The notes below the pieces were generated by a model that worked only from the letters and a program-made list of their open reading frames with translations, searched no databases and had not been told where the DNA came from. This document shows positions 1-46,133 of a DNA stretch of 46,133 nucleotides, piece by piece (positions within the stretch are counted from its first letter, which is position 1; each line of letters starts with the position of its first letter). The translations under genes were made by a program, and so were the position numbers. The stretch is from Thermoflexales bacterium (GTDB lineage Bacteria > Chloroflexota > Anaerolineae > B4-G1 > DUEL01), in NCBI GenBank assembly GCA_014360895.1, contig JACIWQ010000011.1, positions 1 through 46,133 of the forward strand, written 5' to 3'.

Positions 1-876
1 CTTCAATTCCACCAGTGCCTTGAGAACCAGGGCCTCCTGAGGGTCTACAATCAGGATCACGGCCTGTGTCGTGACCATGGCGGGCGTCGGGGTCGGCTCC
101 GCCGGTGCGGCCCCTGCGGCCGGCTGTCCTTCTCCGCCAGGGGCCGGCGTGGGCTGAGGCGCAGCGACCTGTGCCGGCGCCTGATAAGTGCCCACCCCCA
201 GAACTTCGGCGTCCTGAATGGTCAACTGAGCCACGTAGCGGGCCTGGGTGCCCTTCTCAGGGGGATATACCATAATCACCTGTCCCGTTGGCAGAAGTTC
301 CACCCGTCCATAGGTACCCTGACACAGTTGCCCTTCTCCACATTGGAGGGCCGCCCACTGATTGGGAAGGAGACTCTGAAAATCCTGGTCCAGTTCCTGG
401 ATCATCCATGAAGCCAGTACATCCACATGGTCACCCGGCTGGAGAGCCCAGGCGATGGCTCCCAACATGTCCATCGGGATGGCCACCGCGCGTTTCCCCG
501 CCGGGACCTGAAGCGCCGCGGGAGAGCCGATCGCGCCCAGGGCCTCCGCGCTGGGAGCCAGCATGCCGGGCATCAGGGGCATCCCTTGAGGAATGTCCAC
601 CCGCACGAAATACCCGATGACCTGGGCCGGGTCAGTGTAGTAGACCGGCGGCAGGTGCTGGATCGGCCAATCCTGAGCCAGAACCAGGTCGGGGGTAATA
701 GACATCCCCCGGGTCAGGTTGTTGGCGGCAACCAGGATTTTCATGACCTGAGGGACTTCGGTCGGCAGAGCTTCTTCTCCCCCTCCTCTTGGCCGCCGCA
801 GTAGGAAGACGCCGATGATCAGCGCCACGCCGATGATCAAAAGGCCTACCAGAACCAGTGTCCGCCGGCTTCCCAT
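1..876 (-). CDS. cpaB: Flp pilus assembly protein CpaB (RcpC), 3' end cut by window
   Basis: This reading frame stays open from 876 to the window edge (292 codons), so the C-terminus is missing. A good Shine-Dalgarno (AGGAGG) lies 6 nt before the ATG. The protein has one N-terminal membrane helix (about residues 5-26). A SAF-like domain follows (about 46-110, starting KILVAANNLTRG), then an RcpC/CpaB domain (about 120-235, with VPAGKRAVAIPMD and LQPGDHVDVLA), then a proline-rich linker and a further segment. In known Tad systems CpaB is a periplasmic protein that works with the CpaC secretin or, in bacteria without an outer membrane, at the cell surface. The TadE and TadG-like genes just upstream support the call. 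It has its own promoter at 989-1017. Confidence 0.88.
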   Translation of the reverse strand, partial: MGSRRTLVLVGLLIIGVALIIGVFLLRRPRGGGEEALPTEVPQVMKILVAANNLTRGMSITPDLVLAQDWPIQHLPPVYYTDPAQVIGYFVRVDIPQGMPLMPGMLAPSAEALGAIGSPAALQVPAGKRAVAIPMDMLGAIAWALQPGDHVDVLASWMIQELDQDFQSLLPNQWAALQCGEGQLCQGTYGRVELLPTGQVIMVYPPEKGTQARYVAQLTIQDAEVLGVGTYQAPAQVAAPQPTPAPGGEGQPAAGAAPAEPTPTPAMVTTQAVILIVDPQEALVLKALVELK

Positions 877-988
877 TCTGTGCCTCCTGATAGTGGGTTG
901 TGGCTGACATTTTGTGAAGAGTGACGTCTGGGGCTGACCTGTTCTTTATGGTAAGGCCCCACCCTCTGAGAAGGGATGGGATATTGAT

Positions 989-1017
989 ATGATATTCCAC
1001 TTTTCAGTAAATGTCAA
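989..1017 (-). promoter_or_regulatory. sigma70-type promoter for cpaB
   Basis: On the minus strand TTGACA (1012-1017) is separated by exactly 17 bp from TATCAT (989-994). The leader to the cpaB ATG would be about 105 nt. It lies just after the hairpin that follows the tadG-like gene, so cpaB can be transcribed apart from the upstream genes. Confidence 0.7.
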
Positions 1018-1022
1018 ATGAC

Positions 1023-1051
1023 GGAAGCGGGCGACAGGGCCGCCCGCTTCC
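1023..1051. terminator. hairpin between tadG-like gene and cpaB
   Basis: A perfect 11-bp inverted repeat (GGAAGCGGGCG and CGCCCGCTTCC) has a 7-nt loop. On the minus strand it lies 50 nt after the tadG-like stop codon and is followed by a mixed, U-containing stretch rather than a clean U-run. It may be a weak terminator or an RNA 3'-end stabiliser. Confidence 0.5.
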
Positions 1052-1100
1052 CCGATGGCGAATAACGTCTGACTGCCACCCACCGGACTCACCGGGGTGC

Positions 1101-3269
1101 CTACTCCACCAGCCGCAGGAAGATGCGTTCGTAGAGTTCGTCAAAAATCTGGTTCAGTTTCTCCGGACGGTCGGCATTCCGGTGCACTCCGCCGGTGATG
1201 CTGGCCACCGTCTCCATCAACTCAAAGTCGGCCGAATCGCCCAGGGTGATGGTGTAGATGACGATGCTGTTGTTGCGGGCCTGCTCGGCATAGTAGAGAG
1301 TGCATTCCTTCCCCTGCCGTTCGCTAGTGTTGGACGGCACGGTCAGGCCGTATTTCTGGATCAGGTTATATGTGTAGCAGGTGTTATTGGGGACCACATT
1401 GGGACGGCCGTCGGTCATCAGAATCATGATGTGGGCCGCCCCGGGCCGACCGTAGTGGCCCGACTGGGTGCTCAGCACTGCAATCCCTTGCTCAATGCCG
1501 CCGCCGATGTTGGTACCGCCACTGGCTCTCGTGCCATCCAGTTGAGCGATCACAGTGCTGGTGATCACTGAGGGGGTACAACTTTGGGGCCCCAGACGGC
1601 GCAAGCACTGCAGTTCCGAGTTAATCGTAACATCGGAGGCGTACGAAACATAGCCGATCTGGTCATATCGGTAATCCAGCATCCCGACGAACCGCTTGGC
1701 GGCCTCAACGGCGGCCCGGATGGGCTGTTCATCATCGTAGATGTCGTCCCGGCGGCGGTCCGGGTTGGGGCCGCTGTTGCAGTTGGGGGAGTAGGCGCAG
1801 GTAGACTGCCCGCAGCCACCCGGATAGCCGCCGAAGCGGGCATCGCAGGGACTGCATGCCCAGTCCGTCCGACCGTTGGAGAAAACGCCTGTCCTAGTCA
1901 CATCGGAAGGAGGCGAGCCATCCGAGCCGTTCGGATTGGTGGTGATGACGATGCGGTCCAGGGCGAAGCCGGCTCCGCCCGCCCAGATACGCAGGGTGTG
2001 CTGCGACCCGGCGGTCCAGGAGAAGGCCGTATCGTTGAGCCGTCGCCATTGCCAGGCGCTGGAACTGGCGCCGTTGTACCCGGTGCCGCGCGGGAAGCCG
2101 TCCTCGGTGGAAATCCCACCGCCATCCACATTCCAGAAAATCCGGCGGTCTATGTTCTGGGGATGAGGCCATGTGTTCCCCTGAGCCTGGCCGCGCACCC
2201 AAATGTAATAGTTGCCCGTCGTCAGAACGGTGAAATCGTAGTCCACCCGGGGGGCCGGGAAGGGGCCGCCGGGGGCGTCCATCTTGCAGTAGCACTCGGT
2301 GTACCCGGAAGCCTGGCACCGACCACTGTTCGTGACGGCCTCGTACCGGCAGGTCACGCCGTACCCAGGGGAAGCGGAGGCCGTCGTTTCGTGGTCGGAA
2401 TACGGCATATGCATAATGTAGGCTCCCCGGCTATCTCGTCCGGAAGCGCCATCGCCGCTCTCCCGTTGCATCACCCAGTAGGTGTAATACGGAACGTACA
2501 GATAGCGGTTGTACGGGTTGCTGGCCCGGGAGTACTCCTCGGCCTCAATATAATAGTACTTGTAACCGCTGTAGGTGAACTCCTGGGTAGCGCCGCAGTG
2601 GGCCGGCGGGCCGTTGGGCGGGCCGTTCCAGGGAAGAGGGTAAATCGTGCCCCCCGGATAGGGAACCCCCGATTGGGCCTGCCAGCACCCGTAGCAGATG
2701 GTGTCAAACTCCATGGAGCCGGAGCGGTCAAAAACGATGACGATATCCAGGTTGTTGATGTTTTCGGCGGTGGCGGAGGCACTGACCCAGAGGGAATCAA
2801 AGCCGACGAAGCGCATAAAGATGACCGGTACCCTCCGCCGAACGATGACCCGGATGCGGTTGGCCGTGTTGAGTTGCTGGGCGGGCGGCAGACTCATATC
2901 CCGGAAACTGGCCGTTTCCAGAATGATGACAGTATCTGCTCCCTCTCCCGATGGGCAGGTCTGCGCAGCAAGGCAGTTAATCCCCACCTGTGTCTCCGGG
3001 TCATCCGGGTCGTACCCGTTATCCCGCAGGAACTCCAGAGCACGGGTGTGGGCGGCGCTCTCCAGCGGGAGTTCCGGGGCCGCAGCCAGCGCAGCGGCGT
3101 CCACTGCCCGAACGATTTTCACCCGCTCTGAGTAATAAATCCCCAGGTCCACCGCCAGCCCGACGAAGGCCAGCAGGGTGAAAATCCCCAGTGCTACCAG
3201 AATGATACTCTGCCCATGCTGGGGGTCTTGGTAGATCAAGCGTCGGAGGGTAGCCCATATACGCCTCAT
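1101..3269 (-). CDS. TadG-like pilus protein with split vWA domain
   Basis: The 722-residue protein starts with a TadE/TadG-type segment (GQSIILVALGIFTLLAFVGLAVD), one membrane helix at about 20-42. A von Willebrand A domain follows. The metal-binding MIDAS motif is complete: D181-G-S-G-S (preceded by VIVF), Thr586 in GGTNIGGG, and Asp620 in MTDGRP. Between the first MIDAS element and the rest lies an insert of about 320 residues rich in Tyr and Cys. It contains a segment like carbohydrate-binding module families 6/35 (IEAEEYSRAS near 241, ending in FALDRIVI near 440). The start has GGAGGT 5 nt upstream. It lies 10 nt after the tadE-like gene and is probably cotranscribed with it. A surface adhesin role at the pilus is inferred. 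Confidence 0.85.
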   Translation of the reverse strand: MRRIWATLRRLIYQDPQHGQSIILVALGIFTLLAFVGLAVDLGIYYSERVKIVRAVDAAALAAAPELPLESAAHTRALEFLRDNGYDPDDPETQVGINCLAAQTCPSGEGADTVIILETASFRDMSLPPAQQLNTANRIRVIVRRRVPVIFMRFVGFDSLWVSASATAENINNLDIVIVFDRSGSMEFDTICYGCWQAQSGVPYPGGTIYPLPWNGPPNGPPAHCGATQEFTYSGYKYYYIEAEEYSRASNPYNRYLYVPYYTYWVMQRESGDGASGRDSRGAYIMHMPYSDHETTASASPGYGVTCRYEAVTNSGRCQASGYTECYCKMDAPGGPFPAPRVDYDFTVLTTGNYYIWVRGQAQGNTWPHPQNIDRRIFWNVDGGGISTEDGFPRGTGYNGASSSAWQWRRLNDTAFSWTAGSQHTLRIWAGGAGFALDRIVITTNPNGSDGSPPSDVTRTGVFSNGRTDWACSPCDARFGGYPGGCGQSTCAYSPNCNSGPNPDRRRDDIYDDEQPIRAAVEAAKRFVGMLDYRYDQIGYVSYASDVTINSELQCLRRLGPQSCTPSVITSTVIAQLDGTRASGGTNIGGGIEQGIAVLSTQSGHYGRPGAAHIMILMTDGRPNVVPNNTCYTYNLIQKYGLTVPSNTSERQGKECTLYYAEQARNNSIVIYTITLGDSADFELMETVASITGGVHRNADRPEKLNQIFDELYERIFLRLVE

Positions 3270-3279
3270 CTCGCACCTC

Positions 3280-3921
3280 CTATTGGGTCTGCCGGGCGTC
3301 CGAAACCACCCGCATCACGGAACGGGAGTAGAGGTTCAGCACCCTCGGGAGCCCCAGTGGTTCATAGTTCCAGAGCGTCCGATGCGCATAGAAGACTTCC
3401 ACCACGACCACCTGGTTGTCCAGTGCTTCATATCCTTGGGCGACCCGCTGCTGATTGATGGCGATGGTCTCATCCCGATGGCGCTCAATATTCACCTCTC
3501 TCGCCACCCGACTGTAGTCCGGGGTGATGGGAACGGTGGAGATCTCGTTGCCGGATACCAGAGTGATGGTGCCGGTGATGTACCTGACCTGCTGCCCAAT
3601 CGTTCCGTCCGCCCGAATCGGGATGCGGGTGATGATGACGCCGGTGTTCGGTTCCGGAGACGTCGTTCGGAAAAAGAAGACCTGCTGATTATTCAATCGG
3701 GTATATCCGCCGCTGGCCAGCATCCAGCGCGCGGTATCCACGTCGGTGTAACGTCCCCGGGCGGCAAAGCGGATGCCCTCCCGACAGGCCGTGTTCACGT
3801 ACAGGTAACTGCGCAGCGCAAAGGCCGTTTCCACCATCCCGATAATCAGCAGGAGCAGAAACGGGAGAACGATGGCAAACTCCACAATGCTCTGACCCCT
3901 TTGCTTTTGCTTCCTCATCAT
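3280..3921 (-). CDS. TadE-like pseudopilin
   Basis: The 213-residue protein opens MMRKQKQRGQSIVEFAIVLP, the classic TadE signature: a short basic leader, Glu at position 5 of the hydrophobic stretch, and one membrane helix. The conserved pattern continues with YVNTACREGIRFAARG. In Tad systems such minor pseudopilins are processed by a prepilin peptidase and take part in Flp pilus assembly. The frame extends upstream to 4005, but the ATG at 3921 has a strong ribosome site (GGGGGTGAA) and fits the family, so I chose it. The gene lies between a membrane-anchored protein and the vWA protein, all on one strand and probably one transcript. Confidence 0.85.
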   Translation of the reverse strand: MMRKQKQRGQSIVEFAIVLPFLLLLIIGMVETAFALRSYLYVNTACREGIRFAARGRYTDVDTARWMLASGGYTRLNNQQVFFFRTTSPEPNTGVIITRIPIRADGTIGQQVRYITGTITLVSGNEISTVPITPDYSRVAREVNIERHRDETIAINQQRVAQGYEALDNQVVVVEVFYAHRTLWNYEPLGLPRVLNLYSRSVMRVVSDARQTQ

Positions 3922-3964
3922 TTCACCCCCTTTTTCGGAAGGGACTCCTGGACTCCGACCTCCC

Positions 3965-4573
3965 CTATTGCAGCCGCTGCCCGTCCACACCGCTGATCGC
4001 CACAACCTGGACCTGGTGGCCTGCCACAGCGGTCATCACCCACTCCGGGCGGGGATCCGTTGGGCCGGTCGGTTTCAACTGAAGGGTCACTTCGGCGTCC
4101 GTGTGACGGGCCAGAAAGTCGGCCCCCCCGCTTCCCCACCAGACTTCCATTGCCTGCGGGCTATCCACCCTCCACTGGTCCTCGGCGAAGGTCGGAAGCG
4201 GATAGGGGCTGAGAGCTTCCCGGAGCATGCGGGTGCGCCCCACTTCCACCAGAAAAACCGCCAGCCGACCGGAGGAGGGGGAGTAGAAATGGATCGTCCA
4301 TACGGTCTGGGTCGGCCACATCCCCCGGGTCCGCTGCCAGTGGGCCGAAAGGGACGAGGGCAGAGCATCCGGCTGCCAGGCCCGCGCGGCCTCCTGCGCG
4401 GCCCGGTAGGCCTGCCGCGCCGTGGGCTCCAGCGGCAGAGGGATGGAGAGACCGGACGGTTTCCATCTCTCCTCCGGCCCCGCCGCCGGCCACATCAGGA
4501 GAATCGCCAGCCCCAGCGCGGCGATAAAGGCCAGCCCCAGCGTCAGCCCCCATCGGCTCCCGCCCCCTCTCAC
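3965..4573 (-). CDS. membrane-anchored protein of the Tad locus, function unknown
   Basis: The 202-residue protein starts at a GTG with GGAGG 6 nt upstream. One hydrophobic helix (about residues 9-29, LTLGLAFIAALGLAILLMW) is followed by an extracytoplasmic domain of about 170 residues without a motif I recognise. The C-terminal half (about 85-200) is rich in beta-type segments and tryptophan. Position between the secreted propeller-like protein and the TadE gene suggests a role in the same surface apparatus, by context only. Confidence 0.65.
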   Translation of the reverse strand: MRGGGSRWGLTLGLAFIAALGLAILLMWPAAGPEERWKPSGLSIPLPLEPTARQAYRAAQEAARAWQPDALPSSLSAHWQRTRGMWPTQTVWTIHFYSPSSGRLAVFLVEVGRTRMLREALSPYPLPTFAEDQWRVDSPQAMEVWWGSGGADFLARHTDAEVTLQLKPTGPTDPRPEWVMTAVAGHQVQVVAISGVDGQRLQ

Positions 4574-4666
4574 TCCCCGCCTCCTGAGAAATTCGGCCTG
4601 TGCAGGGCTATCCCGGAAATCCCGGGCGTTGCGACCGTCCGCGCGTCGCTCATCGGCCCCGTTCGG

Positions 4667-6169
4667 TCAGTGGGCATTGCGCATCACGATGGGAAGATAG
4701 ACATGGGAATAGCGGTCGTACTCGTTCCCGTCGTAGTATGTCTCCCAGTCCTCCACCCCCATCCCCTGCTGGAGATACTGGAGATACACCACATGCAGGG
4801 CATCCCCGGGCAGGAAGGGCGCCACCACCGGGCTGGCGGAGTGGAGCGGGGCGTTCTGCCCGAAACGGCGGACCTCCGCCCATTCTATAGGATCAGCGGC
4901 ACTCTCCGGAACCGTCAGCGCCTCCGTGTAGTAGATGTTGTAATCCGGGTTGTCGGTCGTCCCGTCGTTCACGTGCCACACCACCACCGGCTTCCCGTTC
5001 GCCCGAAACCCCACCGACGGGCGCAGGAATCGGGTGTACTCCACAACCGCGCCGGTGGATGTATAGGGCCTCTCCGTGCCCCAGTAGTCCCCTCCCAATT
5101 CATACCATTTTGGAGTCCCGCTGTAAGAAGGCCAGGATTGGCCGTTATCCGTAGAGCGAATGTAGGCAAGGGTGTACTTTTCACAATCTCTTTGTTCGCT
5201 CTGGCAATCCGTGTCTGTCCAGGCGTTGTTCATATCCCAGGCCACCAGCACCGTGTTGCTGAGGACGGCGATGGCCGGATTGTGGGGAGCGTAGCCCAGG
5301 GATTGCTTCACCAATCCCTGCTGCCCCACCCATCCCGATGTCGTTCGGCGCCGGTAGAAGATGAAGTAGTCATTATTTGTCCCCCAGGGCTCCGTGGCCC
5401 AGACGACGTGGACGACGCCCCCATTCCAAGCAATGGCGGGGGTGCGGGCATCATAACCGCTCTGGGATACCTGTTCGGGACTCCCTATGTTGGGAAACCA
5501 GTAATAGACGGTGCCGACGTCCTTTCCCGAGACGCGCTGATAATAAGCATAGACAAGATGAGGCACCCCGCTGTTGTCCAGCGCGATGTCCACCGAACCG
5601 TAGCCGGGATCACCGGGTGACGGGTTAACCGAAACGGCGGTATGGACAGCGCCGCAGGCGCCGCCCAGGGTGCAGAGCCGGTAGCGGATGGCCTGGAAGG
5701 TCGGGCTGTCGCAGGGGCTCTGGATGATGTAGGCGACGACGGCGGTATAGGGATTGGTGCCGGTGACCGCGACGGTGGCCCAGCGGGCGCACTCGTTGCT
5801 ATCCCCCGCGTGCACCGTCACCGGCGCGCTCCAGCCGCTGCCGGTGCTCTCCGAAGCCCAGCGCAGGTAGACGGAGCCTTTGGTAGCCCCTCCGTAGTCC
5901 TGATACGCCTCCGACCAGACGGCGACCACCCGGTCTCCGTCCGGGCTGACGGCGATGTCGGCATAGTAGGAATAGCGGGCCGGGCGGTTGGAAAGGTTGG
6001 TCGCGATGTGCAGGAAGGCCGCGCGCGGGGCGGCCAGTGCGCCGGAGAAGACCAGCGCGCCCAGCGCCCCGGCCAGGAGAGCCGCCAGCAATTTGATATA
6101 GGTGACCGTCACTTTCAAGGTGACTGTCACCTTCCCTACCTTAAGGTTGCAGCAGCAGGTCCACGCCAT
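4667..6169 (-). CDS. secreted propeller-like surface protein with YLPIVMRN C-terminus
   Basis: About 500 residues. The frame opens at 6181, but ATG 6169 overlaps the upstream stop by 29 nt and seems more likely; GTG starts at 6130 or 6112 are also possible. A long n-region precedes a signal helix (LLAALLAGALGALVFSGALA, cleavage near APRA). The body has repeated blades of sialidase/BNR flavour: ADIAVSPDGDRVVAVWSE, PAIAVLSNTVLVAWD, YIRSTDNGQSWP, PSVGFRANGKPVVVWH. This suggests a beta-propeller, but catalytic sialidase residues were not identified. The C-terminus is HVYLPIVMRNAH, the same terminal motif as the small secreted proteins at 29882, 36941 and 39139. It lies in the Tad-type gene set and is probably translationally coupled to the gene before it. 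Confidence 0.7.
   Translation of the reverse strand: MAWTCCCNLKVGKVTVTLKVTVTYIKLLAALLAGALGALVFSGALAAPRAAFLHIATNLSNRPARYSYYADIAVSPDGDRVVAVWSEAYQDYGGATKGSVYLRWASESTGSGWSAPVTVHAGDSNECARWATVAVTGTNPYTAVVAYIIQSPCDSPTFQAIRYRLCTLGGACGAVHTAVSVNPSPGDPGYGSVDIALDNSGVPHLVYAYYQRVSGKDVGTVYYWFPNIGSPEQVSQSGYDARTPAIAWNGGVVHVVWATEPWGTNNDYFIFYRRRTTSGWVGQQGLVKQSLGYAPHNPAIAVLSNTVLVAWDMNNAWTDTDCQSEQRDCEKYTLAYIRSTDNGQSWPSYSGTPKWYELGGDYWGTERPYTSTGAVVEYTRFLRPSVGFRANGKPVVVWHVNDGTTDNPDYNIYYTEALTVPESAADPIEWAEVRRFGQNAPLHSASPVVAPFLPGDALHVVYLQYLQQGMGVEDWETYYDGNEYDRYSHVYLPIVMRNAH
6100..6133. repeat. two tandem 18-bp palindromic units inside the signal-peptide region
   Basis: On the minus strand AAGGTGACAGTCACCTT is a perfect palindrome around one centre base. 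It is followed 18 bp on by a near copy (AAGTGACGGTCACCT). The pair encodes a repeated KVTVTL/KVTVTY at the protein N-terminus. Symmetric, helically spaced half-sites could be an operator, or the result of a simple duplication. Confidence 0.5.
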
Positions 6170-9100
6170 AGTTCCGCTCATCAGCGACGACGGTGACCGT
6201 CGCCGTGCCCCAGTAGAGTTGGCCGCTCACCCAGGCGGCGGCGTAGACGGTGTAGGTGCCGGGCGGGATGTTGTAGAAGTGGTACGTCCCGTCGTGGATG
6301 GTGCGGGTATGGAGGACCTGGCCGCCCTGGCTGTAGGCCCAGACGTCCACCCCGGTCAGGTATTGGGGTACACCGCCGACCAGCGCGCGCACCAGTCCAC
6401 CGATAGAGGCCGTGCCCGGCACCGGGTCCGGAATCGGCCAGTAGGTGCAGACGCTGCAACTGAGGTCGTCCAGGTAGAAGAAGGTGCCGTAGTAGTCGTT
6501 GTCGTGGGTGCCGTAGAAGTAGACCTGGACGTTCTGTCCGGCCAGGGTGGACACATCCACGCCCAGGTCGGTGAAGTCCACGCTGAAGGAGTTCCAGGTC
6601 TCGGTGACGACGCCGCCGTTCACCACGGCGACAGGGCTGCTGAGGGGATTGCCGCCGCTATCCCGCAACTGGACGTAGAGGACGTCGTCGGCGTCCGGGA
6701 TGCCGCGATAACTGCAGTCGGTGAGGCTGCCAGCGACTGCCTGCCACCCGCCCACGACCAGATGGGTGAGAGTGTAGACCTCGGTGGGAATCTGGACGGT
6801 CTGATAGAGGTAGGGGTTGAAGGGTGCGCAGACCGGGTAGGAGCCCAGGGAGGCGTGGAGCCGCATGGCGAAGGCGCCGGTATGCTGGAGGTACCCGGTC
6901 TGCTGGTAGGCGCCGAGGCCCCCGGCCTGCCAGTAGGTGAAGACGCGCTGGGGGTTCCCTTCAAACCCGCCCACCTGCAGGAGTTCGCTGCACTCCTGGA
7001 GGCCGGGCGGCTTGATTTCCCCCTCGTCCCACGGTGGAGACTCGGGCGCGCGACAGATGCCGTAGGTGACCCGGACCGGAATCCAATCCAGGTAGAAATC
7101 CCGGGCGCTATCGGAGGAGTAGGCACTGACCCGCACGCGGAAGTTGCTGTCGGAGAAGTCGGAGGCCGACCATGCCCGTCCCCAGGTGTCGGCGGGGCCG
7201 CCCAGAACGGTCGTGTGTTCGCTGGTGGTCTCATTGGAGTCCCGTTTGGTGGATGTCCAGGAACTTCCACCGTTCCAGGAGAGGTCCACGTCCATATAGT
7301 TGGTGCCGGAAGTGCTATCCAATCGCCAGTCCAGCCGAACCTCTATGCCATAGGTAATGGCGTCGGTGGGGACGTTAATGCCGTAGTTGTAGAAGATGTG
7401 GCGGTCGGCGTTGTTGCCGGTGCCGTTATCCATGCTGGCGGCGGCACATCCGCCGTCCGCATAGGCGCAGGTCGGGTTCTGCTCAAACCCGTTGTTGTCG
7501 CCGCCGGTGGTGGCGGCGTTGGCAGAGGGGTTGAGCCAGCTGGTGGTATAGACACATTGGGCGTTGACGATGACCGAGGTCAAGTTGTTGTCCTCGTCGT
7601 CTTCTTCCACATAATTCGTCGTATCCACCCGGGCGGAAATGCGGTACTGCCCCTCAGCTGGGAGCCACAGTTGGGCGGTGATGACGGTGGAGCCGTAGGG
7701 GCCGATGCCCGCGACCCACTGCTTGACGACTCCCAGTTGCCCCTGGGCCGGCAGCGGCTGGGCCAGGGTGGTGATGTAGAAGTCCACGTCAAAGATGTCG
7801 GTGGTGAGGCCCGGGGTGATGTTGGAAATCACCGCCGTCACCGTAAAGACGTTCTGGACCGGAATCCGCTGGGGGAGGTTGATGGCCGCCACAATCGTAT
7901 CCGGCCGGACGGGGCGGACGTAGAGGTCGGCGGAGTAGGCGACCAGCGTCGCCCCATTGCCGCAGGTCCCGGAGCCCGTGTGGCTTTCCAGCCGGTAGTA
8001 GCCGGCGCTCCCCAGGGGAATCTGGACCGGCAGGTCCAGGGCGTCCCAGGTGTTGGCGTCCACGTTGATGCCGGTCATCAGGACGGCGGAGGAGAGGCCG
8101 CCGGTGATGGAAGTGCGGCACCAGAGGAGCTGGTGCGGGTTGCCGGACGGCGGATGGTCGTAGAGGCTGACGGAAATCCAGTCCAGCGGCAGGACGGAGT
8201 GGGTGGAGGCGACGATATAAGGGCCGACCGCGCTCCACGTTTTGACGGCCGTGTCGGTGGGCTCGGTGGCGTCCCACTGCCGGTCCCCGTCCATATCTAT
8301 CCATGCCCGCAGATTGGCGGTGCCGGGCCGGTTGGCATAAACAGTAAGGACGGCGGTGCCGGTGTTGTCCGTCAGCGCCTCGCCGTAGCCGGGGCCGGTG
8401 CCGGAGTAGTCAAAGGAGCCGAAACTGGTGGAGTAACTGACGCGGACGTTGGGCAACACTTCGCCGGTGTCCTCGTCGGTGACCAGGACCGGCACGGTGT
8501 GCCCCCGCTCGTCCGGGAGCCGGTTGGCCGCCGTGTCAAACTGGATGTCCACCCGGTAGCGGATGGGGCGGGGGGTCGGTGTAGGCGTGGTGGGTGTCGG
8601 GGTCGTCGGCGGCTGGGTGGGGACGATGAAGGTCGGCGGGGGCCGGAAGGTCGGCGGGGGGAGATTCCCGAAGCCCACCTGGACCCCCTCGTTCAGCATT
8701 GTGACATCCGAGGAGACCCGGACGTACTGAGCGAAGGCGCGAAACAGGGGGTCTACGATTTCCACGTTGTGGACCACCCGGACCCGAACCGGGAGGCCGG
8801 GGAGGCTGGGATGGTCCAGTTGCTCCTGGGCATCAAAGGCGGGGAACCCCCAGACCTGGACCCCGAAGAAGCCAGGGGTGTTGGAGTAGGCATTAAACGT
8901 ACTGGTGGTCAGCCCCAGGGCGCTCTGGTTGATCCGCAGCCCCACAGCTTTTTCCATCGCGACCAGTTTGATCATCGCGACCCGGCGGGCGTTGTACTCG
9001 TTCACATCTTCCTGGGGGTCGCAGTTATTGCCCGGTAGCCGGTAATCGTACGGAGGGTAGATAAAGGGCGGGTTTGCGCTGAGATTGGTGCAGGGGTCCG

Positions 9101-9365
9101 ACGGGTCACAATGGTCTCGGATCGCGGGATTCCCCTCCAGTTTACAACCTTGGGGGGGTTGGTTAGTAATGGCCCAGCGGGCGGCCTCCCGCGCGGCGTG
9201 CTGGACGGCCAGATAACCTTGAAGGACCAGTGCACCCTCAATAATCAGGAAAATCACTAGAAGGAGAACCGGAAGGACAAGGGCGAATTCCACCATTGAC
9301 TGTCCCCGGTTTAGCCGCCAGCGGAATCGGTATCTTTTCCAGCGAACGTTCCTTTCCTGATCCAT
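6141..9365 (-). CDS. giant TadE-like protein with CARDB and carboxypeptidase-regulatory-like domains
   Basis: The 1074-residue protein begins with a basic leader and TadE signature (RGQSMVEFALVLPVLLLVIF; one helix at about 25-48, then AVQHAAREAARWA). A Pro/Thr-rich linker lies at about 236-268 (PTTPTPTTPTPTPRP). Then come Ig-like segments and a CARDB-like domain with an acidic motif (NYVEEDDEDNN, about 585). A jelly-roll-like region follows, and a C-terminal carboxypeptidase-regulatory-like domain (about 985-1074, GTYHFYNIPPGTYTVYAA). TadE proteins are usually 130-250 residues, so this is a pseudopilin N-terminus carrying a giant ectodomain. The ATG has a strong Shine-Dalgarno (GGGAGGGGG) and a sigma70-type promoter upstream (9524-9552); it is the first gene of the minus-strand set. 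Confidence 0.8.
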   Translation of the reverse strand: MDQERNVRWKRYRFRWRLNRGQSMVEFALVLPVLLLVIFLIIEGALVLQGYLAVQHAAREAARWAITNQPPQGCKLEGNPAIRDHCDPSDPCTNLSANPPFIYPPYDYRLPGNNCDPQEDVNEYNARRVAMIKLVAMEKAVGLRINQSALGLTTSTFNAYSNTPGFFGVQVWGFPAFDAQEQLDHPSLPGLPVRVRVVHNVEIVDPLFRAFAQYVRVSSDVTMLNEGVQVGFGNLPPPTFRPPPTFIVPTQPPTTPTPTTPTPTPRPIRYRVDIQFDTAANRLPDERGHTVPVLVTDEDTGEVLPNVRVSYSTSFGSFDYSGTGPGYGEALTDNTGTAVLTVYANRPGTANLRAWIDMDGDRQWDATEPTDTAVKTWSAVGPYIVASTHSVLPLDWISVSLYDHPPSGNPHQLLWCRTSITGGLSSAVLMTGINVDANTWDALDLPVQIPLGSAGYYRLESHTGSGTCGNGATLVAYSADLYVRPVRPDTIVAAINLPQRIPVQNVFTVTAVISNITPGLTTDIFDVDFYITTLAQPLPAQGQLGVVKQWVAGIGPYGSTVITAQLWLPAEGQYRISARVDTTNYVEEDDEDNNLTSVIVNAQCVYTTSWLNPSANAATTGGDNNGFEQNPTCAYADGGCAAASMDNGTGNNADRHIFYNYGINVPTDAITYGIEVRLDWRLDSTSGTNYMDVDLSWNGGSSWTSTKRDSNETTSEHTTVLGGPADTWGRAWSASDFSDSNFRVRVSAYSSDSARDFYLDWIPVRVTYGICRAPESPPWDEGEIKPPGLQECSELLQVGGFEGNPQRVFTYWQAGGLGAYQQTGYLQHTGAFAMRLHASLGSYPVCAPFNPYLYQTVQIPTEVYTLTHLVVGGWQAVAGSLTDCSYRGIPDADDVLYVQLRDSGGNPLSSPVAVVNGGVVTETWNSFSVDFTDLGVDVSTLAGQNVQVYFYGTHDNDYYGTFFYLDDLSCSVCTYWPIPDPVPGTASIGGLVRALVGGVPQYLTGVDVWAYSQGGQVLHTRTIHDGTYHFYNIPPGTYTVYAAAWVSGQLYWGTATVTVVADERNYGVDLLLQP

Positions 9366-9523
9366 TTGCCCCCTCCCAGCCTGGTCACAGGAATAGCAAA
9401 GCGCCGGGCCTGGAATCTGGGGGGTCCGTTGATGTCCGCAGTTCCAGCCCGGCCTCTGAATCGTCTTCCCGGCCCTGCTCCGGCAAGCCCCGGCGTGAAA
9501 GGTTAAGCATCAATTGCGTTTCA

Positions 9524-9552
9524 ATTATAAACCAATTGGTGTTTTCTTGCAA
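9524..9552 (-). promoter_or_regulatory. sigma70-type promoter of the Tad-type gene set with palindrome in the spacer
   Basis: On the minus strand TTGCAA (9547-9552) and a perfect TATAAT (9524-9529) are separated by 17 bp. The spacer contains the perfect 10-bp palindrome ACCAATTGGT (9531-9540), where a repressor could block the polymerase. A further inverted repeat (AAGAA-G-TTCTT) lies upstream near 9571-9581. The leader to the ATG at 9365 is about 150 nt. Confidence 0.7.
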
Positions 9553-9654
9553 GGGTACTCTGGTACTATTAAGAAGTTCTTCACGCAACGGTAACCATTT
9601 GTACACTGAAGGGGGCGCGGCCCGTTATGATGGGCTCTTCGCCGCGACGGGTCC

Positions 9655-9682
9655 TTGCAGAAACCCCGACTTGGTGTACAAT
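9655..9682 (+). promoter_or_regulatory. candidate promoter for the MacB-type permease
   Basis: TTGCAG (9655-9660) is 16 bp from TACAAT (9677-9682), and the permease GTG start follows about 55 nt later. The elements match the consensus only in part. Confidence 0.45.
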
Positions 9683-9736
9683 TCCCCTGACCACAGGACG
9701 GAATTGCCGGGAAGACACCGTACCGGGGAGGTGGAA

Positions 9737-11032
9737 GTGAACGCTCGGGACCTGTTGCGACTGGTCGTGAGCAATCTGGGCCGGATGAGGGGCCGCGTGG
9801 CGATGACGGCCATCGGTGTCGTCATCGGCACGGCGGCCGTGGTGGTGCTCATCTCTCTGGCCGCAGGCCTGCAGCAGAGCGCCCTCCGCGACCTTTCTTC
9901 CATCGGCTCCCTGACCGACATCAATGTCTATCCGATGCGCGTGCTGGCGGCCTTCGGTGCCCCCACTACCGGACGGGAGGGGGTGCTGGATGACCGTACA
10001 CTGGCGGAATTCCGCCAACTCCCCGGCGTGGTCGCCGTGACCCCGAAAGAGCCGTTAAACGCCCCTGCCCTGTTGCGCTACGGGCGATTGATGGGAGGCT
10101 CCCAGATTCTGGGGATTGAGCCGAACCAGATAGACCATCTGGATTTCTCCGTGGCCAGCGGCGCGGCCCGACTGGGGGGTGGGCAGGTGATGGTGGGGGC
10201 GCAGGTGGCGGAGAATTTCTTTGACCCCCAGGGCCGCCGCGTCTCTCAACCACCCGACCTGTTGGGGCAGACGCTCCAACTGGTGCTCACCCGCGTCACC
10301 GAGGACGGGCAGCAGGTGGAGCGGACGGTGCGCCTGCGCGTGTCGGGCGTCCTGGAGAAGACGGGCGGCCCGGACGATTACACCGTCTTCATGAGCCTGC
10401 AGGACGTGGTGGAACTGAACGGGTGGTACGCGGGCCGCCGGGTCAACCCCGCCCGCGATGGCTACGGCCAGGCCCTGGTCAAGGTCGCCCGGCCCGACCA
10501 GGTGGCCGCGGTGGAACGGGAAATTCTGCGGCGGGGGTTCTATGCCTACTCCGCCCATACTGTTCTCCAGCAGATTAATTCGTTCTTCCTGGTTATCCAG
10601 GGGATTCTGGGCGGCATCGGGGCTATCGCTTTGCTGGTGGCCGCCTTCGGCATTGCCAATACGATGCTGATGTCCATCTACGAGCGCACCAAAGAAATCG
10701 GCCTGATGAAAGCTCTGGGCGCGACGAATCGGGATGTGATGTCCGTTTTTCTGGCTGAGTCAGGGAGCATTGGCCTGCTGGGCGGGGTAGGGGGAGTGCT
10801 GCTGGGTATTCTTCTGAGCGGGCTCATTAACATCGTTGCCCGCACGTACCTGATGGCTCAGGCGGCCCAGAGCGGCACCGTTTCCGAAACGGTGCTCTCT
10901 TTTGTCCATACGCCGTTCTGGCTGCCCATCTTCGCCGTTGTATTCGCTACCGGGGTGGGGGTGCTCTCCGGTGTCTATCCGGCAACCCGGGCCGCGTCGC
11001 TGAATCCGATTGCGGCGCTGAGGTATGAGTGA
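9737..11032 (+). CDS. MacB/FtsX-family ABC transporter permease
   Basis: The frame is open from 9296, but GTG 9737 has a Shine-Dalgarno (GGGGAGG) 6 nt upstream and gives a normal 431-residue protein. The topology is typical of the family: an N-terminal helix (MTAIGVVIGTAAVVVLISLA), a periplasmic MacB-like core domain (about 45-275), and three C-terminal helices in an FtsX domain (GGIGAIALLVAAFGIANTML, then ERTKEIGLMKALGATNRDV, LLGGVGGVLLGILLSG, and VYPATRAASLNPIAALRYE at the end). Such permeases normally work with an MacB-type ATPase to move lipoproteins, peptides or drugs across the envelope. No ATPase of that type lies next to it here, so its partner must be elsewhere. The stop codon overlaps the first unit of a heptamer repeat array. 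Confidence 0.87.
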   Translation: MNARDLLRLVVSNLGRMRGRVAMTAIGVVIGTAAVVVLISLAAGLQQSALRDLSSIGSLTDINVYPMRVLAAFGAPTTGREGVLDDRTLAEFRQLPGVVAVTPKEPLNAPALLRYGRLMGGSQILGIEPNQIDHLDFSVASGAARLGGGQVMVGAQVAENFFDPQGRRVSQPPDLLGQTLQLVLTRVTEDGQQVERTVRLRVSGVLEKTGGPDDYTVFMSLQDVVELNGWYAGRRVNPARDGYGQALVKVARPDQVAAVEREILRRGFYAYSAHTVLQQINSFFLVIQGILGGIGAIALLVAAFGIANTMLMSIYERTKEIGLMKALGATNRDVMSVFLAESGSIGLLGGVGGVLLGILLSGLINIVARTYLMAQAAQSGTVSETVLSFVHTPFWLPIFAVVFATGVGVLSGVYPATRAASLNPIAALRYE

Positions 11033-11133
11033 AACGTGAAACGTGAAACGTGAGGCGTGAAACGTGAAACGTGAAACGTGAAGCATGAAGCGTGAGGCGT
11101 GAAACGTGAAACGTGAAGCGTGAAACGTGAAGC
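11029..11133 (+). repeat. heptamer tandem array (GTGAAAC type), 15 units
   Basis: Fifteen consecutive 7-bp units follow the consensus GTGAAAC (variants GTGAAGC, GTGAGGC, ATGAAGC). The first unit overlaps the stop codon of the permease and the last ends 21 bp before the cobA-type start. The same unit family, in reverse orientation, makes up the 5' coding end of the gene at 29882. Confidence 0.9.
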
Positions 11134-11154
11134 GTGATTGCCTGGAGACTGCGC

Positions 11155-11676
11155 ATGGAGAAAGGGTACATCCAGGTCTATACCGGCGATGGGAAAGGGA
11201 AGACAACGGCGGCGCTGGGGCTGGCCCTGCGGGCCGCCGGGCACGGCATGCGGACCTACATCGGTCAATTTATGAAGGGCCAGTTCTACGGCGAACTGGA
11301 GGCCCTGCGGGGCCATCCCCTCATCACCATTGAGCAGTACGGCGACCCGAACTGCTGGGTTCGGCGCGACCAGGTCTCTCCCGAACAGATTGCCCGGGCC
11401 CGCCAGGGGCTGGAACGGGCCCGGGAGGCCATGCGCTCCGGCCAGTACGACATCGTGGTCCTGGATGAGGTGAACGTGGCCCTCTGGTTCGGCCTGCTCA
11501 CGGTGGAAGAAGTGCTGGCGTTCCTGGACCAGCGCCCCACGGGGGTGGAGGTCGTGTTGACAGGCCGCCGCGCACCGCAGGAACTGATAGACCGGGCCGA
11601 CCTGGTGACGGAGATGCGGGAAGTCAAACACTACTATCAGGCCGGAGTCCCGGCGCGGGTGGGGATTGAGCGATGA
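11155..11676 (+). CDS. cobA: cob(I)alamin adenosyltransferase (CobA/BtuR type)
   Basis: The 173-residue protein is a P-loop ATP:corrinoid adenosyltransferase. It transfers adenosyl from ATP to reduced cobalamin to form coenzyme B12. The N-terminus IQVYTGDGKGKTTAALGLA holds the nucleotide loop (residues 11-18). GQFMKGQF, IVVLDEVNVALWFGLL and VVLTGRRAPQELIDRADLVTEM are family blocks, and the length is normal. I chose ATG 11155 (GGAG 7 nt upstream) over the upstream GTG at 11134, which lies at the heptamer array. The next gene overlaps or follows within 35 nt, so it is cotranscribed with an ABC transporter. No cobalamin riboswitch was seen upstream. Confidence 0.9.
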   Translation: MEKGYIQVYTGDGKGKTTAALGLALRAAGHGMRTYIGQFMKGQFYGELEALRGHPLITIEQYGDPNCWVRRDQVSPEQIARARQGLERAREAMRSGQYDIVVLDEVNVALWFGLLTVEEVLAFLDQRPTGVEVVLTGRRAPQELIDRADLVTEMREVKHYYQAGVPARVGIER

Positions 11677-11710
11677 AGATGTGGGGCAACGGCTGGCCGT
11701 TATCCTACCG

Positions 11711-13501
11711 ATGGTGGAGGGGACTTTGGCGCTGAGGGAATCGTTCGTCCGTCCTGAACGGCCCCAACCGGAGGGGACGGGGCCTCAGCGGAGGCTGATT
11801 TTCCGGACGGAGCAACCCTTCGGCCGGGGCTTCTCCGTGGGGGACATTGTCGTCCTGATCGGCATCGCCGTCCTCATCTACGCGGGGGTACGGCTGGCCC
11901 TGCGCGCTCCGGCGACGGTGGAAGGGCCTACCATCTCCCTTTCCCCCGGCGCGCTGCCCTACTACGCGCTCCGCTCCATCGGCCGGATGGCCGCCGCGTA
12001 CCTCCTCTCCCTGCTCTTCACCCTGGTCTACGGCCGCGCCGCCGCCTACAACCGCCGCGCCGAGCAGGTGCTGATGCCCCTGCTGGACGTCCTTCAGAGC
12101 GTGCCCATCCTCTCCTTCCTGCCGGTGGTCCTGCTGAGCCTCAGCGCCATCCTGCCGGAACGGCTCGCGGCCGAACTGGCCTCCATTGTGCTCATCTTCA
12201 CCAGCCAGGCCTGGAACATGACCTTCGCCTGGTATCAATCCCTGACCACCATCCCGGTGGAACTGCGGGAGGCCAGCGCCATCTTCCGCTTCAACAGCTG
12301 GCTCCGCTTTAAAGTGCTGGAACTTCCGTTTGCGGCCATCAGTCTGCTCTGGAACAGCATGATGAGTTGGGCCGGGGGCTGGTTCTTCCTGATGGCGGCG
12401 GAGATTTTCACCGTGGGGCAGCGGGACTTCCGGCTCCCCGGCCTGGGGGCTTACCTGCAGGAAGCCGCCAACCAGGGCGATACCCGCGCCATCCTCTGGG
12501 GGATCGGCGCGCTGGTCCTGGTCATCGTTGCCCTGGACCAACTGGTCTGGCGGCCCCTGCTGGCCTGGGCCGACCGCTTCAAACTGGAGACGGTGGAGGG
12601 GGAGAACCCGCCCACGTCCTGGTTCTATGACCTCCTGCGAAGCGCACACATTCTGGAGCAGCTCTCTCAGGGGGTTTGGCGACCGCTCAGCGAGCGACTG
12701 GATGCCTGGTTGATCCGCCGCGCCGGGGCCGCCGGCCCGGAGGCCGAACGGCGGGTCCGGCCCTGGGCCCTCTACTTGCTGGCCCTGCTCGTGGGGCTGG
12801 GACTGACCTACGGCGCCGTCCGCGCCGCGCTGATGCTGGTGACGGTCCCCGCAAGCCAGTGGGGAGAGATCGGCCTGGGCGTCCTGGCGACCCTCCTGCG
12901 GGTCTCCGCTTCTCTGCTCATCGCGCTGGCCTGGACAATTCCCGTAGGCGTCGCCATCGGCACCAATCCCCGCGCGGCGACCTATCTGCAACCGGTCGTC
13001 CAGGTGGTGGCCTCCGTCCCGGCGACGGCCCTCTTCCCGGTCTTCCTGCTCCTCATCGTCGGCCTGCCGGGTGGGCTGAACCTGGCCGCCGTGGTGCTGA
13101 TGCTGATGGGTACCCAGTGGTACCTGCTCTTCAACATCATCGCCGGCGCGTCGGCCATCCCGCAGGACCTGAAGTACACCTCCGCGCTTATCGGGCTGAG
13201 CTGGTGGGAGCGCTGGCGGACCCTCATCCTGCCCGGCCTGTTCCCCTACATCATCACCGGCGCCATCACGGCCAGCGGCGGGGCATGGAACGCCAGCATC
13301 GTCGCCGAGCATGTGGAGTTCGGTGGCCGGACGCTTTCCACCGTCGGCATCGGCGCGCTGATTGCCCGCGCCACCGCGACCGGCGACTATCCCCTCTTGC
13401 TGGCCGCCACGCTGACGATGGTCCTGGCCGTCGTCCTCATCAACCGCACCCTCTGGCGCCGGCTCTACCGCCTGGCCGAAGAAAAGTACCGGATGGAGTG
13501 A
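11711..13501 (+). CDS. fused double ABC transporter permease (nitrate/taurine type)
   Basis: About 596 residues with two binding-protein-dependent permease domains in one chain. The first (about 75-290) holds PLLDVLQSVPILSFLPVVLL and a later VELREASAIFRF segment. The second (about 375-590) holds VVQVVASVPATALFPVFLL and DLKYTSALIGLSWWERWRTL, the EAA-type loop that touches the ATPase. Each domain has about five or six helices. Families of the NitT/TauT group usually have one permease that dimerises. The start is uncertain: ATG 11711 lacks a Shine-Dalgarno, TTG 11726 has GGAGG well placed, and TTG 11666 overlaps cobA. The ATPase follows 4 nt later. No substrate-binding protein is adjacent, so the substrate is unknown. 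Confidence 0.85.
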   Translation: MVEGTLALRESFVRPERPQPEGTGPQRRLIFRTEQPFGRGFSVGDIVVLIGIAVLIYAGVRLALRAPATVEGPTISLSPGALPYYALRSIGRMAAAYLLSLLFTLVYGRAAAYNRRAEQVLMPLLDVLQSVPILSFLPVVLLSLSAILPERLAAELASIVLIFTSQAWNMTFAWYQSLTTIPVELREASAIFRFNSWLRFKVLELPFAAISLLWNSMMSWAGGWFFLMAAEIFTVGQRDFRLPGLGAYLQEAANQGDTRAILWGIGALVLVIVALDQLVWRPLLAWADRFKLETVEGENPPTSWFYDLLRSAHILEQLSQGVWRPLSERLDAWLIRRAGAAGPEAERRVRPWALYLLALLVGLGLTYGAVRAALMLVTVPASQWGEIGLGVLATLLRVSASLLIALAWTIPVGVAIGTNPRAATYLQPVVQVVASVPATALFPVFLLLIVGLPGGLNLAAVVLMLMGTQWYLLFNIIAGASAIPQDLKYTSALIGLSWWERWRTLILPGLFPYIITGAITASGGAWNASIVAEHVEFGGRTLSTVGIGALIARATATGDYPLLLAATLTMVLAVVLINRTLWRRLYRLAEEKYRME

Positions 13502-13505
13502 GACG

Positions 13506-14792
13506 ATGTCCGAGAACGGCTACCTGCTGGAAGTCCGCCACGTCCAACAGATTTACCGCAGTGGCCCCCGCCAGTTTGTGGCCCTGCAGGACGTGAACCT
13601 GGCCGTCCGCGATGGGGAATTTCTCTGCCTGCTGGGGCCGTCGGGCTGCGGGAAGAGCACGCTGCTGCGCATCATCACCGGCCTCCAGCGGCCGACGGAG
13701 GGCGTTGTGCTCTATCGCGGCCAGCCGCTCCGGGGCGTCAACCCCCACGCCACCATCGTCTTCCAGACCTTCGCGCTCTTCCCCTGGCTCACGGTGATAG
13801 AGAACGTGGAGGTGGCGCTGAAGGCGCGCGGCGTCCCCCCGAAGTTGCGGACCGCCCGCGCGCTGGACTTGCTGGACCGGGTCGGTCTGGACGGGTTTGA
13901 GATTGCCTACCCGCGCGAACTCTCCGGCGGGATGCGCCAGAAGGTGGGGTTTGCCCGGGCGATGGCGGTGGAGCCGGAACTGTTGTGCCTGGACGAGCCC
14001 TTCTCCGCGCTGGACGTGCTGAGTGCGGAGGCGCTGCGGGGGGAACTGCTGGAACTGTGGACGGAGGGGAAAATCCCCACCCGGGCCGTCCTGATGGTGA
14101 CCCACAACATTGAGGAAGCGGTCTTCATGGCCGACCGCATCGTGGTGATGGAGAAGGACCCGGGGCGGGTGGTGGCAGAGATGACGGTGGACCTGCCCCA
14201 TCCCCGCCAGCGGCGGTCGCCGGAGTTCCTGGAGCGGGTGGACGAGGTCTACAGCCTGCTGGCCGGGCAGACCCAGCCGGAGCACGTGGAACTGGGCGTG
14301 GCGCCGGGCGAGCCAGGGCGCATCCGGGCCCTGCCCCCCATCACCATCAACGATCTGGCGGGTCTTCTGGAGCACGTGGCCGAGATGCCCGGCCATCGCC
14401 ATGACCTCTACCGGCTGGCCGAGGAGTTGCGCGTGGATTCCGACCACCTGTTGCAGTTGACGGAGGTGGCGGAGTTGCTGGGGTTCTCCACCGTCGGTGG
14501 CGGCGACATCGTCCTGACCCCGCTGGGGGAGACCTTTGCGGAAGCAAGTATCCTGGCCCGCAAGGAGATTTTCGCCACCCGGATCCGGCGGCTCCCGATG
14601 TTCCGCTGGCTGTTCGCCCTGCTGAATGTGGCCGAGAACCGCCGATTGAAAAAGGAGGTCATTCTCCGGGCACTGGAACTGGAATTCCCGCCCGAGGATG
14701 CGGCGCAGCAACTGGAGACCATCATCAACTGGGGCCGCTACGCCGAAGTCATCGCCTACGACGACGCGACGGAGACGATATTCCTGGAGTGA
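13506..14792 (+). CDS. ABC transporter ATPase with C-terminal AAA-associated domain
   Basis: The 428-residue protein has a complete ATPase: Walker A GPSGCGKST (44-52), Q-loop near 88 (VFQTFALFPWL), signature LSGGMRQ (about 138), Walker B LLCLDEPFSALD (about 160) and the H-loop MVTHNIEEA. The sequence type matches nitrate/sulfonate/taurine ATPases. The last 150 residues form a second domain of the AAA-associated C-terminal type (ALPPITINDLAGLLEHV, LLQLTEVAELLGF, DIVLTPLGETFAEA), known from NtrD-like ATPases and thought to be regulatory. It follows the fused permease by 4 nt and is its partner. Confidence 0.9.
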   Translation: MSENGYLLEVRHVQQIYRSGPRQFVALQDVNLAVRDGEFLCLLGPSGCGKSTLLRIITGLQRPTEGVVLYRGQPLRGVNPHATIVFQTFALFPWLTVIENVEVALKARGVPPKLRTARALDLLDRVGLDGFEIAYPRELSGGMRQKVGFARAMAVEPELLCLDEPFSALDVLSAEALRGELLELWTEGKIPTRAVLMVTHNIEEAVFMADRIVVMEKDPGRVVAEMTVDLPHPRQRRSPEFLERVDEVYSLLAGQTQPEHVELGVAPGEPGRIRALPPITINDLAGLLEHVAEMPGHRHDLYRLAEELRVDSDHLLQLTEVAELLGFSTVGGGDIVLTPLGETFAEASILARKEIFATRIRRLPMFRWLFALLNVAENRRLKKEVILRALELEFPPEDAAQQLETIINWGRYAEVIAYDDATETIFLE

Positions 14793-15041
14793 AGAAGGGG
14801 ACGGTGGACGGCACAGCTGCCCGGGTGGGTCCCAAATTTGCCATTCGTGAGTGATCCACCGCTGGGCGCCGATGGAAAGGCCCAACCGAGGTCGTCTCGC
14901 TTCGCTCGCGATGATTTGGCTCGCCCCGGTCGCATCCAGCGCGGTGCAACTTTTAGCCCAACGCCAAAGTCCAGAATGTGGGAATCTGGAGGAAAACGGG
15001 GCTTTATGGTATAATCGTAATCGCTCAGGAAGAGCGGAGCG
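14793..15041. other. 249-bp gap with an extended -10 promoter
   Basis: No gene was found. The middle holds a short degenerate copy of a dispersed 'cgcttcgctcgcgatga' type repeat (about 14898-14925). The only clear signal is the promoter described next, near the end. Confidence 0.5.
15007..15015 (+). promoter_or_regulatory. extended -10 promoter for the toxin-antitoxin pair
   Basis: TGGTATAAT is an extended -10 (TGn followed by a perfect TATAAT). No good -35 is visible, as is common with extended -10 promoters. It lies 26 nt before the antitoxin start, and a ribosome site (GGAAGAGCGGAG) lies between. Confidence 0.6.
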
Positions 15042-15308
15042 ATGTCCACCATCAGTTTGAGTAAAGCGAAGGCGAATTTGTCCAGACTGATTCACCAGGC
15101 GACGGCAGGGCGAGAGCGCATTGTGCTGACCAGCCGGGGGCATCCAAGAGCAGCTCTGATCAGCATTGAAGACCTGGAGTTACTGGAGCGGATGGAAGAA
15201 GAGCGGGAAGCGCTGATGCTGGCCCAGGCGGTCAGCACGGAGGCCCGCTTCTACTCCATCGCGGAGGTGGAAGCCGAACTGGCGCGGCTGGAGACCGAAG
15301 AGTCATAG
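15042..15308 (+). CDS. type II antitoxin, Phd/YefM family
   Basis: The 88-residue protein has the Phd/YefM N-terminal DNA-binding fold: ISLSKAKANLSRLIHQA, then ERIVLTSRGHPRAALISIEDLELLERM. The charged, Glu-rich C-terminus (AEVEAELARLETEES) would be the toxin-binding part. Antitoxins of this family bind and neutralise a RelE/ParE or Doc-type toxin and repress their own operon. The toxin frame follows after 6 nt. Because the toxin is frameshifted, the antitoxin may now be an orphan. Confidence 0.85.
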   Translation: MSTISLSKAKANLSRLIHQATAGRERIVLTSRGHPRAALISIEDLELLERMEEEREALMLAQAVSTEARFYSIAEVEAELARLETEES

Positions 15309-15314
15309 CCCGGC

Positions 15315-15568
15315 ATGTACGAAGTCCGCATCGCTGAACAGGTGCTGAAACGCCTGAAACGTCTCCCGTCCAAACACCGCCGTCAAGTCTGGGAGCGCAT
15401 CAGAAGTCTTCAAGAGAATCCTCGTCCACAGGACTTCCGACAACTGCGGGGTATAGAAGGCTTCGGATCACTGTCGGGGAGTACAGGATTCTCTATACCA
15501 TAGACGACGGCACCCGCGTGGTTACCATCTATCTGCTGTTCCAGCGTGGGGAGGGGTATCCACGCTGA
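15315..15568 (+). pseudogene. RelE/ParE-family toxin, broken by a 1-nt frameshift
   Basis: The frame starts MYEVRIAEQVLKRLKRLPSK, a RelE/ParE opening, and continues to LRGIEGF. It then drifts and stops early (62 residues). Reading one base off after 15464 restores the family C-terminus, RITVGEYRILYTIDDGTRVV then TIYLLFQRGEGYP, ending at TGA 15566-15568. The whole would be 85 residues, the normal length. The simplest explanation is loss of one C, TTCCGG to TTCGG, at 15462-15466. It may be a real inactivating mutation, a sequencing error or, less likely, recoding. An intact toxin would cleave mRNA or inhibit gyrase. Confidence 0.85.
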
Positions 15569-15574
15569 TTCACT

Positions 15575-18064
15575 ATGCGCCGACTCTGGAAATTCCTGAT
15601 TCTGATTCCGGTGCTCCTGGCCGCGGCTGGGGCCGTGGGCGCTCATCTCCTCCTGGCGGACCTGCCCTCCCCCAGTACCCTCTACGAGCACCGGACCGGC
15701 GTCTCCTCCCGCATCCTGGACCGGAACGGCCGTCTGCTCTACGAAATTACCGACCCCCACGGCGGGCGCCACGTCCCTGTGCCGCTGGAGGAGATCCCCC
15801 TCTACTGCCGTCAGGCCACCATCGCCACCGAGGACGCGAATTTCTACACCAACCCCGGCGTGGACCTCCGGGGTATCCTGCGCGCGCTCTGGATCAACCT
15901 GCGGGGCGGCGAGGTGCTGGCGGGCGGCTCCACCATCACCCAGCAGGTGGCCCGCAACCTCCTCCTCTCCCCCCAGGAGCGGAGCCAGCGCACCCTCCTG
16001 CGCAAACTCCGGGAGTCCATCCTGGCCTGGCGCATCGCCCGGACCTTCACCAAAGACGAAATCCTGGCCCTCTACCTGAACGAGGTCTACTACGGCAATC
16101 TGGCCTACGGCATAGAGGCCGCCGCGCGCACCTACTTCGGCAAGGGCGTCCGGGAACTGAGCTTGGCGGAGTGCGCGCTCCTGGCCGGCCTCCCCCAGTC
16201 CCCCGCCTACTACGATCCCCTGACGGACCCCGACCGGGCCCGGAAGCGGCAGCAGATCGTCCTGGGGTTGATGGCCGAGCAGGGATACATCACCCCGGAG
16301 CAGGCGGAACTGGCCGCGCGGGAGCGGCTCCACTTCGCCGCCACTCCCTTCCCCATTGAGGCGCCCCACTTCGTGATGACCGTCTGGGCCTGGCTGGAGC
16401 GGGAGTTCGGCCCGGAGGCCCTCTACACCGAAGGGCTGGTCGTCACCACCACCCTGGACCTGGACCTGCAGCACACCGCCGAGGCGGCCGTCCGGCGGCA
16501 CCTGGCGCGCCTGGCGCAGGCCAGCGAGGAGAGCGGCCTGCGGGAAGTGGACAACGCCGCGCTGGTCGCGTTGGACCCCCAGACCGGCGCGATCCGGGCG
16601 ATGGTCGGCAGCCCCGACTACTTCAACCCGGCCATAGACGGCGCGGTGAACGCGGCGCTGGCGCTGCGGCAACCCGGCTCCGCCATCAAGCCCCTCACCT
16701 ACGCGGCCGCCTTCACCCCCGACGCCGACGGCCGCCCCCTGCTGACCCCTGCTTCCGTCATCCTGGACGTCCGCACCGCCTTCCCCACCCGCGAGGGGCT
16801 CCCCTACGTCCCCGTGAACTACGACCACCGGTTCCACGGGCCCATCTCCGCACGGGAGGCGCTGGCCCAATCCCTCAACGTCCCCGCCGTCCGGGTGCTG
16901 CAGATGGTCGGGGTGGACCAGCTGGTCTCGCTGGCGGCCGACCTCGGGATGACCTCCTTCGGGACGGGGGAGCGGTTCGGGCTGGCGCTAACGCTGGGGG
17001 GCGGCGAGGTGCGGCTCCTGGAACTGACCGCCGCGTACGCGGCTTTCGCCAACGGCGGCCGACGGGTGGAGCCCTTTGGTGTGCTGGAGGTGCGGGACGC
17101 GCGCGGACAGTTGCGCTACCAGGCCCGGCCCGTCCCCGGCCCGCAGGTCTTGGACCCGCGCGTCGCCTACCTCATCACCCACATCCTCTCCGACGAGAAC
17201 GCCCGCGCCCCGGCCTTCGGCATCGGCAGCGTCCTCAGCCTCTCCCGCCCGGCAGCGGTCAAGACGGGCACCTCCTCCGACTGGCGGGATAACTGGACGG
17301 TGGGGTACACGCCTCAACTGGTGACCGGGGTCTGGGTGGGGAACGCCGACGGGCGGCCTATGCGGGACGTCTCCGGCGTGGAGGGGGCCGGGCCCATCTG
17401 GCGCGACTTTATGGAACGGGCCCTGCGGGGCCAGCCGGTGGTGCCGTTCGCCGAACCGCCCGGTCTGGAGCGGGTTCGGGTCTGCGTCCCCTCCGGGCTT
17501 CTGCCGACCCCCCTCTGCCCGCGCACGCGCGAGGAACTCTTCATCGCCGGGACCGCCCCGACGGAGCCCGACAACTGGTACCGCCTCTTCCGGATAGACC
17601 GGGCCACGGGCCTCCCCGCGGGGCCCGACACGCCGCCGGAACGGGTCCAGGAGCGGGTCTACATCGTCCCGCCGATGGAAGCCTGGGAATGGGCCCGGGC
17701 CAACAACTGGCCCCTGCCGCCGGAGGAGTTTCTCCGCGCCGAGGCATCGGTCGCCCCTCGGGAAGCCTCCGGCCCGCCCCTGGTCATCACCCACCCGGAC
17801 GATGGCACCGTTTATCGCCTTTCCCCCACCGTACCGGAGGCGTATCAGGCGGTCCGGGTGGCGGTCCGCCCGGCGGACGGCGTCCGGGTGGCGGAGGTGA
17901 CGCTCTACGCGGACGGAGAGCCCCTGGCGACCTTCACGGCCCCACCCTACGAGGCCCTCTGGACGCTTCGGGCGGGGGAACACACCTTCCTGGCCGTGGG
18001 GCGGGACGAAAACGGGCGCTCCTTGCGGAGCGCCCCGGTGTCCATTCGCGTCTTTACCCCATAA
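15575..18064 (+). CDS. class A penicillin-binding protein (PBP1A/1C type)
   Basis: The 829-residue bifunctional enzyme polymerises and cross-links peptidoglycan on the outer face of the membrane. An N-terminal signal anchor (about 5-30) is followed by the GT51 glycosyltransferase domain: catalytic Glu86 in ATEDANFY, then GGSTITQQVARNL, KLRESILAWRIARTFTKDEIL and LYLNEVYYGN. The transpeptidase domain has all three motifs: S369-A-I-K372, S433-L-N435 and K563-T-G. The last 100 residues form an Ig-like domain like the BiPBP_C domain of PBP1C. The start lies 6 nt after the restored toxin stop. The 3' end meets a converging gene across a repeat hairpin. Confidence 0.93.
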   Translation: MRRLWKFLILIPVLLAAAGAVGAHLLLADLPSPSTLYEHRTGVSSRILDRNGRLLYEITDPHGGRHVPVPLEEIPLYCRQATIATEDANFYTNPGVDLRGILRALWINLRGGEVLAGGSTITQQVARNLLLSPQERSQRTLLRKLRESILAWRIARTFTKDEILALYLNEVYYGNLAYGIEAAARTYFGKGVRELSLAECALLAGLPQSPAYYDPLTDPDRARKRQQIVLGLMAEQGYITPEQAELAARERLHFAATPFPIEAPHFVMTVWAWLEREFGPEALYTEGLVVTTTLDLDLQHTAEAAVRRHLARLAQASEESGLREVDNAALVALDPQTGAIRAMVGSPDYFNPAIDGAVNAALALRQPGSAIKPLTYAAAFTPDADGRPLLTPASVILDVRTAFPTREGLPYVPVNYDHRFHGPISAREALAQSLNVPAVRVLQMVGVDQLVSLAADLGMTSFGTGERFGLALTLGGGEVRLLELTAAYAAFANGGRRVEPFGVLEVRDARGQLRYQARPVPGPQVLDPRVAYLITHILSDENARAPAFGIGSVLSLSRPAAVKTGTSSDWRDNWTVGYTPQLVTGVWVGNADGRPMRDVSGVEGAGPIWRDFMERALRGQPVVPFAEPPGLERVRVCVPSGLLPTPLCPRTREELFIAGTAPTEPDNWYRLFRIDRATGLPAGPDTPPERVQERVYIVPPMEAWEWARANNWPLPPEEFLRAEASVAPREASGPPLVITHPDDGTVYRLSPTVPEAYQAVRVAVRPADGVRVAEVTLYADGEPLATFTAPPYEALWTLRAGEHTFLAVGRDENGRSLRSAPVSIRVFTP

Positions 18065-18068
18065 ATTG

Positions 18069-18150
18069 GGACGCGGATGAACGCGGAGCAACGCGGATTT
18101 TGGTGTCAATTGGAAATCAATCCGCGTTCATCCGCGCTCGTCCGCGTCCG
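18069..18150. repeat. 9-bp-period palindromic repeat hairpin (ACGCGGATGA family)
   Basis: The left arm is made of copies of ACGCGGATGA/ACGCGGAGCA and the right arm of the matching ATCCGCGTTC units, with a 20-nt loop. It fills almost the whole 89-bp gap between two converging genes and could end transcription from both sides. Confidence 0.8.
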
Positions 18151-18153
18151 ACT

Positions 18154-20037
18154 TTAACTCCCCAACCCCAATAGCCCCCGCAGGAAGCGCAGAATCTTCT
18201 CCCAGAAAGTGGGCGTTTCGGAGGACGGCGCCGACTCCTGAGGCGCGGGCTCCGGCGGCCCCGCCACCTCCACCGTCAGCGTCTGGGTGACCGTTTGCGG
18301 GCGGTTGAAGTCGTCCAGGTAATGGACGCTGACCACCACCTCCGCCGTCCCCGCCTGCTGGGCGACCGCCGTCGCCTCCAGCGAGGCCGAAGTCCCGCCG
18401 TCCAGCGGGCCCACATAGAGGGAACCGTTCTGAATCTCCAGCCCCTCCCCCGTCACCTCCATCATCGTAACGTTAACGGACGCTTTTCCCAGGTTGATGA
18501 GTTCCACCGGGAGAGGAAAAGGCGTCCCCACCATAGCCCCTTCCACCGGGCGGTAGAAGCCGATCCGGAAAATGGGGCGCCGCTGGACGACCAGGCTGAT
18601 GCGCTGGACGTCGCTCCGGGATGTGCCGCGCGCGTCTTCGTAGGCCAGGAGCGCCGGGACCCCGTAGGCTTTGGCGTCCGCCGAGCCGTCCACCACCAGG
18701 GGCACCGTCAACCGCACCGTCTCTCCGGCGGGGACCCGGGAGACGAAGAGGACGTTGCCGCTCTCCCGGGGGACGAAGGGCCCCAGTTCCTTGCCGCCTT
18801 CCCCGCCCAGCGTCAGCAGGAGGCGGTACGCGTCCCCGCCGCCGACGTTCTGCACGGCCAGCGTCAGGGTGAAGAAGTCGCCCGGGGCCACGACCGGCGG
18901 CTCGGTCTGGACGGCGGCGATCAGGAGTTGCGGACGGTCGGCCAGAGAACTGCTCACCTCCAGGCCGATGCTCTGGCGGTCGCTGTAGGTACCGCCGCTG
19001 GAGTCGCCGTAGGAGAGGGCCAGGTCCAGCCCCACGCGCCCGCCCTGTTTGACCGTCCCCAGGACCAGCGGGAGGGTCAGCGTGACGGCGCGGCCCGGAG
19101 CGATCCGGTCGGCCGATGCCATACTGCTTCCTTCCGCCGGGACCACCAGTTCGGCGGAGGCAGGCCCCACCACCACGCGCGTCGCCGTGCGCTCGCCCCG
19201 GTTGGCAATCTGCAGGGTCAGCGTGAAGCGGTCCCCCGGCCCCAGCACCTCCGGCTCCGTCCGGGCCGATTCCACCACCAGTTGGGGCCGTCCGGCCCCG
19301 CCCCCGACGACTTCCACGGAAATCGTCTGCGGGTACTCGTAGTGGTTGCCCTCAAAGTCGTTGGCGCTGAGGTTGACCTGGAGGTTGTACGTGCCCGAGG
19401 AGAGGTTGGCCGGCGCCCGCATCGTCTGGGTAATCACCACGGTGGCGTTGATGTGCATGAAGCCGACCAGATGCCCCGCCTGACCCACCGGCACGAAGGT
19501 CCCGCCGGGGAAGGTGACCAGGGTGTTCTCGGCTCCCCGGCTGCCGTTGTTGTAGATTTCCACCGTCACCACGAATTCCGCCCCGGGGTATACCCGCGCG
19601 GGCTGGACGGAGAAGTTGCGGACCGTGAGGATGGGGCGGCCCGGCGGCGGTGGGGGCGGGGGAGAGGTCGGGGTGGGTGCCACCGTGGGCGCGACAATGG
19701 TCAGTGCGGCGGGGAGGGTCGCCGAGTAGCTGGGCTCGCTCACCTCCACGGCGTAGACACCCGGCGGTACTCCGGGCGGCACCACGGCCCGCAGCGCGTT
19801 CGGGTTGACGAACGCCGTATCCAGCAGGCCGTAGCCCACCAGCCGGGCCATCGTCGCGGTGGTGAAGCCGCTCCCGTAGATGCTCAGCGTCCCGCCGGTG
19901 GTGCTGAGCATCGTTCGGGGCTCCACACCGGTGATGGCCAGTTGGAGGGATGGCCGCGCGGCGACGGCGCTCACCGTCATCAGAGCGGCCAGCAGGCCCA
20001 GGAGCAGGGCGATGGATATCGGGAGATGTTTGCGCAT
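18154..20037 (-). CDS. secreted protein with IPT/TIG and four CARDB-like domains
   Basis: The 627-residue protein has a signal peptide (MRKHLPISIALLLGLLAALM, cut near AVAARP). An IPT/TIG-like domain follows (about 35-118: VEPRTMLSTTGGTLSIYGSG), then a Pro/Thr linker with PPPPPPP. Four CARDB-type Ig-like domains begin near 133, 250, 366 and 478, marked by RPILTVRNFSVQPARVYPG, RPQLVVESARTEPEVLGPG, RPQLLIAAVQTEPPVVAPG and RPIFRIGFYRP. The C-terminus is an amphipathic helix (FWEKILRFLRGLLGLGS), not an LPxTG or YLPLVLRN end. These domains are typical of cell-surface or S-layer-associated proteins. A GGGAGG ribosome site precedes the ATG. No enzyme domain was seen. Confidence 0.78.
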   Translation of the reverse strand: MRKHLPISIALLLGLLAALMTVSAVAARPSLQLAITGVEPRTMLSTTGGTLSIYGSGFTTATMARLVGYGLLDTAFVNPNALRAVVPPGVPPGVYAVEVSEPSYSATLPAALTIVAPTVAPTPTSPPPPPPPGRPILTVRNFSVQPARVYPGAEFVVTVEIYNNGSRGAENTLVTFPGGTFVPVGQAGHLVGFMHINATVVITQTMRAPANLSSGTYNLQVNLSANDFEGNHYEYPQTISVEVVGGGAGRPQLVVESARTEPEVLGPGDRFTLTLQIANRGERTATRVVVGPASAELVVPAEGSSMASADRIAPGRAVTLTLPLVLGTVKQGGRVGLDLALSYGDSSGGTYSDRQSIGLEVSSSLADRPQLLIAAVQTEPPVVAPGDFFTLTLAVQNVGGGDAYRLLLTLGGEGGKELGPFVPRESGNVLFVSRVPAGETVRLTVPLVVDGSADAKAYGVPALLAYEDARGTSRSDVQRISLVVQRRPIFRIGFYRPVEGAMVGTPFPLPVELINLGKASVNVTMMEVTGEGLEIQNGSLYVGPLDGGTSASLEATAVAQQAGTAEVVVSVHYLDDFNRPQTVTQTLTVEVAGPPEPAPQESAPSSETPTFWEKILRFLRGLLGLGS

Positions 20038-20061
20038 GGGGCCTCCCGTTTGCCCAAAAAT

Positions 20062-20152
20062 GGGACACGGAAAAACATGGAACCGTACGGATCAGGTCAG
20101 AGATCGCCGGAGACCCGCGTTTTCCGTGCCGGTCCGTGTTTAACCGTGTCCC
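20062..20152. repeat. palindromic repeat between acpP and the CARDB gene
   Basis: GGGACACGG (20062-20070) pairs with CCGTGTCCC (20144-20152). The arms are built of near repeats such as ACACGGAAAA, ACATGGAACC and, opposite, CCGTGCCGGT. It is a divergent member of the 9-bp-period family at 18069. A short GC-rich hairpin (GACCCGCC to GGGAGGGTC) follows at about 20177-20201. Confidence 0.65.
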
Positions 20153-20255
20153 GCAGGGTGGATCAGCGGCCAGGGACCCGCCTGCGCGGCGGGAGGGTCG
20201 CCAGTTCGCGCTTCCCCAAAGGCGGCGGGGATTCCAGCCAGCGGCTTTGCCGTCC

Positions 20256-20492
20256 TCACGCGGCCATACGGCTTTCAATGTAGCGGACGGCGTCGCCGAC
20301 GGTCTTGATTTTCTGAGCTTCCTCGTCGGAGATGGTCCCCCCGAATTCCTCCTCAAACGCCATGACCAGTTCTACCAGGTCCAGCGAATCGGCGCCCAGG
20401 TCTTCGCGGAAGCGGGCATCCATTGTGACCTTTTCCGGCTCCACGCCCAGCAGGTCCACGATGATGTTGACGATGCGTTCATAGATGCTCAT
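20256..20492 (-). CDS. acpP: acyl carrier protein
   Basis: The 78-residue acidic protein carries growing acyl chains on a phosphopantetheine arm. The attachment site Ser36 is in [10 protein letters not shown], and the four-helix pattern ([17 protein letters not shown], then [11 protein letters not shown]) is standard, as is the length. The frame is open to 20576, but ATG 20492 has GGAGGT 6 nt upstream and matches the family start. It stands alone rather than in a fab cluster. Its promoter is back to back with that of the isopentenyl-diphosphate isomerase gene. Confidence 0.95.
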
Positions 20493-20518
20493 AGGTACCT
20501 CCTTCGGTGGCTGGGGAT

Positions 20519-20546
20519 ATTGTATTGCAGGTGGCGGATTTGTCAA
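20519..20546 (-). promoter_or_regulatory. acpP promoter (minus strand of a divergent pair)
   Basis: On the minus strand TTGACA (20541-20546) is 16 bp from TACAAT (20519-20524). The -35 box is one half of the inverted repeat TTGTCAAC-n8-GTTGACAA (20540-20563). Confidence 0.75.
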
Positions 20547-20556
20547 CCGGGCCCTG

Positions 20557-20585
20557 TTGACAAACCGCCTTCCCACTGGTATGAT
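20557..20585 (+). promoter_or_regulatory. fni promoter (plus strand of a divergent pair)
   Basis: TTGACA (20557-20562) is exactly 17 bp from TATGAT (20580-20585). The transcript would start near 20592, about 30 nt before the TTG start of the isomerase gene. Confidence 0.8.
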
Positions 20586-20620
20586 GCTACTACCATGAAA
20601 ACACCATAGGAGTTGAACCG

Positions 20621-21646
20621 TTGCGAGAGGACCATCCCCGACGCAAGGCCGACCACATCCGCATCAGCCTGGAAGAGGACGTATCCTTTGACACGGTGAC
20701 GGCGGGATTTGAGCGCTACCGGTTCGTCCACTGCGCCCTGCCCGAAATCTCCCTGGCGGCGGTGGATACGGCGGTCCCGTTTCTGGGGAGACGGTTGCAG
20801 GCCCCCCTGCTGATCTCTTCCATGACCGGCGGGACGCCCGAGGGGCGGGAGATCAACCGCCGACTGGCCCGCGCGGCGCAGGAGGCGGGGATCGGGATGG
20901 GACTGGGCTCCCTGCGGGCCGCGCTGGAAGACCCCTCGCTGGCCCCGACCTACCAGGTGCGGGATGTGGCCCCGGATATTCTCCTCCTGGCCAACCTGGG
21001 CGCGGTTCAGTTGAACTACGGCTACACCGTGGACCACTGCCGCCGGGCGGTGGAGATGGTGGAGGCGGACGGCCTGGTCCTCCACCTGAACCCGCTCCAG
21101 GAGGCCCTCCAACCCGAGGGAGAGACCGAGTTCTCCGACCTCCTGCGCAAGATAGAGGCCGTGTGCCGGGCGCTGGAGGTGCCCGTCATCGTGAAGGAGG
21201 TGGGATGGGGCCTCTCCGCCAATGTGGCCCGCCGGCTGGCGGATGCGGGCGCGGCCGCGCTGGACGTGGCCGGGGCGGGCGGGACCTCGTGGAGCCAGGT
21301 GGAGATGTACCGGGCCCAGAACGGCCTCCAGCGGGCTGTCGCCGCCGCCTTTCGGGATTGGGGCATCCCGACCGCCGAAGCGGTCCGCCAGGTCCGGCAG
21401 GCCGTCCCGGACCTCCCCATCATCGCCAGCGGCGGCATTCGGGACGGCATCCAGGTCGCCAAAGCCATTGCCCTGGGGGCCACGGTCTGCGGCATCGCCC
21501 GACCGTTTCTGGCCGCCGCGGCGGAATCAGACCAGGCTGTGGTGGAAGTGGCGGCGGTCATCATCACCCAACTGCGGGTGGCGATGTTCGCCGTCGGCGC
21601 GGCGGACCTGGCGGCACTGGCCCGCGCGCCGTTGGTTGAGGAGTAG
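20621..21646 (+). CDS. fni: type 2 isopentenyl-diphosphate delta-isomerase
   Basis: The 341-residue FMN-dependent enzyme interconverts isopentenyl and dimethylallyl diphosphate, the building blocks of quinones, carotenoids and the polyprenyl carriers used in wall synthesis. Family blocks are [71 protein letters not shown] (phosphate and metal region), [11 protein letters not shown] and [20 protein letters not shown]. The length is normal. The start is TTG with AGGAG 8 nt upstream. It converges on a Wzz-like gene 23 bp away. Confidence 0.95.
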
Positions 21647-21669
21647 CCGGACAGCGGCGGGCGGTTGTC

Positions 21670-22356
21670 CTACCGGTGGCGAGGGATACGGGCCAGTACC
21701 CGCAGCCCGAATGCCTCCAGTTCGGCTTCCTCCCGGACCGTGGGGTCTAGGTAGTGCCACAATAGTGCCAGCCCGATCCCCACCCCCAGCGCCAGCGTCA
21801 GCCGGACCGCCGGGCCCAGGAGTTGGGCCCGCAGGGAGGGAGGCAACGGCGCCGGCACGGGCTCGTCCAGCAGGCGGGCCGCCGGCCCCGCCTCTTCGGG
21901 CCAGGGAATCTGCGGGAAGTAGGCCGCGCCCTTCTCCGTGATTTCCGCCGCCACCGCCCACGCCACCTCCACCGCCTGCGCCGGGTCGGGCCAGGTCAGG
22001 TAGACGACGGTGATGGACTGCGCGTTATCGGTGACGATGGCGCCCTGGATGGCGGCGGGGTCGGCGGAAACCCCCTTCTCCGCCAGCCGCGCGGCGACGG
22101 CCTCGGCGAAGGCCCGGGTGCGGGCCACGTCCGCCAGCCCGTTGGCGATGTACTCCGAGGTTAGCCAGGAGTAGTAGCGGTCGTAATCCACGCTCAGCCC
22201 GGCGGGGACGGTCCCGGCGGCGAAGCGCATCACCACCTGATAGAATGTCGGCGGGGGCCGGTAGGTGAGGACCAGGTGGGCCAGCACCACCAGCACCGGT
22301 GCCGCCACCAGCCACCAGCGCCTCCAGAGCACCCTCAAGAACGCGCGTAACTCCAT
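21670..22356 (-). CDS. Wzz/chain-length-determinant-like membrane protein
   Basis: The 228-residue protein has the two-helix layout of polysaccharide co-polymerases. A basic N-terminus and first helix (about 15-33, RRWWLVAAPVLVVLAHLVLT) are followed by an extracytoplasmic domain (TYRPPPTFYQVVMRFAAG on to about 185) and a second helix (about 192-210, LTLALGVGIGLALLW), then a short cytoplasmic tail. Such proteins set the chain length of exported surface polysaccharide. The cytoplasmic tyrosine-kinase domain of some homologues is absent. ATG 22356 has GGAGG 4 nt upstream. The neighbouring glycosyltransferase on the same strand supports a surface-polymer role. Confidence 0.75.
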   Translation of the reverse strand: MELRAFLRVLWRRWWLVAAPVLVVLAHLVLTYRPPPTFYQVVMRFAAGTVPAGLSVDYDRYYSWLTSEYIANGLADVARTRAFAEAVAARLAEKGVSADPAAIQGAIVTDNAQSITVVYLTWPDPAQAVEVAWAVAAEITEKGAAYFPQIPWPEEAGPAARLLDEPVPAPLPPSLRAQLLGPAVRLTLALGVGIGLALLWHYLDPTVREEAELEAFGLRVLARIPRHR

Positions 22357-22371
22357 TTTGCCTCCATATAC

Positions 22372-22594
22372 ACCACGAAGGCGCAAAGACACGAAGGATT
22401 GTAATTTTTATTATTCTTTGTGTCTTCGTGTCTTTGTGGTTTGATTCACCACGAAGGCACAAAGACACGAAGGATTGTAATTTTTATTATTCTTTGTGTC
22501 TTCGTGTCTTTGTGGTTTAATTCACCACGAAGGCACAAAGACACGAAGCATTGTTAATTTTTTAATTGTTAATTAAACTTCGTGTCTTTGTGGT
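22372..22594. repeat. three tandem 76-bp palindromic repeats (ACCACGAAGG family)
   Basis: Copies start at 22372, 22448 and 22524. The first two differ at only 2 of 76 positions. Each is a hairpin: an arm of ACCACGAAGGCACAAAGACA type, an AT-rich loop and the opposite arm ending CTTTGTGGT. The third copy has a different loop and overlaps the glycosyltransferase 3' end, giving its stop codon and last residues (KPQRHEV). Confidence 0.9.
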
Positions 22595-23676
22595 TTTCCC
22601 TCCAAAGCGTCCAGCACCACAGCCCGAATCTGCTCCTCAAACACCCTGCGGTCAAACCGGGCCGCGTTGCGGACGCAGTCCTGGGGGTCTATGGACTCCG
22701 GGTCAAAGGCGCGGACGGCCTCCGCCAGCGCCTCCGGCGTCGGTTCGTGGAAGAAGACGCCGGTCCGGCCCGGGATGACGGTATCCAGCGCGCCGCCCGC
22801 GCCGAAGGCGACCACGGGCCGCCCGGCGGCCTGCGCCTGCACCGGCGCGATGCCGAAATCCTCCACGCCAGGGAGGACGTAGGCCCGGCAGCGGGCGAAG
22901 AGGTCGGGCAGGGCGGAGTCGGGCACGCGCCCCAGGAAGGTGACCGTCGGCCCGGCCAGGGATTCCAGCCGGGGGCGGTCCCGACCGTCCCCCGCGATCA
23001 CCAGCGGCAGGCCGAGATGGCGGAACGCTTCCACCGCCAGGTCAATCCGCCGGTACGGCACCAGCCGGGAGACGATGAGGTAGTAGTCGTCGTGGGAGGG
23101 CGCCGGGCGAAAGCGGTCGGTCTCCACCGGCGGGTAGATGATGACGGACTCCCGTCCGTAGTAGCGGCGGATGCGGGCCTGGACTTCGCGGGAGATGGCG
23201 ATGAACCGGGTCACCCGCTGGGCGGCCCGCCAGTCCCACCGGCGGAGGAGCGCAATGAGGGGCCGCAGGGCCCGCCGCAGGACCCCCGGAATGGCCTCCC
23301 GCGCCGCGTACCCCTCAAAGTCCCAGACAAAGCGCGTCGGCGTCAGGCAGTAGCAGATGTGGGGGGCACTCCCGGTCCGCACCCCGTGGCAGAAGCCGGA
23401 CTTGTTGCTCAGGACGACGTCGTAGCCGGAGAGGTCCAGGCCCCCGAAGGCCAGCGGGTAGAGGGGCAGGTACGGCTGATGGCGGCGGTAGATGCCGGGC
23501 AGGCGGTCCATCCACGTCGTGCGGATGTCCCAGGAGCGGTAAGCTTCCGGCATCCCCTCCCGCCAGTAGATGGAGGTGTAGACGGGAGCCTCCGGGAACA
23601 TCGCCACCAGCGTCTCCAGGACGTCCTCGGCGCCCCCGCGCTGGTTGAGCCAGTCGTGGACTAAGGCCAGGTGCAT
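22573..23676 (-). CDS. group 1 (GT4-type) glycosyltransferase
   Basis: The 367-residue GT-B enzyme transfers a sugar from a nucleotide donor, probably in surface polysaccharide or glycolipid synthesis. The N-terminal acceptor domain opens MHLALVHDWLNQRGGAEDVL (the Gly-Gly loop). The C-terminal donor domain has YYLIVSRLVPYRRIDLAVEA, LVIAGDGRDRPRLE, and the E-x7-E region around PGVEDFGIAPVQAQAAGRP. The frame is open further upstream, but ATG 23676 begins the family sequence. No Shine-Dalgarno is seen: the region before the start is an octamer repeat array. The last seven residues and the stop come from a dispersed repeat. Acceptor unknown. Confidence 0.88.
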   Translation of the reverse strand: MHLALVHDWLNQRGGAEDVLETLVAMFPEAPVYTSIYWREGMPEAYRSWDIRTTWMDRLPGIYRRHQPYLPLYPLAFGGLDLSGYDVVLSNKSGFCHGVRTGSAPHICYCLTPTRFVWDFEGYAAREAIPGVLRRALRPLIALLRRWDWRAAQRVTRFIAISREVQARIRRYYGRESVIIYPPVETDRFRPAPSHDDYYLIVSRLVPYRRIDLAVEAFRHLGLPLVIAGDGRDRPRLESLAGPTVTFLGRVPDSALPDLFARCRAYVLPGVEDFGIAPVQAQAAGRPVVAFGAGGALDTVIPGRTGVFFHEPTPEALAEAVRAFDPESIDPQDCVRNAARFDRRVFEEQIRAVVLDALEGKPQRHEV

Positions 23677-23681
23677 GGTGG

Positions 23682-23737
23682 GAATGACAGAATGACAGAA
23701 TGACGGAATGACAAAATGGCAAAGTGACAGAGTGACG
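23682..23737. repeat. octamer tandem array (GAATGACA type), 7 units
   Basis: Seven 8-bp units of GAATGACA with variants (GAATGACG, AAATGGCA, AAGTGACA, GAGTGACG) fill most of the 98-bp gap upstream of the glycosyltransferase start. A half-hairpin of TCTCTGCG type follows at 23741-23770. Confidence 0.85.
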
Positions 23738-23774
23738 GAATCTCTGCGTTCTCTGCGCTCTCTGCGGTTAGATG

Positions 23775-24548
23775 TCACGGGCCGGGGCGGAGGGCCTGCT
23801 CCACGATGGGCTGGCCCTGGGGTCCGACCGTCCACTGGAGCCAGTCCCGCAGCGCGCCGGTGGGCTCCGCCCGCGCGGCCCAGCGGCAGGCGTAGGAGAG
23901 GGGATAGTCGGCCGTCGGCGCGGGGGGCCGTCCGTCCAGCATCAGCACGCGGACGTCGCCGGTCACCCGGCTGAGGGGGACGTAGCCGACCGCGCCGGGG
24001 GTCCGGGCCACCAGGTCCAGCATGCTCGCGTCGTCCACGACCACCCGCGCCGTCAGGGTGAGGTCCCACTGGCCCAGGACGGTGGCCTGGATCAACGAGG
24101 GGGTGCCGGCCCCCTCCTCCCGACTGACCACTTGGACCGGCGTGCCGTCGGGCCATTCGCCGATGCGTCCCCGCAGGACCTCCCGCAATTCGGTCAGGGT
24201 CAACCCCTCCACCGGCACGGCGGGGTGGACGATGATCGCCAACGCATCGTCGGCAAAGGGGTGGGTCCACAGCGAGCTTCCTCCCTCGGTCCAGATGAGA
24301 GCGGCGACGTCGGCCGCGCCGGCCTCCAGGCGCTCCCGGGCCAGGGCGTCGTTCCAGACCTCCATCTCTATGGCCACCCAGGGCTTCTGGCGGTGGTAGG
24401 CCAGGGCCAGCGCTCCGACCGGCTCCGCGCAGGCGTCGGAGACGGCCAGGTGCAGGGTGACCGGCTCCGGGGTGACCGTCAGCGGCTGCGGCGCGCAGGC
24501 GGCCAGTGCCGGGATCAAGAGGAGGAACACAAATTGCACGAATTTCAC
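23775..24548 (-). CDS. phosphate-binding-like (PstS family) lipoprotein
   Basis: The chosen start, GTG 24548, gives a 257-residue protein with an ideal lipoprotein signal MKFVQFVFLLLIPALAAC and lipid-modified Cys18. The frame is open to 24635, but that longer N-terminus is poor. The body is of the PBP-like type used by phosphate binders and related sensors: GAADVAALIWTEGG, DDALAIIVHPAVPVEGLTL, VVSREEGAGTPSLIQATVLG and APGAVGYVPLSR type segments. No transporter genes are nearby, so uptake is not proven and a sensory role is possible. The start codon and first residues (KFVQFVF) are encoded by a 9-bp-period repeat (TTCGTGAAA, TTCGTGCAA). Confidence 0.75.
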   Translation of the reverse strand: MKFVQFVFLLLIPALAACAPQPLTVTPEPVTLHLAVSDACAEPVGALALAYHRQKPWVAIEMEVWNDALARERLEAGAADVAALIWTEGGSSLWTHPFADDALAIIVHPAVPVEGLTLTELREVLRGRIGEWPDGTPVQVVSREEGAGTPSLIQATVLGQWDLTLTARVVVDDASMLDLVARTPGAVGYVPLSRVTGDVRVLMLDGRPPAPTADYPLSYACRWAARAEPTGALRDWLQWTVGPQGQPIVEQALRPGP

Positions 24549-24610
24549 GAAGCGAATCCGACCTGTGGGATTATCCGCGCACGTATTGGTGAAAGAAACC
24601 TCTTTGCAAA

Positions 24611-24830
24611 ACCGCAAAGGGCGCGAAGAACGCAAAGAAACTTTAAAAATCTGTAGTGGTCAGGAACACGGTGGACTCCAAGGAGCTTCATTGTTAAGGC
24701 GTAAAAAACCCCCCGTTTTGGTCTCTTTGTGGCCCTTTGTAGCCTTGCATAAGGTGGTCAAACTGTCCACCATCTCGTTGACCAGTACAAAACATTTAAA
24801 AATCTTTGCGTCCTTTGCGTTCTTTGCGGT
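24611..24830. repeat. palindromic repeat (ACCGCAAAGG family) interrupted by an insertion
   Basis: The left arm (24611-24637, ACCGCAAAGGGCGCGAAGAA) pairs with the right arm (24804-24830, ending TTCTTTGCGGT). Without the insertion between them the loop would be a short AT-rich AAACTTTAAAAAT. Other members of the family lie at 23741-23770 and 27438-27505. Confidence 0.8.
24652..24789. mobile_element. 138-bp MITE-like insertion with target duplication
   Basis: The ends are imperfect terminal inverted repeats: TGTAGTGGTCAGGAACACGG at the left, and TGTACTGGTCAACGAGATGG read inward from the right; about 18 of the first 25 positions agree. Flanking sequences are a near-identical direct repeat (AAACTTTAAAAATC at 24638-24651, AAACATTTAAAAATC at 24790-24804). 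No coding capacity is present. It probably depends on a transposase elsewhere. The family is not recognised. Confidence 0.7.
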
Positions 24831-24836
24831 GAACCT

Positions 24837-25670
24837 TTACCCCCGCAGGACAGCGACGGCCAGCCCCAGGATGCCCAGCAGGGCACAGTAGAGGGCGAAG
24901 GGGTAGAGGGGCCGCCGCCGGACGTAGCGGAGCAGGAAGTGGATGCTGAGGCCGCCGGAGACCAGCGCGGCCAGGAAGCCGACGATGAGGGTGGGGGCCT
25001 CTCCGGCCCAACCCCCGGCCCGGAACAGTTTGAGCACCTGCATGGCCCCCGCGCCCAGGATGATAGGGGTGGAGAGCAGGAAACTGAAGCGGGCGGCAGA
25101 TTCCCGGTCCAGTCCCCGGCCCAACCCGGCGGCGATGGTGGCGCCGGAGCGGGAGACGCCGGGGAGAATGGCGACGGCCTGCGCCAGCCCCACCGTCAGC
25201 GCATCGGGCCAGGAGAGGGCCGAAAGGGCGCGGGGTGGGTCGCCGCCCGAGGCGGAGCGCCGCGCCCAGGCCGATTCGGCCAGGGTCAGGATGGCGGCGG
25301 TGAGAAGGAGAAATCCGGCGGCCGCTGCCGGTCGGGCGAACATCCCCTCAAAAAAGTCCTCCAGGAGAGCTCCCGCCAGGGCGCCCGGGATGGTGGCGAC
25401 GATGAGCAGGAGCAGGAGGCGGGTCGCGGGGTCGTTCAGAGAACGGGTGCGGAGCCCGTGCCAGGCCCCCCGGATCAGCGCGGCCCAATCCCGCCAGAAG
25501 TAGGCGATGACGGCGACGGCTGTCCCCCAGTGGACCAGGGTGTCAAAAGCCAGGCCGGGGATGGGCCAGCCCAGAAGCCACGGGACCAGGACCAGGTGCC
25601 CGGAACTGCTGACAGGGAGGAATTCAGTGGCCCCCTGCAGGAGGCCCAGAAAGAGCGCGCGAAGGTCCAT
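24837..25670 (-). CDS. uppP: undecaprenyl-diphosphatase (UppP/BacA)
   Basis: The 277-residue membrane enzyme removes a phosphate from undecaprenyl diphosphate so that the lipid carrier can be reused for peptidoglycan and surface polymers. Both signature loops are present: GATEFLPVSSSGHL near residue 12 and PGVSRSGATIAAG near 175. About seven or eight hydrophobic helices are visible. ATG 25670 starts directly at MDLRALFLGLLQ, as in the family; GGGAGA lies 10 nt upstream. The stop codon abuts the repeat hairpin at 24611-24830. It belongs with the isomerase, PBP and glycosyltransferase genes in lipid-carrier metabolism. Confidence 0.95.
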   Translation of the reverse strand: MDLRALFLGLLQGATEFLPVSSSGHLVLVPWLLGWPIPGLAFDTLVHWGTAVAVIAYFWRDWAALIRGAWHGLRTRSLNDPATRLLLLLIVATIPGALAGALLEDFFEGMFARPAAAAGFLLLTAAILTLAESAWARRSASGGDPPRALSALSWPDALTVGLAQAVAILPGVSRSGATIAAGLGRGLDRESAARFSFLLSTPIILGAGAMQVLKLFRAGGWAGEAPTLIVGFLAALVSGGLSIHFLLRYVRRRPLYPFALYCALLGILGLAVAVLRG

Positions 25671-26383
25671 TAGCGTACATTCTCCCAGGTTTATACCTAT
25701 AGTTCGCTCATTTTTAGGGCGGTACTGAAATCCAGGGCACGTACTTTCCGACCACTGCAGCGCTACTCGGCCCAGGCCCAGACGGGGTTCAGACGGTGTT
25801 GTATTATACCTTGAAATGGGCCCGACCGCAACGCGGGGCCGTTCGTTTCGCAATGACGTTCCCCGACCGAGGCTCCGCTGGGGTGGGTGGGAAATATCGC
25901 CAGAACCCTTGTCCCAAATCTTGTCCCACTCTCAGTTTCAGCAGTTGACAAATCGCCCGTTCCGGCTATACTCTGGCCTAATAATGAGAATTCACTGCAG
26001 AGGTGCCGGAGGCACAGAGTTCTATAGATGCAGGCAAGAGCGCCTTTGCCCCTTTATCGCTTCTCGGCACCCTCTCCATCTCCGCGGTGCAGAAACCCAC
26101 CGCTGCCTGGCGGAAGAAATGCCTCGCCGATGATGGTGGTTTGTGAAGGGATAAGAGTGCCCTCCTTGTCGTCCGAATGAGGTTGAGGGGAAGCCATTTT
26201 GCTGCCCACCGCCCACCCCATCGCCTCGCCCTCTGGCCGCCCGACCACCGGCTTATCCCCTGTCCTCTCCCCTTCACCTGCACTGGCGCGGTCTGCGCCT
26301 GGACAGTCCTGAACATCTGTTTCCCATTCCGACAATCGGTGAATACGTTTGCGGATCGCGAATTCACGAAGGGGAGGTGAAGA
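25671..26383. other. 713-bp intergenic region with promoter and possible structured leader
   Basis: No convincing gene was found on either strand; the frames present have no family features. A short stretch at about 25828-25875 resembles the dispersed 'gcaatgacg' repeat. A promoter lies at 25945-25972. Downstream, AAACCCACC and GGTGGTTT flank a nested GGCG/CGCC pair (about 26092-26142), which could fold as a hairpin in a 400-nt leader. Confidence 0.45.
25945..25972 (+). promoter_or_regulatory. sigma70-type promoter upstream of the 26384 gene
   Basis: TTGACA (25945-25950) is 16 bp from TATACT (25967-25972). The next gene on this strand begins about 405 nt after the expected start, leaving a long untranslated leader or a small RNA. 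Confidence 0.6.
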
Positions 26384-27418
26384 ATGCCTTCCTATCACCT
26401 GACCCTTCCCTACAGGAGCGCCTGGTATACCGTCCTCCTGCCCACCCTGATCTGCCTGGGCGTGTGGGCAGGGCTGGCCCTGGGGGTCCCGGCCCTCCGG
26501 GGTTGGAACATCCCCGGCTGGCTGGGGGCCCTTCTCTGCCTGGGCGGGTTCGTCCCCGGACTGGCCGCTGCCTGGGCAACCTACGGCCTCCTTCTACGGC
26601 TGGCCGAACGGGGGCGGGGGGAAGTGGTCCTGGAGGGGGACCGTCTCCGCTGGCGCACCGGCCGTCGCTGGCACGAGGTGGACTTCACCCGACCTTACTG
26701 GGCCGGGATCGCGGCCGGCTTCAGCGGTCTGGGTGAACGCAACGCCTGCATCAGCCTGAACCCCGGCGGGCAGGAAATCCACCTGAAGGGCGCCCGCCGG
26801 GAAGAGGTCCTGCGGCTCTTCCCCGAGCCGGGCTTCGTGGACGAACTGGCCGCCCTGCCCGAAGAGGGGGGCTGGGGATTCGTCCTCTCCGCCGATGACC
26901 CGACCGCCGTCCGCTTCTTCAATGCCCTGGTGGAATGCCTCTGGCGCAACCGTCAGAACAACGAGCGTTTCCGCCTCTATCAGAAGTTCCCCTGGCACCG
27001 CCGCCCCCAGCCGGCCTTTCGCCACATCCGATGTATCCGTCCGGAAGAGCGTACGCCCGAGGACGAGGCCCTGCTGGCCGACCTGCAGGCGCAGTTCCTG
27101 GACGGGTTGGCCGACTCCCCGGTGCGCGTCACCCCCGACTACCTGGTGGGCTGGGCCTATCGCTCGCCGCGCGGCCTGATAGGCGGCTGGCCCGACTCCT
27201 ACGTGATGCCTCTGGGATTCATCACGGCAGACGTCTCTCTTCCCCAACCAACGTTGGAAGAGCCCGCCGAGAAGCGCCTGCTCTACGTCCAAGGCGTGGG
27301 GGAGGATGGCAACCCCCTGAAACTGGCCTTTGACTGGTATGGGGCGATGGACAAGGAGCACGAAGAGGCCGAGTTCGTGGTCCGCTTCGTCCGGGCGATG
27401 TGGGGAAAGGCCCGGTAA
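26384..27418 (+). CDS. two-helix membrane protein, function unknown
   Basis: The 344-residue protein starts at an ATG with GGGGAGGTGA 4 nt upstream. Two hydrophobic helices lie near the N-terminus (about 17-37 and 47-72). A soluble domain of about 270 residues follows, beginning with a PH-like pattern (GEVVLEGDRLRWRTGRRWHEVDF). The central part is charged (RRPQPAFRHIRCIRPEERTP), and the end is MWGKAR. I do not recognise a family. The layout resembles bacterial membrane proteins that sense or stabilise membrane complexes, but no role is claimed. Confidence 0.7.
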   Translation: MPSYHLTLPYRSAWYTVLLPTLICLGVWAGLALGVPALRGWNIPGWLGALLCLGGFVPGLAAAWATYGLLLRLAERGRGEVVLEGDRLRWRTGRRWHEVDFTRPYWAGIAAGFSGLGERNACISLNPGGQEIHLKGARREEVLRLFPEPGFVDELAALPEEGGWGFVLSADDPTAVRFFNALVECLWRNRQNNERFRLYQKFPWHRRPQPAFRHIRCIRPEERTPEDEALLADLQAQFLDGLADSPVRVTPDYLVGWAYRSPRGLIGGWPDSYVMPLGFITADVSLPQPTLEEPAEKRLLYVQGVGEDGNPLKLAFDWYGAMDKEHEEAEFVVRFVRAMWGKAR

Positions 27419-27437
27419 AGGGCCGCTGGCAACAACT

Positions 27438-27505
27438 CACCGCCGAGGCGCCGAGGGCGCAGAGTTAACGTAAATGGTCTCTGCGGGCTCTGCGTCCCTG
27501 CGGTG
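27438..27505. repeat. palindromic repeat hairpin (CACCGCCGAGG / CCCTGCGGTG)
   Basis: The arms CACCGCCGAGGCGCCGAGGG and its partner GCTCTGCGTCCCTGCGGTG enclose an AT-richer loop. It is a member of the family at 24611 and lies between the membrane protein and the first adhesin module. Confidence 0.7.
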
Positions 27506-27542
27506 AAATCCAAATCAAATCCATATTTTTAGGAGGTACACG

Positions 27543-29885
27543 ATGAAAACCAAACTCACTCTCATCCTGTTCCTGGCAGCCGTCGCCGCGCTGGCGGTGG
27601 CGGTGGGCCTGACCCGGGCCCAGGAGCCCCAGCCGCCGGGAGGGGTCGGCATCCAGGCCGCCCTGGGCACTGCCTTCACCTACCAGGGCCAACTGAAGCA
27701 GGGCGGCAACCCGGTCAGCGCTACCTGCGACTTCCAGTTCAGCCTGTGGGATTCCCTCAGCAACTCCACCGGCCAGATCGGCTCAACCCAGACCAGGACG
27801 GGGGTCCAGGTGAGCAACGGCCTCTTCACCATCCCCGACCTGGACTTCGGCGCCGGGGCCTTCCAGGGCGACGCCCGCTGGCTGCAGATCGCCGTCAAGT
27901 GCACGGGGGATAGCACTTACACCACCCTCACCCCGCGCCAGGCTCTCACCGCGGCGCCGTATGCGCTCTTTAGCAAGGCTGCCCCGTGGAACGGCCTGAC
28001 CGGCGTCCCATCGGGCTTTGCCGACGGAGTAGACGACACCGGCTGGTCGCTTACCGGTAACAGCGGCACCACGCCCGGCACCCACTTTCTGGGCACGACG
28101 GACAACCAGGCCCTGGAATTCAAGGTGAACGGCCAGCGCGTCCTGCGCCTGGAGCCCAACGGCTTCAGCCCGAATGTGATTGGCGGCTACAGCGGCAACA
28201 GCGTAGGCGCGGGCGTGGGAGGCGCGACCATTGGCGGAGGAGGCTACTTGGCTTCCCCCAACAGCGTCACCGGCTGGTATGGCACCGTCGGCGGGGGATG
28301 GAGCAACACCGCCGGTGGCAACCAGGCAACCATCGCCGGAGGCCGAGGGAACACCACCAACGGCGACGACGCTACCGTCGGCGGGGGAGCGTCCAACAAC
28401 GCCTCCGGTCAGGCGGCTACCGTTGCCGGTGGCAATATAAACACCGCCAGCGGCTACGTCGCCACCGTCAGCGGGGGTGGGAACAACGCGGCCCTGAGCG
28501 ACGGCGCCACCGTCGGCGGCGGGATGAACAACACCGTCCGCGGGGACAACTCGGTCATCGGCGGCGGCGCATACAATACCATCAGCGTGACCATGGCCGC
28601 CATCGGCGGGGGCTGGAGCAACCTGATCACCGGCACTGCCTCCTACGCTACCATCGGCGGGGGCTACGACAACTTGATTACCGGTACTGCGTCCATGGGC
28701 ACTATCGGTGGGGGTGACGCTAACACCGTCAGTTCGTGGAATGCCACCGTCGGCGGGGGCATACACAACACGGCCAGCGGCGATTCCTCTACCATCGGCG
28801 GGGGTGGATGGAACATTGCCAGCGGCATAGCCACTACCGTCGGTGGAGGTAACAACAACCAAGCCTGGGCCAGTTACGCTACCATTGCCGGCGGCTCCGA
28901 CATCACCGTCACTGCCAACGGCCAGTATGCGGCTGTTGGCGGGGGGAGCAACAACACCGCCAGTAATCAATATGCCACCATCGGCGGGGGCACGGGCAAC
29001 ATCGCTAGCGGCGTTGTCGCCACCATCGGCGGGGGCGCAAGCAACACCGCCAGCGGCAGTCCCGCCACCGTCGGCGGAGGGCGCAACAACACCGCCAGCG
29101 GCCTCGATGCCACTGTCAGTGGGGGCAATTACAACGCTGCTAGTGGCGTTGCTGCCACCATTCCGGGAGGATACCAGAACACTGCCGCGGGCGCTTTCAG
29201 TTTCGCCGCTGGCCTGCGGGCGAAGGCCAATAACCAGGGCTGCTTCGTCTGGGGCGATGCCACCAATGCCGATGTGTCCTGTAATGATAATAACCGCTGG
29301 ATAGCTCGCGCCAGCGGTGGGGTTTATTTCTATACCAACGCCAACCTCACCACTGGCTCTTATCTGGCCGCGGGTGGCAGTTCCTGGAACGCGGTGAGCA
29401 ACCGTGCCCTCAAAGAAAACTTTGCGCCGGTGGACACCCGCCAGTTGCTGGAACGCCTGGCGGCCATAGAAATCACCACCTGGAACTACAGGAGCCAGGA
29501 CCCGTCCATCCGCCACATCGGGCCTATGGCCGACGACTTTAACGCCCTGGTGGACGGCCTGGGCGGCGAGGGGAAGGACTACATCAACAGCCTGGACGCC
29601 GATGGCGTGTCACTGGCGGCCATCCAGGGGCTCTACGGCCTGGTCCAAGAGAAGGACGCCCGCATCGCCGAACTGGAGGCGCGGGTGGCGGCGCTGGAGG
29701 AGCAAAACGCGGCCCAGCAGGCGCAACTGGATGCCCTGGAGGCCCGCGTGGCGGCGCTGGAGCGGCGGGCTGGCAGCGGGTCCGTATCGGCGAGGGACTT
29801 CCCGGCCCCCTGGCTGGCGCTGGGTGGGCTGGCTATGCTGGGCGCGGTGGTCTACTGGCGGCGGAAGAACGGAGGGCGGCGATGA
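27543..29885 (+). CDS. surface adhesin with about 20 GGG repeats and a membrane-tethered S74 chaperone domain
   Basis: The 780-residue protein has a signal peptide (to about 27, TRAQ). The N-terminal domain shared with the proteins at 35629 and 37338 spans about 40-145 (FTYQGQL, SNGLFTIPDLDFG, LTAAPYAL). About 21 YadA-head-like repeats follow (about 205-555), each of the type ATVGGG..NTASG. The peptidase S74 / intramolecular chaperone domain begins SNRALKENFAPVD, with the Ser619/Lys624 pair spaced as in phage tailspike auto-proteases. A coiled coil (about 695-745) and a C-terminal membrane helix with a basic tail (LALGGLAMLGAVVYWRRKNGGRR) end it. An AGGAGG site precedes ATG. The stop overlaps the next start by 4 nt (ATGA), so the two are coupled. 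Confidence 0.85.
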   Translation: MKTKLTLILFLAAVAALAVAVGLTRAQEPQPPGGVGIQAALGTAFTYQGQLKQGGNPVSATCDFQFSLWDSLSNSTGQIGSTQTRTGVQVSNGLFTIPDLDFGAGAFQGDARWLQIAVKCTGDSTYTTLTPRQALTAAPYALFSKAAPWNGLTGVPSGFADGVDDTGWSLTGNSGTTPGTHFLGTTDNQALEFKVNGQRVLRLEPNGFSPNVIGGYSGNSVGAGVGGATIGGGGYLASPNSVTGWYGTVGGGWSNTAGGNQATIAGGRGNTTNGDDATVGGGASNNASGQAATVAGGNINTASGYVATVSGGGNNAALSDGATVGGGMNNTVRGDNSVIGGGAYNTISVTMAAIGGGWSNLITGTASYATIGGGYDNLITGTASMGTIGGGDANTVSSWNATVGGGIHNTASGDSSTIGGGGWNIASGIATTVGGGNNNQAWASYATIAGGSDITVTANGQYAAVGGGSNNTASNQYATIGGGTGNIASGVVATIGGGASNTASGSPATVGGGRNNTASGLDATVSGGNYNAASGVAATIPGGYQNTAAGAFSFAAGLRAKANNQGCFVWGDATNADVSCNDNNRWIARASGGVYFYTNANLTTGSYLAAGGSSWNAVSNRALKENFAPVDTRQLLERLAAIEITTWNYRSQDPSIRHIGPMADDFNALVDGLGGEGKDYINSLDADGVSLAAIQGLYGLVQEKDARIAELEARVAALEEQNAAQQAQLDALEARVAALERRAGSGSVSARDFPAPWLALGGLAMLGAVVYWRRKNGGRR

Positions 29886-30172
29886 ACGCCTCACGTTTTA
29901 CGTTTCACGCCTCACTCCTGCTTGCCCTCCTCGTCCTCCTGGCCCCCGTCGCCCTGGCCCAATCCGGCGGCGGCTACGACCTGACCCGGAGCACGGTGGA
30001 CGGCGGGGGGTATACCTGGAGCACGGGCGGCGCCTACGCGCTGGGCGGCACGGTCGGCCAGCCGGATGCGGGGGCCCTTTCCAGCGGGGGCTATACCCTG
30101 CTCGGCGGCTTCTGGGGCGGCGCGGCGGCGCAGTACCGGGTCTACCTCCCCCTGGTGCTGCGGAACCATTAG
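29882..30172 (+). CDS. small secreted protein with YLPLVLRN C-terminus (module 1)
   Basis: The 96-residue protein has a signal peptide cut near ALAQ. The mature part is Gly-rich: SGGGYDLTRSTVDGGGYTWS, YALGGTVGQPDAG and SGGYTLLGGFW. It ends RVYLPLVLRNH. It is closely similar to the protein at 36941 and related to that at 39139. GGAGGG lies 5 nt before ATG, so this start is well supported. The codons after it (SRFTFHAS) are encoded by four heptamer-repeat units (29888-29915), so part of the signal peptide comes from a repeat. Translational coupling to the S74 adhesin suggests a joint role at the surface. Function unknown. Confidence 0.82.
   Translation: MNASRFTFHASLLLALLVLLAPVALAQSGGGYDLTRSTVDGGGYTWSTGGAYALGGTVGQPDAGALSSGGYTLLGGFWGGAAAQYRVYLPLVLRNH
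29888..29915 (+). repeat. four heptamer-repeat units used as signal-peptide codons
   Basis: Units GCCTCAC, GTTTTAC, GTTTCAC and GCCTCAC are the reverse complement of the array at 11029-11133 (one unit has one change). They lie in frame directly after the start of the 29882 gene. Confidence 0.8.
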
Positions 30173-30185
30173 GGCCGGTCTAAAA

Positions 30186-30252
30186 ACCACGAAGGGCACA
30201 AAGGGCACGAAGATTTTCGGGATTCCTTTGTGTCCTTCGTGTCCTTTGTGGT
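30186..30252. repeat. palindromic repeat hairpin (ACCACGAAGGGCACAAAGGG)
   Basis: ACCACGAAGGGCACAAAGGG and its partner, ending CCTTTGTGGT, enclose a 15-nt loop. It is in the same family as the 76-bp copies at 22372. It lies just after the small-protein stop and may end transcription of module 1. Confidence 0.8.
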
Positions 30253-30292
30253 AAAATTCCTCACATGGCGCGGTGCTTTATAGGAAAGAGAA

Positions 30293-33200
30293 ATGCGCTT
30301 CTATCATCCGCGTCCATCCGCGTGCAGCCGCGTCCTGCTCCTGCTGCTGGCGGGCATCCTGGCCCTGCCGCCCCCCGCGCGCGCCGCGCCGTCCACCCCC
30401 CGCTTCTTCCACCTCACCGTCGCCGATGGCCTCTCCCACAATATCATCCGCGCTATCGTCCAGGACTCGCAGGGCTTCCTCTGGTTCGGCACCCAGGACG
30501 GCCTGAACCGCTACGATGGCTATGCCTTCACCGTCTTCCGCCACCGCCGCTCCGACCCCCACTCCCCGACCCATAACACCGTCCAGGCGCTGGCGGTGGA
30601 CGGGAGCGGCACCCTCTGGGTGGGCACCGTCGGCGGGTTAGACCGCTACGACCGGGATACCGGCGGCTTTGTCCACTACCCCGAGGTCGCCGAGTCGGTC
30701 ACCGTCATCTACCCGGCCCCGGACGGGACACTGTGGGTAGGCACGGCGGGATCGGGCCTCTTTCGCTACGATCCCCGGGGCGACCGGTTCCTCGCCGTCC
30801 CCGAACCGTTGTCGGATGGGCACATCCTGGCCCTCTCCCAGGACGGGGACGGCACCCTCTGGGTGGGAACGGAGTACGGCGGCCTGTGGGCCGTTCCCCC
30901 TGAGGGGCTTCCCTATGGCTACCGCCACGACCCCTCCGACCCCGGGAGCCTTCCCCACGACCGGGTGACGGCTATCCTGCGCGACCGGACCGGCACCCTC
31001 TGGGTGGGCACCGGCGCATACAACGAGCCATCCCTCGGCGGGCTGGCGGCCCTGGACCCGGCAACGGGCCGGTTCACCCCCTACCGCCAGGGCCTGCCCC
31101 ACCGGCACGTCACCGCGCTGGCCGAGGACCGCACCGGCACCCTGTGGGTGGGCACCGAAGGCGGCCTGGCCGTCCTGGACCGCGCGGCCGGGGGCGCAGC
31201 GACGCTGCGCCCCTACCGCCACGACCCGTTGGACCCCTACACCCTGGTCAACGACCGCGTCTACGCCCTCTACGAGGATCACACCGGCATCCTCTGGGTC
31301 GGCACCGACGGCGGCGTCAGCCGCTACGTCCCGGAGAAGAACCGCTTCACCCTCTACCGTCACAATCCGCTGGATCCGAACAGCCTGGGTGCAGAGCGCG
31401 TTGGCGCAGTGCTGAAGGACCGGGACGGCGTCCTCTGGGTCGGCCTGCACGCCGGTGGACTGGACCGCATCGCCCCCGACGGCACGGTAACCCACTATCG
31501 CCACGACCCCGCCGACCCCCACAGCCTGCTCCATGACCACGTCACCGCCCTCTACCAGGACCCGACTGGGGCGATCTGGGTCGGGACGGGCGCCGGGCTG
31601 GACCGATTGGATCCGGAGACAGGCGGGTTCACCCACTTCGTCTACGACCCCGACGACCCGAACTCGGTCGGCCCTGGCGCAGTTAAAGTCATCTACGGCG
31701 ACCGCGCCGGCGCGCTCTGGATCGGGACGGAGGAACCGGGCACCCTCTCCCGTCTGGACCCGAAGACGGGCCGGTTCACCGTTTACCGCTACGACCCCGA
31801 CCGTCCCGACGGCTTCCCCAACACCTACGGTGTCCGGGCCATCCTGGAGGACCGGGAGGGCTCCCTCTGGCTGGGCACGTACAACGGCCTGGTGCGCTTT
31901 GACCCCCGCACCGGCACGTTCACCCCGTATCGCCACGACCCCGAAGACCCCCACAGCCTGAGCGACGACTTTGTCTGGAGCCTCTACGAGGACGCGGAGG
32001 GCACGCTCTGGGTGGGCACCCACAGCGGGTTGAACCGCCTGGATAACCGGGAGACCGGGCGGTTCACCGTCTACGCCGTGGAGGACGGCCTGCCCAACGA
32101 TAGCATCGCTGCCATCTTGGGGGATGACGCAGGCTACTTGTGGCTGGCGACGATGGGCGGCGGGCTTGTCCGCTTTGACCCGCGCACGGAGACCTTCCGC
32201 ACCTACGACGAGAGCGACGGCCTGCAGAGCATGCACTTTATCCCCGGCGCGGCCTTCCGCAGCGCCGACGGCGAACTCTTCTTCGGCGGGACGGGCGGCC
32301 TCAACCGCTTCCGTCCCGCCGACATCCGCGAGAACCCCCACGCGCCCCCCGTCGTCCTCACCGCCTTTCGCGTCTTTGACCGGGTGCGGGACTTCGGGCA
32401 GGACCTCACCGCCGTGGACGAAATCCGTCTCTCCTACCGGGACAACTTTTTCTCCTTTGAGTTCGCCGCGCTGGACTACGCCGACCCGCGCAAGAATCAG
32501 TATGCCTATATCCTGGAAGGTTTTGACCGGGACTGGGTCCACGCCGGGACCCGTCGTTACGCGGCCTACACCAATGTCCCGCCTGGGGCCTACACCTTCC
32601 GCGTCCGGGCCAGCAACAACGACGGGGTCTGGAACGAGGAGGAGCTGGCCGTGCGGGTGGTCATCACCCCGCCCTTCTGGCAGACCCTGGGGTTCCGCGC
32701 TCTGGTGGCGCTGGTGGTTCTGGGCATCGCTTCGGCGGTCACACTGGCCCGAATGCGCTACGTGGAGACGCTGCGGCGGAGCGAGGAGCAGTTCCGCACC
32801 CTCTTTGAGCAGTCCCCGGTGGGTGTCTGCGAGGCCGACCTGAGCCGAAATCTGCCGCGCCTGGTCCACGCCAACCCCGCCTTCCTGCGCCTCTTCGGCC
32901 TGACCCCGGCGTCGCTCTTCGGGACACCGCTGGAGGACCTGCTGGCACCCGAGTCCCGCGCCGCGCTGGAGTCTCTCTGCCGGATGCCCGGCGCCGGGGA
33001 GCCGGTCACGCTGGAGGTGACAGCCCTGCGGGCGGACGGCGCGCCCTTCCCTGCTCGCCTGAGCGCCGCCGTCGGGCCGGGGCGCGCAGCGGACCGCTGC
33101 ATCCTGGTGGTGGAGGACCTCACCGCCGAGAAGGCCCTGCGCTCCGAGGAGGAGGCCATCGCCGAGGAGCGCCGCCGCATCGCCCGTGAGATCCACGACG

Positions 33201-33772
33201 GTCTGGCGCAGGACCTGGCCGCGGTGCGGCTGCAGGTGCGCCGCTGGCAGGCACTGGCGGAGAGCGACCCCGTCCGGCTGAAGGCGGAACTGGAGGAGTT
33301 CCACCGGTTCCTGGGCGAGGAAATCCGCGAGGTCCGCCGGGCCATCTTTGCCCTGCGCCCGGTGGTGCTGGACGCGGGCTTCTGGGTCGCCCTTCCCCGC
33401 TTCCTGGCCGAGTTCGGTGAGCAGCATCAACTGGACGTGAGCCTGGAGGTGAAGGGAACGACGGGGGACGAGCCGCCCGCGCTGCCAGCCCAACTGGAAC
33501 TGGCGCTCTTCCGCATCCTCCACGAGGCCCTGAACAACGTGGCCAAGCACGCCCGGGCGCGCAGGGTCTGGGTGGAACTGGACTTCTCGGATGGCATCGC
33601 TCTGCGGGTGCGAGATGACGGGGTGGGATTTGACCCGGCGGCCCTCCCGGAACTGGCCCGCCGGGGCCACCTGGGCCTGCAGCAGATACGGGAACGCGTG
33701 GAAGCCCTGGGCGGAGTGCTGGAGGTGCGCTCGCAGCCCGGGCAGGGGACGGAGATTCGGGTGAAGATTTAA
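30293..33772 (+). CDS. hybrid-type sensor histidine kinase with two-component propeller ectodomain
   Basis: The 1159-residue membrane sensor has a signal peptide (about 1-31). A 14-bladed-type propeller (about 35-690) holds repeats such as GTLWVGTEGGL and GILWVGTDGGVSRY. A Y_Y_Y domain (about 693-795, ending AYTFRVRASNNDGVWNE), one membrane helix (about 799-822), a PAS-like domain (SEEQFRTLFEQSPVGVCEA) and a HisKA_3 domain follow. The phospho-accepting His968 is in AREIHDGLAQDLAA, and the HATPase_c domain has NNVAKHARA and RDDGVGFD. It probably senses an extracellular sugar or polymer and signals to the NarL-type regulator at 34222. The start has AGGA upstream. Residues 4-14 are encoded by a repeat (CATCCGCGTCCATCCGCGTG). 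Confidence 0.92.
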   Translation: MRFYHPRPSACSRVLLLLLAGILALPPPARAAPSTPRFFHLTVADGLSHNIIRAIVQDSQGFLWFGTQDGLNRYDGYAFTVFRHRRSDPHSPTHNTVQALAVDGSGTLWVGTVGGLDRYDRDTGGFVHYPEVAESVTVIYPAPDGTLWVGTAGSGLFRYDPRGDRFLAVPEPLSDGHILALSQDGDGTLWVGTEYGGLWAVPPEGLPYGYRHDPSDPGSLPHDRVTAILRDRTGTLWVGTGAYNEPSLGGLAALDPATGRFTPYRQGLPHRHVTALAEDRTGTLWVGTEGGLAVLDRAAGGAATLRPYRHDPLDPYTLVNDRVYALYEDHTGILWVGTDGGVSRYVPEKNRFTLYRHNPLDPNSLGAERVGAVLKDRDGVLWVGLHAGGLDRIAPDGTVTHYRHDPADPHSLLHDHVTALYQDPTGAIWVGTGAGLDRLDPETGGFTHFVYDPDDPNSVGPGAVKVIYGDRAGALWIGTEEPGTLSRLDPKTGRFTVYRYDPDRPDGFPNTYGVRAILEDREGSLWLGTYNGLVRFDPRTGTFTPYRHDPEDPHSLSDDFVWSLYEDAEGTLWVGTHSGLNRLDNRETGRFTVYAVEDGLPNDSIAAILGDDAGYLWLATMGGGLVRFDPRTETFRTYDESDGLQSMHFIPGAAFRSADGELFFGGTGGLNRFRPADIRENPHAPPVVLTAFRVFDRVRDFGQDLTAVDEIRLSYRDNFFSFEFAALDYADPRKNQYAYILEGFDRDWVHAGTRRYAAYTNVPPGAYTFRVRASNNDGVWNEEELAVRVVITPPFWQTLGFRALVALVVLGIASAVTLARMRYVETLRRSEEQFRTLFEQSPVGVCEADLSRNLPRLVHANPAFLRLFGLTPASLFGTPLEDLLAPESRAALESLCRMPGAGEPVTLEVTALRADGAPFPARLSAAVGPGRAADRCILVVEDLTAEKALRSEEEAIAEERRRIAREIHDGLAQDLAAVRLQVRRWQALAESDPVRLKAELEEFHRFLGEEIREVRRAIFALRPVVLDAGFWVALPRFLAEFGEQHQLDVSLEVKGTTGDEPPALPAQLELALFRILHEALNNVAKHARARRVWVELDFSDGIALRVRDDGVGFDPAALPELARRGHLGLQQIRERVEALGGVLEVRSQPGQGTEIRVKI

Positions 33773-33801
33773 CCACAAAGGACACGAAGGACACAAAGGT
33801 T
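33772..33801. repeat. single arm of the ACCACAAAGGACACGAAGG family
   Basis: ACCACAAAGGACACGAAGGACACAAAGG type units follow the kinase stop codon directly. The opposite arm is not adjacent; partial arms lie at 34877-34894 and 35573-35604. The GxxExxY gene begins just after it. Confidence 0.65.
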
Positions 33802-33816
33802 TAACAGGAGGGAGAT

Positions 33817-34212
33817 ATGGCCCGGTATGATCCCATACCACCGGAGGCGGAGCGCTGGGGGAAAGCGTTGCTGGATGCGGCCTACGAGGTGCACACCGTT
33901 TTGGGCCCTGGCTTCCTGGAGCGTATCTACGAGGACGCTCTGTGCTACGAACTGGCCCTGCGGCAGGTCCCCTTTGAGCGCCAGAAAGCCATCGCCGTGC
34001 CGTACAAAGGCTACTGGATTGAGGGACAACGCCTGGACCTGCTGGTAGGCGGCCTGGTGGTCGCCGAGAGCAAGGCAGTGGACGAGATTCACCCTGTTCA
34101 TCAAGCCCAACTGATGTCCTACCTGAAGGCCACCGGCCTGCGACTGGGTTTCCTCATCAACTTCAGCGTCCTTCACCTGAGGGACGGCATCCATTGTGGT
34201 TTTAAAAACTAA
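33817..34212 (+). CDS. GxxExxY family protein (PD-(D/E)XK nuclease-like)
   Basis: The 131-residue protein has the signature G32-F-L-E35-R-I-Y38 and a PD-(D/E)XK-like core with Asp74 (RLDLLVGG) and Glu84-Ser-Lys86 (VVAESKAVD). The length is usual for the family, whose function is not established. An AGGAGG site precedes ATG. It is inserted between a histidine kinase and its likely response regulator, and follows a repeat arm directly. The last residues (GFKN) read through a TTGTGGTTTT end that resembles a repeat arm. This suggests the gene may travel with, or act on, these repeats, but that is only a suggestion. Confidence 0.85.
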   Translation: MARYDPIPPEAERWGKALLDAAYEVHTVLGPGFLERIYEDALCYELALRQVPFERQKAIAVPYKGYWIEGQRLDLLVGGLVVAESKAVDEIHPVHQAQLMSYLKATGLRLGFLINFSVLHLRDGIHCGFKN

Positions 34213-34221
34213 GGAGGGCCT

Positions 34222-34875
34222 ATGTCGCCGATTCGTGTGCTGATCGCCGATGACCACCGTCTTTTCCGCCAGGGGCTACGGTACGTCTGCCAGGCCGCAG
34301 GCATTGAGGTGGTGGGCGAGGCCGAGGACGGCTGGGAGGCGGTTCGGCTGGCCCGCCAGTTGCGGCCCGACGTCGTCCTGATGGACGTCCGCATGCCCGG
34401 CCTGGACGGCGTGGAGGCAACCCGTCTCATCACCGCCAACCAACCCGAAATCCGCATCATCGTCCTCACCATGTACCGGCAGGACCAGTACGTCTTTGAG
34501 GCCATCAAGGCCGGTGCGCTCGGCTATCTGCTGAAGGACATAGACGAAAAGGAACTGGTGGAGGCCATCCACGCTATCCACCAGGGGGATGCCCTGATCA
34601 ACCCCAGCCTGGCCGCGCGGCTCCTGGAAGAATTCCGTCGCCTGAGCCGGGGGGAAATCCCCGGAGAGGAAGAACTGACCGAAGGGGAGATGCAGGTCCT
34701 GCGCCTGGTGGCCCAGGGGGCCGACAACCGGACCGTGGCGGAGCGGCTGGCCATCTCGGAACGGACCGTGGCGAACCGGCTGAGCGAAATCTACCGCAAA
34801 CTGCACGTCAACAACCGCGTCCAAGCCGCCCTGGTCGCCCTGCGCCGGGGCTGGGTCTCGCTGGAGGAAGAATAA
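34222..34875 (+). CDS. NarL/FixJ-family response regulator
   Basis: The 217-residue protein has a receiver domain (1-125): acidic pair Asp10-Asp11, phospho-accepting Asp55 (VVLMDVRMPG), Thr83 and Lys105 (GYLLKDID). A LuxR-type helix-turn-helix lies at about 150-215 (LTEGEMQVLRLVAQGADNRT, then SERTVANRLSEIYRKLHV). HisKA_3 kinases signal to regulators of this kind, so it should be the partner of the propeller kinase, 450 bp upstream across the GxxExxY gene. An AGGAGG site precedes ATG. A strong terminator follows. Confidence 0.93.
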   Translation: MSPIRVLIADDHRLFRQGLRYVCQAAGIEVVGEAEDGWEAVRLARQLRPDVVLMDVRMPGLDGVEATRLITANQPEIRIIVLTMYRQDQYVFEAIKAGALGYLLKDIDEKELVEAIHAIHQGDALINPSLAARLLEEFRRLSRGEIPGEEELTEGEMQVLRLVAQGADNRTVAERLAISERTVANRLSEIYRKLHVNNRVQAALVALRRGWVSLEEE

Positions 34876-34945
34876 AACCAAGAAGGACACAAAGTTTTCT
34901 GCGTTCTCAAAGATACCCGCTGTCAGACCGAAACCATATCCCTGG

Positions 34946-34974
34946 AAAAAGTACCCTGTTCCTGGGTACTTTTT
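34946..34974 (+). terminator. rho-independent terminator after the NarL-type regulator
   Basis: AAAAAGTACCC and GGGTACTTTTT form a perfect 11-bp stem with a 7-nt loop, followed by more T residues. It ends the kinase-regulator transcript; the A-run on the left lets it work on the other strand too. Confidence 0.85.
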
Positions 34975-35035
34975 CTTTCCCCCGCCGGGGAATTTTCTCC
35001 CTTGCCTTCCGGCCCCCCAATCGGATATGCTATAG

Positions 35036-35551
35036 ATGCCGGCCGCCCCTCCTACCCCGCCTCCCCGCGACTTGCGACCTGCAACCTGCGACGTGCAACT
35101 TGCGACCTGCGACATGCAACCTGCGACCTGCGCCATTCTGGACCCCGATGCCGGATTCCGCCGTCGCCTGCGGGAATGGCTGGAGCGGGCGGACGAGGTC
35201 GCCGTAGTAGGAGAGGCCCGGGACGAACCGGAAGCCCGAGAACTTATCGCTGCCCAGCGGCCCCATATCTTTCTGGCCGACCTGGACGCTTTGGGCAATG
35301 CAGAGGGAGTCGCTCGCATTGCGGCCCGCTTCCCGGAGACCCGTCTCCTTATCCTGCACCGGCAGGAGGAGCGGGCGGCGGTGCTGGAGGCGCTCCGGCA
35401 GGGCGCGTGGGGCCACCTGGCGAAGGAGGACCTGAGCCCGGAGGAAGTCGTGGAGGCGGTGCGAATGGTGGCGCAGGGGGAGGCCTGCCTGAGTCCGAGG
35501 GTGGCCGGGTGGCTGGTGGAGGAGGTGGCGCGACGGCGGCGAGGAGCCTAA
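35036..35551 (+). CDS. stand-alone degenerate receiver protein
   Basis: About 171 residues, with no output domain. The receiver (about 34-160) aligns well with the NarL-type protein: Asp in IFLADLDAL is at the phosphorylation site, and Lys in HLAKEDLS is kept. However, the acidic pair is Asp-Pro (ILDPDAGF) and the switch Thr is replaced (LILHRQE), so signalling may be altered. All in-frame starts (ATG 35036, GTG 35092, ATG 35113) lie before or in the heptamer array, so the N-terminus has repeats DLRPATC/DVQLATC/DMQPATC. No Shine-Dalgarno is seen before 35036. Possibly a phosphate sink or binding partner of the kinase. Confidence 0.72.
   Translation: MPAAPPTPPPRDLRPATCDVQLATCDMQPATCAILDPDAGFRRRLREWLERADEVAVVGEARDEPEARELIAAQRPHIFLADLDALGNAEGVARIAARFPETRLLILHRQEERAAVLEALRQGAWGHLAKEDLSPEEVVEAVRMVAQGEACLSPRVAGWLVEEVARRRRGA
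35067..35129 (+). repeat. heptamer tandem array (GCGACCT type), 9 units
   Basis: Nine 7-bp units (GCGACTT, GCGACCT, GCAACCT, GCGACGT, GCAACTT and so on) with a 21-bp higher-order period, read as three heptapeptides. It differs in sequence from the GTGAAAC array at 11029 but has the same period. Confidence 0.88.
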
Positions 35552-35604
35552 AAACCATCAAGAATATGCAGATTTTCTTCGTGCTCTTTGTGTCCTTCGT
35601 GGTT
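35550..35604. repeat. degenerate ACCACGAAGG-family hairpin
   Basis: The right arm is clear (CTCTTTGTGTCCTTCGTGGT); the left arm (AACCATCAAGAATATGCAGA) is degenerate. It separates the receiver gene from the second adhesin module. Confidence 0.55.
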
Positions 35605-35628
35605 CAAATCAAAAAGAGGAGGTGCGAG

Positions 35629-36930
35629 ATGAAGAACCGATGGATTCTCCTAAGCGGCATCCTGGCAGTGCTTGTGCTGGCCCTGACCGCTGGCCTGACC
35701 CTGGCCCAGGGCCCGGAGCCGCCGGAGGGAGGAGTGCAGCCGCAAGGTGATGTGAGTATCCGGGAACTTATGGGTACAGCCTTCACCTACCAGGGTCAAC
35801 TCAAGAAGGACGGCAACCCCGTCAACGGCACTTGTGATTTCCAGTTTAGTCTATGGAATGCTGCCAGTGGAGGGGGACAGCTTGGCCTCACACTGACACG
35901 ATCAGATGTGGATGTCAATAACGGCTTGTTCACCATCCCTGACCTGAGCTTTGGCGCAGACCGCTTTAATGGGGATGCCCGCTGGCTAGAAATCGCCGTG
36001 CGCTGCCCGGCAGCAAGTGGGTCCTACACTACCCTCTCCCCACGCCAAAAGTTGAATCCTGCTCCCTACGCGCTGGCCTTGCCCGGATTGTGGACGCGAC
36101 AGCATGCCACCAGTCCAAGCCTAATCGGCGGCTACAGCGGCAATGGTGTGACCTCTGGTGTCATGGGGGCAACGATTAGCGGCGGCGGTGCACCATCTCA
36201 CATCAACAGCGTGACCGATGACTATGGTACGGTTGGAGGAGGATACGAAAACCGGGCCGGAGACGGTACCGGCTCAGTAGCCGACAAGCCCTATGCCACC
36301 GTCGGCGGGGGCAGTGGAAACACAGCCGGTGGCGAAGGCGCCACCGTCAGTGGTGGGGTACAGAACACCGCCAGCGGAGGCCATGCTACCATCGGCGGGG
36401 GTATCTATAACCAGGTGACTGCCTCGTGGGATGCCACTATTGGCGGGGGATACGGCAACATTGCCGAAGGTCAGGGCTCCACTGTACCCGGCGGGGTCCA
36501 GGCACGCACTGTGAGTTATGGCCAGATGGCCTATGCCAGTGGGCAATTCGCCAACGCCGGTGACGCGCAGACCTCTGTATATGTTGTGCGGGGCACCACC
36601 ACGGACGACAATTGGTACAGTCTGTATCTGGACGGGGTTGATCGTCAGATATTTGTCGCCTCCGGCCGGACGATGGCCTTTGATATCCTGGTGGTGGGGC
36701 GCACGCAGGCAGGCAAGTCCAACGGCTATCGAATCACTGGGGTTGTAGAGAATGTCTCTGGATCGCCCTCACAGTGGCACTCTGTATCTACCCTTCACGA
36801 GGATGATACCGGCTGGGGTACACAGGTCATGGTAGCGGCTGATGGTTGCCTGCATGTTCAGGTCAACGGCGATACGGGCGACACGGTGCGCTGGGTAGCC
36901 GTGGTGCACACGGCTGAGGTCTCGTGGTAG
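35629..36930 (+). CDS. surface protein with GGG repeats (module 2), no S74 domain
   Basis: The 433-residue protein has a signal peptide (MKNRWILLSGILAVLVLALT, cut near LAQG). The shared N-terminal domain (about 48-145) has FTYQGQLKKDGNPVNGTCDF, GLFTIPDLSFGADRF and LNPAPYAL. About eight ATVGGG..NTA-type repeats (about 165-295) follow, then a distinct C-terminal domain of about 130 residues (VYVVRGTTTDDNWYSLYLDG to VVHTAEVSW). The first two parts closely match the 27543 protein, but the S74 chaperone, coiled coil and membrane helix are absent. A strong GGAGGT precedes ATG 35629; the frame extends to 35002 but nothing supports that start. The small YLPLVLRN-type gene follows 10 nt later. Confidence 0.8.
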   Translation: MKNRWILLSGILAVLVLALTAGLTLAQGPEPPEGGVQPQGDVSIRELMGTAFTYQGQLKKDGNPVNGTCDFQFSLWNAASGGGQLGLTLTRSDVDVNNGLFTIPDLSFGADRFNGDARWLEIAVRCPAASGSYTTLSPRQKLNPAPYALALPGLWTRQHATSPSLIGGYSGNGVTSGVMGATISGGGAPSHINSVTDDYGTVGGGYENRAGDGTGSVADKPYATVGGGSGNTAGGEGATVSGGVQNTASGGHATIGGGIYNQVTASWDATIGGGYGNIAEGQGSTVPGGVQARTVSYGQMAYASGQFANAGDAQTSVYVVRGTTTDDNWYSLYLDGVDRQIFVASGRTMAFDILVVGRTQAGKSNGYRITGVVENVSGSPSQWHSVSTLHEDDTGWGTQVMVAADGCLHVQVNGDTGDTVRWVAVVHTAEVSW

Positions 36931-36940
36931 GAGGCAAGTG

Positions 36941-37231
36941 ATGAGACAGATAAGCCCCTTGCTCACTTTTCTATTCCTGACCACTTTGCTTGCGCTACCG
37001 GCCGCCCAGGTTCTGGCCCAATCCGGTGGCGGCTACGACCTGACCTGGAACACGATAGACGGCGGGGGGTATACCTGGAGCACTGGCGGTACCTACGCGC
37101 TGGGCGGCACGGCCGGGCAGGCGGATGCAGGGTCCCTTTCCGGCGGCGGCTACACGCTGCTCGGCGGCTTCTGGTGCGGCGCGGCGGCGCAGGTCCGCGT
37201 CTTGCTGCCGCTGGTGCTGAGGAACTATTGA
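36941..37231 (+). CDS. small secreted protein with LLPLVLRN C-terminus (module 2)
   Basis: The 96-residue protein starts at ATG 36941 (TAGGAGG 6 nt upstream; a GTG lies one codon earlier). A signal peptide (cut near VLAQ) precedes SGGGYDLTWNTIDGGGYTWS, YALGGTAGQADAG and GGGYTLLGGFW. It ends RVLLPLVLRNY. The protein is about 80% identical by eye to that at 29882, and the DNA is also close, which points to recent duplication. It shares the layout of modules 1 and 3. Function unknown. Confidence 0.82.
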   Translation: MRQISPLLTFLFLTTLLALPAAQVLAQSGGGYDLTWNTIDGGGYTWSTGGTYALGGTAGQADAGSLSGGGYTLLGGFWCGAAAQVRVLLPLVLRNY

Positions 37232-37308
37232 CCTCACCCCTCACCCCCAACTCCCTCTCCCCTCTCCGATTCGGAGAGGGGAAGGGGGCCGGGGGATGGG
37301 ATGAGGTC
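37232..37308. repeat. palindromic repeat (CCTCACCCC / GGGATGAGGT family)
   Basis: CCCCTCTCCGA and TCGGAGAGGGG form an 11-bp stem around one base, nested within CCTCACCC and GGGATGAGG ends. The same element occurs at 39401-39473. Confidence 0.8.
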
Positions 37309-37337
37309 CTGCGGCCGCACACAAAGTGGGGTGCAAA

Positions 37338-39122
37338 ATGAACACGAAATGGCTTTCGCTTCTACTTGTCCTAATTCTGGCCCTCGGCGGGCTGACGCTG
37401 GCCCGCGCGGCGCCGGAGAGTACGCCGCTATCCCAGGCCGGCGGCGCACCGACCGTCGTCTCTTATCAGGGGCGGGTGCAGGTGAGCGGCGCGCCCTTCA
37501 CCGGCAGCGGCTACTTCAAGTTCGCCGTCGTCAACCAGGCCGGGAATATCACTTATTGGTCCAACGACGGCACGGGCAGCGGCGGCAACGAGCCGACCGC
37601 TGCCGTGCCCCTGACGGTGAACAACGGTCTTTTCACCGTCCTGCTGGGAGATACCACGCTGAGCGGCATGACCCAGTCGCTGAGCGCGGCGGTCTTTGCT
37701 GCCCCCGACCGCTACCTGCGGGTGTGGTTCCGCCCTGGCGGCAGCGGCGCCTTCACGCTGCTCACGCCCGATACGCGCATCGCCGCCGTGCCCTATGCGC
37801 TGCAAGCCCAGCACGCCGCTCCGCCCGGCAACGTTATCGTCGTCGCCAAAAGCAACGGCGATTTCAATTCCATCCAGGGAGCGATCAACAGCATCACCGA
37901 TGCCTCTGCCGGCAACCCCTACCTGATCTGGGTGGCGCCGGGCTGGTACAACGAGGCCGTGAAGATGAATCCCTACATCCACCTCCAGGGGGCCGGGCAA
38001 GGGGTGACGGTCATCCAGGCGGCCGTCCCCAACGGCGCGGTGCTGAAACTTGTCAGCAACACCAGCGTGCGCGACCTGAGCGTATCCAACATCGGCAGCG
38101 GCCCGACGAACTATGGGATATCCGGTCAGGATGTCACCGGCGTGGAAATAGCCAACGTCTTTGCGGAGGCCGGCGGGCTGGGCACCTCCAACATCGCCAT
38201 CTACCTGACGGGTGACAGTGAGGTCGTGCTGGAAAATGTGACGGCGGAGGCGAGCAAGGCCAGCAACAGCAACACGGGCCTCTCCATCACCCTGGGACCA
38301 GAGGTCACGCTGCACGGCGGGGCCTTCACCGGGATGGGGGGCACGTATGCCTACGGCATCTGGGTCGCCGGCGGGTCGGACACCTTCCTGGGCGCGGCGG
38401 ACGTGCGGGCCATCGGCCAGGACGCCAGCGACACCAACGCCGGGTTGGAGAACGGCAACTATCCCACCGTTCTCCTGCAGGGTGGCTTTTTCCTGGGCAG
38501 CGGCGGGGAGTATGCTTATGGCATCTACAACCACAATGCCGCTCTTCTGGAAGCAGAGGGAGTGACGGCGCAGGGAGAAAATGCTGAGACTGCCAGAGCG
38601 CTGTACAACTACACCGATAGCCGGGCTATTCTGCGCGGCGGCTCGTTCACCGCCAGGACCTCCGTGACCGCCGGTATGGCTTATGCCATCCATAACGCTG
38701 GTGGCGCCAACACGATTCTGGAGACCCATGACGTAACCGCCCTGGCAGAAGGGACAGCCTATAGCCAGGGTTTGCGTAACGAGGCGGCTGGTACCGTAGC
38801 GCGGGTCAACGGTGGAACCTTTACCGCCAGAGGCGGCAGTATGACCGCTATCGGCATCTCCACCTGGGGCAACCTGACTGCGCAGGGAACCTCCGCTCTG
38901 GCAGAGAATGGCACTGTAGGCAATTACGGTCTCTACGTAAGCGGTGATCAAGCGCGGGCCGATGCCTGTCGCTTCAAAGGCAGCACATACGCGGTGAGGG
39001 AAACCTCCGGTGCTCTCTATCTGGCCGTCAGCCAATTGGACGGCGGGATGCAGCGCACTGCCGGTACGGTCACCTGCTTTGAGGTCTATAACGGCAACTA
39101 TGCGGCCTATTCCTGCCCATAG
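37338..39122 (+). CDS. surface beta-helix protein (module 3)
   Basis: The 594-residue protein starts at ATG 37338 (GGGGTG upstream; a GTG at 37326 is less likely). A signal peptide (cut near ARAA) is followed by the shared N-terminal domain (VSYQGRVQVSGAPFTGSGYF, NNGLFTVLLGDTTLSG, AVPYALQA). A right-handed beta-helix of pectate-lyase type spans about 165-560 (GDFNSIQGAINSITD, LIWVAPGWYNEAVKMNPYIH). Catalytic lyase or esterase residues were not identified, so binding rather than an enzyme role is possible. The small-protein gene follows 16 nt later. Confidence 0.8.
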   Translation: MNTKWLSLLLVLILALGGLTLARAAPESTPLSQAGGAPTVVSYQGRVQVSGAPFTGSGYFKFAVVNQAGNITYWSNDGTGSGGNEPTAAVPLTVNNGLFTVLLGDTTLSGMTQSLSAAVFAAPDRYLRVWFRPGGSGAFTLLTPDTRIAAVPYALQAQHAAPPGNVIVVAKSNGDFNSIQGAINSITDASAGNPYLIWVAPGWYNEAVKMNPYIHLQGAGQGVTVIQAAVPNGAVLKLVSNTSVRDLSVSNIGSGPTNYGISGQDVTGVEIANVFAEAGGLGTSNIAIYLTGDSEVVLENVTAEASKASNSNTGLSITLGPEVTLHGGAFTGMGGTYAYGIWVAGGSDTFLGAADVRAIGQDASDTNAGLENGNYPTVLLQGGFFLGSGGEYAYGIYNHNAALLEAEGVTAQGENAETARALYNYTDSRAILRGGSFTARTSVTAGMAYAIHNAGGANTILETHDVTALAEGTAYSQGLRNEAAGTVARVNGGTFTARGGSMTAIGISTWGNLTAQGTSALAENGTVGNYGLYVSGDQARADACRFKGSTYAVRETSGALYLAVSQLDGGMQRTAGTVTCFEVYNGNYAAYSCP

Positions 39123-39138
39123 CGCCCGGAGGTGAGCG

Positions 39139-39399
39139 ATGAAACGAGCCATTCTTCTGGCTTCGCTGGCCTTTCTCCTGCTGACCGGCAGTGTGATGGC
39201 CCAGGGCGCGTCGTCCATCCCCTGGTCCGTCATCGGCGGCGGGGGCGGGCATGCGGAGGCCGCGCCCTATGCCCTGGATGGCACCGTCGGCCAGCCGATT
39301 GTGGGGCAAGTTAGCAACTACAGCCTGTGTTCCGGCTACTGGTGCGGCGCGGCGGCGCAGGTCCGCGTCTACCTGCCGCTGGTGCTGCGGAATTTTTAG
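39139..39399 (+). CDS. small secreted protein with YLPLVLRN C-terminus (module 3)
   Basis: The 86-residue protein has a strong ribosome site (GGAGGTGA) and a signal peptide (MKRAILLASLAFLLLTGSVM, cut at AQG). The mature part is a divergent copy of the 29882/36941 family: SVIGGGGGHAEAAPYALDGT, VGQPIVGQ and SGYWCGAAAQ. It ends RVYLPLVLRNF, so the C-terminal motif is conserved more than the middle. It follows the beta-helix protein, as in the other modules. Confidence 0.82.
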   Translation: MKRAILLASLAFLLLTGSVMAQGASSIPWSVIGGGGGHAEAAPYALDGTVGQPIVGQVSNYSLCSGYWCGAAAQVRVYLPLVLRNF

Positions 39400-39400
39400 C

Positions 39401-39473
39401 CCTCACCCTCCCCCTTGCCCCTTCCCTCTCCCAAACTTGGGAGAGGGGAAGGGGGCCGGGGGATGGGGTGAGG
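39401..39473. repeat. second copy of the CCTCACCC palindromic repeat
   Basis: CCCTCTCCCAA and TTGGGAGAGGG form the stem, inside CCTCACCC and GGGGTGAGG ends. It is like the copy at 37232-37308 and again lies just after a small-protein stop codon. Confidence 0.8.
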
Positions 39474-39489
39474 GGCAGGAGGCTATCCT

Positions 39490-41115
39490 ATGTCCGTCCG
39501 ACGCCTTTTTGTAATATCAATCCTCTGCCTGGCGATTCTCGCCTGCAACCTGACGGCCCCGTCCACCCCGGCCGCGCCCACCGCTGGCGAGACGCCCGTG
39601 CCGCTCCCTACCGCTACCTCACCGGCCCCGGCCGAAACGACCGTTCCCGCCGCCGGCCGCACCTTCTACGTCGCCCCGAACGGAGACAATGCCAACCCCG
39701 GCACCCGCGAACAGCCCTGGGCCACCCCCGGCTACGGCTCCCGGCAACTCGCCCCCGGCGACACCCTCATCATCCTGGGCGGCCGCTACACCTTGCGCGA
39801 GTACGACGCCGACATCCTCACCCCGCCCTCCGGCACCCCCGCCGCCTGGATCACCATCCGGGGCGAGGAGGGCCACCGCCCCGTCCTGGCCGGGCGGGAG
39901 GACCTGCTCACGGCCATCAACCTCTCCGGTGTGCAGTACGTGCGCGTGGAGAACCTGGAAATCACCCACGACGACACCGCCACCGGCGAGGCCGCCTGGT
40001 TCCGCGAGGGGGTGGAAATCCTGGGCGCGCCGTCCGCCCATATCGTCCTCAAGGACCTCTACATCCACCACATAGACGAGTTCGGGATAAACATCCAGGA
40101 CGTGGAGGACCTGCAAATCATCAACTGTCGCGTTGAGTACTGCGGCTTTGGTGCACTGGGCGGCCCGGCCGGGGAACACGGCGGCTGGCGGGATGTCACC
40201 ATCCGGGGCTGCTCCCTCTCCTGGAGCGGCCACTACTACCAGGGTGGCGACGGCTCCAATCGTCCCTATGACCGCCCCGATGGTTTCGGCATCGAGCCTT
40301 CGCAGGGGCCTATCCTCATTGAGGACACCATCGCCGAGCACAACTATGGCGACGGGCTGGACTCCAAAGCCGCCAACACCGTCATCCGCCGCGCCGTCGT
40401 CGCCAACAACGCCTGCGACGGGGTCAAACTGTGGGGACCGGACAGCCGCATCGAGAACACCCTCATCTACGGCCGGGGCGACGGCAACCCCGAACCCTCC
40501 CCCTGGGCGGCCATCGTCATTGCCCCGGAGGAGCAGGCCAATGCTCATTTCGAAATCATCAACGTTACCGTGGACGATGCTCTTGGCCGAAATTACCTGA
40601 TGTACGTGCAATACGATCACCCGGACGTGCCGGCGCATCTCACGATACGCAATACCATTTTCAGCGGGCGGGGAGAAGAGAGTCCCATCTATGTCAACGC
40701 GGCCAGCACCCTCATTGCCGACCACAACCTCTTCTACCTGCCGCAGAACGAGGTCATCCTGACCCACGGGGATACCGCCTACACCTGCGCGGACATTGCC
40801 TCCCTGGGGCCGGGGAACCTCTGCGGCGACCCGCGCTTTGTGCGCCCGGCCTGGGGCGAGCCGGGCGACTATCACCTGCAAGCAGGCAGCCCGGCGATAG
40901 ACGCCGGCACCGCCAACGGTGCGCCGACGGCCGACCTGGAGAACCGTCCCCGCGACGCCCAACCCGACATCGGCGCGTACGAGTACCCATCCGCCACGTC
41001 CCGGCTGTTCCTCCCCTATGTCCTTCGTGCGTTGGCAATCGCTGGAGGCCGCTCTGGGGGAACGGCGGGCCAGCGAGCGACCCCCGATGTTCTGCGGGCC
41101 TGCCGTATTTGGTGA
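39490..41115 (+). CDS. parallel beta-helix lipoprotein
   Basis: The 541-residue protein starts at ATG with AGGAGG 7 nt upstream. A lipoprotein-type signal (MSVRRLFVISILCLAILAC, Cys19) is followed by a Pro/Thr/Ala linker (about 20-55). The beta-helix opens with the DUF1565-like FYVAPNGDNANPGTREQPWA and continues with LHIHH-like turns (VLKDLYIHHIDEFGI) to DLENRPRDAQPDIGAYEY. Proteins of this kind bind or cut polysaccharides outside the cell; the active site is not identified. The C-terminus has RLFLPYVLRALAIA, a YLPLVLR-like motif followed by 29 more residues, which is unusual. It follows module 3 and its repeat. Confidence 0.8.
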   Translation: MSVRRLFVISILCLAILACNLTAPSTPAAPTAGETPVPLPTATSPAPAETTVPAAGRTFYVAPNGDNANPGTREQPWATPGYGSRQLAPGDTLIILGGRYTLREYDADILTPPSGTPAAWITIRGEEGHRPVLAGREDLLTAINLSGVQYVRVENLEITHDDTATGEAAWFREGVEILGAPSAHIVLKDLYIHHIDEFGINIQDVEDLQIINCRVEYCGFGALGGPAGEHGGWRDVTIRGCSLSWSGHYYQGGDGSNRPYDRPDGFGIEPSQGPILIEDTIAEHNYGDGLDSKAANTVIRRAVVANNACDGVKLWGPDSRIENTLIYGRGDGNPEPSPWAAIVIAPEEQANAHFEIINVTVDDALGRNYLMYVQYDHPDVPAHLTIRNTIFSGRGEESPIYVNAASTLIADHNLFYLPQNEVILTHGDTAYTCADIASLGPGNLCGDPRFVRPAWGEPGDYHLQAGSPAIDAGTANGAPTADLENRPRDAQPDIGAYEYPSATSRLFLPYVLRALAIAGGRSGGTAGQRATPDVLRACRIW

Positions 41116-41323
41116 GGGTGCGCGTGGAATCGGGATCATCCGCAACAGAGTAGAAACTGCACTGCCCCTGTCGCGACGGGAAGTCTCCTCACTCCCCCCT
41201 CGTACCCCTCTGAAGTTTGACCTTTTCGCCAGCGGGACAAAGCGAAATGTGGTTTTCTTAATATCCTCACCTATGCGATCATCCATCACCAGCGGGTAGA
41301 GCGCTACAGCGCGTGAGCGCGAA

Positions 41324-41354
41324 TGTTTTCCACCGCACAGTCAGCGCGGTGGAA
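41324..41354 (+). terminator. hairpin after the beta-helix lipoprotein gene
   Basis: TTTCCACCGC and GCGGTGGAAA form a 10-bp stem with an 11-nt loop (acagtcagcgc). No U-run follows, so efficiency is uncertain. Confidence 0.45.
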
Positions 41355-41361
41355 ATGCGGA

Positions 41362-41389
41362 TTGCAGAATCAGAGGATTGGACTATAAT
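41362..41389 (+). promoter_or_regulatory. candidate promoter, distal, for the Roadblock gene
   Basis: TTGCAG (41362-41367) is 16 bp from a perfect TATAAT (41384-41389). It lies upstream of the 268-bp repeat element, which may have separated it from the gene. Confidence 0.55.
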
Positions 41390-41396
41390 TACAGTT

Positions 41397-41664
41397 AACT
41401 ACCTACCCACTCCCGGGTGAGCGCTTCTCTAACCGTCATTGCGAGCTGCCGCAGGCGGCGAAGCCATCGCCTCTCCGGTTGGGGGATTGCGCCTCGGGCG
41501 AGCAATGTTATCGCGAGCGGAGCGAAGCGACCCTTCGGGGCGAGGAAGCTCTCTCGGCCTGAGGCCCCTCGGGGCCGAAGGCTCGGGCCGTGGCCCTTGG
41601 CTGCCTGCCCAGAGTGTAGGAAGGGTGGCCCTTCGCCGCGCTCGCAGAAACACGGCAGGTAGTT
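41397..41664. repeat. 268-bp repeat-like element with inverted ends
   Basis: AACTACCTACCC (41397-41408) and CGGCAGGTAGTT (41653-41664) are inverted copies matching at 10 of 12 positions. Inside are dispersed motifs common in bacterial intergenic repeats, such as CGTCATTGCGAGCTGCC and CGAGCGGAGCGAAGCGA. No coding capacity and no target duplication were recognised. Confidence 0.5.
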
Positions 41665-41694
41665 GCGCTGGAACGAAAGCGAACTACCCTCCAC

Positions 41695-41723
41695 TTGACA
41701 ACGAACGAATTTCGTGGTAATTT
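41695..41723 (+). promoter_or_regulatory. proximal promoter for the Roadblock operon
   Basis: TTGACA (41695-41700) is exactly 17 bp from TAATTT (41718-41723). The spacer contains the inverted repeat ACGAA-T-TTCGT. The gene starts about 40 nt after the expected transcript start. Confidence 0.6.
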
Positions 41724-41768
41724 GACAGCAGTTTTCCACCACAACCTCCATACTCAAGGAGCAAAAGG

Positions 41769-42143
41769 ATGGCGGAGAAAACCCGTACAGACCGCATCGT
41801 GGAACGTCTGCGCAATCTCCAGATGAGCACTCCCGATATTGAGGCATCCTCCCTGGTCAGCGTGGACGGACTGGCCATTGCCTCTGCCCTCCCTGCTGGT
41901 GTGGAGGAGGACCGGGTAGCCGCGATGTCGGCGGCTATGCTCTCCCTGGGCGAACGCATTGCCAGTGAATTGGGGCGGGGGGCATTGGACGAGGTCTACG
42001 TGAAGGGCGAGCGGGGGTATGTCATCCTGACCGCTGTCGGCGAGGACGCGGTCCTCACCGTGATGGCCCGCGCAGGTGCCAAGTTAGGCCTGGTCTTTCT
42101 GGAAATGCGGCGCGCGGCTGAAGAACTGGCCGACATTCTGTAG
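41769..42143 (+). CDS. Roadblock/LC7 domain protein
   Basis: The 124-residue protein is a single Roadblock/LC7 domain: VERLRNLQMSTPDIEASSLV, then SVDGLAIASALP, DRVAAMSAAMLSLGERIASE and GYVILTAVGEDAVLTVMA. The family includes MglB, which regulates small GTPases in polarity and motility, but no MglA-type GTPase is next to it here. The ribosome site (AAGGAG type, CAAGGAGCAAAAGG) precedes ATG. It is the first of three signalling genes on one strand. Confidence 0.9.
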   Translation: MAEKTRTDRIVERLRNLQMSTPDIEASSLVSVDGLAIASALPAGVEEDRVAAMSAAMLSLGERIASELGRGALDEVYVKGERGYVILTAVGEDAVLTVMARAGAKLGLVFLEMRRAAEELADIL

Positions 42144-42163
42144 GCCGGGGAAGGAGGCACACC

Positions 42164-42796
42164 GTGAGACGGATCCCACCCAGCGGCTACTACTACCCGA
42201 ATAAACTGGCCCGCATCTACATTATGGCCATTGAAGAGGTGATGGGCAAGAACGGCCTCAACGCCATCCTGAACCTGGCCGGCCTATCCCATCTGATTGA
42301 CAACTATCCCCCGGACAACTTTGACAAAGAGTTTGATTTTGCCGACTTCTCGGCTCTGAACATGGCGCTGGAGGAGATGTACGGCCCGCGCGGGAGCCGG
42401 GGATTGGAACTGCGGGCCGGACGCGCCGCGTTCACCCTGGGGCTTCCAGGCTTTGGCCCGCTGGTCGGTATGGGAGACCTGGCCTTTCGCGCACTCCCTC
42501 TGGGTGCCAAATTGAAAGTGGGACTTCCCGCGCTGGCCCAGATTTTCACCCAGTTCAGCGACCAGGTCAGCAAAGTGGAGGATAAGGGGGAGTACTACAC
42601 CTATACGATGGACCCCTGTCCGGTCTGCTGGGGCCGCCATTCCGACCGGCCCATTTGCTTTGCCGGAATGGGCGTCATTGAGGAAGGCCTCCACTGGGTC
42701 AGCGGGGGCAAGAAATTTCGGATAGATGAAATTGATTGTGTCGCCGCGGGAGGCAAAGTTTGCACATACGCCATTTATAAAGAACCCATTGGCTAA
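42164..42796 (+). CDS. V4R-domain protein
   Basis: The 210-residue protein has a GTG start with GGAGG 6 nt upstream. The C-terminal half is a V4R (4-vinyl reductase-like) domain with conserved cysteines at 152, 155, 165, 192 and 200 (CPVCWGRHSDRPICFAG; DEIDCVAAGGKVCTYAI). Such domains bind small hydrophobic ligands or metal in sensors. The N-terminal part (YYYPNKLARIYIMAIEEVMG) is like that of bacteriochlorophyll-related V4R proteins. It lies between Roadblock and receiver genes, so a sensing role is likely. The ligand is unknown. Confidence 0.85.
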   Translation: MRRIPPSGYYYPNKLARIYIMAIEEVMGKNGLNAILNLAGLSHLIDNYPPDNFDKEFDFADFSALNMALEEMYGPRGSRGLELRAGRAAFTLGLPGFGPLVGMGDLAFRALPLGAKLKVGLPALAQIFTQFSDQVSKVEDKGEYYTYTMDPCPVCWGRHSDRPICFAGMGVIEEGLHWVSGGKKFRIDEIDCVAAGGKVCTYAIYKEPIG

Positions 42797-42814
42797 CCAA
42801 GATTGGGGGCAGGC

Positions 42815-43678
42815 ATGCCGCAGCAGATTCTCATCGTAGAAGACGAGCCGAACACCGCTGAGATGCTGGCCTCGTACTTCCAGATTCAGGGGTACGAGGT
42901 GAGCGTATGCGGTTGGGGCAAAGAGGCACTGAACTTCGTCCAGCACACCCTGCCCGACCTCATCATCCTGGACATCCGTTTGCCGGACGTGGACGGCTAC
43001 GAGGTCTGCCGTCAACTGCGCAGCCATCGCCGCACGGCCCAGATACCGATTCTCTTTCTAACGGAGAAACGGGAGCGGATTGACCGGCTAGCTGGCCTGG
43101 AACTGGGGGCTGTAGACTATGTCACCAAGCCCTTTGACATCCAGGAACTGCGTCTGCGAGTGCGGAACATCCTCCGCCGGGCTCAGATGCAATCGGTGAT
43201 GCATCCGATCACGGAACTCCCGTACGCTACTCTGGTGGAGGATCGCCTCAACCAGTTGTTGGGCGAGAAGGGTTGGGTCGTGACGGCGGTGGCGTTGGAT
43301 GGACTGGAGGCGTTTGCTGATGCCTATGGCTTTGTGGCCCGGGATGATGTCCTGAGAGCTCTTGCGCTGATCGTCCGCCACGCGGCCGAGGAGGAAGGCG
43401 GCAAGGACACTTTCGTTGGGCAACTGGATGATGCACTGTTTTTCGCCATTACCGGACCGGAGCAGGCCGGGCGGGTGCAGGAACGGTTGACCCATCGCCT
43501 GCAGGAGGCGCTGGCGCTCTTCTATCCCCGCGAGGATTGGGAGGCGATGCGAGGGGGGGCGAAGCCCTCTGTCCCGCGCCTTGTCGTTCGCATAGGTACC
43601 CTAGCGGCCGGCCCCTCGTACCCCAACGCCGGCAAACTCCGGGAGGCCATCTACCGGTCTTTACAGCCGATTGGATAA
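42815..43678 (+). CDS. response regulator with degenerate GGDEF-like domain
   Basis: The 287-residue protein starts at ATG 42815 (GGGGG 5 nt upstream; TTG 42803 is possible). The receiver (1-122) has Glu9-Asp10, phospho-accepting Asp53 (LIILDIRLPDVDGYEV) and Lys in YVTKPFD. The second half (about 135-285) is like a diguanylate cyclase fold (TELPYATLVEDRLNQLL, then ALDGLEAFADAYG). The GGDEF loop, however, reads VGQLDDALF, so it is unlikely to make cyclic di-GMP and may bind a nucleotide or a protein. It completes the Roadblock-V4R-receiver set. Confidence 0.83.
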   Translation: MPQQILIVEDEPNTAEMLASYFQIQGYEVSVCGWGKEALNFVQHTLPDLIILDIRLPDVDGYEVCRQLRSHRRTAQIPILFLTEKRERIDRLAGLELGAVDYVTKPFDIQELRLRVRNILRRAQMQSVMHPITELPYATLVEDRLNQLLGEKGWVVTAVALDGLEAFADAYGFVARDDVLRALALIVRHAAEEEGGKDTFVGQLDDALFFAITGPEQAGRVQERLTHRLQEALALFYPREDWEAMRGGAKPSVPRLVVRIGTLAAGPSYPNAGKLREAIYRSLQPIG

Positions 43679-43717
43679 AGCCCTGTATCTCTCGTTATGT
43701 AGATTTTCTGCCTCCTT

Positions 43718-43744
43718 GGGGCGGGTGGCCATGCTACCCGCCCC
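43718..43744 (+). terminator. hairpin after the signalling operon
   Basis: GGGGCGGGT and ACCCGCCCC form a perfect 9-bp stem with a 9-nt loop (ggccatgct), followed by AATTTCC. It resembles a terminator without a long U-run. Confidence 0.6.
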
Positions 43745-43767
43745 AATTTCCTCCCATCGGTGAATGC

Positions 43768-44496
43768 ATGCGAATAACTGTCGTTCTTCCCACTTACAAC
43801 GAAGCGGAAAACATCGGCCCTATGGTGGAGGCCCTGTTGGGCTTGAGCGTCCCCAACCTGGGCATCCTGGTGGTGGATGACGCCTCCCCCGACGGGACCG
43901 GCGAGATCGCCGACCACCTGGCCGCGGAGCACCCCGGCCGGGTCGCCGTCCTGCACCGCACCGGCCCGCGCGGGCTGGGGCGGGCCTACATCGCGGGCTT
44001 CGGGCAGGCCCTGGCCGATGGGGCCGACGTCGTCGTCCAGATGGACTGCGATTTCTCCCACAACCCCGCCGACGTCCCCCGGCTCCTGGCCCATATCCCG
44101 GAGTACGACCTGGTCATCGGCTCCCGTTACATCCCCGGCGGTGGGGTCGCGGAGGACTGGGGCTGGGAGCGGCGGCTCCTCTCCTGGTGGGCTAATTTCT
44201 ACGCCCGCACGATTCTGAGCTCCCGCATCCACGACATCACCGGCGGCTTCCGGGCCTGGCGCCGGGAGACGCTGGAGGGGATGGACCTGAGCCGGGTCCG
44301 CTCCCAGGGATACGTCTTCCAGGTGGAAATGGCGTACCTCTGCGAGCGGCTGAGCTACCGGATTCGGGAGGTCCCCATCCGGTTTGAGGAACGACAGAAG
44401 GGGCGCTCCAAGATGAGCTTGCGGGTACAGATAGAGGCCGCTCTGAGGGTCTGGCAGGTCCGCTGGCGGTATCGGCACATTGCAGCACGCAGATGA
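43768..44496 (+). CDS. polyprenol-phosphate mannosyltransferase (DPM1-like, GT2)
   Basis: The 242-residue protein transfers mannose (or a related sugar) from GDP-sugar to a polyprenyl phosphate carrier on the inner face of the membrane. Family blocks are VVLPTYNEAENI, ILVVDDASPDGTGEIAD, GRAYIAGFGQALADGADVVV, QMDCDFSHNPADVP, IGSRYIPGGGV, and the FRAWRRETLEG and RFEERQKGRSKMS segments at the end. No C-terminal membrane helices are present, so it is the short form. The start is ATG 43768; the frame opens at 43537 but overlaps the previous gene. The stop TGA lies inside a dispersed repeat (CGCAGATGAACGCAG). Confidence 0.92.
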   Translation: MRITVVLPTYNEAENIGPMVEALLGLSVPNLGILVVDDASPDGTGEIADHLAAEHPGRVAVLHRTGPRGLGRAYIAGFGQALADGADVVVQMDCDFSHNPADVPRLLAHIPEYDLVIGSRYIPGGGVAEDWGWERRLLSWWANFYARTILSSRIHDITGGFRAWRRETLEGMDLSRVRSQGYVFQVEMAYLCERLSYRIREVPIRFEERQKGRSKMSLRVQIEAALRVWQVRWRYRHIAARR

Positions 44497-44556
44497 ACGC
44501 AGATTCCGAAGGTTTCTGAGAAAAGGACGCGGATGAACGCGGAAAAACGCGGATTT
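44484..44556. repeat. ACGCGGATGA-family repeats between two genes
   Basis: CACGCAGATGAACGCAGATT and GGACGCGGATGAACGCGGAA type units, same family as at 18069. The first holds the stop codon of the mannosyltransferase and the second the start codon of the YfhO-like gene. Confidence 0.8.
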
Positions 44557-46133
44557 TGGGGCCGATTCTCCGGTACGCTGATGGTCCTCCTGCTGATGCT
44601 TTTGCCCCTGCTGCTTTTTGCCCCGGTGGTCTTCGGCCCCAAAACTCTCATCCCGGCCGACGCGCTCTTCCTCTTTGAGCCCTTCCGCTCCGCCGCGGCG
44701 GAACTGGGCGTGACCGTCCCCCAGAACCCCCTCCTGGCCGACCTGATTCTGGAGAACTACGTCTGGAAGCGGCTACTGCTTCAGGCGCTGCACAGCCGGG
44801 AACTCCCCCTCTGGGACCCGTACATCTTCGCCGGGCACCCCTTCCTGGCCAACGGTCAGCACTCCGGCCTCTACCCGCTGAGCCTCGTCTTCTACATCCT
44901 CCCCCTCTGGCGCGCCTACGGGGTCTTCATCTGGCTGCAACTGGGCCTGGCGGGGGTCTGGGCCTACCTCTTCGCCCGTACCCTGGGCGCCGGACAGCTG
45001 GGGAGCCTGGTCGCCGGGATTACTTTCCAGTTCAGCGGCTTCATGGTGGTCTCGGTGGTTCACCCGATGATCGTCGCCGGGGCGTCGTGGCTCCCCTTCA
45101 TCCTGGCGATGGTGGAGCGGCTTCTGAGGCGGTGGCCCGCGCTGGGGGGCCGGCCCGCCCGTCTCCCCTGGGCGGTCCTGGGGGCCATCGGCCTGGGCTG
45201 CCAGATGCTGGCCGGCCACGCCGAGAACACCTACTTCGTCCTGCTGGTGACCGGGGCGTACATCCTGTGGCGGGTCCTGTTTCCGCCCCCTGCCCCGGCG
45301 GGGCAATGGACCCGCCGGAAGTGGGCCGAGGACCTCCTCTGGCTGGCCCTGACCCTGGCCCTGGGACTGGCGCTGGGTGCGGTCCAGTTCATCCCCCTCT
45401 ACGAAGTGGCCTCCCTGGGCTTCCGGGGCGCGCAGGCCGCGCCCACCCTTCAGCAGGTCCTGAGCTGGGCCTACCCGCCCCGGCGGCTGATCGCCTTCCT
45501 CATCCCCAACTTCTTCGGCAACCCGGCCCACCACGCCTACTTTGACCTCTTCCGCTGGCAGACGGTCCCCTTCACCGTCAACGCCGAGGGCCAGCCCATC
45601 CTCAGCCCCGATTGGGACGTGAAGAACTACGTGGAGGGCGGGGCATATCTGGGGCTTCTGCCCCTTTTCCTGGCGACGCTGGCCGTCGTGCGGGTCGCGT
45701 ATTCCGTGTTCCGCAGGCAGCGTTCCCCTGCGCCCCCGCTCCTCTGCGCCTTCTTTACCATCTTGGCCCTCTTCTCCCTGGCCTGCATCTTCGGCACGCC
45801 GGTCTACGCGCTGGTCTACGCGCTGCCGTACCTCCACCAGTCCCATTCCCCCTTCCGGTGGGTCTTCCCGCTGACGCTCTCGGTGGCGGTCCTGGCGGCC
45901 TTCGGCGCCGACGTCCTGAGGGCGCCGACTCAAGGGCCACGCCGAGGGCTCGCCCGAGGCGGCGGCCTCTCTGGGCCTGCGGCCATCGGACGGCCTTCGC
46001 CGTCCGAGCCCGACTCCAATCTTACTGGGCCTGCGGCCGATTGTCGGCCTGCGCCGACCAACCATTCCCGCGTCCGCGCAGGCGGACGCAAGGCCGGAGG
46101 CCCAAGCCAGGCTGATTTCCAATCAGCGCCGAC
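44533..46133 (+). CDS. YfhO-like polytopic membrane protein, 3' end cut by window
   Basis: The frame from ATG 44533 is open to the window edge (533 codons), so it is incomplete. AGGA lies 5 nt upstream. A first helix (about 17-33) is followed by an extracytoplasmic loop (ADALFLFEPFRS, then LPLWDPYIFAGHPFLANGQH) and about eight more helices. The pattern is that of YfhO/membrane glycosyltransferase-like proteins that may add sugars from a lipid carrier. The adjacent mannosyltransferase fits. The N-terminus MNAEKRG is encoded by a dispersed repeat. The last 67 residues or so (from about 45930) are Gly/Arg/Pro-rich and encoded by palindromic repeats, so the natural C-terminal part may be altered. 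Confidence 0.78.
   Translation, partial: MNAEKRGFWGRFSGTLMVLLLMLLPLLLFAPVVFGPKTLIPADALFLFEPFRSAAAELGVTVPQNPLLADLILENYVWKRLLLQALHSRELPLWDPYIFAGHPFLANGQHSGLYPLSLVFYILPLWRAYGVFIWLQLGLAGVWAYLFARTLGAGQLGSLVAGITFQFSGFMVVSVVHPMIVAGASWLPFILAMVERLLRRWPALGGRPARLPWAVLGAIGLGCQMLAGHAENTYFVLLVTGAYILWRVLFPPPAPAGQWTRRKWAEDLLWLALTLALGLALGAVQFIPLYEVASLGFRGAQAAPTLQQVLSWAYPPRRLIAFLIPNFFGNPAHHAYFDLFRWQTVPFTVNAEGQPILSPDWDVKNYVEGGAYLGLLPLFLATLAVVRVAYSVFRRQRSPAPPLLCAFFTILALFSLACIFGTPVYALVYALPYLHQSHSPFRWVFPLTLSVAVLAAFGADVLRAPTQGPRRGLARGGGLSGPAAIGRPSPSEPDSNLTGPAADCRPAPTNHSRVRAGGRKAGGPSQADFQSAP
45930..46133. repeat. mosaic of palindromic repeats inside the YfhO-like frame
   Basis: CTGGGCCTGCGGCC occurs twice (45971 and 46025). 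CGGACGGC/GCCGTCCG (45987-46006) and GCTGATT/AATCAGC (46111-46127) are perfect stems. The composition differs from the hydrophobic coding sequence before it. Confidence 0.65.

Follow-up and report, generated by a model that had tools for sequence, protein, structure and literature searches.

A two-gene cassette recurs in this Chloroflexota genome, in which the gene for a large secreted protein with a constant N-terminal domain (N-domain) and a variable body is directly followed by the gene for a small secreted protein that ends in the YLP-box, a putative sorting motif. The pair is also found in relatives from several parts of the phylum, and the sequence of the small protein co-varies with the N-domain of its neighbor and hardly with the body. 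We give an even chance to the interpretation that the small protein acts in trans on a swappable fiber, as its dock and its sorting tag, and would bind it, anchor it and address it to a machinery that putatively recognizes the YLP-box.

Cassettes in the window and their proteins

The window, by which we mean the whole stretch of DNA analyzed (46,133 nt, contig C13 of a 3.57 Mb draft genome whose closest named relatives are Chloroflexota, mainly Anaerolineae), contains three pairs of large and small genes, all on the plus strand, with the following features:

27543..29885, plus strand: large 1, a predicted secreted fiber protein of 780 aa with a signal peptide and a MAT_N-like N-domain
Within 27543..29885, plus strand: body of large 1, in order GGG (UspA1/YadA-head-like) repeats, S74, coiled coil and a hydrophobic tail with RR..RR
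27660..27980, plus strand: constant N-terminal domain of large 1 (FTYQGQL...APYAL), from N-domain comparison
28728..29261, plus strand: head repeats of large 1 (residues 396-573), which match Moraxella UspA1 (PDB 3pr7, phmmer E 1.5e-26)
29397..29555, plus strand: Peptidase_S74 of large 1, above the Pfam cut-off, with an S-N-R-A-L-K motif that includes the catalytic-type S..K
29805..29882, plus strand: C-terminal hydrophobic segment and basic tail of large 1 (APWLALGGLAMLGAVVYWRRKNGGRR), as read from the sequence
29882..30172, plus strand: small 1, 96 aa, with a signal peptide, a Gly-rich beta body and a YLP-box
30140..30169, plus strand: YLP-box of small 1 (VYLPLVLRNH), NF050076 15.5 bits (cut-off 15) and NF053834 11.3 bits (cut-off 10)
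35629..36930, plus strand: large 2, a secreted protein of 433 aa with the common N-domain, GGG repeats and another C-terminal domain
36941..37231, plus strand: small 2, which ends in LLPLVLRNY and has an alternative GTG start at 36938
37338..39122, plus strand: large 3, a secreted protein of 594 aa with a divergent N-domain (Bdello_MAT_N E 3.8e-6) and a beta-helix-like body
39139..39399, plus strand: small 3, which ends in VYLPLVLRNF

The earlier note had described three copies of a two-gene module at these positions, and the re-check confirmed both the positions and the spacing. The two genes of pair 1 overlap by 4 nt (stop-to-start -4 nt), such that the start of small 1 lies within the stop of large 1 (ATGA), and the stop-to-start gap is 10 nt in pair 2 and 16 nt in pair 3. 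A strong GGAGG-type Shine-Dalgarno sequence precedes each of the three small starts, and a promoter scan gave no signal above chance. As the note had also proposed, the large proteins share one N-terminal domain, with 33-60% identity, and the small proteins form one family, being 48-72% identical to small 1 with a common LPLVLRN end.

All three large proteins start with a signal peptide followed by the N-domain, and their bodies differ. The GGG repeats are combined with S74 in large 1 and with another C-terminal domain in large 2, and the body of large 3, which is beta-helix-like by eye, has no Pfam or PDB match. Propeller-like and pectinesterase-like bodies also occur in relatives, where the large proteins have many C-terminal types, many of which are non-S74; a Pfam scan placed S74 above the cut-off also in the large protein at locus L066. 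For a relative encoded in the window's genome, we modeled a read-through protein, an artificial construct in which an open reading frame is joined by reading one stop codon as a residue, with in-frame pairs only in the alignment. This model (pTM 0.41) is confident for the N-domain only, which is predicted as a beta-rich structure with pLDDT >90 across much of its length and a pLDDT of about 88 or higher for residues 31-80 in blocks of 10 residues, and it gives no usable interface. A Foldseek search with the read-through model against the PDB gave no match at E <= 0.001, the best being a C2-like structure at 0.084, and the viral structure matches of the long read-through model had low TM-scores and carry no information.

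The small proteins are about 96 aa long. Their signal peptide is followed by a Gly-rich body, along which YxL and GFW motifs are spaced out, and by the terminal YLPLVLRN. The YLP-box of small 3 scores 13.8-15.2 bits, the higher value in a six-frame search, against the cut-off of 15, and small 2 is not among the YLP-box profile matches listed in the search that found small 1. No Pfam family covers the small body, no homology to the N-domain was seen beyond the likeness of the signal peptides, and a Foldseek search with a model of the small protein gave no PDB match. This model, predicted for the small protein alone by AlphaFold2 with 89 sequences, is poorly folded (pLDDT 64, pTM 0.35), which is compatible with the need for a partner but is no evidence for one.

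The YLP-box ends 97 of the 109 complete small proteins, and several of the remainder end in a near form; it is at the C-terminus of none of the 140 large proteins. The window's genome contains at least two dozen matches above the NF050076 cut-off, many of them at the very end of long proteins. The tail of the small proteins is thus a general putative sorting motif that had been catalogued before, and the special feature here is that a separate partner carries it. In a few relatives (L099, L140, L141, L122 and L123) the small body is fused to long C-terminal extensions that are beta-helix-like or PKD-like, and in L122 and L123 the extension comes after an internal YLP-like box.

Cassettes 1 and 2 are separated by other genes (30293-35551). 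These are a large Reg_prop/Y_Y_Y sensor histidine kinase (30293-33772) and, identified by eye, a small GxxExxY-like open reading frame (33817-34212) and two response-regulator-like open reading frames (34222-34875 and 35036-35551), the second of which contains a GCGACCT 7-bp/21-bp tandem repeat at 35067-35136. These genes could control the cassettes. Just behind cassette 3, at 39490-41115, is a gene for a beta-helix/choice-of-anchor Q protein in which a YLP-like FLPYVLR precedes the stop by about 27 residues, as though an extension or a frameshift had altered the tail. YLP-box proteins of this kind are encoded beside cassettes on contigs C208 and C16.

Pairing of the two families across genomes

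All seven small genes in the window's genome are located directly behind a large gene. Outside the window, four other contigs of this genome carry five further large genes of like build. Four of these genes have a small gene behind, and the fifth, the eighth large gene overall, is cut by a contig end, beyond which a small gene could not be seen. From relatives, we took 80 regions around matches to the small family, and 70 of the 89 small genes in these regions are directly downstream of an N-domain gene. Outside the class to which the window's genome belongs, 30 of the 45 listed small genes are behind a large gene. Most exceptions among the 89 are due to contig ends, gene breakage or a changed order of the pair. 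Five unpaired small genes sit at contig edges, and those with room upstream were inspected individually: some follow a large gene that is broken (L064 7530 and L085) or another secreted protein gene that itself follows a large gene (L064 10385, L065, L073 and L090), and apparent orphans were seen in L068, L079, L095 and L139.

Another 40 regions were picked around large genes with no listed small gene nearby, which biases the sample toward exceptions. Despite this, 89 of the 119 assessable large genes have a small gene immediately behind them, and intact large genes with no small gene behind are found in, e.g., L142, L143, L144, L150 and L151. Over 89 pairs, the median gap is 11 nt and 15 pairs overlap, a spacing of the type associated with translational coupling.

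The other secreted proteins encoded ahead of small genes (L065, L073, L121 and L064:10385) belong to a different family, are about 480-610 aa long and peptidase-propeptide-like by eye, and in L064, L065 and L073 an N-domain gene is located just upstream of them. In L025, L026, L087 and L091 the order is reversed, with the small gene ahead of the large gene but adjacent to it, and the small proteins of these pairs mostly belong to a divergent subtype (SIDWWVVAGGG...).

When Chloroflexota were sampled evenly (201 genomes), both families were encoded in 22 genomes, the small family only in 2, the large family only in 1 and neither in 176 (Fisher 5e-26, a p-value that ignores shared ancestry). The copy numbers of the large and small genes are correlated across the genomes of 80 relatives (r=0.93). 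The cassette-positive genomes belong to the same class as the window's genome and to other parts of the phylum, in about ten families and 16 genera. The neighbor counts and the co-occurrence exclude chance as the cause of the pairing. The small family is rarely found without a large neighbor, nor are the pairs scattered at random in relatives, and the modular display system that the earlier note had proposed from the constant pairing with variable bodies therefore survived the test set to refute it and is well supported.

The cassette is also present in a cultured organism. Plasmid pHAU01 of Herpetosiphon aurantiacus DSM 785 carries Haur_5099 (L182:4899-6971), which encodes an N-domain, GGG repeats, an S74-type motif and a hydrophobic/RR tail, and a small gene that overlaps it by ATGA. 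The small gene (L182:6968-7255) encodes a protein that ends in TTFLPAAIRGD and has no entry in the gene table of PLSDB, a table with known gaps. The next gene on the plasmid, Haur_5100 (L182:7456-9102), encodes integrin-alpha-type repeats and a YLP-box end, AYLPLTTRGE.

Co-variation and the role of the small protein

To compare the parts of the cassette, we used the distances of mature N-domains, bodies and small bodies in 84 cassettes from 37 genomes. The distances of the mature N-domains and the small bodies are correlated with r=0.72, and when the small proteins were reassigned within each genome the correlation fell to r=0.23±0.06, with none of 2000 shuffles reaching 0.72. The correlation between N-domain and small protein is 0.685 between cassettes with bodies of no detectable similarity and reaches 0.70 when these are compared within one genome. 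For the body and the small protein it is only 0.21, although the body lies between the N-domain and the small protein on the DNA; body distances are coarse, since most bodies have no detectable similarity. This suggests that the N-domain and the small protein make up a common chassis, of which the body is the exchanged part.

If the small protein is a dock and sorting tag, the large protein would be secreted by Sec and form a fiber with a constant, MAT_N-like base, on which the adhesive body or tip, such as a UspA1-like head, a beta-helix or an S74 tip, could be exchanged. The small protein would be translated from the common message by translational coupling, then secreted, and would dock via its conserved beta body onto the constant base, and its YLP-box would route the complex to the cell surface or hold it there. 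With such anchoring in trans by base and small protein, bodies could be swapped with no loss of surface attachment. S74 domains act by cleaving off the C-terminal part after trimerization. In the S74 versions, such autoproteolysis would shed the C-terminal membrane tail, as predicted for the hydrophobic/basic tail of large 1, so that the mature fiber would need another attachment, for which the N-terminal dock would remain.

The main rival explanation casts the small protein as a chaperone for secretion or assembly, which would aid trimerization of the fiber and provide no permanent anchor. Phage tail fibers and their assembly chaperones are encoded in pairs, in which a long fiber gene is directly followed by a small gene. 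The cassettes resemble them in gene order, overlap and coupling-type spacing and in the occurrence of S74 and other phage-like tips, and a chaperone that acts on the constant base would give the same co-variation with the N-domain. However, unlike the phage chaperones, the small protein is secreted, carries a sorting-type motif at its extreme C-terminus and evolves with the constant base rather than with the tip. A body-specific chaperone should co-vary with the body, which is disfavored by the two correlations above, and a general chaperone would need no copy in each cassette, as opposed to the matched copy numbers observed. All forms of this explanation are disfavored by the YLP-box, and we consider it unlikely. 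The earlier note had left it open whether the small protein is a partner, an anchor or a secretion helper; the co-variation and the YLP-box favor a dock or anchor and speak against a helper that is specific for the body.

It is rather improbable that the two genes are merely co-inherited and encode independent secreted proteins that make no contact and stay together for reasons of dosage or through recombination in their shared flanks. Recombination that swaps bodies within a cassette passed on vertically would give an equal pattern of co-variation, and the intact large genes with no small gene and the small genes behind unrelated secreted proteins (L065, L073 and L121), which count against a dock, fit this explanation. 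However, the near-perfect co-occurrence in two samples, the matching copy numbers, the kept spacing and the presence in other classes exceed usual neutral linkage, and both genes stay adjacent in the rearranged orders. Slightly less probable still is a surface or pilus-type structural subunit, with the fibers decorating a filament built of the small protein: every cassette comes with a small gene of its own, and 9 of 17 small proteins match NF058579 (CPR_pilus_PamT) weakly, at best with E 1.2e-5, but the matches seen in full are far under the cut-off, the small proteins have no pilin features, and the YLP-box is common to many non-pilus secreted proteins. Assignment as a PamT equivalog was rejected at 20.1 and 15.8 bits for two small proteins of the window, against a curated cut-off of 240.

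Comparison with known systems

The large proteins are similar to the mosaic adhesive trimer (MAT) fibers of Bdellovibrio bacteriovorus, which also have a signal peptide, an N-domain that is constant, rich in beta structure and about 130 aa long, a variable body, several copies per genome and tips with or without S74 (PMC10769870). The profile of their N-domain, NF053851 (Bdello_MAT_N), was matched by 9 of 16 N-domains from the window's genome and related genomes, with a best E of 1.8e-7, at scores that in those seen are 20-27 bits (26.8 for large 3) and thus under the curated cut-off of 60 bits. The paper states that the MAT N-domain has no homologue in the PDB, with which the failure of our N-domain model to find a good PDB match agrees (PMC10769870). 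Unlike the MAT fibers, the cassettes are found in Chloroflexota rather than Bdellovibrionota, their bodies include UspA1-like heads and propeller-like and beta-helix-like structures, and they have a coupled small YLP-box partner, which is not among the MAT features in the passages of PMC10769870 used here.

The head repeats of large 1 are like those of the trimeric autotransporter adhesins (UspA1/YadA), and together with S74 they suggest that the large proteins may form trimeric surface fibers. However, no Pfam match to the YadA-type C-terminal membrane anchor was found in the large proteins scanned, and their C-termini differ from UspA1/YadA in consisting either of S74, a coiled coil and a hydrophobic/RR tail together or of another domain. 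A prophage tail-fiber origin of the cassette was set aside, as the N-domain is in none of 50,697 phage records.

Small 1 is above the curated cut-offs of both YLP-box families, NF050076 and NF053834. Unlike in the usual YLP-box proteins, the motif is absent from the protein presumably served and resides on a separate small protein encoded behind it. A tripartite anchor of the LPXTG/MYXO-CTERM type was rejected for the small proteins, which stop a few residues past the YLP-box and have no transmembrane helix and basic tail.

A literature search on YLP-box, LPLVLRN or PamT found no paper, and none of the open papers searched, which exclude subscription papers, describes the coupled pair or its co-variation. 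The view of the earlier note that no system of this form has been described could not be upheld as it stood, since the large proteins resemble MAT fibers (PMC10769870) and the small tail corresponds to a putative sorting motif already present in NCBIfam. We rate the parts, that is the MAT-like base, S74, the UspA1-like head and the YLP-box, as already known, and the coupled pair with its co-variation as new to the open literature searched.

The gene pair gives the putative YLP-box motif a defined partner and a testable function, and Herpetosiphon aurantiacus DSM 785 is a cultured organism with the pair in which this can be tested. It also suggests a way in which the swappable adhesins of large families can use one common anchoring device, which, if true, would amount to plug-and-play display in Chloroflexota. 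We tentatively propose, at somewhat less than an even chance, that the small protein is the cell-surface receptor for the MAT_N-type fiber base and its sorting tag in trans, with one dock for many swappable bodies. For the MAT fibers, the authors infer a surface partner that is still to be found (PMC10769870). The gene pair is a concrete candidate for such a partner, in another phylum, and points to what to seek beside the MAT fibers in Bdellovibrio.
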